Below, piece by piece: positions 1 through 64,000 of a DNA stretch of 64,000 bases (position 1 is its first letter; each line of letters starts with the position of its first letter). Origin of the DNA: Variovorax paradoxus (GTDB lineage: Bacteria > Pseudomonadota > Gammaproteobacteria > Burkholderiales > Burkholderiaceae_C); NCBI RefSeq assembly GCF_009755665.1, contig NZ_CP046622.1:3720001-3784000 (forward strand), written 5' to 3'. The notes under the pieces are model-generated. The model searched no databases. It was not told where the DNA came from and saw only the letters and a program-made list of their open reading frames with translations. A program made the position numbers and the translations under genes.

Positions 1-427
1 ATCGGCGTTTCAGGCCACCCGAGAGCCGCTCGGCCCGCACGCCCGCAAACTGTTCAAGCTGCGAAAAGCGGGTGCAGGCTTCGATGCGCGTCTTCTTGCG
101 CTCGCCAGAGAGCCCCCCGGCCGCGGCAAAGCACGCAAGGTTCTCGGCCACGGTGAGCATGGGGTAGAAGGCCTGGTCCTGCGGAGCGACCGCAATGCGG
201 GTGGGCGCCTTGGCTCGCACCTGCTGCAGTGGCTGGCCGTCGATATGGATCTCGCCTGACTGCACTGCGAGCGCACCCGACAGGTGGGAGATCAGCGTGG
301 TCTTGCCTGCGCCGTTAGGACCGAGCAAGCCCATCACGGAGCCTCTGGGGACGGCGAGCGAGACGTCAGCCAACGCGGCCGCATCGGCGTGCGGATAACG
401 GTAGCTGAGGTTCTTCAGTTCGAGCAT
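1..427 (-). CDS. ABC transporter ATP-binding protein (N-terminal part, runs off the window)
   Basis: The frame begins with ATG at 427 and stays open to the window edge, giving about 142 residues of the nucleotide-binding domain of an ABC transporter. The protein starts MLELKNLSYRY and carries a Walker A motif GPNGAGKT near residue 35, a Q-loop region (APQDQAFYP) and an LSGGLKRR signature at the edge; Walker B lies outside. The LSGGLKRR form is usual in ABC-2-type exporters. It is transcribed in the same direction as the BtrH-like, ketosynthase and DarA-like genes, but a 350-bp gap filled with repeats separates it from them. I infer that it belongs to the same cluster and powers export of its product; the permease would lie left of the window. 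Confidence 0.85.
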   Translation of the reverse strand, partial: MLELKNLSYRYPHADAAALADVSLAVPRGSVMGLLGPNGAGKTTLISHLSGALAVQSGEIHIDGQPLQQVRAKAPTRIAVAPQDQAFYPMLTVAENLACFAAAGGLSGERKKTRIEACTRFSQLEQFAGVRAERLSGGLKRR

Positions 428-482
428 GTAGCGGTTGCTCTTTGGGCGCGCTGTTGTTCGGGGCGCCGCTGGTTCAGGGCGG

Positions 483-578
483 GTGCAAAGGCCACCGGGT
501 ACTCCCCTCCGCGAATGTCCCCCGCCCTTCGGGCTCCTCCTTTATTTCGCTGCGCGGAGCACCCGATGCCCTGTGCAC
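483..578 (-). repeat. Dispersed 96-bp inverted-repeat element, copy A
   Basis: This is a 96-bp palindromic unit bounded by 23-bp imperfect terminal inverted repeats (483-505 and 556-578, about four mismatches). Its reverse complement is almost identical to copy C at 13155-13250, including the core with GCGAAATAAAGGAGGA. It lies in the gene-free stretch 428-778 together with copy B in the opposite orientation. Conserved flanking sequence (GTTGTTCGGGGCGC type) extends outside the repeats. No transposase frame is present, so it is called a MITE- or REP-like element by structure only. Confidence 0.8.
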
Positions 579-626
579 TTGGGCACGCTCGTGGTGTACC
601 GCTGATCAACGACTGCTCTGTGCAAC

Positions 627-720
627 GCACCCGCTGGCGGGGTGCCTTGCGCAGCGAAATAAAGGAGGAGGCCGCAGGCCGGGGGACATTCGCGGAGAAA
701 GGCACCCCGTCGGCGGGTGC
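627..720 (+). repeat. Dispersed inverted-repeat element, diverged copy B
   Basis: A 94-bp relative of copy A in opposite orientation. Its ends are GCACCCGCTGGCGGGGTGCC at 627-646 and the inverted sequence at 701-720 with two mismatches. The core AGCGAAATAAAGGAGGAG and the GGGGGACATTCGCGGAG block match copies A and C, while the arms differ, so the arms appear to have changed together and kept pairing. Nothing else was recognised in 428-778. Confidence 0.75.
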
Positions 721-778
721 GCGCCCCGAGCAACGCATTTCAAACACAACGCGGCGAACAGAAAACCAATGCGTCATC

Positions 779-1759
779 TCAAGCAACAGCAGCCTTCAGA
801 TCGCGAAAGAAGGTTTCTTCCTGCTGAGCCTGTTCACGCAGACGATCGGCCAGCGCGGCAGGATCGACCGGCTCGCGCCCCTTCACCATGCGCGCCGCCT
901 TGAGCGCGAACGCGCGCCAGCCGTCGCCGATGGCGATGAGCCGTTCGGACATCTGCTGCAGCTGCGGCTTGTCGAGCAGTACCGCCGCCTCCTGCAGAAA
1001 GCCGGCATAGATGAATCGGAACCCTGCCCCGCCGGTCCCGATTTCTTCCTGCATGCGCACCACATGGCCGATGAAGTCGACACTGCGCGGATCGCCGGAC
1101 GGGAGCTTCTGCATGCGGCTGGCCAGCGTGCGCATGCCGCGCACGCCGACGATCGGAATGGGCGCCAGCATGTTGCGCACGGTCTTGCGGATCGCCTTTG
1201 TGACCGATGCAGCGTCGACTGCCTTGCGCTCGATGGCCTGCGGGTAGTACATGAGGCCCTTGGGCGCGAGCACGCCCTTGGCGAAGCGCGCGCGCGACAG
1301 GTCTGCACTGGCGCAGCGCACCGGCTCTTCGAACACGGGGTCGCTGATCAGGTAGTCGTCGCCCTCCTTGCCGTACACCAGCAGGTTGTGCGCGTTGAAG
1401 TGAAAGCGCATGTTGGGCGGAAAGTACGGCAGCCAGTAGACCGAGGTCTGCAAACCCACGAGCTGCCCGTCGGCCAGCAAGGCGTCGAGGCGCTGTGCGC
1501 CGGCTTCGGGGCTGCGAAAGGTCTCGAAGCGAAAGCGCGCGGCCATCGGGGCCAGCAGGCCCTTGATGATGGCCTTGGGCGGCATGCGGTACGAGATGAG
1601 CGGCAGGCCCGACAGCTTGATGAACGGCAGGTAGGCGAACGACAGCGCCGACGAAAGGCCGAGCGCCATGCTCTCGGTCATGGGCACGCCGTGGTGGCGC
1701 ATCAGGTTCGAGATCACGCCGCTTTCGCAGTGTGCCGCTTGTTGGTGTTCGAATTTCAC
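779..1759 (-). CDS. BtrH N-terminal domain protein (cysteine acyltransferase/peptidase-like)
   Basis: A protein of 326 residues resembling the BtrH family. BtrH of butirosin synthesis moves an acyl group from an acyl carrier protein to an amino acceptor. The likely papain-like residues are Cys11 (AAHCESG), His124 (FNAHNLLVYG) and Asp140 (LISDPVF). The chosen GTG start at 1759 overlaps the upstream stop codon as GTGA, and the conserved sequence begins immediately after it (KFEHQQAAHCESG). The C-terminal half is mostly helical and unassigned. Placed after a FabH-type ketosynthase, it could off-load or transfer the acyl product before export. The family call is fairly firm; the substrate is unknown. 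Confidence 0.75.
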   Translation of the reverse strand: MKFEHQQAAHCESGVISNLMRHHGVPMTESMALGLSSALSFAYLPFIKLSGLPLISYRMPPKAIIKGLLAPMAARFRFETFRSPEAGAQRLDALLADGQLVGLQTSVYWLPYFPPNMRFHFNAHNLLVYGKEGDDYLISDPVFEEPVRCASADLSRARFAKGVLAPKGLMYYPQAIERKAVDAASVTKAIRKTVRNMLAPIPIVGVRGMRTLASRMQKLPSGDPRSVDFIGHVVRMQEEIGTGGAGFRFIYAGFLQEAAVLLDKPQLQQMSERLIAIGDGWRAFALKAARMVKGREPVDPAALADRLREQAQQEETFFRDLKAAVA

Positions 1760-2151
1760 GGCAGGCCTTGCAAGGTGGAAATGGGCAGGCCCAGCGCCTC
1801 CGAGTAGCGCGCCAGGTGCTTCTCGGGCAGCGCCGCAAAATGCTTCGGCTTCAAGTGGCGGCGCACGCGCCATTGCCAGAAGCCGCTGGTTTGCGAGAGC
1901 AGCGCCACGTCCATGCGGCGCTCGTACATCCAGTATTCGAGCGGCGATGCGAGCCCCTGGGCCACACGCTCCCTGGCGGCCTGCGCCTGCTCGACCAGCA
2001 CGTCGACCGCGTGGCTGGTGACGATTTCTTCCGCCTCCCATCCGCGCGACCGGGTGGTGACGACGCGGCCCTGCGCGTCGCGCGCGTACATGAGCTTGGC
2101 GTGGCCATCCAAGGTGGCATTGCCTTCTTGCGGAACGGCGTCGAGGTCCAT
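1756..2151 (-). CDS. Conserved small protein of the ketosynthase/BtrH cluster, function unknown
   Basis: A predicted soluble protein of 131 residues (MDLDAVPQEGNA...) with no signal peptide or membrane segment. The ATG at 2151 lies two bases after the ketosynthase stop, and the 3' end overlaps the BtrH-like start, so translation is probably coupled with both. The middle is rich in Arg, Trp and Tyr (EYWMYERRMD, FWQWRVRRHLKPKHF), and the C-terminus is a short leucine-rich tail. I do not recognise the family. Position suggests an accessory factor for the ketosynthase or BtrH-like enzyme; that is inference only. Confidence 0.65.
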   Translation of the reverse strand: MDLDAVPQEGNATLDGHAKLMYARDAQGRVVTTRSRGWEAEEIVTSHAVDVLVEQAQAARERVAQGLASPLEYWMYERRMDVALLSQTSGFWQWRVRRHLKPKHFAALPEKHLARYSEALGLPISTLQGLP

Positions 2152-2153
2152 GG

Positions 2154-3290
2154 TTAGATGGCTTCCAGGTAGATGAAGCCGCTGGAGAAGCGGCCGCTTT
2201 CGGGCACGAACATCAGCAGCTTGTGGCCGGGCTTGATGCGGCCCGAACGGAACAGCTCGTCGAGCATGATGTAGGGCGATGCCGAGCCGGTGTTGCCCTT
2301 GGTCGCAAGATTGCTGAACCAGCGTTCGCGCGGAATGGCAAAACCCATGGCTTCCAGGCATTGGCTCACGGGTTCGATGAAATAGCCCGACGAGAGGTGC
2401 GGCAGGAACCAGTCGACATCGGCAGCCCTCAGGCCCCGCTTCTCAATGATGGCTACCAGCGGCTCGCCCAGTGTGGCGCGAACGATGTTCTCGTTGAGCA
2501 GGCGCACGTCCTGCTTCACGGCAAAGGTCGACTCGCGCTGCCAGTCTTCAGGCGCGGTGCGCGCCCAGCCGTCCAGGCCGCCTTCGGTGTTCTTGTCGGC
2601 GCCCGCATACATGCACACCGGCAGTTCGTGCGCGGCGGAAGACAGGTCGATCCACTCCACGCGCAGCGACAACGGGCCGCGCGGCTCGCGCTCGAGCAGC
2701 ACGGCGCCGGCGCCGTCGGAGAGCATCCAGCGCAGAAAATCTTTTTCGAAAGCGATCTCGGGCCGCTCCTCGAGCGCCTGCAGCTTGTGCTCCAGCTCGG
2801 CCTCGAAGCGGGAGCCGCGCATCACTGCAGAGGCCAATTCGGAGCCCGTGGCAACCGCACGGCGGGCGTCGCCTGAACGCACCGAGAGCCAGGCGTGCTT
2901 GAGCGCCGTGGTGCCCGCCAGGCAGATGCCCGCGCAAGCCACCACTTCGAGCCGCGGCCAGCCGAGCTCGCCGTGCACCATGACCGCGTGGTTGGGCATC
3001 AGCTGGTCGGGCAGCGACGTGCCGGTAACCAGGCAGTCGACCGGGCCGATGTCGCTGCCCAGCGCCCGGATGGCCGAAGCGGTGAGCTGCGCGTTGCTCA
3101 TGGCGAGCTGGCCAGTGGCCCGGTCGATCGCGTAATGGCGCGACTGGATGCCGTTGCTGCGAAGAATCAGCCGCCGCGCTCGCGAAGCCTTGCCGCCGAT
3201 GCGACCGAGAACGTCTTCGATGTCTTCATTGCTGACCGGGGAAAAGGGCAGAAAGGCGGCAGTGCGGGTCAGAAAGACATCAGTCGTCAT
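2154..3290 (-). CDS. Beta-ketoacyl-ACP synthase III family protein (FabH/DarB-like)
   Basis: A 378-residue thiolase-fold condensing enzyme. The FabH-type triad is visible: Cys119 (VVACAGICLAGT), His298 (WFLPHLSSGYF) and Asn333 (TKGNTGSAS), so it should be catalytically competent. Such enzymes perform decarboxylative Claisen condensation of an acyl-thioester with a malonyl- or ketoacyl-ACP. The start at 3290 overlaps the end of the DarA-like gene by 11 bp. It is longer than housekeeping FabH (about 320 residues), and its neighbours are not fatty-acid synthesis genes, so specialised lipid or dialkylresorcinol-type synthesis (DarB-like) is more likely than primary metabolism. Confidence 0.8.
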   Translation of the reverse strand: MTTDVFLTRTAAFLPFSPVSNEDIEDVLGRIGGKASRARRLILRSNGIQSRHYAIDRATGQLAMSNAQLTASAIRALGSDIGPVDCLVTGTSLPDQLMPNHAVMVHGELGWPRLEVVACAGICLAGTTALKHAWLSVRSGDARRAVATGSELASAVMRGSRFEAELEHKLQALEERPEIAFEKDFLRWMLSDGAGAVLLEREPRGPLSLRVEWIDLSSAAHELPVCMYAGADKNTEGGLDGWARTAPEDWQRESTFAVKQDVRLLNENIVRATLGEPLVAIIEKRGLRAADVDWFLPHLSSGYFIEPVSQCLEAMGFAIPRERWFSNLATKGNTGSASPYIMLDELFRSGRIKPGHKLLMFVPESGRFSSGFIYLEAI

Positions 3291-4260
3291 AGCGGGGAGA
3301 ACGGTCCGTGGCCGAGCCCGACGGGCGCTCGAAATGAGCCGTCATTTTAGTCAGCCACCCCTTGAACAACGGCCTCAGCAGCGCCTGGAGCGTCAAGCTC
3401 ACAGGCACGACCGTGACAATGAGCACGAGGAGGAAGGCCACGTACAGCAACAGCAGCGGCTTGCGCTGCCACGCGCCCGGCCGCCCCGCGGCCATGATCA
3501 GCTTGCCCCAGAGAAAAAAGCTGCGGGTGCCGGCTTTTTCGCTGATCAGGAGCTTTGCATCGGCCCGCACGGCCCCCAGCCCCGAGAGCAGCGGCTGCGT
3601 TCCGCGTTCGAGATCGCTGTGAAGCGCCCCCTGCAGCGCACGGCCAAAACGGCCGGCACCGCGAATCTGCCCTTGGCTGAGACCGGCGTCGGGCATGCCC
3701 CAAAAGCCGCGCTTGCGGCCCCAGATCAGCCAGGCCGGCGTGGTGAAGAAGGTGGCAAGCGTCGGCCCGGGGTCGGTCAGCACCACGTTGTCGATCAGAC
3801 GCGCACCCACGGCGTCGAGCAGGCCCTTGAGCTTTTCATGCGCCAGCAGCCACATGTTGCGGCAGGCGATCACAGTGACAACAGGCTTGCCCCGCAGCAG
3901 CTGCGCTGCCAGCGGATGCTTCAGGAAGGCGACGATCGGCTGCGACGGCGCCAGGAACCAGACCTGGTACGGGAGGATGACAAGGTCGAAGTCCTCGTCG
4001 CCCCTGAGCGAGAGCGGCGCCAGCGGCGGCGGCTTCAGGTGCGCCGACTCGGGAAAGGCGTCGAAGAAGGTCAGGAACGGCCAGGGAAACGGAAAATCCG
4101 CCAGCGGGCGCAGCGTTTCGACATGCACGGAGATCCCTGGATCGGCCTTGAGAGGCGCGACGATCTGCTCGGCGACGCTGCCGAGCTGGCCGGTCTGCGA
4201 ATAGTGAATCACCAGGACACGTTTGTGGCGCGCGGCGGGGCTGGAAATGCTTGAGGTCAC
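3280..4260 (-). CDS. Flavodoxin-fold membrane-associated protein, dialkylresorcinol condensing enzyme (DarA)-like
   Basis: About 326 residues from a GTG at 4260; an ATG at 4329 would add 23 poorly conserved residues, so the start is uncertain. The N-terminus KRVLVIHYSQTGQL is the phosphate-binding loop of a flavodoxin-like fold. Near residues 265-300 there is a hydrophobic stretch (LLLLYVAFLLVLIVTVVPVSL), suggesting membrane attachment. Proteins of this build next to a FabH-like gene are often labelled DarA, which acts with DarB in dialkylresorcinol formation in Pseudomonas and flavobacteria. First gene of the cluster in transcription order. The fold is clear; the reaction here is inferred from family and context. 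Confidence 0.65.
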   Translation of the reverse strand: MTSSISSPAARHKRVLVIHYSQTGQLGSVAEQIVAPLKADPGISVHVETLRPLADFPFPWPFLTFFDAFPESAHLKPPPLAPLSLRGDEDFDLVILPYQVWFLAPSQPIVAFLKHPLAAQLLRGKPVVTVIACRNMWLLAHEKLKGLLDAVGARLIDNVVLTDPGPTLATFFTTPAWLIWGRKRGFWGMPDAGLSQGQIRGAGRFGRALQGALHSDLERGTQPLLSGLGAVRADAKLLISEKAGTRSFFLWGKLIMAAGRPGAWQRKPLLLLYVAFLLVLIVTVVPVSLTLQALLRPLFKGWLTKMTAHFERPSGSATDRSPRYDD

Positions 4261-4357
4261 TTGCTGGGGCGAAACGAGGGCCGTCGAATGTAAGCCAACC
4301 GTACGCCTGGCGCATCTGCCATTGGTCATGCCGTCGCGCCGGCCCCACGAATGGACG

Positions 4358-4391
4358 AAAAAAAAGCCGCGCCAATTGGCGCGGCTTTTTT
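4358..4391. terminator. Bidirectional intrinsic terminator after glpV
   Basis: A perfect 9-bp stem AGCCGCGCC with an AATT loop, flanked by an A-run on one side and a T-run on the other. On the minus strand it starts 16 bases after the glpV stop and ends the glycerol operon, just before the DarA-like cluster begins. The symmetry allows it to work on both strands. Confidence 0.9.
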
Positions 4392-4406
4392 GCGAACGCT
4401 GAAGGA

Positions 4407-6227
<1,821 letters not shown>

Positions 6228-6275
6228 GGTTTATCTCCTCGTTCCTTCGCTTCCCCGTGTGCGGCTGTATTCACC

Positions 6276-6301
6276 TCGGCCCCGGGGAAGCACCGGGCCG
6301 A
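6276..6301 (-). other. Intercistronic hairpin between glpU and glpV
   Basis: In the 92-bp gap between glpU and glpV, TCGGCCC pairs with GGGCCGA (6276-6282 with 6295-6301). Such stems often protect or separate the binding-protein part of an ABC operon mRNA. There is no T-run, so a terminator role is unlikely. The function is inferred. Confidence 0.35.
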
Positions 6302-6319
6302 ATTGCCGGAGTACGCGAG

Positions 6320-6628
6320 CTAGCCCTTGCGCATGATCAGCGCGAGCACCAGCATCGAAAACACAAAGCCGATCCAGATCGAAGGCTCGGCCTGCAGCGT
6401 CATTGCGGATTTCGCCCATTCCGCAAGGCCGATGTAAATCAGGTTGATATAGGCCGCCGAGAGCAGCCCGATGAACAAACGGTCGCCGCGCGTGGTCTCG
6501 ATCGGCAGCCAGCCGCGCCGCAGCGTGGTGGGCGACTTGATCTCCCACACCGTCATGCCGACCAGCATGAGAGCGATGCAGATGAAGAACACGGCCACCG
6601 GAGTGGTCCAGGACATCCAGGCAAACAT
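6320..6628 (-). CDS. glpU: DUF2160 small membrane protein GlpU of the glycerol ABC system
   Basis: A 102-residue protein starting MFAWMSWTTPVAVFF. It has three predicted membrane segments: about residues 6-25, 50-68 and 80-97. Sequence and position between glpQ and glpV match the small DUF2160 protein of glycerol importer operons. Its exact role is not established; a regulatory or stabilising subunit of the permease is possible. The ATG at 6628 lies one base after the glpQ stop, which supports this start over an upstream ATG inside glpQ. Confidence 0.75.
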   Translation of the reverse strand: MFAWMSWTTPVAVFFICIALMLVGMTVWEIKSPTTLRRGWLPIETTRGDRLFIGLLSAAYINLIYIGLAEWAKSAMTLQAEPSIWIGFVFSMLVLALIMRKG

Positions 6629-6629
6629 T

Positions 6630-7442
6630 TCAGACTCTCCCCATCGCAAAGCCCTTGGCGATGTAGTGCCGCACGAACCAGATCACGATCGCGCCCGGCA
6701 CGATGGTGAGCACGCCGGCGGCCGCAAGCGTAGCCCAGTCCATGCCCGAGGCGCTCACCGTGCGCGTCATGGTCGCGACGATCGGCTTGGCGTTGACGCT
6801 GGTGAGCGTGCGCGCCAGCAGCAACTCGACCCAGCTGAACATGAAGCAGAAGAAAGCCGCCACGCCCACGCCGGCCTTGATCAGCGGCAGGAAAATGCGG
6901 ACGAAGAACTTCGGAAAGCTGTAGCCGTCGATGTAGGCGGTTTCGTCGATCTCGCGCGGAATGCCGCTCATGAAGCCTTCGAGAATCCACACCGCGAGCG
7001 GCACGTTGAACAGCAGGTGCGCGAGCGCCACGCCCAGGTGCGTGTCCATCAGGCCCACGGTGCTGTAGAGCTGAAAGAACGGCAGCAGGAACACCGCGGG
7101 CGGCGTCATGCGGTTGGTCAACAGCCAGAAGAACACATGCTTGTCGCCCAGGAACGAGTAGCGCGAGAACGCATAGGCCGCCGGCAGCGCCACGGTGAGC
7201 GAGATCACCGTGTTGATGCCCACGTAGATCAGGCTGTTGATGTAGCCCGAGTACCACGACGCGTCGGTGAAGATGCGCGTGTAGTTGGCCCAGGTGAACT
7301 GCTGCGGAAAAAACGAAAAGCTCGAAAGGATTTCGCCGTTCGTCTTGAAGCTCATGTTGACCATCCAGTAGATGGGCAACAGCGCAAAAAGAATATAGAG
7401 CAGCAGGAAGATGCTGCGCTTGCGGAATCTGCGCTCGTTCAT
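6630..7442 (-). CDS. glpQ: Glycerol ABC transporter permease GlpQ
   Basis: A 270-residue inner-membrane permease of the binding-protein-dependent type with about six membrane segments. The cytoplasmic coupling (EAA) loop is visible as EIDETAYIDGYSFPKFFVRI, with the conserved glycine followed after nine residues by the LPL motif. The start at 7442 overlaps the glpP stop as ATGA, so the two subunits are translationally coupled. It pairs with GlpP to form the channel. The symbol follows the rhizobial operon, not the E. coli phosphodiesterase GlpQ. Confidence 0.8.
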   Translation of the reverse strand: MNERRFRKRSIFLLLYILFALLPIYWMVNMSFKTNGEILSSFSFFPQQFTWANYTRIFTDASWYSGYINSLIYVGINTVISLTVALPAAYAFSRYSFLGDKHVFFWLLTNRMTPPAVFLLPFFQLYSTVGLMDTHLGVALAHLLFNVPLAVWILEGFMSGIPREIDETAYIDGYSFPKFFVRIFLPLIKAGVGVAAFFCFMFSWVELLLARTLTSVNAKPIVATMTRTVSASGMDWATLAAAGVLTIVPGAIVIWFVRHYIAKGFAMGRV

Positions 7443-8329
7443 TGCTCCACCTCCGCCTTCTGGGTACCGACGCGCTGCATCCAGTTGTAGAGGATGAAGC
7501 ACAGCAGCAGGATGATCAGGAAATAAATCAGCGAGAAAGCCGCCGCCGGGCCCAGGTCGAACTGGCCGACCGCCTTCTGCGTGAGGTACTGGCTCAGGAA
7601 GGTGGTCGCGTTGCCCGGCCCGCCGCCCGTCAGCACGAACGGTTCGGTGTAGATCATGAAGCTGTCCATGAACCGCAGCAGCACCGCGATCATCAGCACA
7701 CCGCGCATCTTGGGCAGCTGTATGTAGCGGAACACCGCGAACTTGCTGGCTCCATCGATGCGCGCGGCTTGGTAGTACGCATCGGGAATCGAGCGCAGGC
7801 CTGCAAAGCACAGCAGCGCCACCAGCGGCGTCCAGTGCCACACGTCCATCATCAGCACGGTAAGCCATGCATCGGTCGCGTCGCCGGTGTAGCTGTAATT
7901 GATGCCCATCTTCTGCAGCGCATGGCCCAAGAGCCCGATGTCGGCGCGGCCGTAGATCTGCCAGATGGTTCCGACCACGTTCCACGGAATGAGCAGCGAG
8001 AGCGCCACCACCACCAGCACCGCCGACGACTTCCATCCGGTAGCAGGCATCGAGAGCGCGAGCGCAATGCCCAGCGGAATCTCGACCGCGAGCACCGACA
8101 GCGAGAAGCCGAGCTGGCGCCAGAGGGCAGCGTGGAGTTCGCCGTCGCGCATGACGGCGGCAAACCACTCGGTGCCGACGAAAACGCGGCGCTCGGGCGA
8201 GATGATGTCCTGCACCGAATAGTTGACCACCGTCATCAGTGGCACGATGGCCGAGAAAGCGACGCAGATCAGCACCGGCAGCACCAGCCACCAGGCCTTC
8301 TGGTTGATGGGTTTGTTCACGGCGTCCAT
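7439..8329 (-). CDS. glpP: Glycerol ABC transporter permease GlpP
   Basis: A 296-residue permease starting MDAVNKPINQKAWWLV; the ATG at 8329 has a GGAAG ribosome-binding site. An upstream ATG would add 20 residues without family character. About six membrane segments are predicted. The EAA-type loop is QAARIDGASKFAVFRYIQLP, where the family's first Glu is Gln. It forms the membrane heterodimer with GlpQ and contacts the GlpS/GlpT ATPases. A 52-bp gap follows glpT. Confidence 0.8.
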   Translation of the reverse strand: MDAVNKPINQKAWWLVLPVLICVAFSAIVPLMTVVNYSVQDIISPERRVFVGTEWFAAVMRDGELHAALWRQLGFSLSVLAVEIPLGIALALSMPATGWKSSAVLVVVALSLLIPWNVVGTIWQIYGRADIGLLGHALQKMGINYSYTGDATDAWLTVLMMDVWHWTPLVALLCFAGLRSIPDAYYQAARIDGASKFAVFRYIQLPKMRGVLMIAVLLRFMDSFMIYTEPFVLTGGGPGNATTFLSQYLTQKAVGQFDLGPAAAFSLIYFLIILLLCFILYNWMQRVGTQKAEVEQ

Positions 8330-8381
8330 GGGGCTTCCATCTTCGGTAAGGGGTTGGCGCGGCCTTGTTGCGATGCATTCT

Positions 8382-9452
<1,071 letters not shown>

Positions 9453-9453
9453 G

Positions 9454-10526
<1,073 letters not shown>

Positions 10527-10527
<1 letters not shown>

Positions 10528-12200
10528 CAGCGCTCCCGGTTGATCGTGTTGCTGTTGTTCTTTGCATGCGCCTGCAGCCAGGCGGCCACCTGCGCGCGTT
10601 CTTCGGCCGTGTAGCGCAGGCCGAGCTTCGACCTGCGCCAAAGCACGTCGTCCGCGCTCATGGCCCATTCGCTTTCCTGCAGAAACCGCAGTTCGCGCTC
10701 ATGAAGCCCCGGCGCCACGGCCTCGCCCAGATCGGCCATGGACTGCGCATCGCCAAGCAGTTCGGCCACGCGCGCACCATAGGCGCGTGCGAGGCGCCGC
10801 GCAAGCTTGGCATCGAGCCATGGGTAGCGGGCCTGCACAGCGGCCACGAAGCGTTCGAAGTCGTCGTTCGGGCGCTTCGGTGCGCCGATCCACCCGGAGA
10901 GATCGCCGCCCGCAAGAAAGGCGCCGTCGGTCCAGGCCGGGCGTTGTGCGTTCGGCTGCCCGAGCATCTTGCCGACTTCGTCGGCCGCGTCTTCGGCCAG
11001 CTTGCGAAAGGTGGTGATCTTGCCGCCCCACACCGACAGCAGCGGCGCCGCGGTGGTGTTGGACTCGAGCATGTAGTCGCGCGTCACGGCCGACGGGTCT
11101 CCCGAGGCATCGTCGAGCAGCGGGCGCACTCCTGAGTAGGTCCAGACCACATCGGCCGGCACGATCGGCTTTTCGAAATACCGGCTGGCCTGGGTGCAGA
11201 GATAGGAAATCTCTTCGTCGGCAATGCGCGCCGCGCCGGGATCGTCGGCGTTCAGTTCGATGTCGGTGGTGCCGATCAGCGTGAACTCGTCCTGGTACGG
11301 AATCGCGAAGATGATGCGCTTGTCAGGGTTTTGGAAGATGTAGGCATGGTCGTGCTCGAACAGGCGCCGCACCACGATGTGGCTGCCCTTGACCAGCCGC
11401 AGGTGCCGGGTGGCCAGCGCCTCGCCCTTGGCCGACTGCGCCACGCCGCGCAGGAAAGATTCCGCCCACGGCCCCGCCGCATTGACCACGGCACGGGCAC
11501 GCACCACGCGGATGCCGCCATCCGCGGCTTCGAGCGTGGCCGTCCAGCCTTCCGCGTCGCGCTGCGCATGGACGCAGCGGGTGCGCGTGAGCACCTCGGC
11601 GCCGCGCGCCCGGGCGTCGACCGCGTTGAGCACCACCAGCCGCGCGTCGTCGACCCAGCCATCCGAATAGACGAAGCCGCGCTTGAACTGCGGCTTGAGC
11701 GGTGCGCCGGCCGCATGGCTGCGCAGGTCGATGCTGCGCGAGCCCGGCAGCACTTCGCGCTTGGCAAGGTGGTCGTACATGAAAAGGCCGATGCGGATCA
11801 TCCAGCCCGGCCGCATCGACGGGTCGTGCGGCATGACGAAGCGCAGCGGCCACATGATGTGCGGCGCGCTCTTGAGCAGCACTTCGCGCTCCTGCAGCGC
11901 CTTGCGCACGAGCGAGAACTCGTAATACTCCAGGTAGCGCAACCCACCGTGGATGAGCTTGGTCGACGAGGAAGACGTGTGCGAGGCGAGATCGTCCTTT
12001 TCGCACAGCACCACGCGCCAGCCCCGGCCGGCCAGGTCGCGCGCAATGCCGCACCCGTTGATGCCGCCGCCGACGATCAGCACATCGCAATCGGTTGCCG
12101 GCAGAGGCGAATTGGAGGAGAAATCGCTCACAGAAGATGGGCCCGTTGGTTCGTGACTTAAATCACTGGAGGGCGCCATTGTATTTTCGCGTCTTTTCAT
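10527..12200 (-). CDS. glpD: Glycerol-3-phosphate dehydrogenase GlpD
   Basis: A 557-residue FAD-dependent enzyme that oxidises sn-glycerol-3-phosphate to dihydroxyacetone phosphate and feeds electrons to quinone at the inner membrane. The dinucleotide-binding motif DVLIVGGGINGCGIARDLAG lies at about residues 39-58, followed by SSSSTKLIHGGLRYLE, a GlpD signature. The first 30 residues are a Ser/Pro-rich extension with no signal. The ATG at 12200 has AGGA six bases upstream. First gene of the operon glpDSTPQUV; divergent from glpR across 121 bp that contain likely GlpR half-sites. Confidence 0.92.
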
Positions 12201-12248
12201 TTGGATTCCTTTTGACGCGATTTTCCCCCGAGTTTTCCCTTAGTACGG

Positions 12249-12267
12249 TTCGTTTTCTTTCGTTTTA
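12249..12267. promoter_or_regulatory. Candidate GlpR (DeoR-type) operator half-sites in the glpD-glpR gap
   Basis: Two direct copies of TTCGTTTT (12249-12256 and 12259-12266), spaced by 10 bp, lie midway between the divergent glpD and glpR starts. Repeated TTCG/CGAA half-sites at helical spacing are typical of DeoR-family repressors, including GlpR. The position suits control of both genes. No good sigma-70 hexamers were picked with confidence. Confidence 0.5.
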
Positions 12268-12321
12268 AAGTGGCACGGCCTGTACTCTCCAGAGAGTCTT
12301 CCCGTTCTCCACGACGCTTTT

Positions 12322-13089
12322 GTGAATTCCAATCCGCGCCAGATCAACCTTCTCGATACCGTGCGCACGCGCGGCTCCGTCACTGTGGAACAGCTGGCCG
12401 AGATGCTCGGCGTTACGCTGCAAACGGTGCGGCGCGACGTGCAGCGGCTGGCCGATGAAGGCCTGCTCACGCGTTTTCATGGCGGCGTGCGTGTGCCAAG
12501 TTCCACCACAGAGAACATCGGCTACCAGCAGCGCGAAACGCTGCATGCCGAGGGCAAGGCGCGCATTGCGCGGCGCGTGGCCGAACTGGTGCCCAACGAC
12601 TGTTCGCTGATCCTCAACATCGGCACCACCACGGAAGCCATCGCGAAGGCGCTGCTGCGGCACACGGGCCTGCGCGTGATCACCAACAACCTGAACGTGG
12701 CGACCATATTGAGCGGCAACACATCGTGCGAGGTGATCGTTGCCGGTGGTTCGGTGCGGCCGCGCGACCGCGCCATCGTGGGCGAAGCCACCATCGATTT
12801 CATCCGGCAGTTCAAGGTCGACATCGCGCTGATCGGGGTGTCGAGCATCGAAGCCGATGGTTCACTGCGCGACTTCGACTTGCGTGAAGTGAAGGTGGCG
12901 CAAACCATCATCGCGCAGGCGCGCGAGGTGTGGCTCGCTGCGGACGCGAGCAAGTTCAACCGGCCGGCGATGATCCAACTGGGCACGCTTTCGCAGATCG
13001 ACCGGTTGTTTACCGACGCGGAACCGCCGCCGCCTTTTGCCGACTTGCTGCACGGGGCGCAGGTGCGGCTTGAAATTGCGCGCGATTGA
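12322..13089 (+). CDS. glpR: DeoR-family glycerol regulon repressor GlpR
   Basis: A 255-residue DeoR-family transcription factor. The N-terminal winged helix-turn-helix (SVTVEQLAEMLGVTLQTVRR, about residues 19-38) is followed by a ribose-isomerase-like sensor domain with NIGTTTEAIA and ITNNLNVA motifs that bind phosphorylated sugar. In enteric and pseudomonad GlpR the effector is glycerol-3-phosphate or glycerol. The start is GTG (GTGAATTCC) with no clear Shine-Dalgarno; translation may be weak, as suits a repressor. Divergent from glpD and upstream of glpK, separated from the latter by repeat copy C. Confidence 0.88.
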   Translation: MNSNPRQINLLDTVRTRGSVTVEQLAEMLGVTLQTVRRDVQRLADEGLLTRFHGGVRVPSSTTENIGYQQRETLHAEGKARIARRVAELVPNDCSLILNIGTTTEAIAKALLRHTGLRVITNNLNVATILSGNTSCEVIVAGGSVRPRDRAIVGEATIDFIRQFKVDIALIGVSSIEADGSLRDFDLREVKVAQTIIAQAREVWLAADASKFNRPAMIQLGTLSQIDRLFTDAEPPPPFADLLHGAQVRLEIARD

Positions 13090-13154
13090 GATGGGGCTGA
13101 TTTCCATTCGCTCTGCCGCGGGGCATTCGGGGCGCGCACCAGCAGCATGTCCCA

Positions 13155-13250
13155 GTGCACAGGGCATCGGGTGCTCCGCGCAGCGAAATAAAGGAGGAGC
13201 CCGAAGGGCGGGGGACATTCGCGGAGGGGAGTACCCGGTGGCCTGTGCAC
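13155..13250 (+). repeat. Dispersed 96-bp inverted-repeat element, copy C, between glpR and glpK
   Basis: Near-identical to the reverse complement of copy A. The 23-bp terminal repeats at 13155-13177 and 13228-13250 begin GTGCACAGGGCATCGGGTGC and pair with about four mismatches. Flanks matching copy A and the 38.4-kb relic continue outside (CCTGGAACAGCGGCGCGC). It fills most of the 249-bp glpR-glpK gap and would fold into a strong RNA hairpin, so it could reduce read-through from glpR into glpK. Confidence 0.8.
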
Positions 13251-13338
13251 ACGCCCTGGAACAGCGGCGCGCAAACGACAGCCCCAAGAAAACAAGTCGC
13301 ATGACCAGCATGACCAGACTCCAAGGAACACCCAAGCC

Positions 13339-14832
13339 ATGACCTACCTGTTAGCACTAGACCAAGGCACTTCGAGCTCCCGCAGCATCGTGTTCGACCG
13401 CGAAGGCCACATCGTCGCCATCGCACAGAAGGAGCTCACGCAAATCTATCCACAGCCCGGCTGGGTAGAACACGACCCGATGGAGATCTGGCACAGCCAA
13501 CTGGCCACCGCGCGAGAAGTGCTCGTCAAGGCCAAGCTCCAGCCTTCCGACATCCATGCCATTGGCATTACCAACCAGCGCGAAACCACCGTGTTGTGGA
13601 ACCGCAAGACCGGCCAGCCTGTGCACCACGCCATCGTGTGGCAAGACCGGCGCGCCGAGCCGCTGTGTGCAAAGCTGCGCGAAGACGGCATGACCGGCAC
13701 CATCCAGGAGAAAACCGGGCTGGTCATCGATGCGTATTTTTCCGGCACCAAGCTTCGTTGGCTGCTCGACAACGTGCCGGGCGCACGCGCCCAGGCCGAG
13801 CGCGGCGAGCTCGCCTTCGGCACCGTCGACAGCTGGCTCATGTGGCAGCTTACCGGCGGCAAGGTGCACGTGACCGACGTGAGCAACGCCTCGCGCACCA
13901 TGCTCTTCAACGTGCACAGCAACGGGTGGGATGCCGACCTCCTCAAGGCGCTCGACATTCCCGCCGCGCTCATGCCCAAGGTGCAACCCTCGAGCTCCCA
14001 CTTTGCCGACACCGATGCCGCGCTGCTCGGCCGCGCCCTGCCCATCGGCGGCGTGGCCGGCGACCAGCAAAGCGCCCTCTTCGGCCAGGCCTGCTTTACG
14101 GCCGGCATGGCCAAGAACACCTACGGCACCGGCTGCTTCCTGCTCATGCACACAGGCGCGGCATTCCAGCCCTCGCACAACGGCCTGCTCGTCACCAGCG
14201 CCGCGCAAACCGACGCCACGCCGCAGTACGCCATGGAAGGCAGCGTGTTCGTCGGCGGCGCTGTGGTGCAGTGGCTGCGCGATGGGCTCAAAGCCATCAA
14301 GGGCAGCGCCGAAGTGCAGTCGCTTGCCGAAAGCGTGCCCGATGCGGGCGGCGTGATGATGGTGCCGGCCTTCACCGGTCTGGGCGCGCCCTACTGGGAC
14401 GCCGATGCGCGCGGCACCATCACCGGCCTGACGCGCGGAACCACCGTTGCGCACATTGCGCGCGCCGCGCTCGAAAGCATTGCCTACCAGAGCGCCGCAC
14501 TGCTGCAGGCCATGAGCCGCGATGCAGTCGCCGCCGGCGGCACGCCCGTGGCCGAACTGCGCGTGGACGGTGGCGCCAGCGTGAACGACCTGCTGATGCA
14601 GTTCCAGGCCGACCTGCTCGGCATTCCCGTGGTGCGCCCCGAAGTGATCGAGACCACAGCACTCGGCGCCGCTTATCTCGCGGGCTTGTCGACCGGCGTC
14701 TACAGCGACGCGCGCCAGTTATCGAAGCTGTGGAAAGTGGAGCGGCGCTTCATGCCGACCATGGGCCGCGCGCAGGCCGAGGAATCGATGGCGCGCTGGG
14801 AACGCGCGGTTCGACAGGCCACGGCGAGCTGA
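13339..14832 (+). CDS. glpK: Glycerol kinase GlpK
   Basis: A 497-residue FGGY-family kinase that phosphorylates glycerol to sn-glycerol-3-phosphate in the cytoplasm, the step before GlpD. Recognisable parts are the N-terminal phosphate loop [16 protein letters not shown], the substrate-contact stretch [24 protein letters not shown], and the second FGGY signature region around [20 protein letters not shown]. The length matches the family (about 500). The weak ribosome-binding site AAGGAA is about 11 bases upstream of ATG 13339. Belongs with glpR and the divergent importer operon. Confidence 0.95.
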
Positions 14833-14869
14833 GCGCCGCCGCTTTCCGTCTTTCTCTCTCTGCCCCGGC

Positions 14870-15331
14870 TTACCACCCCCAGACGAGGCGCCGCGCCACC
14901 CAGCCGGTGGCGCCGCCCTCGTGCCGGACTTTGACCCAGTCGCCCCGACGCTCGAGCGTGCGCAGCACGTCGCCGTAGCGTGCTCTCTTTACCACCGGAC
15001 TGCGTGTGCTCGCCGATCTGCGCAAGATGGCCACCTTCGCCTTCACCACATGGTGCCGAGTCTTGCTGGTCATCGGACCGTAGACCCACGCCTTGTCGTT
15101 TTCGAAGTCGCTGACCCGAAGCCAGTCACCCTTTCGGCCGATCACACGGAACGGATAGCCCTTGCCTACAGTCCAGTGCGCTTCGTGACGCTGGCCAGGG
15201 CCAGTGCGCATGTTCAGTGTGGTGACCGCGGAGCTGACCATCTGCCGCCCGGCAGCAAAGGCGGAGGGCAGCGTCATCCACGCAAGGAAGAATGCAAGCA
15301 GGAGCGCGAACAGTCGGCTGAATCTGAACAT
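14870..15331 (-). CDS. Exported SH3-domain (SH3b) protein
   Basis: A 153-residue secreted protein. The signal peptide runs to about residue 27 (FALLLAFFLAWMTLPSAFA). Two bacterial SH3-like repeats follow: VTTLNMRTGPGQRHEAHWTV and VAILRRSASTRSPVVKRARY, each ending in a GDWLRV/GDWVKV turn, and a GATGWVARRL tail. Such modules often bind peptidoglycan in the periplasm. ATG at 15331 was chosen; a TTG at 15340 has better spacing to AAGGAA and would add three residues. Monocistronic, convergent with glpK. Confidence 0.8.
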   Translation of the reverse strand: MFRFSRLFALLLAFFLAWMTLPSAFAAGRQMVSSAVTTLNMRTGPGQRHEAHWTVGKGYPFRVIGRKGDWLRVSDFENDKAWVYGPMTSKTRHHVVKAKVAILRRSASTRSPVVKRARYGDVLRTLERRGDWVKVRHEGGATGWVARRLVWGW

Positions 15332-15591
15332 GGACAACAAATTCCTTTTTATCGGGTCTCAAGAAACGTCCGGCGGTGGCCGGGCGAGCCCTTCTGGGCC
15401 GGTGAGACGCAATAAGTTCCGCAGGGATATCCCTGGTTTCGTGCGGGGGACCTGGCGCTCAGGCAGCGCTGGCGTACGTCACGTCTGAGCGCAGCACGTA
15501 CTTCGCGCCCTCTTCGAGGGCCGCGCGTTCAGGTCTCGTGAATGAAAAGCAGCGCGGCGAACGGGCGATCAGCCGCACGCGTTTGCCGTGC

Positions 15592-16548
15592 TCAGTGCGC
15601 CGGCACCAGGAAGTCCTGGCTGATCCGTCCGCCCAGTTCGTTCACGCGATCGAGAAACTGCGTGAGGTAGGCATGCAGCCCCGTCGCCAGGATTTCGTCC
15701 ACCCGCGCATACTGCAGGTCGGCCAGCAGCTTGCCGGCGCGGCGCTGGGTTTCGGCGCTCTGCTCGTTTTGCACCTTGGCAAGGTTGTTCACCACCTCGA
15801 CCAGGCTCGCATGCAGCGAGCGCGGCATGTCGGCGCGAAGAATGAGCAGCTCGGCCACACGCTCGGGCTTGATCACGTCGCGGTACACCTTGCGGTACAC
15901 CTCGAAGGCCGAGACGCTGCGCAAAATGGCGCTCCAGTGATAGAAGTCGTACTCCTGGTCTTCCTCGGTGGCGGTGCCGAAGAACTCGCTGTTGAGTGCG
16001 TGGAACTTCACGTCCACCAGCCGCGCGGTGTTGTCGGCGCGCTCCAGAAAGGTGCCCAGGCGCGAGAAGTAAAAGGCCTCGTCCTGCAGCATGGTGCCCA
16101 GCGTGACGCCGCGCGACAGGTGCGAGCGGAACTTGACCCATTCGAAGAACTGGGCCGGGTCGCGCTCGAAATCTCCCGCGCGAAGCATGCGGTTCACCTC
16201 GAGCCAGGTGGTGTTCTGGGTTTCCCACGCCTCGGTGGTGAGCGCGCCGCGAACCGCGCGTGCGTTTTCGCGCGCTGCCTTCAGGCAAGAGACGATCGAA
16301 GACGGATTGCTCTCGTCCTTGACCATGAACTCCATCACCTCGTTGGGCGTGATCTGCTCGTATTTCTTGTTGTACGAAGGCAGCAGCTCGCTGATGGACA
16401 GCACGCCCTGCCAGCCGTACTTGGCCACTTCGGCCGACTGGGGCAAGAGCGAGGTCTGGTAGTTGACGTCGAGCATCCGCGCGGTGTTTTCCGCGCGCTC
16501 CGTATAGCGCGACATCCAGTAGAGGTGATCGGCAGTGCGTGACAGCAT
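15592..16548 (-). CDS. Alpha-E domain protein
   Basis: A 318-residue all-helical protein starting MLSRTADHLYWMSRYTERAENTARML (quoted in part: LYWMSRYTERAEN), the hallmark of the alpha-E superfamily. A second RADNTARLVD motif occurs at about residue 185. Alpha-E proteins accompany circularly permuted ATP-grasp ligases and transglutaminases in predicted peptide-modification operons; their biochemistry is largely unknown. The ATG at 16548 has AGGAGA upstream. It follows the ATP-grasp gene by 44 bp and surely shares its transcript. A paralogous alpha-E module is fused to the second ATP-grasp at 24376-27129. Confidence 0.88.
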   Translation of the reverse strand: MLSRTADHLYWMSRYTERAENTARMLDVNYQTSLLPQSAEVAKYGWQGVLSISELLPSYNKKYEQITPNEVMEFMVKDESNPSSIVSCLKAARENARAVRGALTTEAWETQNTTWLEVNRMLRAGDFERDPAQFFEWVKFRSHLSRGVTLGTMLQDEAFYFSRLGTFLERADNTARLVDVKFHALNSEFFGTATEEDQEYDFYHWSAILRSVSAFEVYRKVYRDVIKPERVAELLILRADMPRSLHASLVEVVNNLAKVQNEQSAETQRRAGKLLADLQYARVDEILATGLHAYLTQFLDRVNELGGRISQDFLVPAH

Positions 16549-16592
16549 TCTTGTTCTCCTGATTCCTTGCTTTGCTTGCTTGCCTGCTGCGC

Positions 16593-18092
16593 TCAGGCCG
16601 ACTGCGATTGACTTTGCGATTGCGCGGCCTTGGGCTTGGCGCCACGGTCCGCCTCGAGGATCCAGGTGTCCTTGGTGCCGCCGCCCTGCGACGAGTTGAC
16701 TACCAGCGAGCCTTCCTTGAGCGCCACGCGCGTGAGGCCGCCGGGCACCATCTGCACTTCCTTGCCCGAGAGCACGAAGGGCCGCAAGTCGATGTGGCGC
16801 GGCGCAATGCCCGCGTCGACGAAAGTGGGCGATGTGGAAAGGCTCAGCGTGGGCTGCGCAATGTAGCCGTCGGGCTTGGCGATCACGGCTTTCTTGAACT
16901 CTTCGATCTCGGCCACGGTGGCAGCCGGGCCGATGAGCATGCCGTAGCCACCGGCGCCGTGCACCTCCTTCACGACCAGGTCCTTCATGTTGTCGAGCGT
17001 GTATTGCAACTCGTCCTTGTTGCGGCACATGTAGGTGGGCACGTTCTTCAGGATCGGCTGCTCGCCGAGATAGAACTCGACCATCTTGGGCACGTAGGGG
17101 TAGATCGACTTGTCGTCCGCCACGCCGGTACCCACCGCATTGCAGATGACGACGTTGCCTTCGCGGTAGGCGCGCATCAGGCCTGCGCAGCCCAGCGTGG
17201 ACGTGGGGCGGAAAACCTCCGGGTCCAAGAAATCGTCGTCGACGCGGCGGTAGATCACGTCCACCCGCTTCGGCCCGCGCGTGGTGCGCATGTAGACGAA
17301 GTCGTCACGCACGAAGAGGTCTTGCCCCTCGACCAGTTCCACGCCCATTTGCTGCGCGAGGAAGGCGTGCTCGAAGTAGGCGCTGTTGTACATGCCCGGG
17401 GTCAGCACGACCACGGTGGGCTCGGCCGTCGCAGGCGGCGCGCTGGCGCGCAGCGTTTCGAGCAGCAGGTCGGGGTAATGCGCGACGGGCGCAATGCGGT
17501 TCTGGTTGAACAGCTCGGGAAAGAGCCGCATCATCATCTTGCGGTTTTCGAGCATGTAGCTCACGCCGCTGGGAACGCGCAGGTTGTCTTCGAGCACGTA
17601 GTACTCGCCGTTGCCTTGGGCGTCGGGCGCGCGGACGATGTCGATGCCCGAGATGTTGGAATAGACGTTGTGCGGCACGTTCACACCCATCATCTCGGGG
17701 CGGAACTGCGCGTTGTTCAGGATCTGCTCAGCCGGAATGATGCCGGCCTTGATGATTTCCTGGTCGTGGTAGACGTCATGCAAGAAGCGGTTGAGCGCCG
17801 TCACGCGCTGCACCAGGCCTTTTTCCATGCTCTCCCACTCGTGGGCGGGAATGATGCGCGGCAGCAGGTCGAACGGTATGAGCCGCTCGGTACCCGAACC
17901 GTCTTCATCCTTGGCGCCGTACACCGCAAAGGTGATGCCGACCCGGCGAAAGATCATTTCCGCCTCTTCGCGCCTCGCCCGCATGACTTCGCCGGGCTGC
18001 TTTGCAAGCCATTGGTCGTAGCGCTTGTAGTGCTGCCTGATTGCAGACCCCGCATAGGGCAACTGCTCATACATCTCATCGAATTTGTGCAT
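16593..18092 (-). CDS. Circularly permuted ATP-grasp protein (stand-alone paralogue)
   Basis: A 499-residue protein of the circularly permuted ATP-grasp family, predicted to join a carboxylate to an amine through an acylphosphate. Conserved blocks include EYYVLEDNLRVPSGVSYMLE, VVLTPGMYNSAYFEHAFLA, DVIYRRVDDDFLDP and VVKEVHGAGGYGML, the last probably in the ATP-binding subdomain. The start at 18092 has AAGGAGA upstream; in-frame sequence further up belongs to the antisense of comEC. The C-terminus is a low-complexity AAQSQSQSQSA tail, echoed in two other proteins of this region. It lies upstream of the alpha-E gene and 91 bp after comEC. Confidence 0.88.
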   Translation of the reverse strand: MHKFDEMYEQLPYAGSAIRQHYKRYDQWLAKQPGEVMRARREEAEMIFRRVGITFAVYGAKDEDGSGTERLIPFDLLPRIIPAHEWESMEKGLVQRVTALNRFLHDVYHDQEIIKAGIIPAEQILNNAQFRPEMMGVNVPHNVYSNISGIDIVRAPDAQGNGEYYVLEDNLRVPSGVSYMLENRKMMMRLFPELFNQNRIAPVAHYPDLLLETLRASAPPATAEPTVVVLTPGMYNSAYFEHAFLAQQMGVELVEGQDLFVRDDFVYMRTTRGPKRVDVIYRRVDDDFLDPEVFRPTSTLGCAGLMRAYREGNVVICNAVGTGVADDKSIYPYVPKMVEFYLGEQPILKNVPTYMCRNKDELQYTLDNMKDLVVKEVHGAGGYGMLIGPAATVAEIEEFKKAVIAKPDGYIAQPTLSLSTSPTFVDAGIAPRHIDLRPFVLSGKEVQMVPGGLTRVALKEGSLVVNSSQGGGTKDTWILEADRGAKPKAAQSQSQSQSA

Positions 18093-18183
18093 GGAACGAC
18101 CAATCTCCTTGAGCCATAGCTTAGCAAGTTCGAGGCCAGTGAAAGCCCTATGTTGGCGCGGATTCCGCCCCGTGGGCCGCTTT

Positions 18184-20652
18184 TCAGGGCAGGCGGTGAT
18201 GCCAATGACGGGCGTTGCGCTCCCTTTCGCAGCCAACCTCTTGAGGCGCCTGGCTGCGCCATAGCGCGGCGCCGCAAGGCACGGTTTCGACGAGCCGCAC
18301 ACCGTGGGCGGCATAGCGTTCCACGACCTCGCGGGCCGGATGGCCGAAGCGGTTACGGTAGCCCGCCTGGACCAGCGCGATGCGCGGGTGCACCGCTTCG
18401 AGCAGCGCCTCGCTCGACGAGGTCTTGCTGCCGTGATGCGGTGCGAGCAGGAGGTCGGCGCGAAGCTCCGGGCTTCGCGCCACCAAGGCAGCCTCTTGCA
18501 GGCGTTCGATATCGCCGGCCAGCAGCGCCGTGGCGCGGCCGTTCGCGATACGCAGCACGCACGAAATGGCGTTCGGCTTGGTGAAGAAAAGATAGTCGGC
18601 CGGTGCGGGATGGAGAATTTCGAAATCCACCCCATCCCAGGTCCAGCGTTGGCCCGCTTCGCAGCGCCTGTTCGGACGAACGGCCTGCAGCGGATGAGTG
18701 GCTTCGATCGAACTCAAGACTTCGGCCTGGGGCTGCATCGCGAGCACCGCGGCCGCGCCGCCAGTGTGGTCGCTGTCGCGGTGGCTCAGCACAAGCATGT
18801 CCAGCCGTTCGCCCAAGGCACGCAGCAAGGGCACCAGCACGCGATGCCCGGCGTCGCTCTCCAGGCTGTAGCGCGGGCCCGCGTCGTACAGCAGGCTGTG
18901 CGTTGCCGTGCGCACGAGAACCGCGTTCCCCTGCCCGATGTCGGCCGCAAGCAGTTCGAACTGCCCGGCGGGCGGCCGGGGTGCCTGCCACAGCAGCACC
19001 GGCAGCAGAAGCGGCAGGCCGAGCAAACGCAGCGACCACGGCAGGCGCATGGCCAGCAGCACGCCGCCCGCCACACCGAAGCCGGCCATCCACGCGGGAG
19101 GAGCAGCCATCGACAGCGTGGCATACGGCAAGGTGGCAAGCCACTTCAGCAGCACAGCCAGCGCCTGAACGGCCCACGCGGCAAGGTCCCATAGAGGCGG
19201 CACCGCGGCACCCAGCATGGCCAGCGGCGTGATCACGAGCGTTACCCACGGAATTGCAACCGCATTGGCCAGCAGACCGACCACCGACACCTGCTGAAAA
19301 AGCAGCAGGCTCAGCGGAGTGAGGGCCAGCGTGATCACCCATTGCTCGCGAAAAAACGCCAGCAGCCGGAGCGATGGCCCGGTCGTCTCGCCGGCAGGCC
19401 TCATGAAGCCGGTCGTGAACAGCACACCCACCGCGACGAAGCTGAGCCAGAAGCCGGCCTGCATCAGCGCCCAAGGGTCGACAGCCACCACCACCGCCGC
19501 GATCAGCAGCCAGACGTGCGGCCATGGCCAGCGCCGCCCGTCGAGCCTCAGCAGCGCCGCCGTGGCCAGCATCCAGACTGTCCGCTGCGAAGGCACGCCC
19601 CAGCCGCTGAAGAGCGCATAGAGCCCGGCGAGCAGCACGCCGCCCACGAGCGCGGCCTGCGGCGCGGGAAAGCGCAGCATGAGCCGCACGCTGCGCCGCC
19701 ACGCCGCCCCTACCGCGTGCGCGGCAAGCCAGGCGAACATGGTGATGTGCAGGCCCGAGATCGACATCAGGTGCGCTACGCCGGTGGCGCGAAAAATGTC
19801 CCAGTCGCTGCGGTCGATGGCGCCCTGGTCGCCGGTGACAAGCGCGGCAATCACGCCCGCCTGACGCGCATCGGCCACGCGCTCGAACACCGCATCGCGC
19901 ACTGCTTCGCGCGCACGTTCGAACGGGTGTAGCCATGTGGCCTGAAGACGAACGGGCGCGGCGTCGCGGCCGCCGGTTCGCACATAGCCGCTGGCGCGCA
20001 CGCCCTGCTCCCACATCCACAGTTCGTTGTCGAAACCATGCGGATTGAGGTTGCCGTGCGGCGCCTTCAGCCGGACGGTCAGGCGCCAGCGTTCACCCAC
20101 ATGCAGCGGGGCCGGGTCAGCCGCTCCGCCGGCACGCCCTTGCGGCGCGCGTCCCCAAAGGCTGGTGTCGTCGCGGTACCAGCCGAGCGCAATGCGCGCC
20201 GGCACACGAACCGAAGTTTCGACGCGCTCATCGGCCCAGCGCGCCGACTCGACATCGAGACGGAAACGCGTGCCGCCTTCGTTGTGCTGGGGCATTTGCG
20301 CCACCACGCCGGTCACCTGAAGATCGCGCCCTTCGAGGGCCGGGTCCAATGCGCCATTCGCGTAGGCAACCGCCCGCCATCCGGCAAGGCCGCCCCCGGC
20401 GGACGCGCCGCAGGCCAGGGCAACGAGCATCGGCAAGTAAGACGATCGCCGCCTGGAGAGCACCACCAATCCCGCAAGCCCCGCTAAGAGCAAGGCTGCA
20501 TAGAACGCCGCGCTCCAAAGCCGCGCCTGATGCAACTGCAATGCCGCGCCGAACACGGTTCCGCCCAGCGCAGCAAAGGCCCACGACCCGGACGCGACGC
20601 CGCCCGACGCCTTTGCGCGCGTCAACGGCAAACTCCAGAACACACGATGCAA
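18184..20652 (-). CDS. comEC: ComEC/Rec2-family DNA uptake protein
   Basis: An 822-residue polytopic inner-membrane protein. The order is an N-terminal DUF4131-like region with membrane segments (about 25-75), the Competence domain (GVAHLMSISGLHITMFAWLA near residue 290) and a C-terminal metallo-beta-lactamase domain with LVLSHRDSDHTGG near residue 645. ComEC carries single-stranded DNA across the inner membrane during natural transformation. It lies between two divergent ATP-grasp/alpha-E/transglutaminase loci, and its stop is only 91 bp before the stand-alone ATP-grasp gene, so co-transcription is possible. No other competence genes are in the window. Confidence 0.92.
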   Translation of the reverse strand: MHRVFWSLPLTRAKASGGVASGSWAFAALGGTVFGAALQLHQARLWSAAFYAALLLAGLAGLVVLSRRRSSYLPMLVALACGASAGGGLAGWRAVAYANGALDPALEGRDLQVTGVVAQMPQHNEGGTRFRLDVESARWADERVETSVRVPARIALGWYRDDTSLWGRAPQGRAGGAADPAPLHVGERWRLTVRLKAPHGNLNPHGFDNELWMWEQGVRASGYVRTGGRDAAPVRLQATWLHPFERAREAVRDAVFERVADARQAGVIAALVTGDQGAIDRSDWDIFRATGVAHLMSISGLHITMFAWLAAHAVGAAWRRSVRLMLRFPAPQAALVGGVLLAGLYALFSGWGVPSQRTVWMLATAALLRLDGRRWPWPHVWLLIAAVVVAVDPWALMQAGFWLSFVAVGVLFTTGFMRPAGETTGPSLRLLAFFREQWVITLALTPLSLLLFQQVSVVGLLANAVAIPWVTLVITPLAMLGAAVPPLWDLAAWAVQALAVLLKWLATLPYATLSMAAPPAWMAGFGVAGGVLLAMRLPWSLRLLGLPLLLPVLLWQAPRPPAGQFELLAADIGQGNAVLVRTATHSLLYDAGPRYSLESDAGHRVLVPLLRALGERLDMLVLSHRDSDHTGGAAAVLAMQPQAEVLSSIEATHPLQAVRPNRRCEAGQRWTWDGVDFEILHPAPADYLFFTKPNAISCVLRIANGRATALLAGDIERLQEAALVARSPELRADLLLAPHHGSKTSSSEALLEAVHPRIALVQAGYRNRFGHPAREVVERYAAHGVRLVETVPCGAALWRSQAPQEVGCERERNARHWHHRLP

Positions 20653-20764
20653 GCCCTCCCCGGACCCACGCTCAATGGCGCGTTAATTGCTTGGTATCTG
20701 GGCTAGTATGCGTCTCACAAGAGACATCTTTTCGATGCAATCTCGCAGTACTGCACACAAACGC

Positions 20765-23700
20765 ATGTCCATTCACGCCGCACTCCACCACGTCACCCAC
20801 TACAAATACGACCGCCTGGTGCAGTTGGGACCGCAGGTCGTGCGCTTGCGTCCCGCACCGCATTGCCGCAGCAACGTCATCTCGTATTCGCTCAAGGTCG
20901 AGCCGGCCGAGCACTTCGTCAACTGGATGCAGGACCCGTTCGCCAATTACCAGGCGCGGCTCGTGTTTCCCGAGAAGACGCGCGAGTTCAAGGTCACGGT
21001 CGACCTGGTGGTCGAAATGGCGGTCTACAACCCGTTCGACTTCTTCCTCGAGCCGCAGGCCGAGAACTTTCCGTTCAAGTACACCGCCTCGCAGGCCGAA
21101 GAACTCGCGCCCTACCTGGTCACCGAAGAAGCCACGCCGCTCGTTTCGGCCTACCTCGACAAGATCGATCGCAAGGAACAGCGCACCATCGACTTCCTGG
21201 TCGGCCTCAACCAGCAGGTCCAGAAAGACGTCAACTACCTGATCCGCATGGAGCCCGGTGTGCAGACGCCGGAAGAAACGCTCACCAACGGCAGCGGCTC
21301 GTGCCGCGACTCGGGGTGGCTCCTGGTGCAGCTGCTGCGCCACTGCGGCCTGGCGGCGCGTTTCGTCTCGGGCTACCTGATCCAGCTGACCCCCGACGTG
21401 AAGGCGCTCGACGGCCCGAGCGGTACCACGGTCGATTTCACCGACCTGCACGCCTGGTGCGAAGTGTTCCTGCCGGGCGCGGGGTGGATCGGCCTGGACG
21501 CCACGTCGGGCCTCATGGCCGGCGAAGGCCACATTCCGCTCGCCTGCACGCCCACGCCTTCAAGCGCGGCGCCCATCGAGGGCGGCGTCGACGAATCGGA
21601 GGTCGAGTTCGGCCATGAGATGAAGGTCACGCGCATCTACGAATCGCCGCGCGTCACCAAGCCCTACACCGAAGAGCAATGGGCCGAAGTGCTCGCGCTC
21701 GGCGGCGCGGTCGATGCGCGCCTGAAGGCCGGCGACGTGCGGCTCACCATGGGTGGCGAGCCGACGTACGTGGCCACCAGCGACCGCGACGCGCCCGAGT
21801 GGAACACCGATGCGCTCGGCCCCACGAAACGCGGCTATGCCACGGAGCTCGTCCACAGGCTGCGCGCCGAATACGGCCAAGGCGGTTTTCTCCATTTCGG
21901 CCAAGGCAAGTGGTACCCGGGCGAGCAACTGCCGCGCTGGGCGCTGTCGATCTTCTGGCGTGCCGACGGCCAGGCGCTCTGGCACAACCCCGAACTCTTT
22001 GCCGACGAGCGCGTGCCCACGCACTACACGAGCGAAGATGCGCGCCGCTTCACTACCGTGCTGGCGCACAAGCTCGGCATTACCGAGCGCTACGTCCAGC
22101 CCGGCTACGAAGACGTCTACTACTACCTGTGGCGCGAACGCCGCCTGCCGGTGAATGTCGACCCCTTCGAATCGAAGCTCGACGACGAACTCGAGCGCGT
22201 TCGCCTGCGACGCGTGTTCACGCAGAAGCTCGACGCGGTCATCGGCTACATGCTGCCGCTCGAGCCTGGCAACGCCGATGCCGATGCGCCCGCGCTCGCA
22301 GGCCCGGGCTGGAAAACCGGCCCCTGGTTCCTGCGCGACGACCGGCTCTACCTGATCCCGGGCGATTCGCCCATGGGCTACCGGCTGCCGCTCGATTCGC
22401 AGCCCTGGGCCAACAAGGGCGACTACCCCTACCTGGTCGAGCGCGACCCGACCGCGCCGCGCGCCGCGTTGCCGACCTCGGCCGATTACCGCGCGCGCTA
22501 CGCTGTGCCTGGCGGTGGCGCAACCGGAGCCGACCTTGGCGCCGTGCCCTACGAATTTGGCGCGCCGCCCGTGGTGCCCGCCTCCCTGCGCATGCAGTCG
22601 CCCGGCGGCAGCGCAGCCTCGAGCGGCGATGCGGCTAGCGGCGATGCAGCCAAAGCCGCAGACTCCTCCACGAATCCGGCCACCCGCCAGCCCCTGCGCG
22701 GCGAATCGGCCCATTGGGTCACGCGCACCGCGCTGTGCGTCGAAGTGCGCGACCCGCGCCGTGCCAACGGCCCCGCGGCCGAGAAAAAGGGCAACGCCTC
22801 GGGCGTGCTGTACGTCTTCATGCCGCCGCTCGCGCGGCTGGAAGACTATCTCGACCTGGTCGCGGCCGTCGAAGCCACGGCCGAGCAGCTCGGCATGCGC
22901 ATCGTGATGGAAGGCTATCCGCCGCCGCGCGACCCGCGCCTGAAAATGCTGGCCGTCACCCCCGACCCAGGCGTGATCGAAGTCAACATCCATCCGGCCC
23001 ACAACTGGAAGGAACTGGTGGACCACACCGAGTTTCTCTACAACGCCGCGTTCGAAACCCGCCTCTCGGCCGAGAAGTTCATGACCGACGGCCGCCACAC
23101 CGGCACCGGCGGCGGCAACCACTTCGTGATGGGCGGCGCCACGCCGGCCGACAGTCCCTTCCTGCGCCGGCCCGAGCTGCTGGCCAGCCTGCTGCTCTAC
23201 TGGCACAACCATCCGTCGCTGAGCTACCTGTTCTCGGGCATGTTCATCGGCCCGACCAGCCAGGCGCCGCGCGTGGACGAAGCGCGCAACGACCAGGTCT
23301 ACGAGCTTGAAATCGCCTTGAAGGAAATTGCGAGAAACCGCGAAATCCACGGCCAGAACATGCCGGCCTGGCTGGTCGACCGCACGCTGCGCAACATCCT
23401 GATCGACGTGTCGGGCAACACGCACCGGAGCGAGTTCTGCATCGACAAGCTCTACTCGCCCGACTCGAGCACCGGCCGCCTGGGCCTGCTCGAACTGCGC
23501 GCCTTCGAAATGCCTCCGCATGCGCGCATGAGCATTGCGCAGCAGCTACTGATCCGCGCACTGGTGGCGCGCTTCTGGGACGACCCGTACAAGGCACCCG
23601 TCACGCGCTGGGGCACCGAGCTGCACGACCGCTTCCTGCTGCCGACCTTCGTCAAGATGGACTTCGACGACGTGATCAGCGAAATGCGCCAGGCCGGTTT

Positions 23701-24292
23701 CGCGTTCGACATCGACTGGTTCGCGCCGCACTTCGAGTTCCGCTTTCCGCTGGTGGGCCAGGTGCAGGCCATGGGCGTGGAGCTCTCGCTGCGCAACGCG
23801 CTGGAGCCTTGGCATGTGATGGGCGAGGAAGGCTCGGCCGGCGGCACGGTGCGCTATGTCGACTCGTCGCTCGAACGCATCGAGGTGCGCGTGACCGGCC
23901 TGAACGAAAGCCGCCACGTGATCACCGTCAACGGCAAGGTGCTGCCGCTGCAACCCACCGGCACCGTGGGCGAGTTTGTGGCGGGCGTGCGCTACAAGGC
24001 CTGGAACCCGCCTTCGGCGCTGCATCCGAGCATCGGCGCCCACGCACCGCTCACCTTCGACATCGTCGACACCTGGATGAAGCGCTCGTTGGGCGGCTGC
24101 CAGTACTACGTGGCCCACCCGGGCGGGCGCAACTACGACACCCTGCCGGTCAACGCCTACGAGGCGGAAAGCCGCCGCATGTCGCGTTTTGCGCGCATGG
24201 GCCACACGCCTGGCCTGATGCGCACGCCGCCGGCCACCATCGAGCTCGCGGGCAGCCGCGAATTCCCGTTCACCCTCGATTTGCGGCGGTGA
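20765..24292 (+). CDS. Giant transglutaminase-like DUF2126 protein
   Basis: A 1175-residue protein. The N-terminal part (about 1-290) is a transglutaminase-like domain with a bacterial N-terminal beta region; the triad is Cys180 (GSGSCRDSGW), His229 (DLHAWCEVF) and Asp245 (IGLDATSG). The remaining 850 residues match the DUF2126 type, with VRLTMGGEPTYVATSDRD near 325 and an unassigned C-terminal half. The ATG at 20765 (MSIHAALHHVTHYKYD) was chosen because family homology starts there; earlier ATGs would add up to 26 residues. No signal peptide. First gene of the plus-strand locus, divergent from comEC. It may cleave or form isopeptide bonds in partnership with the ATP-grasp enzymes; this is inference. 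Confidence 0.88.
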   Translation: MSIHAALHHVTHYKYDRLVQLGPQVVRLRPAPHCRSNVISYSLKVEPAEHFVNWMQDPFANYQARLVFPEKTREFKVTVDLVVEMAVYNPFDFFLEPQAENFPFKYTASQAEELAPYLVTEEATPLVSAYLDKIDRKEQRTIDFLVGLNQQVQKDVNYLIRMEPGVQTPEETLTNGSGSCRDSGWLLVQLLRHCGLAARFVSGYLIQLTPDVKALDGPSGTTVDFTDLHAWCEVFLPGAGWIGLDATSGLMAGEGHIPLACTPTPSSAAPIEGGVDESEVEFGHEMKVTRIYESPRVTKPYTEEQWAEVLALGGAVDARLKAGDVRLTMGGEPTYVATSDRDAPEWNTDALGPTKRGYATELVHRLRAEYGQGGFLHFGQGKWYPGEQLPRWALSIFWRADGQALWHNPELFADERVPTHYTSEDARRFTTVLAHKLGITERYVQPGYEDVYYYLWRERRLPVNVDPFESKLDDELERVRLRRVFTQKLDAVIGYMLPLEPGNADADAPALAGPGWKTGPWFLRDDRLYLIPGDSPMGYRLPLDSQPWANKGDYPYLVERDPTAPRAALPTSADYRARYAVPGGGATGADLGAVPYEFGAPPVVPASLRMQSPGGSAASSGDAASGDAAKAADSSTNPATRQPLRGESAHWVTRTALCVEVRDPRRANGPAAEKKGNASGVLYVFMPPLARLEDYLDLVAAVEATAEQLGMRIVMEGYPPPRDPRLKMLAVTPDPGVIEVNIHPAHNWKELVDHTEFLYNAAFETRLSAEKFMTDGRHTGTGGGNHFVMGGATPADSPFLRRPELLASLLLYWHNHPSLSYLFSGMFIGPTSQAPRVDEARNDQVYELEIALKEIARNREIHGQNMPAWLVDRTLRNILIDVSGNTHRSEFCIDKLYSPDSSTGRLGLLELRAFEMPPHARMSIAQQLLIRALVARFWDDPYKAPVTRWGTELHDRFLLPTFVKMDFDDVISEMRQAGFAFDIDWFAPHFEFRFPLVGQVQAMGVELSLRNALEPWHVMGEEGSAGGTVRYVDSSLERIEVRVTGLNESRHVITVNGKVLPLQPTGTVGEFVAGVRYKAWNPPSALHPSIGAHAPLTFDIVDTWMKRSLGGCQYYVAHPGGRNYDTLPVNAYEAESRRMSRFARMGHTPGLMRTPPATIELAGSREFPFTLDLRR

Positions 24293-24375
24293 AGGGCCGT
24301 AAAGCCACCCAAGGGGACATTTAGCACATTGCCCGCCACCTCACCCGGTGACGGCAATGTGACAATCCAACCCCT

Positions 24376-27129
24376 GTGGACCCTTTGAACGAATCCCTGT
24401 TCGACGCCCAGGCGCTGGAATTTCCGGCCGCCCTGGCGTCTGCGCTCGCGCCGGCCGCCCTGCCCGGCCACTTCGACGAACTGCGCGGCCAGGCCACGCT
24501 CGCCGCGCCGCCGCGCCAGGTCGCCGGCGTAGCCCCGGCGGTGGCCACGCCGCCCGCGCTCTACGATGCGGCGGCCGAGCGGCCCGCGCTTGCACCGAAT
24601 CCGTCGCAGGCCCAATTCCAGACGCAGACACAGACCCAGGTTCTTCAGCAACCGCAGCCCTCCAACGAGAAGCCGCCCCTCACGCCGGCCTGGAACGCTT
24701 TCTTTGAGCAGCTCGGCCCAGGCGGGTTTGGCGACCTGCCGCGGCGGGCGGTCAACCTCGAACGGCAGATCCGCGACAACGGCGTTACCTACAACGTCTA
24801 CGCCGACGCCAACGGTCCGCAGCGCCCGTGGTCGCTCGACCTGTTCCCGCTGATCGTCTCGCCCGAAAGCTGGAACCAGATCGAAACCGGCGTGCTGCAG
24901 CGGGTGCGCGTGCTCGACCGCGTCATGGCCGACGTCTACGGTCCGCAGCAACTGCTGAGCGAAGGCCTCCTGCCGCCGGCGCTGGTGCGCGGGCACCCCG
25001 GCTACCTGCGCGCGCTGCACGGCGTGAAGCCGCCGGGCGACACCTGGCTGCACATCGCGGCCTTCGACCTCGCCCGCGGGCCCGACGGCAACTGGTGGGT
25101 GGTGTCGCAGCGCACGCAGGCGCCTTCGGGCCTGGGCTATCTGCTCGAAAACCGGCTTGCCATCACGCGCCAGTTTCCGCAGGCCTTCGAGGCGCTGCAG
25201 GTGCAGCGCCTGGCCGCCACCTACAGCGCCATGATGGACGGCCTGCAGCGCATGTGCCCGGCCGGGGTGCCGCCGCACATTGCGCTGCTCACCCCAGGCC
25301 CCTACAACGAAACCTATTTCGAGCACGCGTACCTGGCGCGCTATCTCGGCGTGACGCTGGTCGAGGGCAGCGACCTCACGGTGCGCGACCAGCGGCTCTA
25401 CCTCAAGACACTGCAGGGCCTGCGCCCGGTTCACGGTCTCATCAAGCGGCTGGACGACCAGTTCCTCGACCCGCTCGAACTGCGCCCTGATTCCACGCTG
25501 GGCGTGCCGGGCCTGCTGCAGGCCATTCGAGCCGGCAACGTGCTTGTGGCCAACATGCCGGGGTCGGCGTTTCTCGAATCGCCCGCGCTGCTGGGCTTCT
25601 TGCCGGGACTCGCGCGCCGCCTGATCGGCGAAAAGCTCAAGCTGCCGGCGCTGCCGACCTGGTGGTGCGGCGAGCGCGCCGCGCTAGAAGCGGTACTGCC
25701 GCAGTTGGGCGAGTGCGCCATCAAGCCGACCTACCCCGGGTTCGACGGGCAGACCAGCTTCGACGCGGTGCTCGGCAGCGAACTGAGCCGGCGCCAACTC
25801 GACGAATGGGCCGGCCGCATCGTGCGGGACGGCGAAGCCCACACCATCCAGAGCTACCTGCCGCTGTCGCAGATGCCCACCTGGGCCAATGACCTGGGGC
25901 CGGGCCACATTGCGCCGCGCGCGATGCTACTGCGCGTTTTCGCGGTGAGCGACGGCGCGCAGTCATGGCGGGTGCTGCCCGGCGGGCTGGCACGGCTTGC
26001 GGGCCGCGATGCGCAAATCGCCTCCATGCAGCGCGGCGGCAGCAGCGCCGACGTGTGGGTGCAAACGCACGGCGAAGTCGACCGCACCACGCTGCTGCAG
26101 CCGCATGCCACGCCGGCTTCGCTCGCGCGGCACCGTGCGCCGGTCACCAGCCGTGCGGCCGAGAACATGTTCTGGCTCGGCCGCTATACCGAGCGGGCGG
26201 AAAACGCGGTGCGGCTCGCGCGCCTCACGCTCAACCTCCTGGGAAGCGAAGACCAGTCTTCGCGCCCGCTGCTCGACTGGCTGCATCGCATGGCCTTGCG
26301 CAATGCGCTGGTGCCGGCGGGCGTGCCCAGCGCGCCGCAATCGCGCCGGGTGTTCGAGCGCGCGCTGATTGCCGAGCTCGGCGATGTGGAGCGCGGCGGA
26401 AGCGTGGGCTTCAGCCTGCTCTGCATCCGGCAGGCCGCCGCCGCCGTGCGCGAGCGGCTCTCGCAGGACAACTGGAACCAGATTGTGCGCGCCGAAGCCG
26501 AGTTTCTGCGGCGCGCTGCCGAGCAGGCCGGCGAAGGCAGCTTTGCCACCGGCGCCGCGCTGCGCGCCCTCGAATCCGCAAGCACCGCACTCGCCGCCAT
26601 GACCGGCGCGCAGACCGACCGCATGACACGCGACGACGCCTGGCGCCTGCTGTCGATCGGCCGCCACATCGAGCGGCTGGGCTTTCTTTCGAACGCGATG
26701 GAGGCCGGCTTCGAGAATGGAGCGGTGCACGAGGTGAGCGGCTTCGAAGCCATGGTGGCGCTGTTCGACAGCACCATCACCTTCCACGCCCGCTACCAGC
26801 AGCGGCGCGATGTGGCCACGCTGGTCGACCTGCTGGTGCTCGATGCCGAGAACCCGCGCTCGCTGGCGTGGGTCACGCAAACACTGCGCGGGCGCATTGC
26901 GCGCCTTGCGGGCAGCGCACCCGGCAAGCTCACCGCACTGTCTTACGAACTGCCCGATCCCGCGACCTGGACGCTCGAGCATCTCTGCGCGGCCGGCGCC
27001 GATGCCGACTACCCCGCACTGGTCCAGCTTCTCGCCAGCTGCGAGACGGCGGCCTACCATGTGTCCGACGCCATCGGTACGCGCTATTTCACGCTCACGT
27101 CGGAATCGCTGCGTTCGGTCGGCGCCTGA
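24376..27129 (+). CDS. Circularly permuted ATP-grasp and alpha-E fusion protein
   Basis: A 917-residue protein with a GTG start (GTGGACCCT). A low-complexity N-terminus contains QFQTQTQTQ and PQPS runs (about 75-100). The ATP-grasp part covers about 110-580, with VVSQRTQAPSGLGYLLENRL, LLTPGPYNETYFEHAYLARY and IKRLDDQFLDPLELRP matching the stand-alone paralogue at 16593-18092. The alpha-E part begins at AAENMFWLGRYTERAENAVR (about 594) and runs to the end. The fusion shows that ligase and alpha-E proteins work together. It starts 83 bp after the DUF2126 gene, in the same likely operon. Confidence 0.9.
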   Translation: MDPLNESLFDAQALEFPAALASALAPAALPGHFDELRGQATLAAPPRQVAGVAPAVATPPALYDAAAERPALAPNPSQAQFQTQTQTQVLQQPQPSNEKPPLTPAWNAFFEQLGPGGFGDLPRRAVNLERQIRDNGVTYNVYADANGPQRPWSLDLFPLIVSPESWNQIETGVLQRVRVLDRVMADVYGPQQLLSEGLLPPALVRGHPGYLRALHGVKPPGDTWLHIAAFDLARGPDGNWWVVSQRTQAPSGLGYLLENRLAITRQFPQAFEALQVQRLAATYSAMMDGLQRMCPAGVPPHIALLTPGPYNETYFEHAYLARYLGVTLVEGSDLTVRDQRLYLKTLQGLRPVHGLIKRLDDQFLDPLELRPDSTLGVPGLLQAIRAGNVLVANMPGSAFLESPALLGFLPGLARRLIGEKLKLPALPTWWCGERAALEAVLPQLGECAIKPTYPGFDGQTSFDAVLGSELSRRQLDEWAGRIVRDGEAHTIQSYLPLSQMPTWANDLGPGHIAPRAMLLRVFAVSDGAQSWRVLPGGLARLAGRDAQIASMQRGGSSADVWVQTHGEVDRTTLLQPHATPASLARHRAPVTSRAAENMFWLGRYTERAENAVRLARLTLNLLGSEDQSSRPLLDWLHRMALRNALVPAGVPSAPQSRRVFERALIAELGDVERGGSVGFSLLCIRQAAAAVRERLSQDNWNQIVRAEAEFLRRAAEQAGEGSFATGAALRALESASTALAAMTGAQTDRMTRDDAWRLLSIGRHIERLGFLSNAMEAGFENGAVHEVSGFEAMVALFDSTITFHARYQQRRDVATLVDLLVLDAENPRSLAWVTQTLRGRIARLAGSAPGKLTALSYELPDPATWTLEHLCAAGADADYPALVQLLASCETAAYHVSDAIGTRYFTLTSESLRSVGA

Positions 27130-27158
27130 ACACGCCCTTTTTTGAAGGAGGCCGCAGC

Positions 27159-27962
27159 ATGCTTGCCAACCGCCGCATCACGTGGATCGCCGCCGGACTT
27201 GCTGCTCTTGCGCTGGCCGGTTGCGGCAAGCAGGAGCCTGTGACCGCCACTACGGCGCCAGCTCCGCCGGCGACAGCCCGCGTGCTGGTGGTCGGCACCG
27301 ATGCCGCCTACACCCCGTTCGAGTCGCAGAACGAAAAAGGCGAGATCGCCGGTTTCGACATCGATGTGGTCAAGGCGATCGCGGGCAAGGCGGGGTTCGA
27401 GGTGAAGTTCGTCAACACCCCGTGGGAAGGCATCTTCAACGCGCTCGACCAGGGCGACCGCGACCTGCTGGTGTCGGCCATTACCATCACCGGCGAGCGC
27501 CGCCAGACCATGGATTTTTCGAAGCCCTACTTCGAAGCCAAGCAACTCATCGCAGTCAGGCGCGATGCGCAGGTGGCCACGTTCGACGACGTCAAGGCCA
27601 TGAAGGTCGGCGTGCAGAACGGCACCACGGGCGACGAGGTGGTGGGCAAGCTCCAGGGCAAGTCGAGCGGCAACATCAAGCGCTTCGAGTCCACGCCGCT
27701 CGCGCTCAAGGAACTCGAAGCCGGCGGCGTGCAAGCCGTGGTGGCCGACAACGGCGTGGTGGAGCACTACCTTGCCAACAACCCTGGAGGCGGCTTCAAG
27801 ACGGTGAGCGATGCGGCCTTCCCGGTCGAGCAATACGGCATTGCGGTCAAGAAAGGCAATGCGGAACTCCTGGCCCGGATCAACAAGGGCCTGGACGACA
27901 TCAAGGCCGACGGCAGCTACGACAAGATCTACGCGGCGCATTTCGGCAGCGCGCCGAAGTAG
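27159..27962 (+). CDS. Orphan family-3 solute-binding lipoprotein
   Basis: A 267-residue periplasmic binding protein of the polar-amino-acid type. A lipobox LALAGCGK places the lipidated Cys at 22, followed by a short Thr/Ala/Pro linker. The binding domain shows GTDAAYTPFESQNEKGEIAG, FDIDVVKAIA and LVSAITITGERRQTMDFSKP. AAGGAGG gives a strong ribosome-binding site for ATG 27159. No permease or ATPase gene is adjacent, so it either shares a distant transporter or acts as a ligand sensor for the surrounding ligase and transglutaminase proteins. Lies 29 bp after the fusion gene and 16 bp before the second transglutaminase. Confidence 0.88.
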   Translation: MLANRRITWIAAGLAALALAGCGKQEPVTATTAPAPPATARVLVVGTDAAYTPFESQNEKGEIAGFDIDVVKAIAGKAGFEVKFVNTPWEGIFNALDQGDRDLLVSAITITGERRQTMDFSKPYFEAKQLIAVRRDAQVATFDDVKAMKVGVQNGTTGDEVVGKLQGKSSGNIKRFESTPLALKELEAGGVQAVVADNGVVEHYLANNPGGGFKTVSDAAFPVEQYGIAVKKGNAELLARINKGLDDIKADGSYDKIYAAHFGSAPK

Positions 27963-27978
27963 CCCCAGCAGGAACCCC

Positions 27979-28971
27979 ATGCTTCTTCACGTCACGCACG
28001 AAACCCGCTACGAGTATTCGCCCCCGGTCGAAACGGCGCAGCACCTGGCCCACCTGAAGCCGCTGGCCACCGCGTCGCAGCGGCTGGTGAGCCACAAGCT
28101 CGCCATAGAACCCCAGCCCGCGCAGCGCAACGAACTGCCCGACGTGTACGGCAACACCCGCGCCTTCTTTGCGCTCGAGGCCACGCACGACAGCCTCGTG
28201 GTCACCGCCGAAAGCGTGGTCGAAACCTCGGCGCCCGTGCTTTCGCCAGCTGTGGCGCGCGACCTGCCCTGGGAAGCCGTTCGCGAGCGTTTCCGATATC
28301 GCAAGGACGCCACCTTCGACCTCGCCTCCGAGTTCGTTTTTCCCTCGCCCTACGTGCCCCGCCACGACGACTTTGCGGCCTATGCGCGCGCAAGCTTCGC
28401 GCCCGAGCGGCCGACCTTCGACGTGGCGATGGACCTCACCGAGCGCATGTACCGCGACTTTGCCTACGAGGCCGACAGCACGGAGATCAGCACCCCCGCC
28501 GTCGAGGCGCTCGCGCAGCGCAAGGGCGTGTGCCAGGATTTCGCCCACATCATGATTGCCTGCTTTCGCATGATGGGCCTGCCCGCGCGCTACGTGAGCG
28601 GCTACCTGCTCACGCAGCCGCCGCCCGGCCAGCCGCGGCTGGTGGGCGCCGACGCCTCGCACGCCTGGGTGTCTGTGTACCTGCCCGGCGAAGGCGACGG
28701 CCCCGAGAGCGCCGGCGGCTGGGCCGAGTTCGATCCCACCAACGGCCGCCAGCCGGGCGAAGACTACGTCGCGCTTGCCATCGGACGCGACTATTCCGAC
28801 GTGTCGCCCATGCGCGGCGTGCTGCACGGCGGCGCGCGCCACACGCTCAAGGTGGGCGTGACGGTGCAACCCATCGAAGAGCTGCGCACGCAGGCGGCGC
28901 AAGCGGCGCAGTCACAATCACAGACACAATCGCAAATTCAATCGCAACCCTCGGACAAGGATCTCCAATGA
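27979..28971 (+). CDS. Transglutaminase-like family protein
   Basis: A 330-residue protein with a bacterial transglutaminase-like N-terminal domain (HVTHETRYEYSPPVETAQH) and a core with Cys185 (KGVCQDFAH), His228 (DASHAWVSV) and Asp252 (EFDPTNG). In this family the fold usually serves as a cysteine protease or amidase. The C-terminus carries a Gln/Ser-rich run (AQSQSQTQSQIQSQ) like the tail of the ATP-grasp at 16593-18092. No signal peptide. Its stop overlaps the RidA start as ATGA, so the two are coupled. Confidence 0.88.
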   Translation: MLLHVTHETRYEYSPPVETAQHLAHLKPLATASQRLVSHKLAIEPQPAQRNELPDVYGNTRAFFALEATHDSLVVTAESVVETSAPVLSPAVARDLPWEAVRERFRYRKDATFDLASEFVFPSPYVPRHDDFAAYARASFAPERPTFDVAMDLTERMYRDFAYEADSTEISTPAVEALAQRKGVCQDFAHIMIACFRMMGLPARYVSGYLLTQPPPGQPRLVGADASHAWVSVYLPGEGDGPESAGGWAEFDPTNGRQPGEDYVALAIGRDYSDVSPMRGVLHGGARHTLKVGVTVQPIEELRTQAAQAAQSQSQTQSQIQSQPSDKDLQ

Positions 28972-29426
28972 GCGTTTACGACAAGCTTTCCAGCCTCGGC
29001 ATCACCCTCCCCCCGGTCGCCGCCCCCGCAGCAGCCTATGTGCCCTTCGTGCGCACCGGCAACCTGGTTTTCCTCTCGGGCCATATCGCCAAGAAGGACG
29101 GCAAGGTCTGGACCGGCCAGCTCGGCGCCGACATCAGCACCGAAGAAGGCAAGCAGGCCGCGCGCGCCATTGCCATCGACCTGCTGGGCACGCTGCACGC
29201 GGCCGTGGGCGACCTGAACAAGATCACGCGCATCGTCAAGGTCATGAGCCTGGTCAACTCCGTCGGCACCTTCACCGAGCAGCACCTGGTGACCAACGGC
29301 GCCAGCGAGCTTTTTGCCGAAGTGTTCGGCGCCGAGAAGGGCTCGCATGCGCGCAGCGCGTTCGGCGTGGCACAGGTGCCGCTGGGCGCCTGCGTCGAGA
29401 TCGACCTGGTTGCCGAAGTCGGCTGA
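28968..29426 (+). CDS. RidA family protein
   Basis: A 152-residue YjgF/YER057c/UK114-fold protein. Family features are NLVFLSGHIAKKDGKVWTGQ, a central helix (ARAIAIDLLGTLHAAVGDL) and the C-terminal HARSAFGVAQVPLGACVEID, with the Arg of HARSAFG near the expected ligand-binding position. Canonical RidA deaminates reactive enamines and imines; this longer subtype may differ. Translational overlap with the transglutaminase gene suggests use in the same pathway, perhaps clearing an imine by-product, but that is inference. Confidence 0.85.
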   Translation: MSVYDKLSSLGITLPPVAAPAAAYVPFVRTGNLVFLSGHIAKKDGKVWTGQLGADISTEEGKQAARAIAIDLLGTLHAAVGDLNKITRIVKVMSLVNSVGTFTEQHLVTNGASELFAEVFGAEKGSHARSAFGVAQVPLGACVEIDLVAEVG

Positions 29427-29450
29427 CGGATCCAGCGGGCAGCCACAGCC

Positions 29451-29849
29451 ATGAGCGTGCAGGCCCTGCGCTCTTCCTTCGGCAACAACTGCCACTGGTG
29501 CGGCTTGCCGATGGATTTTGCGGAGCCTCGCAGCAAGCCCGATTCGGCCACCATCGAGCACTTGAACGACTCGACGCTGGGCGGCGTTCGCAAGCAGAAG
29601 CACCGGCGCCTTGCCCACGCCATCTGCAACCACACGCGCAACGAGTTCAAGCTGCAGGCCGAACGGAATTTCGAGCGCTGGATTGCCGAGCGCCTCGAAC
29701 TCAGCCGCCTCTTTGGCGTTGCGGATCGCTCCGCCGCTGTGCCGGCCGCTATGCCGGCTGAGATGAGCCCCGCACCACCAGTTGCCCCGGCAGAAGCAGC
29801 TGGCGAGCCGCCACGTCCAGCCCCTGCAGCCGTTCAATCAGGCACGTAG
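29451..29849 (+). CDS. Small HNH-like zinc-site protein, function uncertain
   Basis: A 132-residue protein. A CHWCGLPM pair of cysteines (residues 15 and 18), TIEHLNDSTLGG and LAHAICNHTRNEF resemble the arrangement of HNH nucleases (Cys-x2-Cys, a central His-rich strand, then a Cys-Asn-x-x-Arg-Asn helix). The last 45 residues are an Ala/Pro-rich tail. The 3' 101 bp overlap the 3' end of lacI on the other strand, which may explain the compositional tail. A nuclease activity is plausible but not demonstrated. It follows ridA by 24 bp. Confidence 0.6.
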   Translation: MSVQALRSSFGNNCHWCGLPMDFAEPRSKPDSATIEHLNDSTLGGVRKQKHRRLAHAICNHTRNEFKLQAERNFERWIAERLELSRLFGVADRSAAVPAAMPAEMSPAPPVAPAEAAGEPPRPAPAAVQSGT

Positions 29850-30774
29850 CGGCGCAGTGGCCGATGGCGTCGGTGGGCTGCGCCACGGTGCTCAGGCCGG
29901 GGCCGATGAGCGAAGCCCATTCAGGGTCGTCGAAGCCCACGAAGCCCAGCTCCTGCCCGAATTGCCACCCCAGGCGCGCCATGGCCTGGGCGACACGAAG
30001 CGTGACCACCGCATTGCCCGCGACCACCGCCGCACGGCGCCCTCGCTTTGCGCGCCGATGCAAGGCACGCAAGGCTTCGTCCAGCGCATCGGTTTCTCCC
30101 TCGACGCTTTCGAACACCTCGCCTGCCACGCGCGGCTCGTGCGCGGCCACGCAGGCACCGAAGGCGGCGGTGCGTTCACGCCGCGAACTCACGCCCTTCT
30201 GCGGCTCGGTCACGTAGAGCAGTTCGCGGTAGCCGCCTTCGACCAGGTGGCCACAGGTGTCCCGCATGGCCGAATGGTTGTCGAGCGAGACGAAGTCGGT
30301 GTGCATGCCGGCGTGCCGCCGGTCGACCAGCACCGCGGGCTTGCCGTGCAGCGTGACGGCATCGACCACGTTGCTGCCACGCCCCAGCGTGTTAAGAATG
30401 AAACCGTCGACCTGGTAGCCCGCAAGCGCATCGATGGCCTCGCGCTCGCGTTCGCTCTCGTTGCCCAGGTTGAACAGCATCACCAGGTAGCCCGCGTCCT
30501 GGCAGGCCTTTTCGGCGCCGCGCAGCACCGCCACTGAATACGGGTTGGTGATGTCCGCCACGATCAGGCCGATCAGGCGCGAGCGCCCATGGCTCAGTGC
30601 CTGCGCCATGGGGCTGGGGGTGTAGGCCAGCTTGGCGATGGCCGCCTCGACCCGCGCGGCGATGTCGCGGCTCAAGAGGCGTTCGCGGTGGTTGAGAAAG
30701 CGCGAGACGGTGGCTTTGGAGACGCCCGCTGCCTCGGCGACATCGGCGATGGTGGCGCGCCCTGTGGGCTTCAC
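29749..30774 (-). CDS. LacI-family transcriptional regulator of the sugar-acid operon
   Basis: A 341-residue repressor. The helix-turn-helix TIADVAEAAGVSKATVSRFL at residues 8-27 is followed by a periplasmic-binding-like effector domain (RLIGLIVADITNPYSVAVLRG onward). The start is GTG 30774 with AAGGAG eight bases upstream; longer reading frames run into an intergenic repeat. It is the last gene after ghrB-like, kdgK-like and transporter genes, all minus strand. The perfect palindrome TGAAACCGGTTTCA in the operon promoter at 36647-36660 has the form of a LacI-family operator, so this protein is the probable local repressor. Confidence 0.88.
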   Translation of the reverse strand: MKPTGRATIADVAEAAGVSKATVSRFLNHRERLLSRDIAARVEAAIAKLAYTPSPMAQALSHGRSRLIGLIVADITNPYSVAVLRGAEKACQDAGYLVMLFNLGNESEREREAIDALAGYQVDGFILNTLGRGSNVVDAVTLHGKPAVLVDRRHAGMHTDFVSLDNHSAMRDTCGHLVEGGYRELLYVTEPQKGVSSRRERTAAFGACVAAHEPRVAGEVFESVEGETDALDEALRALHRRAKRGRRAAVVAGNAVVTLRVAQAMARLGWQFGQELGFVGFDDPEWASLIGPGLSTVAQPTDAIGHCAATCLIERLQGLDVAARQLLLPGQLVVRGSSQPA

Positions 30775-30783
30775 GGTTTTTCT

Positions 30784-30878
30784 CCTTCCCCCGCTGGGGG
30801 AAGGTTGGGATGGGGGCAGGCAGAGAGCGCAAGGGATACGCCGCTTGCCCCCACCCCTGCCCTCCCCCGGGAGGGCAG
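30784..30878. repeat. Nested inverted repeats between ghrB-like gene and lacI
   Basis: Two perfect hairpins, CCTTCCCCC/GGGGGAAGG with a 3-nt loop (30784-30804) and CTGCCCTCCC/GGGAGGGCAG with a 2-nt loop (30857-30878), flank an outer pairing TGGGGGCA/TGCCCCCA (30811-30818 with 30846-30853). G/C-rich units of this type are dispersed in Burkholderiales genomes (recalled, not searched). It may act as an attenuator or mRNA stabiliser between the two genes. Confidence 0.6.
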
Positions 30879-30901
30879 GGAGAAAATCCTCGAGGGCGGC
30901 T

Positions 30902-31885
30902 TCATGCAGCCGCCGTGTCGTACGGCGCCGTCGGCTTCTCGCCGGCCAACACCTGCAGCAGGTTCGTGGTTGCCAGCTCAGCCATCGCATGCCGCGTCTC
31001 ATGCGTCGCCGAACCAATGTGCGGCAGCGGCGTGACGCGCGGATGCGTGCGCAGCGGCGAATCGGCGGGCAGCGGTTCTTTCGCAAACACGTCGAGACCG
31101 GCGGCGCGCAGCGTGCCATGGTCGAGCGCGTGAAGCAAGGCAGCTTCGTTCACGGTGGCTCCACGGCCGCCGTTGATGAAAGACGCCCCCGGCTTCATGC
31201 GCGCGAAGAAGTCGGCATCGATCATGCCGCGCGTCGCATCCGTCAGCGGAAGCATCGCCAGAACGATGTCCGAACGCGCGAGCAGTTCGTCGAGCGGCGT
31301 GTGCGTGGCCCGGCCTTGCAGCTCCGGCGCCTGCGCGGCCAGGTCGACCGGGCGGCGCGAGTGATAGAGCACCGGCATGCCGAAACCCAGGGCTGCGCGC
31401 CGTGCCACGGCCTGGCCGATGCGGCCGAAGCCAAGAACGCCAAGCGTCTTGCCGTGCACATCGGTGCCGAAGAACTCTTCGCCGATGTTCTTGGTCCAGC
31501 GGCCTTCGCGCACGAGGTTCGACAACTCGACTACGCGGCGCTGCGTGGCCATCAGGATCGCGAACACCGTGTCGGCCACGGTCTCGGTCAGCACGTCGGG
31601 CGTATGGCACAGCACGATGCCGCGCTTGTGCAGCTCCGCCAGCGGATAGTTGTCGACACCGACCGACACGCTCGAGATCACCTCGAGTTGGGGCGCCGCG
31701 TCGAGCAGCGCCGCATCGACCGTGTGGCTCGAGCCGATCAGGCCGTTCGCGGTGCGCAGGGCCTCGGCAAAGGCCTCGGGTTCCTTGCGCGGGTCGGCAA
31801 CGGCCACATGGTGCGCGGCCTGCAGGCGCGCCAGCTGGTCTTGGGGCAGCGCCCTGAAGACGAGCACGTTCTTTTGTGTGGTCAT
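30902..31885 (-). CDS. D-2-hydroxyacid dehydrogenase, GhrB / 2-ketogluconate reductase-like
   Basis: A 327-residue NAD(P)-dependent enzyme of the D-isomer-specific 2-hydroxyacid dehydrogenase family. The Rossmann motif LGVLGFGRIGQAVARRAALG is near residue 150, and the catalytic set is Arg in INGGRGATVNE, Glu in DVFAKEPLPA and His in LPHIGSAT. Relatives reduce glyoxylate, hydroxypyruvate or 2-ketogluconate. Next to a KdgK-like kinase a 2-keto sugar acid is a better guess than glyoxylate. It starts two bases after the kinase stop. Confidence 0.8.
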   Translation of the reverse strand: MTTQKNVLVFRALPQDQLARLQAAHHVAVADPRKEPEAFAEALRTANGLIGSSHTVDAALLDAAPQLEVISSVSVGVDNYPLAELHKRGIVLCHTPDVLTETVADTVFAILMATQRRVVELSNLVREGRWTKNIGEEFFGTDVHGKTLGVLGFGRIGQAVARRAALGFGMPVLYHSRRPVDLAAQAPELQGRATHTPLDELLARSDIVLAMLPLTDATRGMIDADFFARMKPGASFINGGRGATVNEAALLHALDHGTLRAAGLDVFAKEPLPADSPLRTHPRVTPLPHIGSATHETRHAMAELATTNLLQVLAGEKPTAPYDTAAA

Positions 31886-31887
31886 GG

Positions 31888-32841
31888 TCAGAGTCCTGCT
31901 TCTTCGAGTTCGGCGCGCGTCGGCAAGCCTTCGGTATCGCCCAGCACCTGCACCGCGCGTGCACCGATCCAGGCACCGCGGCGCACGGCCTCGGGCACGC
32001 TCTTGCCTTCGAGCAATGCGCTCACCACGCCGGCCGCAAAGCCGTCGCCCGCGCCCACGGTGTCGACCACTTCCTTCACCGGAAAGCCCTCGGTGCGGCC
32101 GGTGCCGGCCACCTCGCTGTCGTAGTACGCGCCTTCGGAACCGAGCTTGACCACCACCAGCTTCGCACCGCGCTCGCGGTAGAAGCGCGCCACGTCTTCG
32201 GGCTGGGTATGGCCGGTGAGCAGCAGACCCTCTTCGATGCCGGGCAACACCCAGTCGGCGCGCGAAGCCAGTTCGTTGATCCAGTGGCGCATGGTGTCGG
32301 TCGACGGCCAGAGCGTGGGCCGCAGGTTGGTGTCGAACGAAATGGTGCGGCCGGCCGCGCGCATCACGTCCATCGTCTTGAGAGCGGCCTCCAGGCTGGT
32401 GTCGGAGATGGCCGGGAACACGCCCGTGGCATGCAGGTGGCGCGCCGAACGCAGCCAGGCCTCATCGACATCGGCAGGGCCCATGTGGCTCGCGGCCGAG
32501 CCCTTGCGGTGGTATTCGACCGGCGGATCGCTGCCGTCGGTGACCCGTCCCTTGAACTGGAAGCCGGTGCGCTGCGCGGGGTCGCAGATCACGTGCGAGC
32601 AGTCGATGCCCTCGGCTTTCATCGTCGCAATCAGATAGCGCCCCATCGAGTCGGTGCCCAGCCGGCTGGCCCAGCCCACCTTGAGGCCGAGGCGCGAAAG
32701 GCCGATGGCCACGTTCGTCTCGGCACCGGCGGTGCGCTTGTAGAACGCCTCTGCGTTTTCCAGCGGACCGGGCCGGTCGGCCACCAGCAGCAGCATGGCT
32801 TCGCCGAACAGGGCAACGTCGAAAGCGGTCGGTTCTGTCAT
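31888..32841 (-). CDS. kdgK: PfkB-family sugar kinase, probably 2-keto-3-deoxygluconate kinase
   Basis: A 317-residue ribokinase-fold enzyme. The PfkB signature DTVGAGDGFAAGVVSALLEG holds the catalytic Asp near residue 256, and the N-terminal substrate region AGAETNVAIGLSRLGLKVGW is typical. KdgK phosphorylates 2-keto-3-deoxygluconate to KDPG, the Entner-Doudoroff intermediate. Specificity for KDG, 2-ketogluconate or another sugar acid cannot be fixed from sequence alone. Between a sugar isomerase-like and a reductase gene in the LacI-controlled operon. Confidence 0.75.
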   Translation of the reverse strand: MTEPTAFDVALFGEAMLLLVADRPGPLENAEAFYKRTAGAETNVAIGLSRLGLKVGWASRLGTDSMGRYLIATMKAEGIDCSHVICDPAQRTGFQFKGRVTDGSDPPVEYHRKGSAASHMGPADVDEAWLRSARHLHATGVFPAISDTSLEAALKTMDVMRAAGRTISFDTNLRPTLWPSTDTMRHWINELASRADWVLPGIEEGLLLTGHTQPEDVARFYRERGAKLVVVKLGSEGAYYDSEVAGTGRTEGFPVKEVVDTVGAGDGFAAGVVSALLEGKSVPEAVRRGAWIGARAVQVLGDTEGLPTRAELEEAGL

Positions 32842-32847
32842 GTATTT

Positions 32848-33591
32848 CTAGGCTCGCGCGGAGCGGATGAAATCGATTTGCGTGCGTGCGACGGCCAGCA
32901 GGTCGTCACCCACCAGAGGGTATTCGATGGCATGCGGCACATCGGCCGGCAGCGCGCGCAGCACGGCGCGCCACGGCGCGGCAGAGTCGCCCAGCGGCAC
33001 GGCCACCCACTTGTGCGGCAGGCGCTGCGCGCCCTTGCAATGCACGTAGCGCACGCGATGCGCAAGCGCCTGGGCGGCCTGCAGCGGGCATTCGCCCAGC
33101 CAGTGCCAGTTGCCCATGTCGAAGGTCATGCCGAGTTCGACGCCGGCCCGGTCTGCCACGTCGAAGAAGGTCTGCAGCGCGGGCAGCGTGCCGGCGCGCA
33201 CCGTCTGGTCGTTTTCGATCAGCAGTTCGACTCGCGTCTCCGCAAGCTGCACCTTCAGGCCCCAGAGCGATCCGTGAGACGACGCACGAAAGTCGCCGAT
33301 CGACATCTTGAGCCGCCTGGCGCCCAGCTTCGTTGCGGCGGCAATGCCGCGTGCCAGTGCGGCGCTGTCGAGCCAGCCGCCTTCGGCCCAGAGGCCTTCG
33401 GGGCTGGAATACACAGAGGCAAGCCCTGCTAGCGAAGGCAGTTCCGCATCGGGGTTGCGCAGCATCTCGCCGCGCACCTCGACTGAATCGGCCCCCGCCT
33501 CGAGCGCCAGCTGCGAGCACCAGAGCTGGCCATGCCGGCCCACCTCGGCCGCACCGAAGGACGACAGAGAAATGAGTACCTGAAAAGACAT
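32848..33591 (-). CDS. Sugar phosphate isomerase/epimerase-like TIM-barrel protein
   Basis: A 247-residue xylose-isomerase-like TIM-barrel protein. Likely metal ligands lie in ELLIENDQ, GMTFDMGNWHWLG and VRYVHCKGAQ, near the expected Glu, Asp-x-x-x-x-His and His positions. Members isomerise, epimerise or dehydrate sugars and sugar acids. The ATG at 33591 overlaps the stop of the upstream ATPase gene as ATGA, which ties uptake to catabolism. Substrate unknown. Confidence 0.75.
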   Translation of the reverse strand: MSFQVLISLSSFGAAEVGRHGQLWCSQLALEAGADSVEVRGEMLRNPDAELPSLAGLASVYSSPEGLWAEGGWLDSAALARGIAAATKLGARRLKMSIGDFRASSHGSLWGLKVQLAETRVELLIENDQTVRAGTLPALQTFFDVADRAGVELGMTFDMGNWHWLGECPLQAAQALAHRVRYVHCKGAQRLPHKWVAVPLGDSAAPWRAVLRALPADVPHAIEYPLVGDDLLAVARTQIDFIRSARA

Positions 33592-34346
33592 CAGTGGGCT
33601 TGGTGCGAGCTCAGGATCTGGCCGAGGAACTGGCGCGTTTTTTCGTTCTGCGGATTGCCGAAGAATTCTTGCGGCGGCGCCTGCTCGACGATCTTGCCTT
33701 CGGCCATGAAGATCACCCGGTCGGCCACGCTGCGGGCAAAGCCCATTTCGTGCGTCACGCACAGCATGGTCATGCCGTCTTCGGCCAGGCCGATCATGGT
33801 GTCGAGCACTTCCTTGACCATCTCGGGATCGAGCGCCGAGGTGGGCTCGTCGAACAGCATGATCTTGGGCGTCATGCACAGCGCGCGCGCAATGGCCACG
33901 CGCTGCTGCTGCCCGCCGGAGAGCTGGCTCGGATACTTGTTGGCCTGCTCCGGAATGCGCACGCGCGTGAGGTACTTCATGGCCACCTCTTCCGCCTGCG
34001 CCTTGCTCATGCCGCGCGAGCGCATGGGCGCGAGCGTGCAGTTTTCCAGAATGGTGAGGTGCGGAAACAGGTTGAACTGCTGAAACACCATGCCCACTTC
34101 GGCACGCACCGCATCCACGTTCTTGCCGCCGGCCGTGAGGTCGATGCCATCGACCACGATGCGGCCCTTCTGCACGGTTTCGAGCCGGTTGATGCAGCGG
34201 ATGAGCGTCGACTTGCCCGAGCCCGAAGGCCCGCAGATCACGATGCGTTCACCCTGGCGCACCGACAGGTCGATGCCGGTCAACACCTGGAATTCACCGT
34301 ACCACTTGTTGACCGCTTCCATGCGGATGATCGATTCCGTCGTCAT
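33591..34346 (-). CDS. Polar-amino-acid-type ABC transporter ATP-binding protein
   Basis: A 251-residue ATPase of the GlnQ/HisP type. Walker A GPSGSGKS, the Q-loop FQQFNLFPHLT, signature LSGGQQQR, Walker B IMLFDEPTSALDP and switch His in CVTHEMGFAR are all intact. It energises the two permeases and binding protein encoded just upstream. Sequence family points to amino acids, but the operon that follows encodes sugar-acid enzymes. The stop is shared with the start of the isomerase-like gene. Confidence 0.92.
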   Translation of the reverse strand: MTTESIIRMEAVNKWYGEFQVLTGIDLSVRQGERIVICGPSGSGKSTLIRCINRLETVQKGRIVVDGIDLTAGGKNVDAVRAEVGMVFQQFNLFPHLTILENCTLAPMRSRGMSKAQAEEVAMKYLTRVRIPEQANKYPSQLSGGQQQRVAIARALCMTPKIMLFDEPTSALDPEMVKEVLDTMIGLAEDGMTMLCVTHEMGFARSVADRVIFMAEGKIVEQAPPQEFFGNPQNEKTRQFLGQILSSHQAH

Positions 34347-34381
34347 GCCAGGATTCCCTTTTCTTCTTCAGCCCTTGCGGT

Positions 34382-35179
34382 TCACTGCATCTTCGGCAGG
34401 TCGGCCTGCAGCCACTTCTGGTAGAGCTTGTTGAGCTCGCCATTGGCGGTGTTCTTGGCAACGAATTCGTTGACCGCCTTGTGCAGCTCTTCCTGGCCCG
34501 GGCGCATCGCGATGCCCATCGATTGCTGCACCAGCGTGAACTTGTTTTCGTAGCTGCCGGCAGGCACGCGCTTGGCGATTTGCGCCGCCACGGTCACCGA
34601 GCAGCCGATGGCATCGACCTGGCCCGAGATCAGTGCCTGCATGGCCGATGCGTCGTCGTCGAAGCGGCGGATTTCGGTGCCTTCGGGCGCGGCCTTGGTC
34701 ACGGCCACGTCTTGCGTCGAAGCGCGGGCCACGCCCACGCGCAAGCCCTTCAGGTCGGCTGCGGCCTTGATGGGGGTCTTGGTGGCGCCGTACAGCACGA
34801 TGGTGGCGGCCGCGTAGGGCTGTGAGAACTGCACCTGCTTGGCGCGCTCGGGCGTGATGGCCAGCGAGGCGACCAGCAGGTCGACCTTGTTGGTCAGCAA
34901 AAACGGAATGCGGTTGGGGCCGGTCACCGGCACGATGTTGGCCTTGACGCCCCACTCCTTGGCGAGCAGCTTGGCCACATCGGCGTCATAGCCGTCGGGC
35001 TGGTTCTGCGCATTGGTGGTGCCATAGGGCGGAAAGTCGACCAGCATGCCAATGGTGATCTCGCCCTTCTTCTTGATGTCGGCCACGGATTGGGCCGAGG
35101 CGAAGGGTGCGAACACGGTGAGCGCGGCGCCAAGGCCAAGGGCAGCCAGCGCAACGCGGCGGGTGGTGGTACGGGTCAT
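34382..35179 (-). CDS. Family-3 periplasmic solute-binding protein
   Basis: A 265-residue binding protein with a Sec signal peptide ([21 protein letters not shown], cleaved near residue 29). The mature part shows GEITIGMLVDFPPYG, DGYDADVAKLLAKEWG and LLVASLAITPERAKQVQFSQ, typical of the polar-amino-acid family. Unlike the binding proteins at 4407 and 27159 it is not a lipoprotein. The family normally binds amino acids, but a carboxylated sugar is suggested by the genes downstream. Confidence 0.9.
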   Translation of the reverse strand: MTRTTTRRVALAALGLGAALTVFAPFASAQSVADIKKKGEITIGMLVDFPPYGTTNAQNQPDGYDADVAKLLAKEWGVKANIVPVTGPNRIPFLLTNKVDLLVASLAITPERAKQVQFSQPYAAATIVLYGATKTPIKAAADLKGLRVGVARASTQDVAVTKAAPEGTEIRRFDDDASAMQALISGQVDAIGCSVTVAAQIAKRVPAGSYENKFTLVQQSMGIAMRPGQEELHKAVNEFVAKNTANGELNKLYQKWLQADLPKMQ

Positions 35180-35235
35180 TGGATGTGTCTCCTGAAAATG
35201 AAAAGGAAGCGACGAGAAGAGAGAAAAACGAAGGA

Positions 35236-35889
35236 TCAGCGTGCGAGCGCCCGTGCGCGCTTGCGTTCCATGCGCCCGGCCAGCAACGAGAGCGGCCAGC
35301 AGATCGCAAAGTAGATGGCGGCCACCACCGAGAACACGATGAGCGGTTGGAAGGTGGCGTTGTTGACGATTTGCCCCGCACGCGTCACCTCCACGAAGCC
35401 GATGATGGCTGCGAGCGAGGTGCCCTTGATGATCTGCACCAGGTAGCCCACGGTGGGCGCCAGCGCAATCTTGAAGGCCTGCGGCAGCACCACGTCGCGC
35501 ATGCGCGCGCTGTACTTGAGGCTCAGCGCCTGGGCGGCTTCCCACTGGCCGCGCGGAACAGCCTCGATGCAGCCGCGCCAGATTTCACCCAGGAAGGCCG
35601 CGCTGTTCAGGATGAGCGCCACGCCTGCGGCAACCCACGGGTTGATGTCGAGCCCCAGCACCGGCGCACCGAAGAACACCAGAAAGAGCTGCAGCAGCAG
35701 CGGCGTGCCCTGGAAGATCTGGATGAAGGTGGTCGACACGCCGCGTGCCCACGCCGACTCGGACGTGCGCATGAGCGCGATGATCAAGCCGAGGATCGCG
35801 CCGCCGACGAATGCAATGGCCGAGAGCGCGAGCGTCCACTTGGCCGCTTCGAGGATGAACAGGAACTCGGGAAAACCGAAGGTACGCAT
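35236..35889 (-). CDS. Polar-amino-acid-type ABC transporter permease (second)
   Basis: A 217-residue permease of the HisM/GlnP type with about four to five membrane segments. The FQGTPLLLQLFLVFFGAP block and the coupling loop EAAQALSLKYSARMRDVVLP are characteristic. It pairs with the permease encoded 28 bp upstream and follows it in the same operon. The C-terminus is basic (GRMERKRARAL). Confidence 0.9.
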   Translation of the reverse strand: MRTFGFPEFLFILEAAKWTLALSAIAFVGGAILGLIIALMRTSESAWARGVSTTFIQIFQGTPLLLQLFLVFFGAPVLGLDINPWVAAGVALILNSAAFLGEIWRGCIEAVPRGQWEAAQALSLKYSARMRDVVLPQAFKIALAPTVGYLVQIIKGTSLAAIIGFVEVTRAGQIVNNATFQPLIVFSVVAAIYFAICWPLSLLAGRMERKRARALAR

Positions 35890-35916
35890 GATGGGTCTTG
35901 CTCCGTCCGCAGCGAA

Positions 35917-36588
35917 TTACCGGCGGTCCGGATAGTTGAGCGTGCGCTTGTAGATCAGCTTGAACATGGCCGAGAAAGCCAGCGCCAGCGCGAGGTAGAT
36001 GGCAGCCACCACGATGTAGATCTCGAAGCTGCGGAAGGTCTGCGACTGAAGGTTGGCGGCCACCGAGGTCAGGTCGTCGGCCGAGATGACCGACACCACG
36101 GCCGAACTCAGCATCAGCAGGATGAACTGGCTGGTGAGCGCCGGGTAAATGGCCTTGAGCGCGGGCTTGATGATCACGAAGCGGAAGATCTCCCAGGGCT
36201 TGAGGTTGAGCGCCCTGCCCGCCTCGATCTGCCCCTTGGGAATCGACTCGATGCCCGCGCGGATGATTTCGGTCGCATACGCGCCGAGGTTCACCACCAT
36301 GGCCACCAGCGCGGCCGTTTGTGGCGACCAGCGCAGGCCGATGGCAGGCAGCGCGAAGAAGAAAAAGAACAGCTGCACCAGGAACGGCGTATTGCGGATG
36401 ACCTCGATGTACGCATTGATGACAAAGCGCAGCCAGCCCGGCCCCGAGGTCTTGCCCCAGGCGCAGAAGATGGCGACCACCAGGCCGATCAGCGTGGCGG
36501 AAAGCGAAAGCTGAATCGTGATCCAGGTGCCCTTGAGCAGCAGCGGCCAGGCAGCGAAGACGGCGTCGAATTGAAACTGGTAGTTCAT
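35917..36588 (-). CDS. Polar-amino-acid-type ABC transporter permease (first)
   Basis: A 223-residue permease starting MNYQFQFDAVFAAWPLLLKG. The ATG at 36588 was preferred to one at 36618, which would add ten residues lacking family character. IEVIRNTPFLVQLFFFFFALP and the coupling loop EAGRALNLKPWEIFRFVIIK are visible. It is the first gene of the operon; its promoter contains the LacI-type palindrome about 60 bp upstream. The sequence FFFFFALP is a run of phenylalanines in a membrane helix. Confidence 0.9.
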   Translation of the reverse strand: MNYQFQFDAVFAAWPLLLKGTWITIQLSLSATLIGLVVAIFCAWGKTSGPGWLRFVINAYIEVIRNTPFLVQLFFFFFALPAIGLRWSPQTAALVAMVVNLGAYATEIIRAGIESIPKGQIEAGRALNLKPWEIFRFVIIKPALKAIYPALTSQFILLMLSSAVVSVISADDLTSVAANLQSQTFRSFEIYIVVAAIYLALALAFSAMFKLIYKRTLNYPDRR

Positions 36589-36640
36589 GGTTGCGAGCAC
36601 GGGCGTTGCCGTGCGCATGCCTCGAAAGCAATGCTTGCAG

Positions 36641-36660
36641 CTTATATGAAACCGGTTTCA
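36641..36660 (-). promoter_or_regulatory. Operon promoter -10 and LacI-type operator
   Basis: The perfect 14-bp palindrome TGAAACCGGTTTCA (36647-36660) directly abuts a minus-strand TATAAG (-10-like, 36641-36646). A repressor bound there would occupy the spacer between -35 and -10. A central CG in a 14-16-bp palindrome is the LacI-family form; the LacI gene is at the end of the same operon. No convincing -35 was found. Confidence 0.7.
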
Positions 36661-36666
36661 GAGCAG

Positions 36667-36702
36667 CCTAGGGATTCCCCTAGGTAGGCACCTCCTGCCT
36701 AC
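36667..36702. promoter_or_regulatory. Two adjacent palindromes upstream of the CorA-like gene
   Basis: CCTAGGG-at-tCCCCTAGG (36667-36684) and GTAGGCA-cctcc-TGCCTAC (36684-36702) lie end to end, ten bases before the ATG at 36712. The second would form a 7-bp hairpin in the 5' leader and could control translation. No Shine-Dalgarno is clear outside it (CCTCC/TGGAG). The function is unknown. Confidence 0.5.
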
Positions 36703-36711
36703 ACTGGAGCG

Positions 36712-38385
36712 ATGCCCAATACATCCTCAGCGCCCGCAGTGCAGCATTTCAGGCAAGCCCTGCTCTGGCCCTTGCGGCTGATGCCGGCACCCGATGCCAA
36801 GCCCGCGCACCACGGCCCGTGGCACGTGCTGCGCGAGATGGGCGACGCATCGCCCTGGCGCGAGGAGATCGACGAATACACCGGGGACAGCAGCCGCTTT
36901 CACGAGCGCCACTACAACGAGTTCGTGAGCTTCCTGCCCTATGTGCAGCGCTTCCTGTACGGCGAGGGCCGCTCAAAGGGCAAGGGCGGCGAAGAAGGCG
37001 GGAACGATGGCGATTCGCCAATGCGCATCTTTCGCCGCCGCGACGTTGCGGCCGTGCGCATGGTGCCGCAGGCCGGCGACGCGCCCATCACGCTCGACGT
37101 GGTGCACTGCGACTTGTATTTCTTCTTCGACATCGACGTGGTGCTGCTCAACCTGGAAGTCGGCGCGGACAACCTGAGCCTTGCGCAAGCGCAAGACCTG
37201 CTCTACCGCTTCGGCCGCGCCTACCCAGCCGGCTGGAGCGCCGATGGCGGCGCGCTGCATTGCATGGCCAGCGTCGAGTGGCTGGCCGCCGACGGCAGCG
37301 TGCTCGCGCGATCGGATGCGCAGCAGCGCGACGCATTTCTCTCGCACGTGGCCGAGCATCGCGCGCCACGCATTTCGGCCCACTGGGCCTACCTGATGCA
37401 GCCGCTGGTGAGCGACCATTCCGACGACCCCGGCGTGCTGCGCTACCGGCAGATCGAGTACTACCGCATGCCGGTGATGGCATACCTTTCGCTCGACGAT
37501 CCGAAGCGCCTCTCGCGCAACGACTTCATCCGGCTAGGCCTGGTCACCGGCGCCGCCGAAGCCGATGCGGCCCGCGATGCCCACCTGCCCTATGCGGAAC
37601 AGCACCTTGCAGACTTCGAGCACAAGTACTGCTACGACCGCTTCTGGGTCGATGCCGGCGCGGCGCCCAACACGCGCTACCTGTGCAACGGCCACGCGCT
37701 GATCGTGGTGGGCGATGCGCGCTCCGAGTTCTTCTGCTGCCGCGACCGCGGCGTGCTTGCGCAGTTCAGGCACCAGCACTTCCTGCTGTTTCTCATCGCG
37801 CATTTTCAGAAGGCATCGCTGCTGATGTTCTCGGACCAGCTTGTGGAGGCGCTCAAGCGGCTCGACATTCGCAGCACGCCGAGCGTGAAGCAGTTCAAGC
37901 GCGCCATCCGCTCGAGCTTCGAACGCTTTCTGCGCTTTACCCACCGCTATTGGTTTCACGAGATTTCCGAACAGGCGCAGGTGCGCGCGCTCTCGCACAT
38001 GTGCACCACGCACCTCGGGCTCGACCCGCTCTACGACGAGGTCAAGTCGCGCATTGCTGACATGAACACCTACCTCGATGCAGACAGCCTGCGGCGGCAG
38101 GCCAGCACCGTGGTGCGGCTTACGGTGGTCACGCTGTTCGGCCTGATCGGCACCGTCACCACGGGCTTTCTGGGCATGAACCTGCTAGCCGAGGCCGACG
38201 CGCCGCTGTGGCGCAAGGCGATCTGGTTCGGCGTGGTGTTCGTCTTCACGACCTGGCTCACGATCTACACGATGGTGAAGTCGCAGCGCCTGTCTGATTT
38301 CATCGATGCGCTATCTAACGATCGGCTGGGGTTTCGCGGGAAGCTCAGTGCGCTGGCGCGGGTCTGGCGGTCTGGGGCGGATTGA
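36712..38385 (+). CDS. CorA-like divalent cation transporter with long N-terminal domain
   Basis: A 557-residue protein. The C-terminal two membrane segments (about 470-500 and 503-525) contain the GMN signature (FLGMN, residues 488-490) that lines the CorA magnesium pore. The N-terminal cytoplasmic part is about 150 residues longer than E. coli CorA and poorly conserved, with a Gly/Glu-rich patch (KGKGGEEGGNDGD). Transport of Mg2+, Co2+ or Ni2+ is likely by family. Palindromes in the leader may regulate it. Divergent from the sugar-acid operon. Confidence 0.8.
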   Translation: MPNTSSAPAVQHFRQALLWPLRLMPAPDAKPAHHGPWHVLREMGDASPWREEIDEYTGDSSRFHERHYNEFVSFLPYVQRFLYGEGRSKGKGGEEGGNDGDSPMRIFRRRDVAAVRMVPQAGDAPITLDVVHCDLYFFFDIDVVLLNLEVGADNLSLAQAQDLLYRFGRAYPAGWSADGGALHCMASVEWLAADGSVLARSDAQQRDAFLSHVAEHRAPRISAHWAYLMQPLVSDHSDDPGVLRYRQIEYYRMPVMAYLSLDDPKRLSRNDFIRLGLVTGAAEADAARDAHLPYAEQHLADFEHKYCYDRFWVDAGAAPNTRYLCNGHALIVVGDARSEFFCCRDRGVLAQFRHQHFLLFLIAHFQKASLLMFSDQLVEALKRLDIRSTPSVKQFKRAIRSSFERFLRFTHRYWFHEISEQAQVRALSHMCTTHLGLDPLYDEVKSRIADMNTYLDADSLRRQASTVVRLTVVTLFGLIGTVTTGFLGMNLLAEADAPLWRKAIWFGVVFVFTTWLTIYTMVKSQRLSDFIDALSNDRLGFRGKLSALARVWRSGAD

Positions 38386-38390
38386 TTGGC

Positions 38391-38450
38391 GTTGTTCGGG
38401 GTGCGCACCCGCTGGCCTGTGCACCCGCCTTGGAACAATGGCCCACAAAC
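38391..38450 (+). repeat. Relic of the dispersed inverted-repeat element (core deleted), copy D
   Basis: The left outer flank (GTTGTTCGGGGTGCGCACC) is joined directly to one arm end (GGCCTGTGCAC) and the right flank (CCGCCTTGGAACAATGGC), matching copies A and C outside and at the end of the arms. The hairpin core with AAATAAAGGAGG is missing. It sits between the CorA-like and phosphoesterase genes, just upstream of the latter. Confidence 0.6.
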
Positions 38451-38489
38451 GCAGGGCTAAGATCACCCGCCACAAAGACAGACCCACCA

Positions 38490-39227
38490 ATGCGCATAGC
38501 CCTCCTCTCCGACATCCACGGCAACCTCCCCGCACTCGAAGCCGTGGTCGAAGACATTGCCCGCCGCGGCGCAGATGTCATCGTCAACCTGGGCGACAGC
38601 CTCTCCGGCCCACTGATGCCGCTGGAGACCGCGCAGTTCCTGATGGCGCAGGGCTGGGTTCATCTTGCGGGCAACCATGAACGCCAGCTTCTCACAACGC
38701 CCGCGGAAAAGCGCGGCCCGTCCGATGCGTTCGCGCATGCCCGGCTCGGCGCCAAGGAGTTCGAGTGGATCGCGTCGCTCGGGCACACCCTGCGCTTCAG
38801 TCCGGAAGTTTTGCTCTGCCACGGTACGCCTTCCAGCGACCTCGAATACTTCCTGGAGACAGTGGAGCCCTCAGTATTCCGCGCTGCGACCCAAGCGGAA
38901 ATCGATGCGCGCCTCGGCCAGGTCGATGCACAGCTGATCGCTTGCGGGCATACGCATGTGCCGCGCGTGGCGCATGCATCCGGCGGGCAGCTGATCGTCA
39001 ATCCAGGCAGCGTGGGCCTGCCGGCCTACGACGACATTCATCCGTACCCGCACGCCGTGGAAACCGGCTCGCCGAACGCGCGCTATGCCATCGTGGAGCG
39101 CCACGAAAGCGGATGGGCCTCCCGGCTGATTGCGGTGCCCTACGACCACACGGCCATGGCGGCGCTGGCGCTGAAGAACGGGCGGCCGGACTGGGCGCAT
39201 GCCCTTGCCACCGGCCGCATGTCCTAG
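38490..39227 (+). CDS. Calcineurin-like metallophosphoesterase (YfcE type)
   Basis: A 245-residue cytoplasmic phosphodiesterase/phosphatase. Metal ligands are in order: Asp8 and His10 (SDIHGN), Asp36 (LGDSLSG), Asn62 and His63 (GNHE), a later His in LLCHGTP and GHTH near residue 155. The length fits the YfcE/MJ0936 group. The physiological substrate is unknown. The ATG at 38490 has only a weak ribosome-binding site. Upstream is repeat relic D; downstream the gene converges on the isochorismatase-like gene, separated by ten bases. Confidence 0.88.
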   Translation: MRIALLSDIHGNLPALEAVVEDIARRGADVIVNLGDSLSGPLMPLETAQFLMAQGWVHLAGNHERQLLTTPAEKRGPSDAFAHARLGAKEFEWIASLGHTLRFSPEVLLCHGTPSSDLEYFLETVEPSVFRAATQAEIDARLGQVDAQLIACGHTHVPRVAHASGGQLIVNPGSVGLPAYDDIHPYPHAVETGSPNARYAIVERHESGWASRLIAVPYDHTAMAALALKNGRPDWAHALATGRMS

Positions 39228-39237
39228 AGCTTTCAGT

Positions 39238-39774
39238 TCAATGGCCGAACGCGATCTGGGCGCTGTCCACCGCGCCGATGCGCACGCCGAAGCTGGTGAT
39301 GTCCGATAGCGTGGCGTTGTGGTGTGCGCGAATGAAGGCGCCCGTGGCATGCGGCTTGTCGTGCGAGGTGTGCGCATCGGCCGCCAGCATGACCTCGTAG
39401 CCCAGCGCGGCGGCGCGCCGCACGGCGGTGTCCACGCAGAACTCCGACGAATAGCCGCAGATCACCACGCGCTGCACCGCATGCCCCGTCAGCCACGCTT
39501 CGAGGGGCGTGCGCAGGAACGAGTCGGCCGTGTTCTTGCGGATCTTCGTGTCGCTTGCATCCACGTGCAGTGCGTCGGCAAGTTGCCAGCGCTCGGAGTC
39601 GAACTCCAGGTCGATCTCGTTCTCGTGCTGGATGAAGGCCACCGGCACGCCGGCCGCGCGTGCGCGCTCTGTCAGCGCATTGATGCGCTGGATCACCTGT
39701 TCGGCTTCGTGGGGGCGCGGCGGGTCGTCGAAGAGGCCGCGTTGCATGTCGATGACGAGAACGGCAGTTTTCAT
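39238..39774 (-). CDS. Isochorismatase-family cysteine hydrolase
   Basis: A 178-residue Rossmann-like hydrolase. The catalytic triad is Asp9 (VLVIDMQ), Lys80 (KIRKNTADSF) and Cys113 (SSEFCVDTAV), the usual nicotinamidase/isochorismatase arrangement. Cysteine presence makes amide hydrolysis (for example of a nicotinamide- or carbamate-like substrate) more likely than true isochorismatase activity. Start at ATG 39774 (MKTAVLVIDMQ). Monocistronic and convergent with the phosphoesterase. Substrate unknown. Confidence 0.88.
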   Translation of the reverse strand: MKTAVLVIDMQRGLFDDPPRPHEAEQVIQRINALTERARAAGVPVAFIQHENEIDLEFDSERWQLADALHVDASDTKIRKNTADSFLRTPLEAWLTGHAVQRVVICGYSSEFCVDTAVRRAAALGYEVMLAADAHTSHDKPHATGAFIRAHHNATLSDITSFGVRIGAVDSAQIAFGH

Positions 39775-39845
39775 GGAAGTGGAAAGCAGGCAAGGACTCG
39801 GGGCCGCGCCGAGTATGCCCCGCCACCCGCCACCCGCCGGCCGCC

Positions 39846-41438
39846 TCAGTTCCAGGCGCTGACTTCGAGCCGCACCTTGCCGCTGATGCCCGGTGCCGCC
39901 GCTGCCGCGCCCAGGCTCGAAAGCGGCACGATGCACTGCTGCTTGCCGTTGGCCAGCTGCGTCGAACTCATCGGCAGCGAGGCCTTGCCCGCGGTGTCGG
40001 TCTGCCAGCCGTATTTGATATTCCAGTTCTGCGCCGGGTCGTCCGCCTGGGGCGGCGCAAGCTCGATAACCAGCGTGTCGCGGAACAGCGAGCTACCCTC
40101 GTAGTGACCGTCGAGCCAGAACTTCTTGTTGACCTGGTAGTCGGGCACGCGCACACCGAGCGTCATCGCGTAGGCCAGCGTCGGCCGGTCCTGCTTCACG
40201 CGCGCCTTGTTGGCCAGGAACACGGTCGACAGGTAGATCGAGCGGCGCTCGGGCCTGGCCGGGTCGGTGAGTTCCTTGTGCGTGCGGCAGGCGGGTGAAT
40301 CTTCTTCGGCCACGCGCCGGCTCAGGTACCAGCGCTTGCCGCGCGGGGCGGCGAGCAGTTCGACCTGGTAGAGCGCATCGACATCGGCGTCCTTGGGCAG
40401 GTCGGGCGGCAACGTCACGCCGTCGACGTCGAACCAGAGATCGACGCGCACGTCGCCGAACAAAAAGCGCACGAGGTTCTGGTACGCCTCCTCGGAATTG
40501 ACGATGCCGAAGTAGCCCGAGTGCGACCGGAAGGCGTAGGCGGTGGCCACGGGCTTGCTGCGCTTTGCCTCGTCGATGGACCAGAGCGAGGCGTTCTCGA
40601 TGCGCACAAGCCCATCGCTGCCGTGGCCTGCGAACATGCGCGACAGGCCCTTGGCCGCTTCGTAGTCGCCGCGGTTGGAGCCGACCATGCAGAAGAAGCG
40701 GTCGGCCGGAAAGGCCGCCGCGGGCAGGAAGTCCATGCGGCCGTCGACCGGCGCCGTGTCCAGGAATTCCGACATCTTCTCGCGGTTGAAGGTGTTCATC
40801 TCGTTTGCCGTGAGCCAGCCCGGCACGTTGACGCCGCCCAGGTCGATGCCGTTGTGCGGCGTGGCATAGGTGAACACCTTGTCGACACAGGCGCGCGCGG
40901 CCGCGTCGCCGAGCGTGGGGTTCTGCAGAAAGGCCCGCACGACCAGCCCGCCCATCGAATGCGCGACCAGGTAGCAGCGAAAGTCCGCCGCCGAGAAAGC
41001 GGCGCCCTCGCGCAGCGCGACCAGGTCGCGCACGCGCAGGATCAGCTTGCTCAGGCCCTGGGCATAGATCTTCACGTCGCGCGCCTTGCCGTCGCCGAGC
41101 AGTTCGGAGCCGCTGTCGTAGTAGCGATAGATCACGACGGACGCGGCCGGAATGCCATCCACGTCCTTGCCGGTTTCGTCGGGCGAGGGCTTCCAGTCGT
41201 TGTCGAGGATGTCCAGGCCGTTCTGGTAGACGCTCTGGTATTGAAAGTCCGCCAGGAGCCGCACCACCGGAGATTCGAAAACGAACTTCTGCGCCGGCGC
41301 GTCCTTCTTGACGGTGGCGCGGTACACGGTGGAGCCCACATTGAAGCCGCAGAACGGGTCGGCCGCCGTGTCGTCACGCTCGGCCTCCGTCATGGCGTAG
41401 CCGCGCACGTAGATGATGGGATAGCGGTTGCTGCTCAT
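39846..41438 (-). CDS. Alpha/beta hydrolase, lipase/PGAP1-like
   Basis: A 530-residue soluble protein with the serine hydrolase elbow VAHSMGGLV (Ser161), preceded by the ADFRCYL strand and followed by VFTYATPHNGIDLGG, a pattern of lipase/esterase-like acyl hydrolases. No signal peptide is apparent. The C-terminal 180 residues look like a beta-rich domain (DLWFDVDGVTLPPD..., VRLEVSAWN) that is not assigned. The first 100 residues (IIYVRGYAM) resemble the first strand and oxyanion region. Substrate unknown. It is alone on its transcript. Confidence 0.7.
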   Translation of the reverse strand: MSSNRYPIIYVRGYAMTEAERDDTAADPFCGFNVGSTVYRATVKKDAPAQKFVFESPVVRLLADFQYQSVYQNGLDILDNDWKPSPDETGKDVDGIPAASVVIYRYYDSGSELLGDGKARDVKIYAQGLSKLILRVRDLVALREGAAFSAADFRCYLVAHSMGGLVVRAFLQNPTLGDAAARACVDKVFTYATPHNGIDLGGVNVPGWLTANEMNTFNREKMSEFLDTAPVDGRMDFLPAAAFPADRFFCMVGSNRGDYEAAKGLSRMFAGHGSDGLVRIENASLWSIDEAKRSKPVATAYAFRSHSGYFGIVNSEEAYQNLVRFLFGDVRVDLWFDVDGVTLPPDLPKDADVDALYQVELLAAPRGKRWYLSRRVAEEDSPACRTHKELTDPARPERRSIYLSTVFLANKARVKQDRPTLAYAMTLGVRVPDYQVNKKFWLDGHYEGSSLFRDTLVIELAPPQADDPAQNWNIKYGWQTDTAGKASLPMSSTQLANGKQQCIVPLSSLGAAAAAPGISGKVRLEVSAWN

Positions 41439-41638
41439 GGTGTGTGTCGCCTTATCAAGGGCCGCGGGGTTCGGCGCTTTTCAGTGTGCCGCGCGCCGCC
41501 GCTGCCGACCATAGAACGCACGGCATACGACAACCGGCGCGGCAATGTCCCTTTTCGCCGAATGTTTCTGCCGTTGAAACCATTGGCAACGAAGCCCCGG
41601 CTAAGCTCGCGCCGCAAACACCCCGAACATCCGAATCC

Positions 41639-42769
41639 ATGAATGACGTTGCCCGCCCCCTGCTCTCCCCAAGGCACTTCTTGCGCCGCTTTCGCAGCTA
41701 CAGCACCTCGCTATTCGCTGCAAGCTGCGCACTGGTAGCGGGCTGCGTGAGCAGCAGCGGGTGCGAGGCACGGTACGACGCATCGCCGCAGTTCAAGGGC
41801 TGCGGCTTCCAGAACCTGCCGAACCCGGAAGTCCTGCCTTCCGCCAGCGCCTGGCGGATCTGGTCGCGCTTCATCGTCGGCAGCAAGCTCGACACCGTGC
41901 CGGTCGATCCCATTCCCGTGCAGATGCTGAGCACCGCCGACCTGGAGGCGCTCGACCCCAAGGCCAACCACGTGGTGCGGCTCGGGCATTCGTCGCACCT
42001 GCTCAAGCTGCAGGGCAAGTACTGGCTGATCGACCCGGTGTTCAGCGAGCGGGCGTCGCCGTTCAGTTTCGCCGGGCCCAAGCGCTTCCACAAGCCGCCG
42101 CTCACGCTCGAGCAGCTGCCGCCTATCGAAGGGCTGATTCTTTCGCACGACCACTACGACCATCTTGACGTGGCGACCATCGAGTACCTCGCGCAGCGTG
42201 TGCAGCGCTACTTCGTGCCGCTGGGCGTACGCGCCCGGCTGCTGGCCATGGGCGTGCCGGCCGATCGCGTGACGGAGCTCGACTGGTGGCAAGGCGGCGA
42301 GCACAACGGCGTGAAGCTCACCGCCACGCCCGCGCAGCACTTCTCGGGCCGCACGCTGAACGACCGGGACCGCACGCTGTGGGCCTCATGGGTGGTGCAA
42401 AGCGGCGACCAGCGCATCTTCTACAGCGGCGACTCGGGCTACTTTCCGGGCTTCAAGCAGATCGGCGAGCGCTTCGGCGGCTTCGACCTGGCACTGATGG
42501 AAAACGGCGCCTACGACGCCTATTGGCCCGCGGTGCACATGACGCCCGAGCAAAGCGTGCAGGCCTTCGAAGACCTGCGCGGCAAGGTGCTCTATTCGGT
42601 GCACAACACCACCTTCGACCTTGCCTTTCACACCTGGCACGATCCGCTGAACCGCATTGCCAACCTGTCGCAGGCCAGGAAGATCGAACTCGCGACGCCG
42701 GTGATCGGCGAAGTGCTCACGGTGGGCAAAGCCCGCACCAACGTGCGTTGGTGGGAAGGGCTGAAGTAA
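41639..42769 (+). CDS. Metallo-beta-lactamase-fold lipoprotein, NAPE-PLD-like
   Basis: A 376-residue protein with a probable lipoprotein signal (LVAGCVSSSGC near residue 34). Metal ligands are LSHDHYDHLDV near residue 165, with ATPAQHFSGR, FYSGDSGYFPGF and AYWPAVHM further on, the pattern of the UlaG/NAPE-phospholipase D branch. These hydrolyse phosphodiesters or lactones. A phospholipid or N-acyl-ethanolamine-type substrate at the inner face of the outer membrane is possible but unproven. ATG 41639 was chosen; the frame upstream is open but without signal features. Confidence 0.85.
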   Translation: MNDVARPLLSPRHFLRRFRSYSTSLFAASCALVAGCVSSSGCEARYDASPQFKGCGFQNLPNPEVLPSASAWRIWSRFIVGSKLDTVPVDPIPVQMLSTADLEALDPKANHVVRLGHSSHLLKLQGKYWLIDPVFSERASPFSFAGPKRFHKPPLTLEQLPPIEGLILSHDHYDHLDVATIEYLAQRVQRYFVPLGVRARLLAMGVPADRVTELDWWQGGEHNGVKLTATPAQHFSGRTLNDRDRTLWASWVVQSGDQRIFYSGDSGYFPGFKQIGERFGGFDLALMENGAYDAYWPAVHMTPEQSVQAFEDLRGKVLYSVHNTTFDLAFHTWHDPLNRIANLSQARKIELATPVIGEVLTVGKARTNVRWWEGLK

Positions 42770-42784
42770 GGAGCTGCGGCCGGC

Positions 42785-42973
42785 CTAGCCGCGTTCCTTG
42801 CGCTCGCGCGCCCGGCGCTGCTGCCGAGTTTCGTTGGCCTGCGCCGCAATGCGCTCTTTCTCGCGCTTCTTGGCCCCGCGCTTCAGGCGCATGTGGCGGC
42901 CGAACCAGAAGCTGCCTAGCCCCGTGACCACTGCGATCGCAAGGCCGATGGTGCTGATGTCGATGCCGCCCAT
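42785..42973 (-). CDS. Small single-pass membrane protein after parC
   Basis: A 62-residue protein. Residues 3-24 form one membrane segment (ISTIGLAIAVVTGLGSFWFG), followed by a very basic tail rich in Lys and Arg (GAKKREKERIAAQA, QQRRARERKERG). The ATG at 42973 shares bases with the parC stop; a GTG one codon earlier is the alternative. Unknown function; the basic tail could bind nucleic acid or the membrane surface. Translational coupling to parC supports it as a real gene. Confidence 0.6.
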   Translation of the reverse strand: MGGIDISTIGLAIAVVTGLGSFWFGRHMRLKRGAKKREKERIAAQANETRQQRRARERKERG

Positions 42974-45369
42974 CACAGAACCCGCACGATGCTCGTCGGC
43001 TTGAAGCCGAGGTCGGCCGCCTTGCCCTTGCGCGCACGGCTGCCGCGCGCGTTGTTGAGCGTGCGGATCTCCAGCGTTTCGTCGCGCTCCTTGCCGCCGC
43101 GGCCAATGCCTTCGATCTTCACGCTGCGCGTGTAGGCCGCAGCGCCCGCGAGCGTGTCCTTGGCGTCGAGGTCGATGAGCGTAAGGCCGCGGCCGCCCTT
43201 CGGCAGGCTCTTGAGTTCGGCGATATCGAAGGTCAGGATGCGGCCGCCGGTGGAGGCGCAGGCCACGTGCGTGGCGGCGGGCATCGGCTCGGCACCACTC
43301 GCACCGCCCACCAGCGAGGGACGGCAGAGCTGTTCGCCCTCGCCCACATCGATGAAGGCCTTGCCGCCCCGCTGGCGCGACATCATGTTTTCAACCGTGG
43401 CGATGAAGCCGTAGCCGCCGGTGTTGGCCAGCAGCACACTGGCGCCCACCGGGCCTGCGAAGAAATGCGTGACGTGCGTGCCGGCATCCAGCTCGATGAG
43501 CGTGGTCACGGGCTGGCCGTCGCCGCGCGCGCCCGGCAGCGAGGCCACGGGCACGGTGTACACGCGCACCGTCTTGTCCTTGGCGCTACCGAACACCAGC
43601 AGCGTGTCGACGCTGCGGCACTCGAAGGCGCCATAGAGCGCATCGCCGGACTTGAAGCTGTATTCGGGCGCGGCCGAACCGTTGCCGGCGGCCTTCTCGC
43701 TGGCCCAGCCCTTCTGCGCGCGGACCCAGCCCTTTTGCGAAACGATGACGGTGACGGGTTCGTCGACCACCTTGACTTCGGCCACGGCGCGCTTTTCGGC
43801 CTGGATCAGCGTGCGGCGCGGGTCTTCGAAAGACTTGGCGTCGGCTTCGATTTCCTTCACCAGCAGGCGGCGCAGGGCCGCGGGGCTGCCAAGGATGTCT
43901 TCGAGCTTTTTCTGCTCGTCGCGCAGGCCTTTGAGTTCTTGCTCGATCTTGATGGCTTCGAGCCGCGCGAGTTGGCGCAGGCGAATTTCGAGAATGTCTT
44001 CGGCCTGGCGTTCGCTGAGGTTGAAGCGCGCAATGAGCGCGGCCTTCGGGTCTTCCGCCGCGCGGATGATTGCGATCACCTCGTCGATGTTCAGCAGCAC
44101 CAGCTGCCGTCCCTCGAGGATGTGGATGCGCTCGAGCACCTTGTTCAGCCGATGCCGCGAGCGCTTCTCCACCGTGATCTCGCGGAACGCGATCCACTCG
44201 TTGAGCATCTGGCGCAGCGACTTCTGCGTCGGCTTGCCGTCGATGCCCACCATCGTGAGATTGATCGGCGACGAGGTTTCGAGGGACGTTTGCGCGAGCA
44301 GCGTGGTAATGAACTCTTCCTGGCTGATGCGCGAAGTCTTGGGCTCGAACACCAGGCGCACGGCGGCGTCCTTGCTCGATTCGTCGCGCACTACGTCGAG
44401 CACCGACAGCATCGCGGCCTTGAGCTGCGTCTGCTCGGCGCTCAGGGCCTTCTTGCCGGCCTTGACCTTTGGGTTGGTGATTTCCTCGATTTCCTCGAGC
44501 ACCTTCTGCGTGCTGACGCCCGGCGGCAGCTCATTGACCACCAGCTGCCACTGGCCGCGCGCGAGGTCTTCGATCTTCCAGCGCGCGCGCACCTTGAGCG
44601 AGCCGCGGCCGGTGCGGTAGGCATCGGCAATGTCGGCCGGGCCGCTGATGATCTGCGCGCCGCCCGGGTAGTCGGGGCCGGGCACGATCTGCAGCAGCTC
44701 TTCTTCGCTGAGCTTGCCGTTCGACTTGATCAGCGCCACGCAGGCGTCTGCAATCTCGCGCAGGTTGTGGCTCGGGATTTCGGTAGCCAGGCCCACTGCG
44801 ATGCCGCTTGCGCCGTTGAGCAGCGTGAAGGGCAAGCGCGCGGGCAGCAGGCGCGGCTCTTCGGTGCTGCCGTCGTAGTTGGGAATGAAGTCGACCGTGC
44901 CTTCGTCGATCTCGTCGAGCAGCAGGCTGGTGATGCGGGCCAGGCGCGCCTCGGTGTAGCGCATGGCCGCGGCGCCGTCGCCGTCGCGGCTGCCGAAGTT
45001 GCCCTGGCCGTCGACCAATGGATAACGCTGCGAGAAGTCTTGCGCCATGCGCACCAGCGCGTCGTAGGCCGCCTGGTCGCTGTGCGGGTGGAAGCGGCCG
45101 AGCACGTCGCCGACCACGCGCGCACTCTTGACGGGCTTGGCACCCACCGTGCCGTTGGCGCCGCCGAAGCCCAGGCCCATGCGCGACATCGAATAAAGAA
45201 TGCGCCGCTGCACCGGTTTCTGGCCGTCGGACACGTCGGGCAGCGCGCGGCCCTTGACCACGCTGAGCGCGTATTCGAGATAGGCGGTTTGCGCGTAGTC
45301 TGCAAGTGTGAGGGTGGTGTCGCCGTCGGTGGGACCCTGGAGATCGAGCGGAGGTTGGGAGTCGTCCAT
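42973..45369 (-). CDS. parC: DNA topoisomerase IV subunit A ParC
   Basis: A 798-residue type IIA topoisomerase subunit that decatenates replicated chromosomes with ParE. The catalytic tyrosine is Tyr138 ([11 protein letters not shown]), in a winged-helix domain. In the quinolone-determining stretch [12 protein letters not shown], Gln99 stands where E. coli ParC has Ser80, and Asp103 where it has Glu84. The C-terminal beta-pinwheel region ([19 protein letters not shown]) is shorter than in GyrA. The parE gene lies 4 kb upstream on the same strand with two unrelated genes between. Confidence 0.92.
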
Positions 45370-45415
45370 GGAGAAGAGAGAAAGAGAAACAGTTGCAGGC
45401 CGTGCGCTTGCGCGC

Positions 45416-46537
45416 TCAGCCTAATGTGAAAGCCTCGTGCACCGCCGATTGCACGGAGCCGCCGAGCACCGCGCCGCCGCCGGCCACGTAGATCCAGTCG
45501 CCGATCACCGCGGCGCCGACCGCGTGGCGAGGCGTGGTCATCGGCGCATGGCGCTGCCAGGTGTCGGCCGCAGGATCGTAGCTTTCCATCTGGCCGAACA
45601 CCTTGGCCTGGCGCGGCGCGCCGCCCACCAAAAATCCGCCCTCGCCGCCCATGGCGAAAAGGCGGCCCCGGTAAAGCACGAGGCCGTGGCCCGAACGGGC
45701 GGTAGGCAGCGGCGCGCGCGGCTCCCACGTGTCGCGCGCGGGCAGGTAGACATGGTGCAGGTCGGTGTTGTATTCGAAGGTGTTGAAGCGCCCGCCTATC
45801 ACGTGGATCTGGCCGCCATGCGCCACGCAGCCGACATGGTCGCGCGCGCCGGGCAGCGGCTTGCGGGTGCTCCAGCGGTCGGCCTTGGGGTCGTACACCT
45901 CGTGCCAGCCGACGCTCGCGCGCTCGGCCGCAGGCTCTGAGGCGCCGCCAATCAGGTGCAGTTGCCCGTCCAGCACCACGGCGGCGGCTGCGCCGCGCGG
46001 GCGCGGCAACGGCGCAATGGCCGTCCAGCGGTTGGCCGCGATGTCGTAGACGTAGGCGTTGGTGTCGGAGCGGCGGTTTTGCTCGACGAAGCCGCCGAGT
46101 GCATAGACGCGGCCCTCGTCGGCCGCCACCGCCACATGGTTGGCGCCGCGCGGCAGCGGCGCACCGTCGAGCCAGCGGTCGGCCTTGGGGTCGTAGATGT
46201 GGTGGTAGTCGCGGTTCACCGCCCCTTCGCCGTAGCCGCCGACCACGTGCATGCGGCCCTGCGCGGCGGTGGCCCAGGCCATCTCGCTGCGCGGAATCGG
46301 CAAGGCCGCGCGCGTCACCCAGCGTCCGGCAGGTCCGGCCGGTGCGGGGCTGTCCGTCACGCGTTGCGCCTCTTGCTCGGGCGTCATGTGATGCGGCACG
46401 CCGCCTTGCAGCCGCGCATACGGCTCCTTCGACGAAGGCGCCGCCGGCAGCGTGTCGTGCGTGGCCGCATGCTGCGCGCGCGCAGCGCCGCCCACCGCAC
46501 AAGCGGCGGTCGCAAGAACGAAGCGTCGGCGCTGCAT
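45416..46537 (-). CDS. Kelch-repeat beta-propeller protein, probably exported by Tat
   Basis: A 373-residue protein. The N-terminus [22 protein letters not shown] looks like a twin-arginine-type signal with a short hydrophobic stretch and an ARA cleavage site. About six kelch repeats follow, each ending in a YDPKADRW or VYDIAANRW turn and a GGxxxxG strand ([54 protein letters not shown]). Kelch propellers bind proteins or sugars. Function unknown. AAGGAGGA precedes ATG 46537. Between lytic transglycosylase and parC. Confidence 0.8.
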
Positions 46538-46578
46538 GAAGGGCTCCTCCTTCGACGAATAAAGGCGGGGGTGCGGCA

Positions 46579-47475
46579 TCAGGACACCGGCGCTTCCGCC
46601 GCCCCGTCCGGCACCGCCGGCTGCTCGGAAGCCTCGGGCATGGCCGGCATGCTGCTTGGCGAGTCGGACGGCATGTTGCCACGGCCCATCGCCCCGCCCT
46701 TCGGAACCACCAGCTCCATGCGGATGCGGCCCGGCGCCTTGCCGCCGCGCACGCCGCTGGTGCTGCCGCCGCCGTCCGCCGCCATTGCCGCCGATGGCTT
46801 GAGGTACGCATAGAGCCGCAGCACCGTCTGCACGTAGTTCTGCGTTTCCTTGTAGTTCGGAATCTTGTTGCCCGCGCGCTGCACCGCGCCCTCGCCGGCG
46901 TTGTAGGCGGCAAGCGCCAGTTCGATCTGGCCCGGGAACATCGCGATCAGGTCGCGCAGGTAGCGCGAGCCGGCGGCTATGTTGATGCGCGGATCGAACA
47001 GCTTGTTCTCGATGGTGCCGCGCTTGTCCGCCGCAACGCCGTAGCGCTGCGCGGTGGCCGGCATGAGCTGCATGAGGCCCATTGCGCCCTTGGGCGAAAC
47101 GGCCTGCGCGTCGAAGCCCGATTCGGTGGCGATCAGCGCTTGCAGCAGTTCGTAGTCGATCGAATGCTTGTTCGACGCATCGCGCAGCGCTGCCTTCGCG
47201 GTCTTGTAGCTTGGCGAGGCTTCGAAGAGCGCAAGCAAGGTCTGCGATGCCGGAGGCACCTTGCCGTCGAGCCTGCGCCCGCCGCGGCCGAGCGGCGAAA
47301 TTCCCTTGGCCGTGTCGAAGCTCTGCCCGCCGCGAAAGAAGAGCTGGTAGCGCTCGTCGATCTTCTCGGAGGCGAAGTGCGCAACACCCTTGCTGTCGAT
47401 GTAGCCGTAGATGTCAGCGGCGTGCGCAAGCCCCTGCTGCGTGCACAGCAGCAAGGCCAGGAGCAACGGACGCAT
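46579..47475 (-). CDS. Lytic transglycosylase (SLT family)
   Basis: A 298-residue exported protein. The signal peptide (LLLALLLCTQQGLAHA) is followed by a small DUF4124-like module (DIYGYIDSKGVAHFASEK) and then the SLT domain with catalytic Glu118 (IATESGFDA), GAMGLMQLMPATAQRYGV and ALAAYNAGEGAV. It cleaves peptidoglycan between MurNAc and GlcNAc to anhydro ends. The tail of 70 residues is Gly/Pro-rich. ATG 47475 was chosen; a GTG 18 bases upstream is possible. Lies 26 bp after parE. Confidence 0.85.
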   Translation of the reverse strand: MRPLLLALLLCTQQGLAHAADIYGYIDSKGVAHFASEKIDERYQLFFRGGQSFDTAKGISPLGRGGRRLDGKVPPASQTLLALFEASPSYKTAKAALRDASNKHSIDYELLQALIATESGFDAQAVSPKGAMGLMQLMPATAQRYGVAADKRGTIENKLFDPRINIAAGSRYLRDLIAMFPGQIELALAAYNAGEGAVQRAGNKIPNYKETQNYVQTVLRLYAYLKPSAAMAADGGGSTSGVRGGKAPGRIRMELVVPKGGAMGRGNMPSDSPSSMPAMPEASEQPAVPDGAAEAPVS

Positions 47476-47501
47476 GAAATCTGAAATTTTCACGAGGGTG
47501 G

Positions 47502-49499
47502 TCAAACATCGATGTCGACATCGTCGGCGCGCAGTTCCATGAGTTCGCGCCGCGCGGCTGCCTCGCCCTTGCCCATGAGCTTGGTGATCTCCCCTTGGGT
47601 GGACGTGAAGTCGAAGCGCCCCAGCTGCACTTTCATGAGGCGCCGGGTATCCGGATTGAGCGTGGTTTCCCACAATTGTTCCGCGCTCATTTCGCCCAGG
47701 CCCTTGAAGCGGCTGATGCTCCAGGCGCCTTCGCGCACGCCGTCCTTGCGCAATTTGTCGAGTGTGGCGGTCAGTTCGCCTTCGTCAAGTGCATAGACCT
47801 TCGAAGCCGGTTTCTTGCCGCGCGCCGGGGCATCGACGCGGAAAAGTGGCGGCTTTGCGACATACACGTGACCGGCTTCGATGAGTTTCGGAAAGTGCCG
47901 GAAGAACAACGTGAGCAGCAGCACCTGGATGTGCGAGCCGTCCACGTCGGCATCGGAGAGGATGCAGATCTTTCCGTAGCGCAGGCCGCTCATGTCGGGC
48001 GTGTCGTTGGGGCCGTGCGGGTCGACGCCAACCGCCACCGAGATGTCGTGGATTTCGGTGTTCGCAAACAGGCGGTCGCGCTCCACTTCCCAGGTGTTGA
48101 GCACCTTTCCGCGCAGCGGCAGGATGGCCTGGCTTTCCTTGTCGCGGCCCATCTTGGCGCTGCCGCCGGCGGAGTCGCCCTCGACCAGGAAGACCTCGTT
48201 GTGGCTGGTGTCCTTGCTCTCGCAGTCGGTCAGCTTGCCGGGGAGCACGGCCACGCCGGAACCCTTGCGCTTCTCGACCTTTTGGCCGGCGCGCTGGCGC
48301 GTCTGCGCGGCCTTGATGGCCAGTTCGGCGAGCTTCTTGCCGTAGTCGACGTGCTGGTTGAGCCACAGCTCGAGCGCGGGGCGCACGAAGCTCGACACCA
48401 GCCGCACCGCGTCGCGCGAGTTGAGGCGTTCCTTGATCTGGCCCTGGAACTGCGGGTCGAGCACCTTGGCGCTCAACACATACGAAGCGCGTGCGAACAC
48501 GTCTTCGGGCAAGAGCTTCACGCCCTTGGGCAGCAGCGAATGCAGTTCGATGAAGCTCTTCACCGCAGTGAAGAGGCCGTCGCGCAGGCCGCTTTCGTGC
48601 GTGCCGCCGGCGCTGGTGGGAATCAGGTTGACGTAGCTCTCGCGCACCGGCTGGCCGTCTTCGGTGAAGGCCACGCACCAGTCGGCGCCCTCGCCTTCGG
48701 CGAAGTTGTCGGCGTTCTTGTCGGCATGGCCGCTGCCTTCGAACAGCGGAATCACCGGGTCGCCGTTGAGCGTCTGCATCAGGTAGTCGCTCAGGCCGCC
48801 CTTGTAGAGCCACTGCTGGGTTTCCTTGGTCTTCTCGATCGTGAGCGTGACGCTCACGCCGGGCATGAGCACGGCCTTGCTGCGCAGCAGGTGGGTGAGC
48901 TCGCCCATCGGCAGCGCGGCAGTTTCGAAGTACTTGGCGTCGGGCCAGGCGCGCACGGTGGTGCCCTGCTTGCGTTCGCCGGCTTCGAGCTTGCGGATCT
49001 CGAGCGCCTCGATCACGTCGCCGGCACTGAAGGCCAGCCTGGCCACGGAACCTTCGCGATGCGAAGTGACTTCGAGCCGCTTGGACAGCGCATTGGTGAC
49101 CGACACGCCCACGCCGTGCAGGCCGCCCGAGAAGCTGTAGGCGCCGCCCGAGCCCTTGTCGAACTTGCCGCCCGCATGCAGCCGGGTGTAGACCAGCTCG
49201 ATCACGGGGGCCTTTTCTTCGGGGTGCAGGCCAAAGGGAATGCCGCGGCCGTCGTCTTCGACGCTCACCGAATTGTCGGCGTGCAGCGTGACCTTGATCT
49301 TCTTGCCGTGGCCGGCCAATGCCTCGTCGGCGGCGTTGTCCAGCACCTCCTGGATGATGTGCAGCGGGTTGTCGGTCCGGGTGTACATGCCCGGGCGCTG
49401 CTTCACGGGCTCAAGGCCCTTGAGCACGCGAATGGAACCTTCCGAGTACCCGGAGGACGCGGATGATGAACTGGGGGGAGTCTTGGGGGGAGTCGCCAT
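47502..49499 (-). CDS. parE: DNA topoisomerase IV subunit B ParE
   Basis: A 665-residue GHKL ATPase. Motifs: EVLDNAADEAL (ATP and Mg2+ site), DDGRGIPFGLH, GGLHGVGVSVTNALS, then the TOPRIM block with EGDSAGGSAK and SDADVDGSH. The N-terminal 20 residues are Ser/Pro-rich. With the parC subunit it forms topoisomerase IV. First gene of the parE-transglycosylase-kelch-parC run. Confidence 0.95.
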   Translation of the reverse strand: MATPPKTPPSSSSASSGYSEGSIRVLKGLEPVKQRPGMYTRTDNPLHIIQEVLDNAADEALAGHGKKIKVTLHADNSVSVEDDGRGIPFGLHPEEKAPVIELVYTRLHAGGKFDKGSGGAYSFSGGLHGVGVSVTNALSKRLEVTSHREGSVARLAFSAGDVIEALEIRKLEAGERKQGTTVRAWPDAKYFETAALPMGELTHLLRSKAVLMPGVSVTLTIEKTKETQQWLYKGGLSDYLMQTLNGDPVIPLFEGSGHADKNADNFAEGEGADWCVAFTEDGQPVRESYVNLIPTSAGGTHESGLRDGLFTAVKSFIELHSLLPKGVKLLPEDVFARASYVLSAKVLDPQFQGQIKERLNSRDAVRLVSSFVRPALELWLNQHVDYGKKLAELAIKAAQTRQRAGQKVEKRKGSGVAVLPGKLTDCESKDTSHNEVFLVEGDSAGGSAKMGRDKESQAILPLRGKVLNTWEVERDRLFANTEIHDISVAVGVDPHGPNDTPDMSGLRYGKICILSDADVDGSHIQVLLLTLFFRHFPKLIEAGHVYVAKPPLFRVDAPARGKKPASKVYALDEGELTATLDKLRKDGVREGAWSISRFKGLGEMSAEQLWETTLNPDTRRLMKVQLGRFDFTSTQGEITKLMGKGEAAARRELMELRADDVDIDV

Positions 49500-49590
49500 G
49501 GGGGCGGATTGTAGTCAGTCGATGCGAAATGACTGGATACCCATACAGGAACACCAGCCCGACCGGCTAATAATCCGCCCGGCCTCGGAC

Positions 49591-50052
49591 TTACTTGTCG
49601 ACGATGACCTGGCCCGCGTAGGTGAGCCAGCCCATTTCGGATCGGGCCTTCTCGGGCGCTTCGATATCGAGCACGATGCTCCCGACCGCCAGCCCGAACG
49701 AGGGCGACATGCGCACGTACTTCGTCTCGCCTTCGGCCAGCGGCACCTGAAGCGTCTTGCGCAGGTCGCTGGTCGTGGCGGCCTGGTAGGTGCCGGCCGG
49801 ACGGTCCACGAAAAAGAAGCTGCCGGGCTTCGAGGAGCCGACGCCTAATTTGTCGATGCGGACGCCGGGCTGCAGCGCTGCGCCGAAAGGACCTGCGGCA
49901 CGGAAGAAATAGATGCGGCCGTTGCCCGGCTTGAGCTTGGGAATGACGTTGCCCATCTCCTGAAACTTGGGGCCGGTCGGTCCGGTGGCGCAGCCGGCAG
50001 CTGCAAGCGCGAGCACCGCGAGGGCGGCGAACTTCAGGACGGTTCTTCTCAT
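49591..50052 (-). CDS. DUF2846 lipoprotein
   Basis: A 153-residue lipoprotein. The lipobox LALAAAGCATG puts the lipidated Cys at about residue 21, and the mature protein has a DUF2846-type beta-rich domain (GRIYFFRAAGPFGAAL, VRIDKLGVGSSKPGSFFFVD). The family is of unknown function and common in proteobacteria. Divergent from the MFS gene across a 180-bp gap that carries no promoter I can name with confidence. Confidence 0.8.
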   Translation of the reverse strand: MRRTVLKFAALAVLALAAAGCATGPTGPKFQEMGNVIPKLKPGNGRIYFFRAAGPFGAALQPGVRIDKLGVGSSKPGSFFFVDRPAGTYQAATTSDLRKTLQVPLAEGETKYVRMSPSFGLAVGSIVLDIEAPEKARSEMGWLTYAGQVIVDK

Positions 50053-50232
50053 GGGTCAGGATCCTTGAGGCAGCAGCGTGGAGAAGACGCAAATGTAACC
50101 AATTACAAATAAAACGCGCAGGGGGAGTCGCCGCTTTGATGCGGTTAGCGCATCGATCTGGGCTCAACAAATCATCAATGGCCTTTACCCCCGCGCCGCC
50201 GGGCCAAGTAGCAAATCGGTACATTCAACGGC

Positions 50233-51456
50233 ATGCAAGCCTCTTCCCCCACTCTCTCGGTCAAGCAGGTGCTGATCTGCGGCGCCATGATCGTCACGCT
50301 CTCGATGGGCATCCGCCACGGCTTCGGCCTCTGGCTGCAGCCGATCACGCAAGCGCAGGACTGGAGCCGCCAGACCTTCTCGTTCGCGCTTGCGGTGCAG
50401 AACCTCTCGTGGGGCATCTTCGGGGTGTTCGCGGGCATGGTGGCCGACCGCTTCGGGGCATTCCGGGTCCTCGTGGCGGGCACGATGTTCTATGCGCTGG
50501 GCCTGCTGGGCATGGCGTATTCGCCCACGCCGCTGCTGTTCACCCTGAGCGCCGGCGTGCTCATCGGCGCGGCGCAGGCCGGGACGACCTATGCCGTCGT
50601 GTACGGCGTGATCGGACGCCAGATTCCCGCCGAGCGGCGCTCGTGGGCCATGGGCGTGGCGGCGGCGGCCGGCTCGTTCGGCCAGTTCCTGATGGCCCCC
50701 ATCGAGGGCCGCTTGATCGGGCACCTGGGCTGGCAAACCGCTCTGGCGGTGGTGGCGGTGCTGGTGCTGGTGATCGTGCCGCTGGCCTTCGGCCTGCGCG
50801 AGCCGCGGCAAGGGGCCTTGGCCGGACACCGCGAACAATCGGTGCTGCAGGCGGTGGGCGAAGCGTTCCGCTACCCGAGCTTCGGGCTGCTGATGGCTGG
50901 GTATTTCGTGTGCGGCTTCCAGTTGGCATTCATCGGCATCCATATGCCGACCTACCTGCGCGACCAGAAGCTGCCGGTTGAAGTGGCGGGCTACGCGCTG
51001 GCGCTGATCGGGCTCTTCAACGTTTTCGGCACCTATACCGTAGGGCTCCTGGGCCAGAAGCTGGCCAAGCGCAAGATCCTGGCGGCCATCTACTTTGCGC
51101 GGGCGGTGTCGATCGTGCTGTTTCTGCTGGCGCCGATCTCGCCGCTCAGCGTGTATGTCTTTTCAGCGGCCATGGGCTTTCTGTGGCTTTCGACGGTGCC
51201 CGCAACCAACGCGATCATCGCGGGCATCTTCGGCGTGGCACATCTGTCGATGCTCAGCGGCTTCGTGTTCCTGAGCCACCAGGTCGGCTCGTTCATCGGC
51301 GTGTGGCTTGGCGGCTACCTGTACGACACCACCGGCAGCTACGACATCGTCTGGTACATCGCCATTGCGTTGGGCGTGTTCGCGGCGCTGATCAACCTGC
51401 CGGTCAAGGAAGGCGCCATTGCGCGGGCTGCGCGCCCGGCAGTTGTGCCGGGCTGA
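50233..51456 (+). CDS. Major facilitator superfamily transporter
   Basis: A 407-residue polytopic inner-membrane protein with twelve predicted helices. The MFS loop GMVADRFGAFRVLV follows helix 2, and VVYGVIGRQIPAERRSWAMG lies in the middle of the first half. It resembles the oxalate/formate or monocarboxylate antiporter group, but no substrate can be assigned. Start at ATG 50233. It heads a possible unit with the 46-residue protein and methyltransferase genes downstream. Confidence 0.85.
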   Translation: MQASSPTLSVKQVLICGAMIVTLSMGIRHGFGLWLQPITQAQDWSRQTFSFALAVQNLSWGIFGVFAGMVADRFGAFRVLVAGTMFYALGLLGMAYSPTPLLFTLSAGVLIGAAQAGTTYAVVYGVIGRQIPAERRSWAMGVAAAAGSFGQFLMAPIEGRLIGHLGWQTALAVVAVLVLVIVPLAFGLREPRQGALAGHREQSVLQAVGEAFRYPSFGLLMAGYFVCGFQLAFIGIHMPTYLRDQKLPVEVAGYALALIGLFNVFGTYTVGLLGQKLAKRKILAAIYFARAVSIVLFLLAPISPLSVYVFSAAMGFLWLSTVPATNAIIAGIFGVAHLSMLSGFVFLSHQVGSFIGVWLGGYLYDTTGSYDIVWYIAIALGVFAALINLPVKEGAIARAARPAVVPG

Positions 51457-51478
51457 TCCAGCGGCGGACAATCGCGCC

Positions 51479-51619
51479 ATGACTCCGCAGATGCGCCATC
51501 ACCTTTCGCACGCCGGCTGGCTCGCCGCCGCGGTGGCGGTGCTGGGCGGGGTTTTCGCGCTCTACGTTCATCCGGACTTTCTGGTGACGCTGGTCGACCA
51601 GGTCTGGTCGTGCTTCTGA
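51479..51619 (+). CDS. 46-residue single-pass membrane protein
   Basis: A small protein MTPQMRHHLSHAGWLAAAVA... with one hydrophobic segment (about 14-33) followed by LVTLVDQVWSCF. It starts 23 bp after the MFS stop, and the next gene (methyltransferase) begins a few bases later; an alternative GTG start of that gene would overlap it. Too short for firm family assignment, but coherent composition and position between two coding genes suggest a real gene. Function unknown. Confidence 0.5.
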   Translation: MTPQMRHHLSHAGWLAAAVAVLGGVFALYVHPDFLVTLVDQVWSCF

Positions 51620-51624
51620 ATGCT

Positions 51625-52194
51625 ATGAAAGACATAGCATCCTTGCACGGCGGACTCGCGCCGTCGGAGTGGATCGTGCGGTGGTCTCACCTGCTCGCGC
51701 CCGGCAGCACCGTGCTGGACGTCGCCTGCGGCCAGGGGCGCCACATGCAGTGGTTTGCCGGGCTCGGGCATGCGGCCACGGGCGTCGACCGCTCGAGCGA
51801 AGCGATTGAAGCCGCGAGCGCCTTCGGCCACACCCTCACCGCCGACATCGAATCGGGTCCCTGGCCTTTCGCGGGCCAGTCTTTCGGTGCGGTGGTCGTC
51901 ACCAACTACCTGTGGCGGCCGCGCATGGCCGACATCGTGGCTGCGGTCGCGGCGGGCGGCGTGCTGCTCTACGAAACCTTTGCCGCAGGAAACGAGACGG
52001 TGGGCAAACCCTCGCGCCCGGACTTCCTGCTGCAGCCGGGGGAGTTGCTGGCCGCCTGCCGGGGGCTGCGCGTGGTGGCCTACGAAGACGGCTTTCTTGC
52101 CGAGCCGGATCGCTTCGTGCAGCGCATTGCCGCGGTTCGTGCCGGCGACGCTGCGTCGGGCTCGCCGGAGCGTCGCCTCCTCCGGGCAAACTGA
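51625..52194 (+). CDS. Class I SAM-dependent methyltransferase
   Basis: A 189-residue Rossmann-fold protein. The SAM-binding motif I is [20 protein letters not shown] (about 30-49), followed by [12 protein letters not shown] (motif II). It is short, lacking a C-terminal cap, and resembles TehB-like methyltransferases. Substrate not predictable. ATG 51625 was chosen; GTG 51610 would add five residues and overlap the preceding small gene. It precedes dapA by 79 bp. Confidence 0.8.
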
Positions 52195-52233
52195 CCCCGC
52201 CGGCGCGGCTGTTTCCGGGGGCGCCGGAGTAAG

Positions 52234-52239
52234 TAGAAT
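52234..52239 (+). promoter_or_regulatory. Candidate -10 element upstream of dapA
   Basis: TAGAAT lies 35 bases before the TTG start of dapA. A -35 match about 17 bases upstream is weak (GTTTCC). This is the only good hexamer in the short gap after the methyltransferase, so dapA may start from its own promoter. Confidence 0.35.
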
Positions 52240-52273
52240 CGGCGCTTTCGTCCACCGACAGAGAGATTCCCCC

Positions 52274-53164
52274 TTGGAGCAACTGACAGGCAGCATCGTC
52301 GCTCTCGTCACGCCGATGCACGACGACGGCAGTGTCGACTACCCCGCCCTGCGCCGGCTGATCGACTGGCACATCGACGAAGGCACCGACTGCCTCGGCG
52401 TGGTCGGCACCACCGGCGAATCGCCCACGGTCGACGTGGAAGAGCACTGCGAAATCATCCGCGTGTCGGTCGAGCAGGCCAAGGGCCGCGTGCCCGTGAT
52501 GGCCGGCTGCGGCGCCAATTCGACCAAGGAAGCCATCGAGCTCGCCAAGTTCGCCAAGGGCGTGGGCGCCGATTGCCAGTTGCAGGTGGTGCCCTACTAC
52601 AACAAGCCGACGCAAGAAGGCCAGTACCAGCACTTCAAGGCCATTGCCGAAGCCGTGGGCGACCTGCCCACCGTGCTGTACAACGTGCCCGGCCGCACCG
52701 TGGCCGATATGGCGCACGACACCGTGCTGCGCCTGGCGCAGGTGCCGGGAATCATCGGCATCAAGGAAGCCACTGGCAACATCGAGCGTGCCCAGTGGCT
52801 CATTCGCGACCTGCCCAAGCACTTCGCCGTGTATTCGGGCGACGACCCAACGGCGGTGGCGCTCATGCTCTGCGGCGGGCAAGGCAACATCAGCGTCACG
52901 GCCAACATCGCGCCGCGCAAGATGCACGAGCTGTGCGTTGCGGCCATCGCGGGCGACGTGCGCAAGGCCATGCAGATCCAGTTCGAGCTGATGCCGCTGC
53001 ACCGCAACCTGTTCGTCGAACCCAACCCGATTCCTCTCAAGTGGGCCATGTCCAGGCTCGGCCTTTGCGGCGGCACCCTGCGCCTGCCGCTCACCGAACT
53101 GGCCGAAACGAACCAACCCGTGGTCGAGGCTGCCCTGCGCGCCTGCGGCCTGCTCAAGGGCTGA
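52274..53164 (+). CDS. dapA: 4-hydroxy-tetrahydrodipicolinate synthase DapA
   Basis: A 296-residue class I aldolase that condenses pyruvate with aspartate semialdehyde in lysine and diaminopimelate synthesis. The Schiff-base lysine is Lys164 (IGIKEATGN), with Thr46 and Thr47 (VGTTGESPT) and Tyr136 (LYNVPGRT) completing the active site. The length agrees with the family. No ATG or GTG occurs in frame at a suitable place, so TTG 52274 is the start, with GAGAG just upstream. bamC follows, as in E. coli, where dapA and nlpB (dapX) are neighbours. Confidence 0.93.
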
Positions 53165-53309
53165 GCCCGCTTCCTCCTCCCCAATACCCCCATCTCTTTT
53201 CTCCCTGCCGCATCGAGGTTACGCAACCTTTTGCCTGAACCGTGCTCAGAGAGTGCGGGCAATGCGGCCCCATAGATTGATCGAACCCATTCCAACAAGG
53301 AAGACGACG

Positions 53310-54401
53310 TTGAAGAACCTTTCGCACATCTCGCGATTCGCACTGCTGGCCCTCGTTGTCAGCCTCGCCGCCTGCTCCGTTCTCGAGGGCGACAAGATCG
53401 ACTACAAGAGCGCCGGCAAGGCCCCCACGCTCGAAGTCCCGCCCGACCTGTCGCAGCTTTCGCGCGAGAACCGCTATGCGGTTCCGGGCGGCGCGGTGAC
53501 CGCCAACGCCTACCAGGCCGGCGCAACCAATGCACCTGGCATTCCCACCGCGGTTGCCAACATCGGCGACGTGCGCATGGAACGTTCGGGCACGCAGCGC
53601 TGGATCGTCATCAACCGTACGCCCGACCAGCTCTGGGATCCGGTGAAGGACTTCTGGCAAGAGAGCGGGTTCCTGCTGACCACCGAGCAACGCAACCTCG
53701 GCATCATGGAAACCGACTGGGCCGAAAACCGCGCCAAGCTGCCGCAGGACATCATCCGCGGCACGCTGGGCAAGCTGGTCGAGTCGGTCTACTCGACCGG
53801 CGAACTCGACCGCTTCCGCACCCGCCTGGAGCGCACGCCCAACGGCACCGAGATCTTCGTGAGCCACCGCGGCATGCAAGAGGTCTACAACAACAGCCGC
53901 CAGGACCAGACCGTGTGGCAGCCGCGCCCGAGCGACCCTGAACTCGAAACCGAGTTCCTGCGCCGCCTGATGGTCAAGCTCGGCGTTTCGCAAGAACAGT
54001 CGAAGATCCTGGCCGCCACCAGCGCGCCGACCAAGACCGCCACCGTTTCCAACGCCGGCGGCCAGCCGGTGGTGCAGATCAGCGAAGGCTTCGACCGCGC
54101 ATGGCGCCGAGTGGGCCTGGCGCTCGACCGCACCGGCTTCACCGTGGAAGACCGCGACCGCAGCGCCGGCATCTACTACGTGCGCTACGTGACCCCCAAC
54201 GCGGACAAGAAGGAACCCGGCTTCTTCGGCAAGCTGTTCGGCGGCAGCTCCAGCAAGAACGAAGCACCGATCAAGTTCCGCATCCTCGTGAAGGGCCAAG
54301 GCGAATCGACCACGGTCTCGGTGCTGAACGAATCCGGCGCACCCGAAACCTCGGCCAATGCACAGCGCATCGTCCAGGTCATTGCAGACGACCTGAAGTA
54401 A
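53310..54401 (+). CDS. bamC: Outer-membrane assembly lipoprotein BamC
   Basis: A 363-residue lipoprotein of the BAM complex. The lipobox LVVSLAACSVLEG gives a lipidated Cys near residue 19, followed by the flexible N-terminal segment with YAVPGG, then two helix-grip domains: RWIVINRTPDQLWDPVKDFW and AWRRVGLALDRTGFTVEDRD. TTG 53310 has AAGGAAG seven bases upstream; an ATG 57 bp earlier lacks such a site and would place 19 non-conserved residues ahead of the signal. Follows dapA after 145 bp with no terminator seen. Confidence 0.88.
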   Translation: MKNLSHISRFALLALVVSLAACSVLEGDKIDYKSAGKAPTLEVPPDLSQLSRENRYAVPGGAVTANAYQAGATNAPGIPTAVANIGDVRMERSGTQRWIVINRTPDQLWDPVKDFWQESGFLLTTEQRNLGIMETDWAENRAKLPQDIIRGTLGKLVESVYSTGELDRFRTRLERTPNGTEIFVSHRGMQEVYNNSRQDQTVWQPRPSDPELETEFLRRLMVKLGVSQEQSKILAATSAPTKTATVSNAGGQPVVQISEGFDRAWRRVGLALDRTGFTVEDRDRSAGIYYVRYVTPNADKKEPGFFGKLFGGSSSKNEAPIKFRILVKGQGESTTVSVLNESGAPETSANAQRIVQVIADDLK

Positions 54402-54406
54402 CCCGC

Positions 54407-55183
54407 ATGCTCCGCTTCCGAAGCCTCGGCAGCGGCAGCACGGGCAACGCCGCGCTGGTCGAAGCGACCAGCGGCGGCCGCACCTCTCGGCTCCTGATCG
54501 ACTGCGGCTTCGGCCTGCGGCAACTCGATCTGCGGCTTGCCAAGGCAGGCCTCGCAGCCACCGATATCGACGCGATCTTCGTCACGCACGAGCACGGCGA
54601 CCACATCGGCTGCGCCCACTCGCTGTCGCGCCGCAACCGCATTCCCGTGTGGATGAGCGAAGGCACCTGGCTTGCCACCGGAGGGCGCGACTTCGAAGGC
54701 CGGCTCAACCTGGCACGCGACGACGCCGAGTTTGCAGTCGGCGATATTGCAGTGCAGCCCTTTACCGTGCCGCACGACGCGCGCGAGCCGCTGCAGCTGC
54801 GCTGCTCCGACGGCGCGCGAACGCTCGGCGTGCTCACCGACCTCGGCCATGCCACGGCCCATGTGCTCTCAAGACTGAGCGGCGTTCATGCGCTGCTGCT
54901 CGAGTTCAACCACGACAGCGAACTGCTCGCCAATTCGGCCTATCCGGCCTTTTTGAAGCTGCGCGTCGGCGGCAAGCACGGCCACCTGTCGAACGCAGCC
55001 GCCGCGGACATTGCGCGGGCCGTTCGGCACGAGGGCCTGCGCCACGTGGTTGCGGCGCACCTGAGCGAGCAGAACAACCGGCCCGACATCGTGCGGCGTC
55101 TCATGGCCGAGGCCCTCGGGGGTCACGAGGCCGAGATGCTCACAGCCAGTGCATCGGAAGGCTCGCCCTGGCTGGACGTTTGA
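54407..55183 (+). CDS. Metallo-beta-lactamase-fold hydrolase (YycJ/WalJ-like)
   Basis: A 258-residue metal-dependent hydrolase. The metal site is FVTHEHGDHIGC (about 58-69) with a downstream ending HLSEQNNRPDIV. The N-terminus LRFRSLGSGSTGNAALVEA matches the YycJ/exonuclease-like group, which in Gram-positives links DNA repair with cell-wall control. The role here is uncertain. ATG 54407 begins six bases after the bamC stop, so the two are almost certainly co-transcribed. A terminator follows at 55217. Confidence 0.85.
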   Translation: MLRFRSLGSGSTGNAALVEATSGGRTSRLLIDCGFGLRQLDLRLAKAGLAATDIDAIFVTHEHGDHIGCAHSLSRRNRIPVWMSEGTWLATGGRDFEGRLNLARDDAEFAVGDIAVQPFTVPHDAREPLQLRCSDGARTLGVLTDLGHATAHVLSRLSGVHALLLEFNHDSELLANSAYPAFLKLRVGGKHGHLSNAAAADIARAVRHEGLRHVVAAHLSEQNNRPDIVRRLMAEALGGHEAEMLTASASEGSPWLDV

Positions 55184-55216
55184 TCGTTCGCCTCTTGCCC
55201 GCTGCGAGGCAGCATG

Positions 55217-55243
55217 CAAAAAGCCGCCGTGAGGCGGCTTTTT
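55217..55243. terminator. Bidirectional intrinsic terminator
   Basis: The stem AAGCCGCC-gtga-GGCGGCTT with flanking A- and T-runs lies between the convergent metallo-hydrolase and small lipoprotein genes. It ends the plus-strand run dapA-bamC-hydrolase and can also end the minus-strand gene at 55283. Confidence 0.85.
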
Positions 55244-55282
55244 GCTGGGTGAATGAAAGCCCGCTGGGGCGTTCGTGCGTCG

Positions 55283-55558
55283 TTACTGCTTCGGCGCTTC
55301 GTTCTTCTTGGCAGCCTCTGTGGCGGCATTTGCCGCATCGAGGGCCGAGGAAGCACCCGGCGAAGGCGTTGTTGCGGCGGACGGATCGGTGGTTGTCGAG
55401 GGTGCCGGAGCAGCCGCGGGCGGTGCGGGAGCCGGTTCGGTCACCGGTGCGGGCGGCGGGGTCACAACCGCCGGCGCAGCATCCTCTTTCTTTCCGCAAG
55501 CCACGAGTGCGGCGGCGGCGATCAACGAGGCCAGCAGGACGGATGACGGCTTCTTCAT
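55283..55558 (-). CDS. Small Ala/Pro-rich lipoprotein
   Basis: A 91-residue protein with a lipobox LVACGKKED (Cys21) and a mature part made almost entirely of Ala, Pro, Thr and Ser, ending in an Ala-rich helix (ALDAANAATEAAKKNEAPKQ). It has no recognisable fold and may be an unstructured tether or periplasmic spacer. The start of the mature part (CGKKEDAAPA) resembles that of GlpV (CGKKDEPAA). AGGAG lies upstream of ATG 55558. Confidence 0.7.
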   Translation of the reverse strand: MKKPSSVLLASLIAAAALVACGKKEDAAPAVVTPPPAPVTEPAPAPPAAAPAPSTTTDPSAATTPSPGASSALDAANAATEAAKKNEAPKQ

Positions 55559-55650
55559 GGAAACTCCTTTGCAATGAATGTCTGGACGAAAAAATTCTAG
55601 ACCCGCATCACTGCCCGTTTGTGTCTCGCGGCCTCATTCGCGGCATTGGC

Positions 55651-56163
55651 TTACAAGCCCAGTGTCGATGCCGGAAATGCGGGCCGCCCCGCTCGCCATG
55701 ACTCATCGATGGCTTCCCGCAACTCGCGCCGTACACGGGGGTCGAAACCGCTCACACCGCGGCTTCGCTCGGGGTCGGTGCGGTGGGCGCACCACTCGGG
55801 CGTCCAGATGGCACTGGGCACCGCATTGCTGCCTTCCGCACGCACTGCGCGGCATTCGATGATGTGATCCCACATGCGGCGCCAGGGAACGAAGCGCGCA
55901 TGAATACGTTCGACTACATCGAAGCGCTGTGCCAGCAGGACGAAGCGGCGGCCGGAGGCCGACCAGGCCTGAAGCGCCTCGATGCTCGCACGCTCGCCCA
56001 AGGGCCAGTCGGCGAAGTCGGGGTCGCTCAAGACCAGTTCCCTCCAGCCCTGCCGGGCCGCAGCGGAAAGCGCGGCCCGCACAAGGCCTTCGAAGGCTTC
56101 GCGGCCATTGAACCGGCCTTCGGGCAAAAGCGGTTCTGCCGCGGTCGTAGGTTCAATCTGCAT
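55651..56163 (-). CDS. Conserved hypothetical protein beside the RoxA-like gene
   Basis: A 170-residue soluble protein (MQIEPTTAAEPLLPEG...) without signal or membrane segment. The central part (REAFEGLVRAALSAAARQGW, LVLSDPDFADWPLGERASIE) looks globular, with a GRRFVLLAQRFD strand. It resembles no family I can name. Its start overlaps the stop of the RoxA-like gene by 11 bp, so the two are translated together. Function unknown. Confidence 0.65.
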   Translation of the reverse strand: MQIEPTTAAEPLLPEGRFNGREAFEGLVRAALSAAARQGWRELVLSDPDFADWPLGERASIEALQAWSASGRRFVLLAQRFDVVERIHARFVPWRRMWDHIIECRAVRAEGSNAVPSAIWTPEWCAHRTDPERSRGVSGFDPRVRRELREAIDESWRAGRPAFPASTLGL

Positions 56164-57295
56164 GCAGCCACCCTGCCTCGCACCACTCGGCCAGCAGCGC
56201 GAGCGCACCACTGCTTGCACGCGCCAACTCGCGCGGGCCGAGCGCGCGCTGGTCCGCCAACCTGCGCATCAGCGTTGCATCGGCTCCGCCGGCGCGAAAG
56301 CTTTCGCCGTTGATGTAGAGATGCCGCGCGTCGTAAAGCATGCGCGTGCGGCGGTCGAGCGCCACGCTGCGCAGCACGTCCGGCGCTTGAGGGCCTTCAT
56401 CGAACCAGACATTGGCCTTGGGTTCGGTGAGCGATTCGCCCAGCGCACGGTCGATGGCGTCGGGGTCGCGCAGCGCGGCATCGACCGCCTTGCGCGCAAA
56501 GGCCTGCAGCGCGGCGGGCATGGCGGCCGGCGCATCGACGGCGGGCTGCGACGGATCGCGGTAGCGCGCCAGTTCGGCGGGGCCGGCATCTTCCAGGGCT
56601 TCTGAATAGGCCTGCGCCATGCGAGCCAGCAGGTCGGCGCCGAGCTCGCCCGCGGCGGACGAGCGCAGGCCAATGGAGCAGGTCATGCAGTCGTCGCCGA
56701 CGGCAACGCCGTCATGCGCATAGCGCGGCGGCAAATAGAGCATGTCACCCGGCTCGAGCACAAAGCTCTGCTCGGGCTCGAATTGCTCGAGGATCTTGAG
56801 CGGCACCCCTTGCTGCAGGCGCAAGTCGCTCTGCTTGCCGATCGACCAGCGCCGCGTGCCCTGCGCCTGAAGCAGAAACACGTCGTAGCTGTCGAAATGC
56901 GCGCCCACGCCGCCCTTGTCGCTGGCGTAGCTGATCATCAGGTCGTCCAGCCGCGCATCGGGCAGAAAGCGAAACTGCTGCAGCAGCGCATGCACGCCGT
57001 CGTGATGCAGATCGACCCCCTGCACCAGCAGCGTCCATTCCGGCTGCTTGAGCGGCGGCAGCGCGCGGCGTGCGAGCGGACCGTGCTTGAGTGTCCAGCC
57101 GGTCTTGCCGTGGCGGATGAGGCGCGATTCCACATCCTCGCGCTCGGCCAGGGCAAAGAGCGCATTGCGCTCGATCGGTGGCACCATGGCGGGTATGGCC
57201 TGGCGCACGAGCAAGGGCTTTTTCTGCCAGTACCGCCGCATGAACTGCGCGGCGCTCAGGCCACCGAGCAACGGCAGCGGTTGTGTAATCTCCAT
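56153..57295 (-). CDS. roxA: Cupin-fold ribosomal oxygenase, RoxA/YcfD-like
   Basis: A 380-residue JmjC-type 2-oxoglutarate/Fe(II) dioxygenase. The facial triad is His133 and Asp135 (GAHFDSYDVF) and His194 (PRYAHDGVA). E. coli YcfD hydroxylates an arginine of ribosomal protein uL16. The C-terminal half (about 210-380) includes the winged-helix-like region typical of this group. ATG 57295 was chosen. Divergent from the SlyD-like gene with only 14 bp between the two start codons. Confidence 0.85.
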   Translation of the reverse strand: MEITQPLPLLGGLSAAQFMRRYWQKKPLLVRQAIPAMVPPIERNALFALAEREDVESRLIRHGKTGWTLKHGPLARRALPPLKQPEWTLLVQGVDLHHDGVHALLQQFRFLPDARLDDLMISYASDKGGVGAHFDSYDVFLLQAQGTRRWSIGKQSDLRLQQGVPLKILEQFEPEQSFVLEPGDMLYLPPRYAHDGVAVGDDCMTCSIGLRSSAAGELGADLLARMAQAYSEALEDAGPAELARYRDPSQPAVDAPAAMPAALQAFARKAVDAALRDPDAIDRALGESLTEPKANVWFDEGPQAPDVLRSVALDRRTRMLYDARHLYINGESFRAGGADATLMRRLADQRALGPRELARASSGALALLAEWCEAGWLHAD

Positions 57296-57309
57296 GGGAG
57301 AATTCTGCA

Positions 57310-57834
57310 ATGGAAATCTCTGAACAATGCGTGGTCGGCCTGACCTGGACGATGAAAGACACTTTGGGCGAAGTGCTCGACGTGCTCGATCAGCCCGTGG
57401 AATTCATGGTGGGGGGCGACGACCTCTTCGACGTGATCGAAGCCGCCCTGCAGGGCCACGAGCCCGGCGCCCGGGTGCAATTGCAGCTGGAGCCTGAGCA
57501 AGGCTTTGGCGACTTCAATGACCAGCTGCTCTTTCTCGAGCCGCGCTCGCTGTTCCCTGAAGGCACGGAAGAAGGCATGACTTTCGACGGCGCCGCGCTG
57601 CCCAAGGGCGTGAGCGAAGACATGCCCAAGGACGTGATCTACACCGTGGCCGAGATCTACCCCGACCACCTGGTGCTCGACGGCAATCACCCACTCGCGG
57701 GCATCGCGATCCGGCTAGACATCACGGTGCGTTCGGTGCGCGAGGCGACCGAAGAAGAAGTCGGCCGCGGAACGGCGGGTACGGCCTTCTTCAAGGTGCC
57801 GCCGACTGCGCCCGGCAACGATCTGCTGCACTGA
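57310..57834 (+). CDS. FKBP-type peptidyl-prolyl isomerase (SlyD-like)
   Basis: A 174-residue cytoplasmic prolyl isomerase and folding helper. LGEVLDVLDQPVEFMVGG and FDVIEAALQGHEPGARVQLQ are FKBP core elements; an inserted flap (about 75-120) fits the SlyD group. Histidine-rich metal-binding tails typical of E. coli SlyD are absent. It is monocistronic, with a terminator downstream, and shares a 14-bp intergenic gap with roxA-like, so the promoters must lie within the opposing coding sequences. Confidence 0.85.
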   Translation: MEISEQCVVGLTWTMKDTLGEVLDVLDQPVEFMVGGDDLFDVIEAALQGHEPGARVQLQLEPEQGFGDFNDQLLFLEPRSLFPEGTEEGMTFDGAALPKGVSEDMPKDVIYTVAEIYPDHLVLDGNHPLAGIAIRLDITVRSVREATEEEVGRGTAGTAFFKVPPTAPGNDLLH

Positions 57835-57865
57835 TTGGCCGAAAGGCGGGCAAGCCGCAGCATCC

Positions 57866-57901
57866 AGCAAAAAGCCGGGCACTGCCCGGCTTTTTGTTGC
57901 T
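57866..57901. terminator. Bidirectional intrinsic terminator
   Basis: AGCAAAAAGCCGGGCA-c-TGCCCGGCTTTTTGTTGCT: a GC-rich stem with A- and T-runs on both flanks, between the convergent isomerase and lipoprotein genes. Confidence 0.88.
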
Positions 57902-57925
57902 TGTGAAAGCCGCTCTATAAACGGC

Positions 57926-58426
57926 CTACATGCGCGAGAGCTGGCCGTTGTCGATGCGCACGCGGTCGCCGATGCGCAGGTCGCCCGGATGCTGCACATC
58001 GAACGCACGGTAGCCGCCGCGATCGGTTTGCACCGAGATGCGATAGCTCTCGTAGGCGCGCGGCCCGTTGTTCTGGGCTTCGATAGTGTTGCCCAGGAGT
58101 GCGCCGCCCACAATGCCCAGGGCGGTTGCCGCGGCGCGGCCGCTGCCGTGCCCGAACTGGTTGCCCACCACGCCGCCGACGACACCGCCGGCCACCGCGC
58201 CACCGCCGGTAGTGCCGGTGCCCCTGGTTTCGCTGCGCAGCACTTCGATGTTGGCCACATGGCCGTATTCGACGTACGCCGCTTCCTGGTATGGAACGGC
58301 CTGCGGCGGTGCCTGGTAGGGGTAGCGCGTCGTGTGATAGACCGGCGCGGGAGCGACGCAGGCCGTGAGCGTGGCAAGTGCCAGCACGGAAGCGCCAATG
58401 GAAACGAAGCGCGTTGAGATTTTCAT
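57926..58426 (-). CDS. Glycine-zipper outer-membrane lipoprotein (SlyB-like)
   Basis: A 166-residue lipoprotein with lipobox LATLTACVAPA (Cys23). A Tyr/Pro-rich linker leads to a glycine-zipper membrane region (GGGAVAGGVVGGVVGNQFGH, then ATALGIVGGALLGNTIE), followed by a beta-rich C-terminal part (RAYESYRISVQTDRGGYRAF). This is the SlyB/PcP family, which reinforces the outer membrane. ATG 58426 has AGGAGCC upstream. The 190-bp gap to dut shows no other gene. Confidence 0.85.
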   Translation of the reverse strand: MKISTRFVSIGASVLALATLTACVAPAPVYHTTRYPYQAPPQAVPYQEAAYVEYGHVANIEVLRSETRGTGTTGGGAVAGGVVGGVVGNQFGHGSGRAAATALGIVGGALLGNTIEAQNNGPRAYESYRISVQTDRGGYRAFDVQHPGDLRIGDRVRIDNGQLSRM

Positions 58427-58615
58427 GTTGATGGCTCCTCGGAAATAACCGGTGCATCCGAATGCACCATGCCTAAGCTTGTGTTTAACGCCATTCCCGC
58501 AAGGGGGATGACGCCCAACACACACCGGCATGTAGGAGCGCGCCGCGAGCTGACGGGTTCCGATCTTTACTGGCCCGAAACGATTCCGGCAACAAGGGAG
58601 TGGCCGGCAACGTCG

Positions 58616-59062
58616 TCAGTGCTTGCCGGTCGACCCATAGCCGCCTTCGCCGCGTTGCGAGGCTGCAAATTCTGTGACCACGCGAAACTGCGCCTGCACC
58701 ACCGGCACGATCACGAGCTGCGCGAGCCGCTCCATCGGCTGGAGCACAAAAGGCGTGTCGCTGCGGTTCCAGGCGCTGATCTTCAGCTCGCCCTGGTAGT
58801 CGCTGTCGATCAGGCCCACGAGATTGCCCAGCACGATACCGTGCTTGTGGCCAAGGCCCGAGCGCGGAAGGATCAGCGCCGCATAGGCTGGGTCGGCCAG
58901 GTGGATTGCGATGCCCGTGCCCACGAGCTGCCAGGCATTGGGCTCCAGCGTGATGGGCGCATCGAGGCAAGCCCTGAGATCGAGCCCTGCGCTACCGGGC
59001 GTGGCATAGGCGGGCAATTGATCCACCATGCGTGGATCGAGGATACGGACGTCTACTTTCAC
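58616..59062 (-). CDS. dut: Deoxyuridine 5'-triphosphate nucleotidohydrolase Dut
   Basis: A 148-residue trimeric dUTPase that hydrolyses dUTP to dUMP and pyrophosphate. All five motifs are seen: [42 protein letters not shown] and [12 protein letters not shown]. The start is GTG 59062 ([10 protein letters not shown]), two bases after the stop of the membrane-protein gene. Part of the run coaBC-membrane protein-dut. Confidence 0.95.
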
Positions 59063-59064
59063 TT

Positions 59065-59504
59065 CTACTTGCCTTGCTTTTGTTGCTGTTCTCTTTGCTT
59101 GCGGGCGGCTTCCTCGAGCACCTGCTGCCACTTGGCGACGCCGGGCGTGAGCTTCAGGCCCTTGAACTTGCTGAAGAGCCAGAACGCAGCCCCTGCCAGC
59201 AAGACCAGCGCAAAAAATGGCACGCCGGCCGACCACAGCACCAGGAGCACCAGTCCGCCTACCGCGGCCATCACCTTGAGCGCCCCGGGCGTGAACGCCC
59301 CGGCCGGCGCGGCGGTGTCCTCGTTCGAAGCCGACCGCCGCTGCGCCGCCGCGGTGCCCTGCGCGCCCGGTGCGGGCGTGATGCCCGCGTCCAGCCCATG
59401 GTCGCCGTCGTGCGCGGCCCGCTTGGGCAATGCAGCCTGGGCCGACAGCCGTTCCACATAGCTGGCGAAATCGCCGTTCGGCGGCGTGTTCCATTGGGGA
59501 TTCA

Positions 59505-59505
<1 letters not shown>
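59065..59505 (-). CDS. Small membrane protein between coaBC and dut
   Basis: A 146-residue protein. Residues 1-70 are polar; two membrane helices follow (about 77-93 and 97-112: [17 protein letters not shown] and [17 protein letters not shown]), then a basic, Gln-rich coiled segment ([20 protein letters not shown]). The ATG is shared with the coaBC stop as ATGA, and it ends two bases before dut. Function unknown; the coupling suggests a real gene. Confidence 0.65.
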
Positions 59506-63382
<3,877 letters not shown>

Positions 63383-63411
63383 GCCCCGCAACAAGACTAT
63401 TGGAGAACACC

Positions 63412-63717
63412 GTGGCCCCCGCCTACATCATCGTCGACATGAAGATCACCGACCCCGAGCAGTACAAGCAGTACATGGCTGCCGCCCCCGACGCGGTGAA
63501 GGCAGCGGGCGGCGAGTACCTGGTGCGCGGCGGCCGGTTCGAGACCATGGAAGGCAACTGGCAGCCGGCGCGCGTGGCCATGCTGCGCTTTCCCAGCTAC
63601 GAGAAGGCCAAGGCCTTCTACGACGACGAGTTGTACCGTGCCGCGCGCGCCAAGCGCGCCGGCGCGACCGAATTCTTCAATATGGTTCTGGTCGAGGGCG
63701 TTTCCGCCCCGGTCTGA
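63412..63717 (+). CDS. DUF1330 family protein
   Basis: A 101-residue protein of the dimeric alpha/beta-barrel fold, GTG start (GTGGCCCCC) with GGAG eight bases before it. It reads AYIIVDMKITDPEQYKQYMA, with RGGRFETMEGNWQPARVAML and a conserved FPSYEKAKAFYDDELY, the standard pattern. Function unknown. Embedded between kdsA and eno, 29 bp after the first and 27 bp before the second. Confidence 0.88.
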   Translation: MAPAYIIVDMKITDPEQYKQYMAAAPDAVKAAGGEYLVRGGRFETMEGNWQPARVAMLRFPSYEKAKAFYDDELYRAARAKRAGATEFFNMVLVEGVSAPV

Positions 63718-63744
63718 GATTCAGTTCAAAACGAAAGGCAATAA

Positions 63745-64000
<256 letters not shown>

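Follow-up and report, generated by a model that had tools for sequence, protein, structure and literature searches.

We propose that the two divergent loci form a nitrogen-regulated amide-bond system, in which one module carries an active ATP-grasp enzyme and the other a DUF2126 protein in place of a ligase that is now dead; we assign this reading a probability of roughly 0.58. The minus-strand pair is referred to as set I, and the plus-strand group of DUF2126, fusion and TGase genes as set II. The loci would be two modules of a single system of the type credited to Iyer 2009, able to form and to cleave amide bonds. Each would be transcribed from a sigma-54-type promoter, most likely via NtrC when nitrogen is short. 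The set I ATP-grasp is predicted to be a working ligase that, in the manner of glutathionylspermidine synthetase, phosphorylates a carboxylate and couples it with an amine; αE would be its obligate and substrate-handling partner. The fused ATP-grasp of set II would be dead but conserved, holding and positioning αE and perhaps a substrate. The GS-like domain of the DUF2126 protein is the sequence-predicted replacement, that is, the ATP-using ligase of set II, and the papain/TGase-fold domains would cut the amide bond formed. The proposal can be tested now: set I and DUF2126 should be able to work, and the fused protein probably cannot.

The features are listed in Table 1 with their positions in the window, i.e. 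the whole stretch of 64,000 nucleotides that was analysed (G000:C1:3720001-3784000). All genes of the original prediction were found where it had placed them, with Pfam scores far over the cut-off, and the profile search bore out the families it had named (αE, ATP-grasp, DUF2126 and TGase). None of the ATP-grasp, αE, DUF2126 and TGase proteins received a name from NCBIfam. The order in set I is ATP-grasp followed by αE, and comEC separates the two sets. comEC lies between both loci in several relatives also. A circularly permuted (CP) ATP-grasp adjoins αE in both loci, and TGase-fold proteins number two in set II and none in set I here. Elsewhere in the 5.57-Mb genome the search detected neither another αE nor another CP ATP-grasp. 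The genome contains a third, lone TGase with the same N-terminal domain and an intact triad at G000:C1:2755842 (L051), which is perhaps a displaced set I TGase. The start of the TGase-DUF2126 gene is best placed at 20765, in agreement with a 1175-aa database entry, and the annotated start of the fused gene is uncertain, with conservation from about 24661. Variovorax entries are the closest matches to the DUF2126 protein. A small plus-strand ORF at 29451-29849 in the window has an HNH-nuclease-like Cys/His pattern by eye and no Pfam match.

Table 1. Features of the two loci, in window positions.
Feature	Position	Strand	Remark
αE protein, 318 aa, set I	15592..16548	-	Pfam PF04168, 332 bits
Separate circularly permuted ATP-grasp, 499 aa, set I	16593..18092	-	CP_ATPgrasp_2, 555 bits
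Sigma-54-like site TGGCCTCGAACTTGCT	18123..18138	-	30 bases before ATP-grasp start; 9/11 consensus positions
comEC	18184..20652	-	Between set I and set II; absent from the original prediction
Sigma-54-like site TGGCGCGTTAATTGCT	20676..20691	+	73 bases before DUF2126 gene start
TGase-DUF2126 protein, 1175 aa, set II	20765..24292	+	DUF2126 (PF09899), 1332 bits
Fused ATP-grasp–αE protein, set II	24376..27129	+	CP_ATPgrasp_2 467 bits, αE 194 bits
Codons S244-Q-R246-T-Q248 of the fused protein	25105..25119	+	Replacing set I E168-D-N170-L-R172
Family-3 amino-acid-type solute-binding lipoprotein	27159..27962	+	PF00497, 143 bits
TGase-like protein, 330 aa, set II	27979..28971	+	C-H-D triad intact
RidA-like protein	28968..29426	+	Start overlaps TGase stop by 4 bases

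Active-site residues of the two modules

The set I ATP-grasp keeps E168-D-N170-x-R172, D327-K328, K375 and K474, and in the fused protein of the window the counterparts of the Mg-binding Glu and Asn are missing. Since set I gave no hhalign profile match to E. coli GspS, these Mg ligands were assigned from motif spacing and fold only. The comparison of fused and separate proteins started from 97 ATP-grasp and 79 fused tblastn matches, stop-containing stretches left out; length and duplicate filters gave 94 ATP-grasp and 70 fused rows, and the latter hold 69 distinct proteins because that of the window occurs twice. The Mg-binding Asn was present in none of the 69 fused proteins, as against all 94 separate ATP-grasps, and Glu and Asn together (E-x-N-x4-S) were intact in 94/94 set I sequences, the window included. 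Along with the Mg-ligand residues, the fused proteins have lost D327-K328 and the greater part of the Gly-rich loop. The same loss of Asn was seen in 30 of 30 fused proteins from across the phylum (five genomes are common to both samples). Another 12 ORFs, fused or of fused length and some of them from Actinomycetota and Acidobacteriota, all show it too; one of these (L210) is a protein already in the phylum sample (G382). Exceptions at E168 are the fused protein of G362 (L213), which keeps Glu, and L182, which has Asp. With His for Asn beside its retained Glu, L213 is a possible intermediate of catalytic loss. A separate ATP-grasp of Sphingomonas has E-D-N intact. K375 is retained in 57/69 fused proteins, position 375 varying beyond the order, and K474 is Lys in several fused proteins of the phylum; nucleotide binding is therefore possible.

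The substituted residues are themselves conserved among the 69 distinct fused proteins (R170 in 68, Q172 in 66, G178 in 68 and E237 in 67), and the fused ATP-grasp is under strong purifying selection. The selection suggests a maintained pseudo-ligase, presumably without catalytic activity, and not a gene in decay. Our literature search, whose reach did not extend to Iyer 2009, returned no account of a degenerate ATP-grasp. The conservation of R170 and Q172 and the purifying selection are what speaks for a fused ATP-grasp that is changed but not dead, in which N170R/R172Q made a new active site, e.g. a metal-light nucleotide switch or an acyl transferase working with αE. We consider this unlikely, though the most serious of the alternatives, since the Mg-ligand residues went together with D327-K328 and the bulk of the Gly-rich loop, and position 375 is variable outside the order. 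The original prediction had instead taken both ATP-grasps to be active and the loci jointly to make or attach a peptide. The families, their co-occurrence and the intact residues of set I agree with that reading, but the loss of active-site residues, at least of Asn, in every fused protein examined makes it very improbable. Its statement that the ligases would join amide bonds stays tenable for set I and is not supported for the fused ATP-grasp. Inactive ATP-grasp sites, which it had named as evidence against itself, are indicated by the missing residues in one of the two ATP-grasps, the fused one, and not in set I.

Returning to a dead fused ligase, the candidate for its replacement is a protein that combines a cysteine-protease-like domain, with a C-H-D triad, and a GS-like amidoligase domain. 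The DUF2126 motifs GTGGGNH and EVN[IV][HQ]P were present in all 44 sequences and are candidate active-site motifs with a putative catalytic role. In the TGase part, the window has LDATSG vs DPTSG in 43/44. The Cys-His-Asp triad is found in all three TGases of the genome. A loose pattern test on 95 mixed TGases, not sorted by group, gave HAW in 95, the Cys pattern in 56 and the DPTN pattern in 54, and the claim of triad conservation is limited to DUF2126 and the genome's own three TGases. Among 199 phylum genomes DUF2126 was found in 60, the fusion in 58 (called at 324.9 bits or more with an open frame of at least 800 aa and no stop; a lower bound, as G265, G336 and G362 are also fused) and both in 53; the 5/58 fused genomes in which DUF2126 was not found imply that it is not the partner ligase everywhere. 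The order DUF2126–fusion–TGase of the window recurs in Granulicella (Acidobacteriota). A literature search on DUF2126 found no paper.

The αE protein consists of two homologous helical halves that stem from an internal duplication. Each contains an ER motif, and the two motifs are aligned when the halves are compared by hhalign (98.8%, E 4.9e-17, all rows), while 20 column-shuffled alignments reached at most 1.02%. The duplication is seen with separate αE or with all rows; the fused αE rows alone give 6%. Many structure-search rows for the AF2 model (pLDDT 92.4) span about 1-154 or 154-318 as separate bundles, and a PDB search with αE found no clear fold relative. Across 75 separate and fused αE sequences the residues S3, W11, R14, E17, R18, G147, G165, E169, R170 and P242 are invariant; in a second set (n=38) E17 and G165 fall somewhat short of invariance (90% or more). 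αE is thus conserved also where its ATP-grasp partner is dead. That a pseudo-ligase is found in three phyla and has been kept in fusion with αE suggests that αE is the functional core. A broader and more tentative view, which we hold to be possible but would not bet on, is that αE–ATP-grasp fusions mark ancient, multi-phylum pseudo-ligases serving as a dead scaffold or sensor, with αE, through its paired ER sites, providing the substrate chemistry or delivery, the GS-like domain making the acyl phosphate, and sigma-54 deploying the whole with its active paralogue in nitrogen starvation.

Sigma-54-like sites and proposed nitrogen control

When no more than one mismatch is allowed, the 64-kb window holds a single match, the site upstream of the DUF2126 gene; the site upstream of the set I ATP-grasp gene has two mismatches. 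At two mismatches or fewer the window as a whole shows no enrichment (31 observed vs 41 expected). In relatives, scored by at least 9/11 positions with intact GG/GC, sites were found upstream of ATP-grasp in 48/76 loci (window included; 5 antisense; shuffled mean 3.3, maximum 9) and upstream of DUF2126 in 20/35 (6 antisense; shuffled 1.7, maximum 4). The counts become 47/74 and 19/34 when similar upstreams are removed, and the ATP-grasp sites of many relatives stand at a similar distance. For other upstreams the counts were 0/82 (αE), 1/50 (TG2), 0/4 (fused ATP-grasp) and 1/3 (comEC). No site was present in 28/76 ATP-grasp and 15/35 DUF2126 upstreams; the Polynucleobacter loci are without one, as are several further loci which we take to be from Oxalobacteraceae. 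Genome-wide, the near-exact pattern occurred 16 times vs 8 for a reversed control, and the genes downstream of the 16 matches gave no clear nitrogen list.

NtrC-type dyads with at most two mismatches are clearly enriched before ATP-grasp (34/75 relatives, about 4.3 expected) and more weakly before DUF2126 (6/35, about 1.8 expected). In the window itself, a dyad with up to three mismatches was not found upstream of the DUF2126 gene, and the ATP-grasp upstream has one unconvincing three-mismatch match at 18368-18384. The sigma-54-like sites before both units agree with the expression of a homologous cluster in Burkholderia cenocepacia H111, described in the available text of PMC5491218 as strongly NtrC- and sigma-54-dependent. 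Anbu is induced in nitrogen-limited P. putida cultures according to the accessible parts of two Anbu papers (PMC5666114, PMC6376114), and the portion available of a study of marine metagenomes links these domains to urea domains (PMC3597751). The promoter-like sites suggest that both loci are under nitrogen control in Variovorax, and nitrogen limitation, with rpoN dependence, is the condition under which to look for function.

Anbu, co-occurrence and neighbouring genes

The absence of Anbu noted in the original prediction holds within the window but not for the genome, where the search proposed with it found Anbu 205 kb from set I, outside its operon, at G000:C1:3941245-3942081 (best E 8.7e-93 to solved Anbu structures). 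This gene is one of three for proteasome-like proteins (L005, L006, L007), located at G000:C1:929252, 2427551 and 3941245. The first is HslV, with HslU, and Anbu lies behind mutS. The protein at 2427551 is presumably a BPH-like homologue, its gene sitting behind a dihydrolipoamide acyltransferase-like gene. Of the 100 genomes sampled from the order, 48 have αE, 47 Anbu, 46 Bact_transglu_N and 31 DUF2126; Anbu accompanied αE in 46/48 genomes and occurred in 1/52 without it, a contrast whose Fisher value is overstated because the genomes are related and not independent. The fused protein, called by bit score and frame length, occurred in 17/100 of these genomes, all 17 of which also carry separate αE and DUF2126. 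These associations uphold the claim of one co-occurring system. In relatives, the genes of set I are arranged as ATP-grasp–αE–TGase–Anbu or as ATP-grasp–αE–Anbu–DUF2126. Of at least 510 named loci with αE, the best 80 were compared; ATP-grasp lies within the stretch in 78 of these and Anbu in 30. One genome (G027, L030) has four αE matches, with two ATP-grasp–αE pairs, a fusion and Anbu in a single 20-kb stretch. On a Sphingomonas plasmid (L204), set I has an arginyltransferase gene (7145-7942) as a neighbour, two genes past αE.

The company of Anbu, in nearly all αE genomes and, among the best 80 named loci, often after ATP-grasp-αE-TGase, could reflect a tagging and degradation pathway, with proteins tagged by the ligases and either the tag or the protein itself cut by Anbu. 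We give little credence to this: Anbu is detached in all three family genomes of the order sample (205 kb here, 272 kb in G048 and 1.7 Mb in G090), its own upstream lacks a sigma-54-like site both here and in 30/30 relatives, and the available text of PMC6376114 reports neither peptidase activity of Anbu nor a partner complex. Where detached, Anbu may have left the sigma-54 regulon. Least probable of all is that two unrelated systems are chance neighbours around comEC, as the absence of set II between ridA and comEC in three set I relatives (L036, L097, L100) might suggest, for set II never occurred without set I in the 100 order genomes (17/17), the separate αE is within 20 kb of the fused one in 12/17, and both loci have sigma-54-like sites.

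The lipoprotein and RidA, counted as locus parts in the original prediction, did not prove to be general components when family, order and named loci were compared, and they are the neighbours to leave out of the system. The lipoprotein lies between fusion and TGase in 2/30 family loci, namely here and in a second genome from the genus, and was found in 0/16 other order loci with a fused gene and in 0/20 fused-αE loci among the best 80 of at least 510 named loci; it was rejected as a core component and regarded as a genus-specific insertion. RidA stands behind the TGase of set II in at least 20/30 family loci (short stretches), which favours it as a component. It was nonetheless rejected as a general one, being a comEC neighbour in relatives that have no set II there (L036, L096, L097, L100, L108, L150), and none was seen in 15 set II loci outside the family.

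Comparison with known systems

Operons of αE, ATP-grasp and TGase are credited to Iyer 2009 in the available text of citing papers, the two on Anbu (PMC5666114, PMC6376114) among them; contrary to the original prediction, the system is therefore not of an undescribed kind. The ATP-grasp–αE–TGase–Anbu operon reported there has the same families, and its set I order is seen in relatives; unlike it, the window has set I detached from TGase and Anbu and possesses in addition a second module, which includes DUF2126 and a fused ATP-grasp that is dead. The literature seen on the αE/ATP-grasp/Anbu system, in part only, names no substrate more than 15 years after its description. I35_5080-83 of B. cenocepacia H111 shares a DUF404/407 ATP-grasp, DUF403 (αE), a TGase and a large TGase protein with the window, in which the genes instead form two divergent transcription units, and the accessible part of that paper contains no comparative promoter or active-site analysis (PMC5491218).

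The sole solved sequence relative of the set I ATP-grasp is 3n6x, a putative glutathionylspermidine synthase of Methylobacillus flagellatus (E 1.6e-209), which was also the only hit of a profile search at E<=10. In glutathionylspermidine synthetase/amidase, as in the window, a ligase is paired with a papain-fold amidase. Unlike in that enzyme and in trypanothione synthetase, ligase and amidase are separate proteins in the window, αE has no counterpart in either enzyme, and the set II copy is also without Mg ligands. By analogy, the system of the window would work like glutathionylspermidine synthetase/amidase, but it is not a member of that system.
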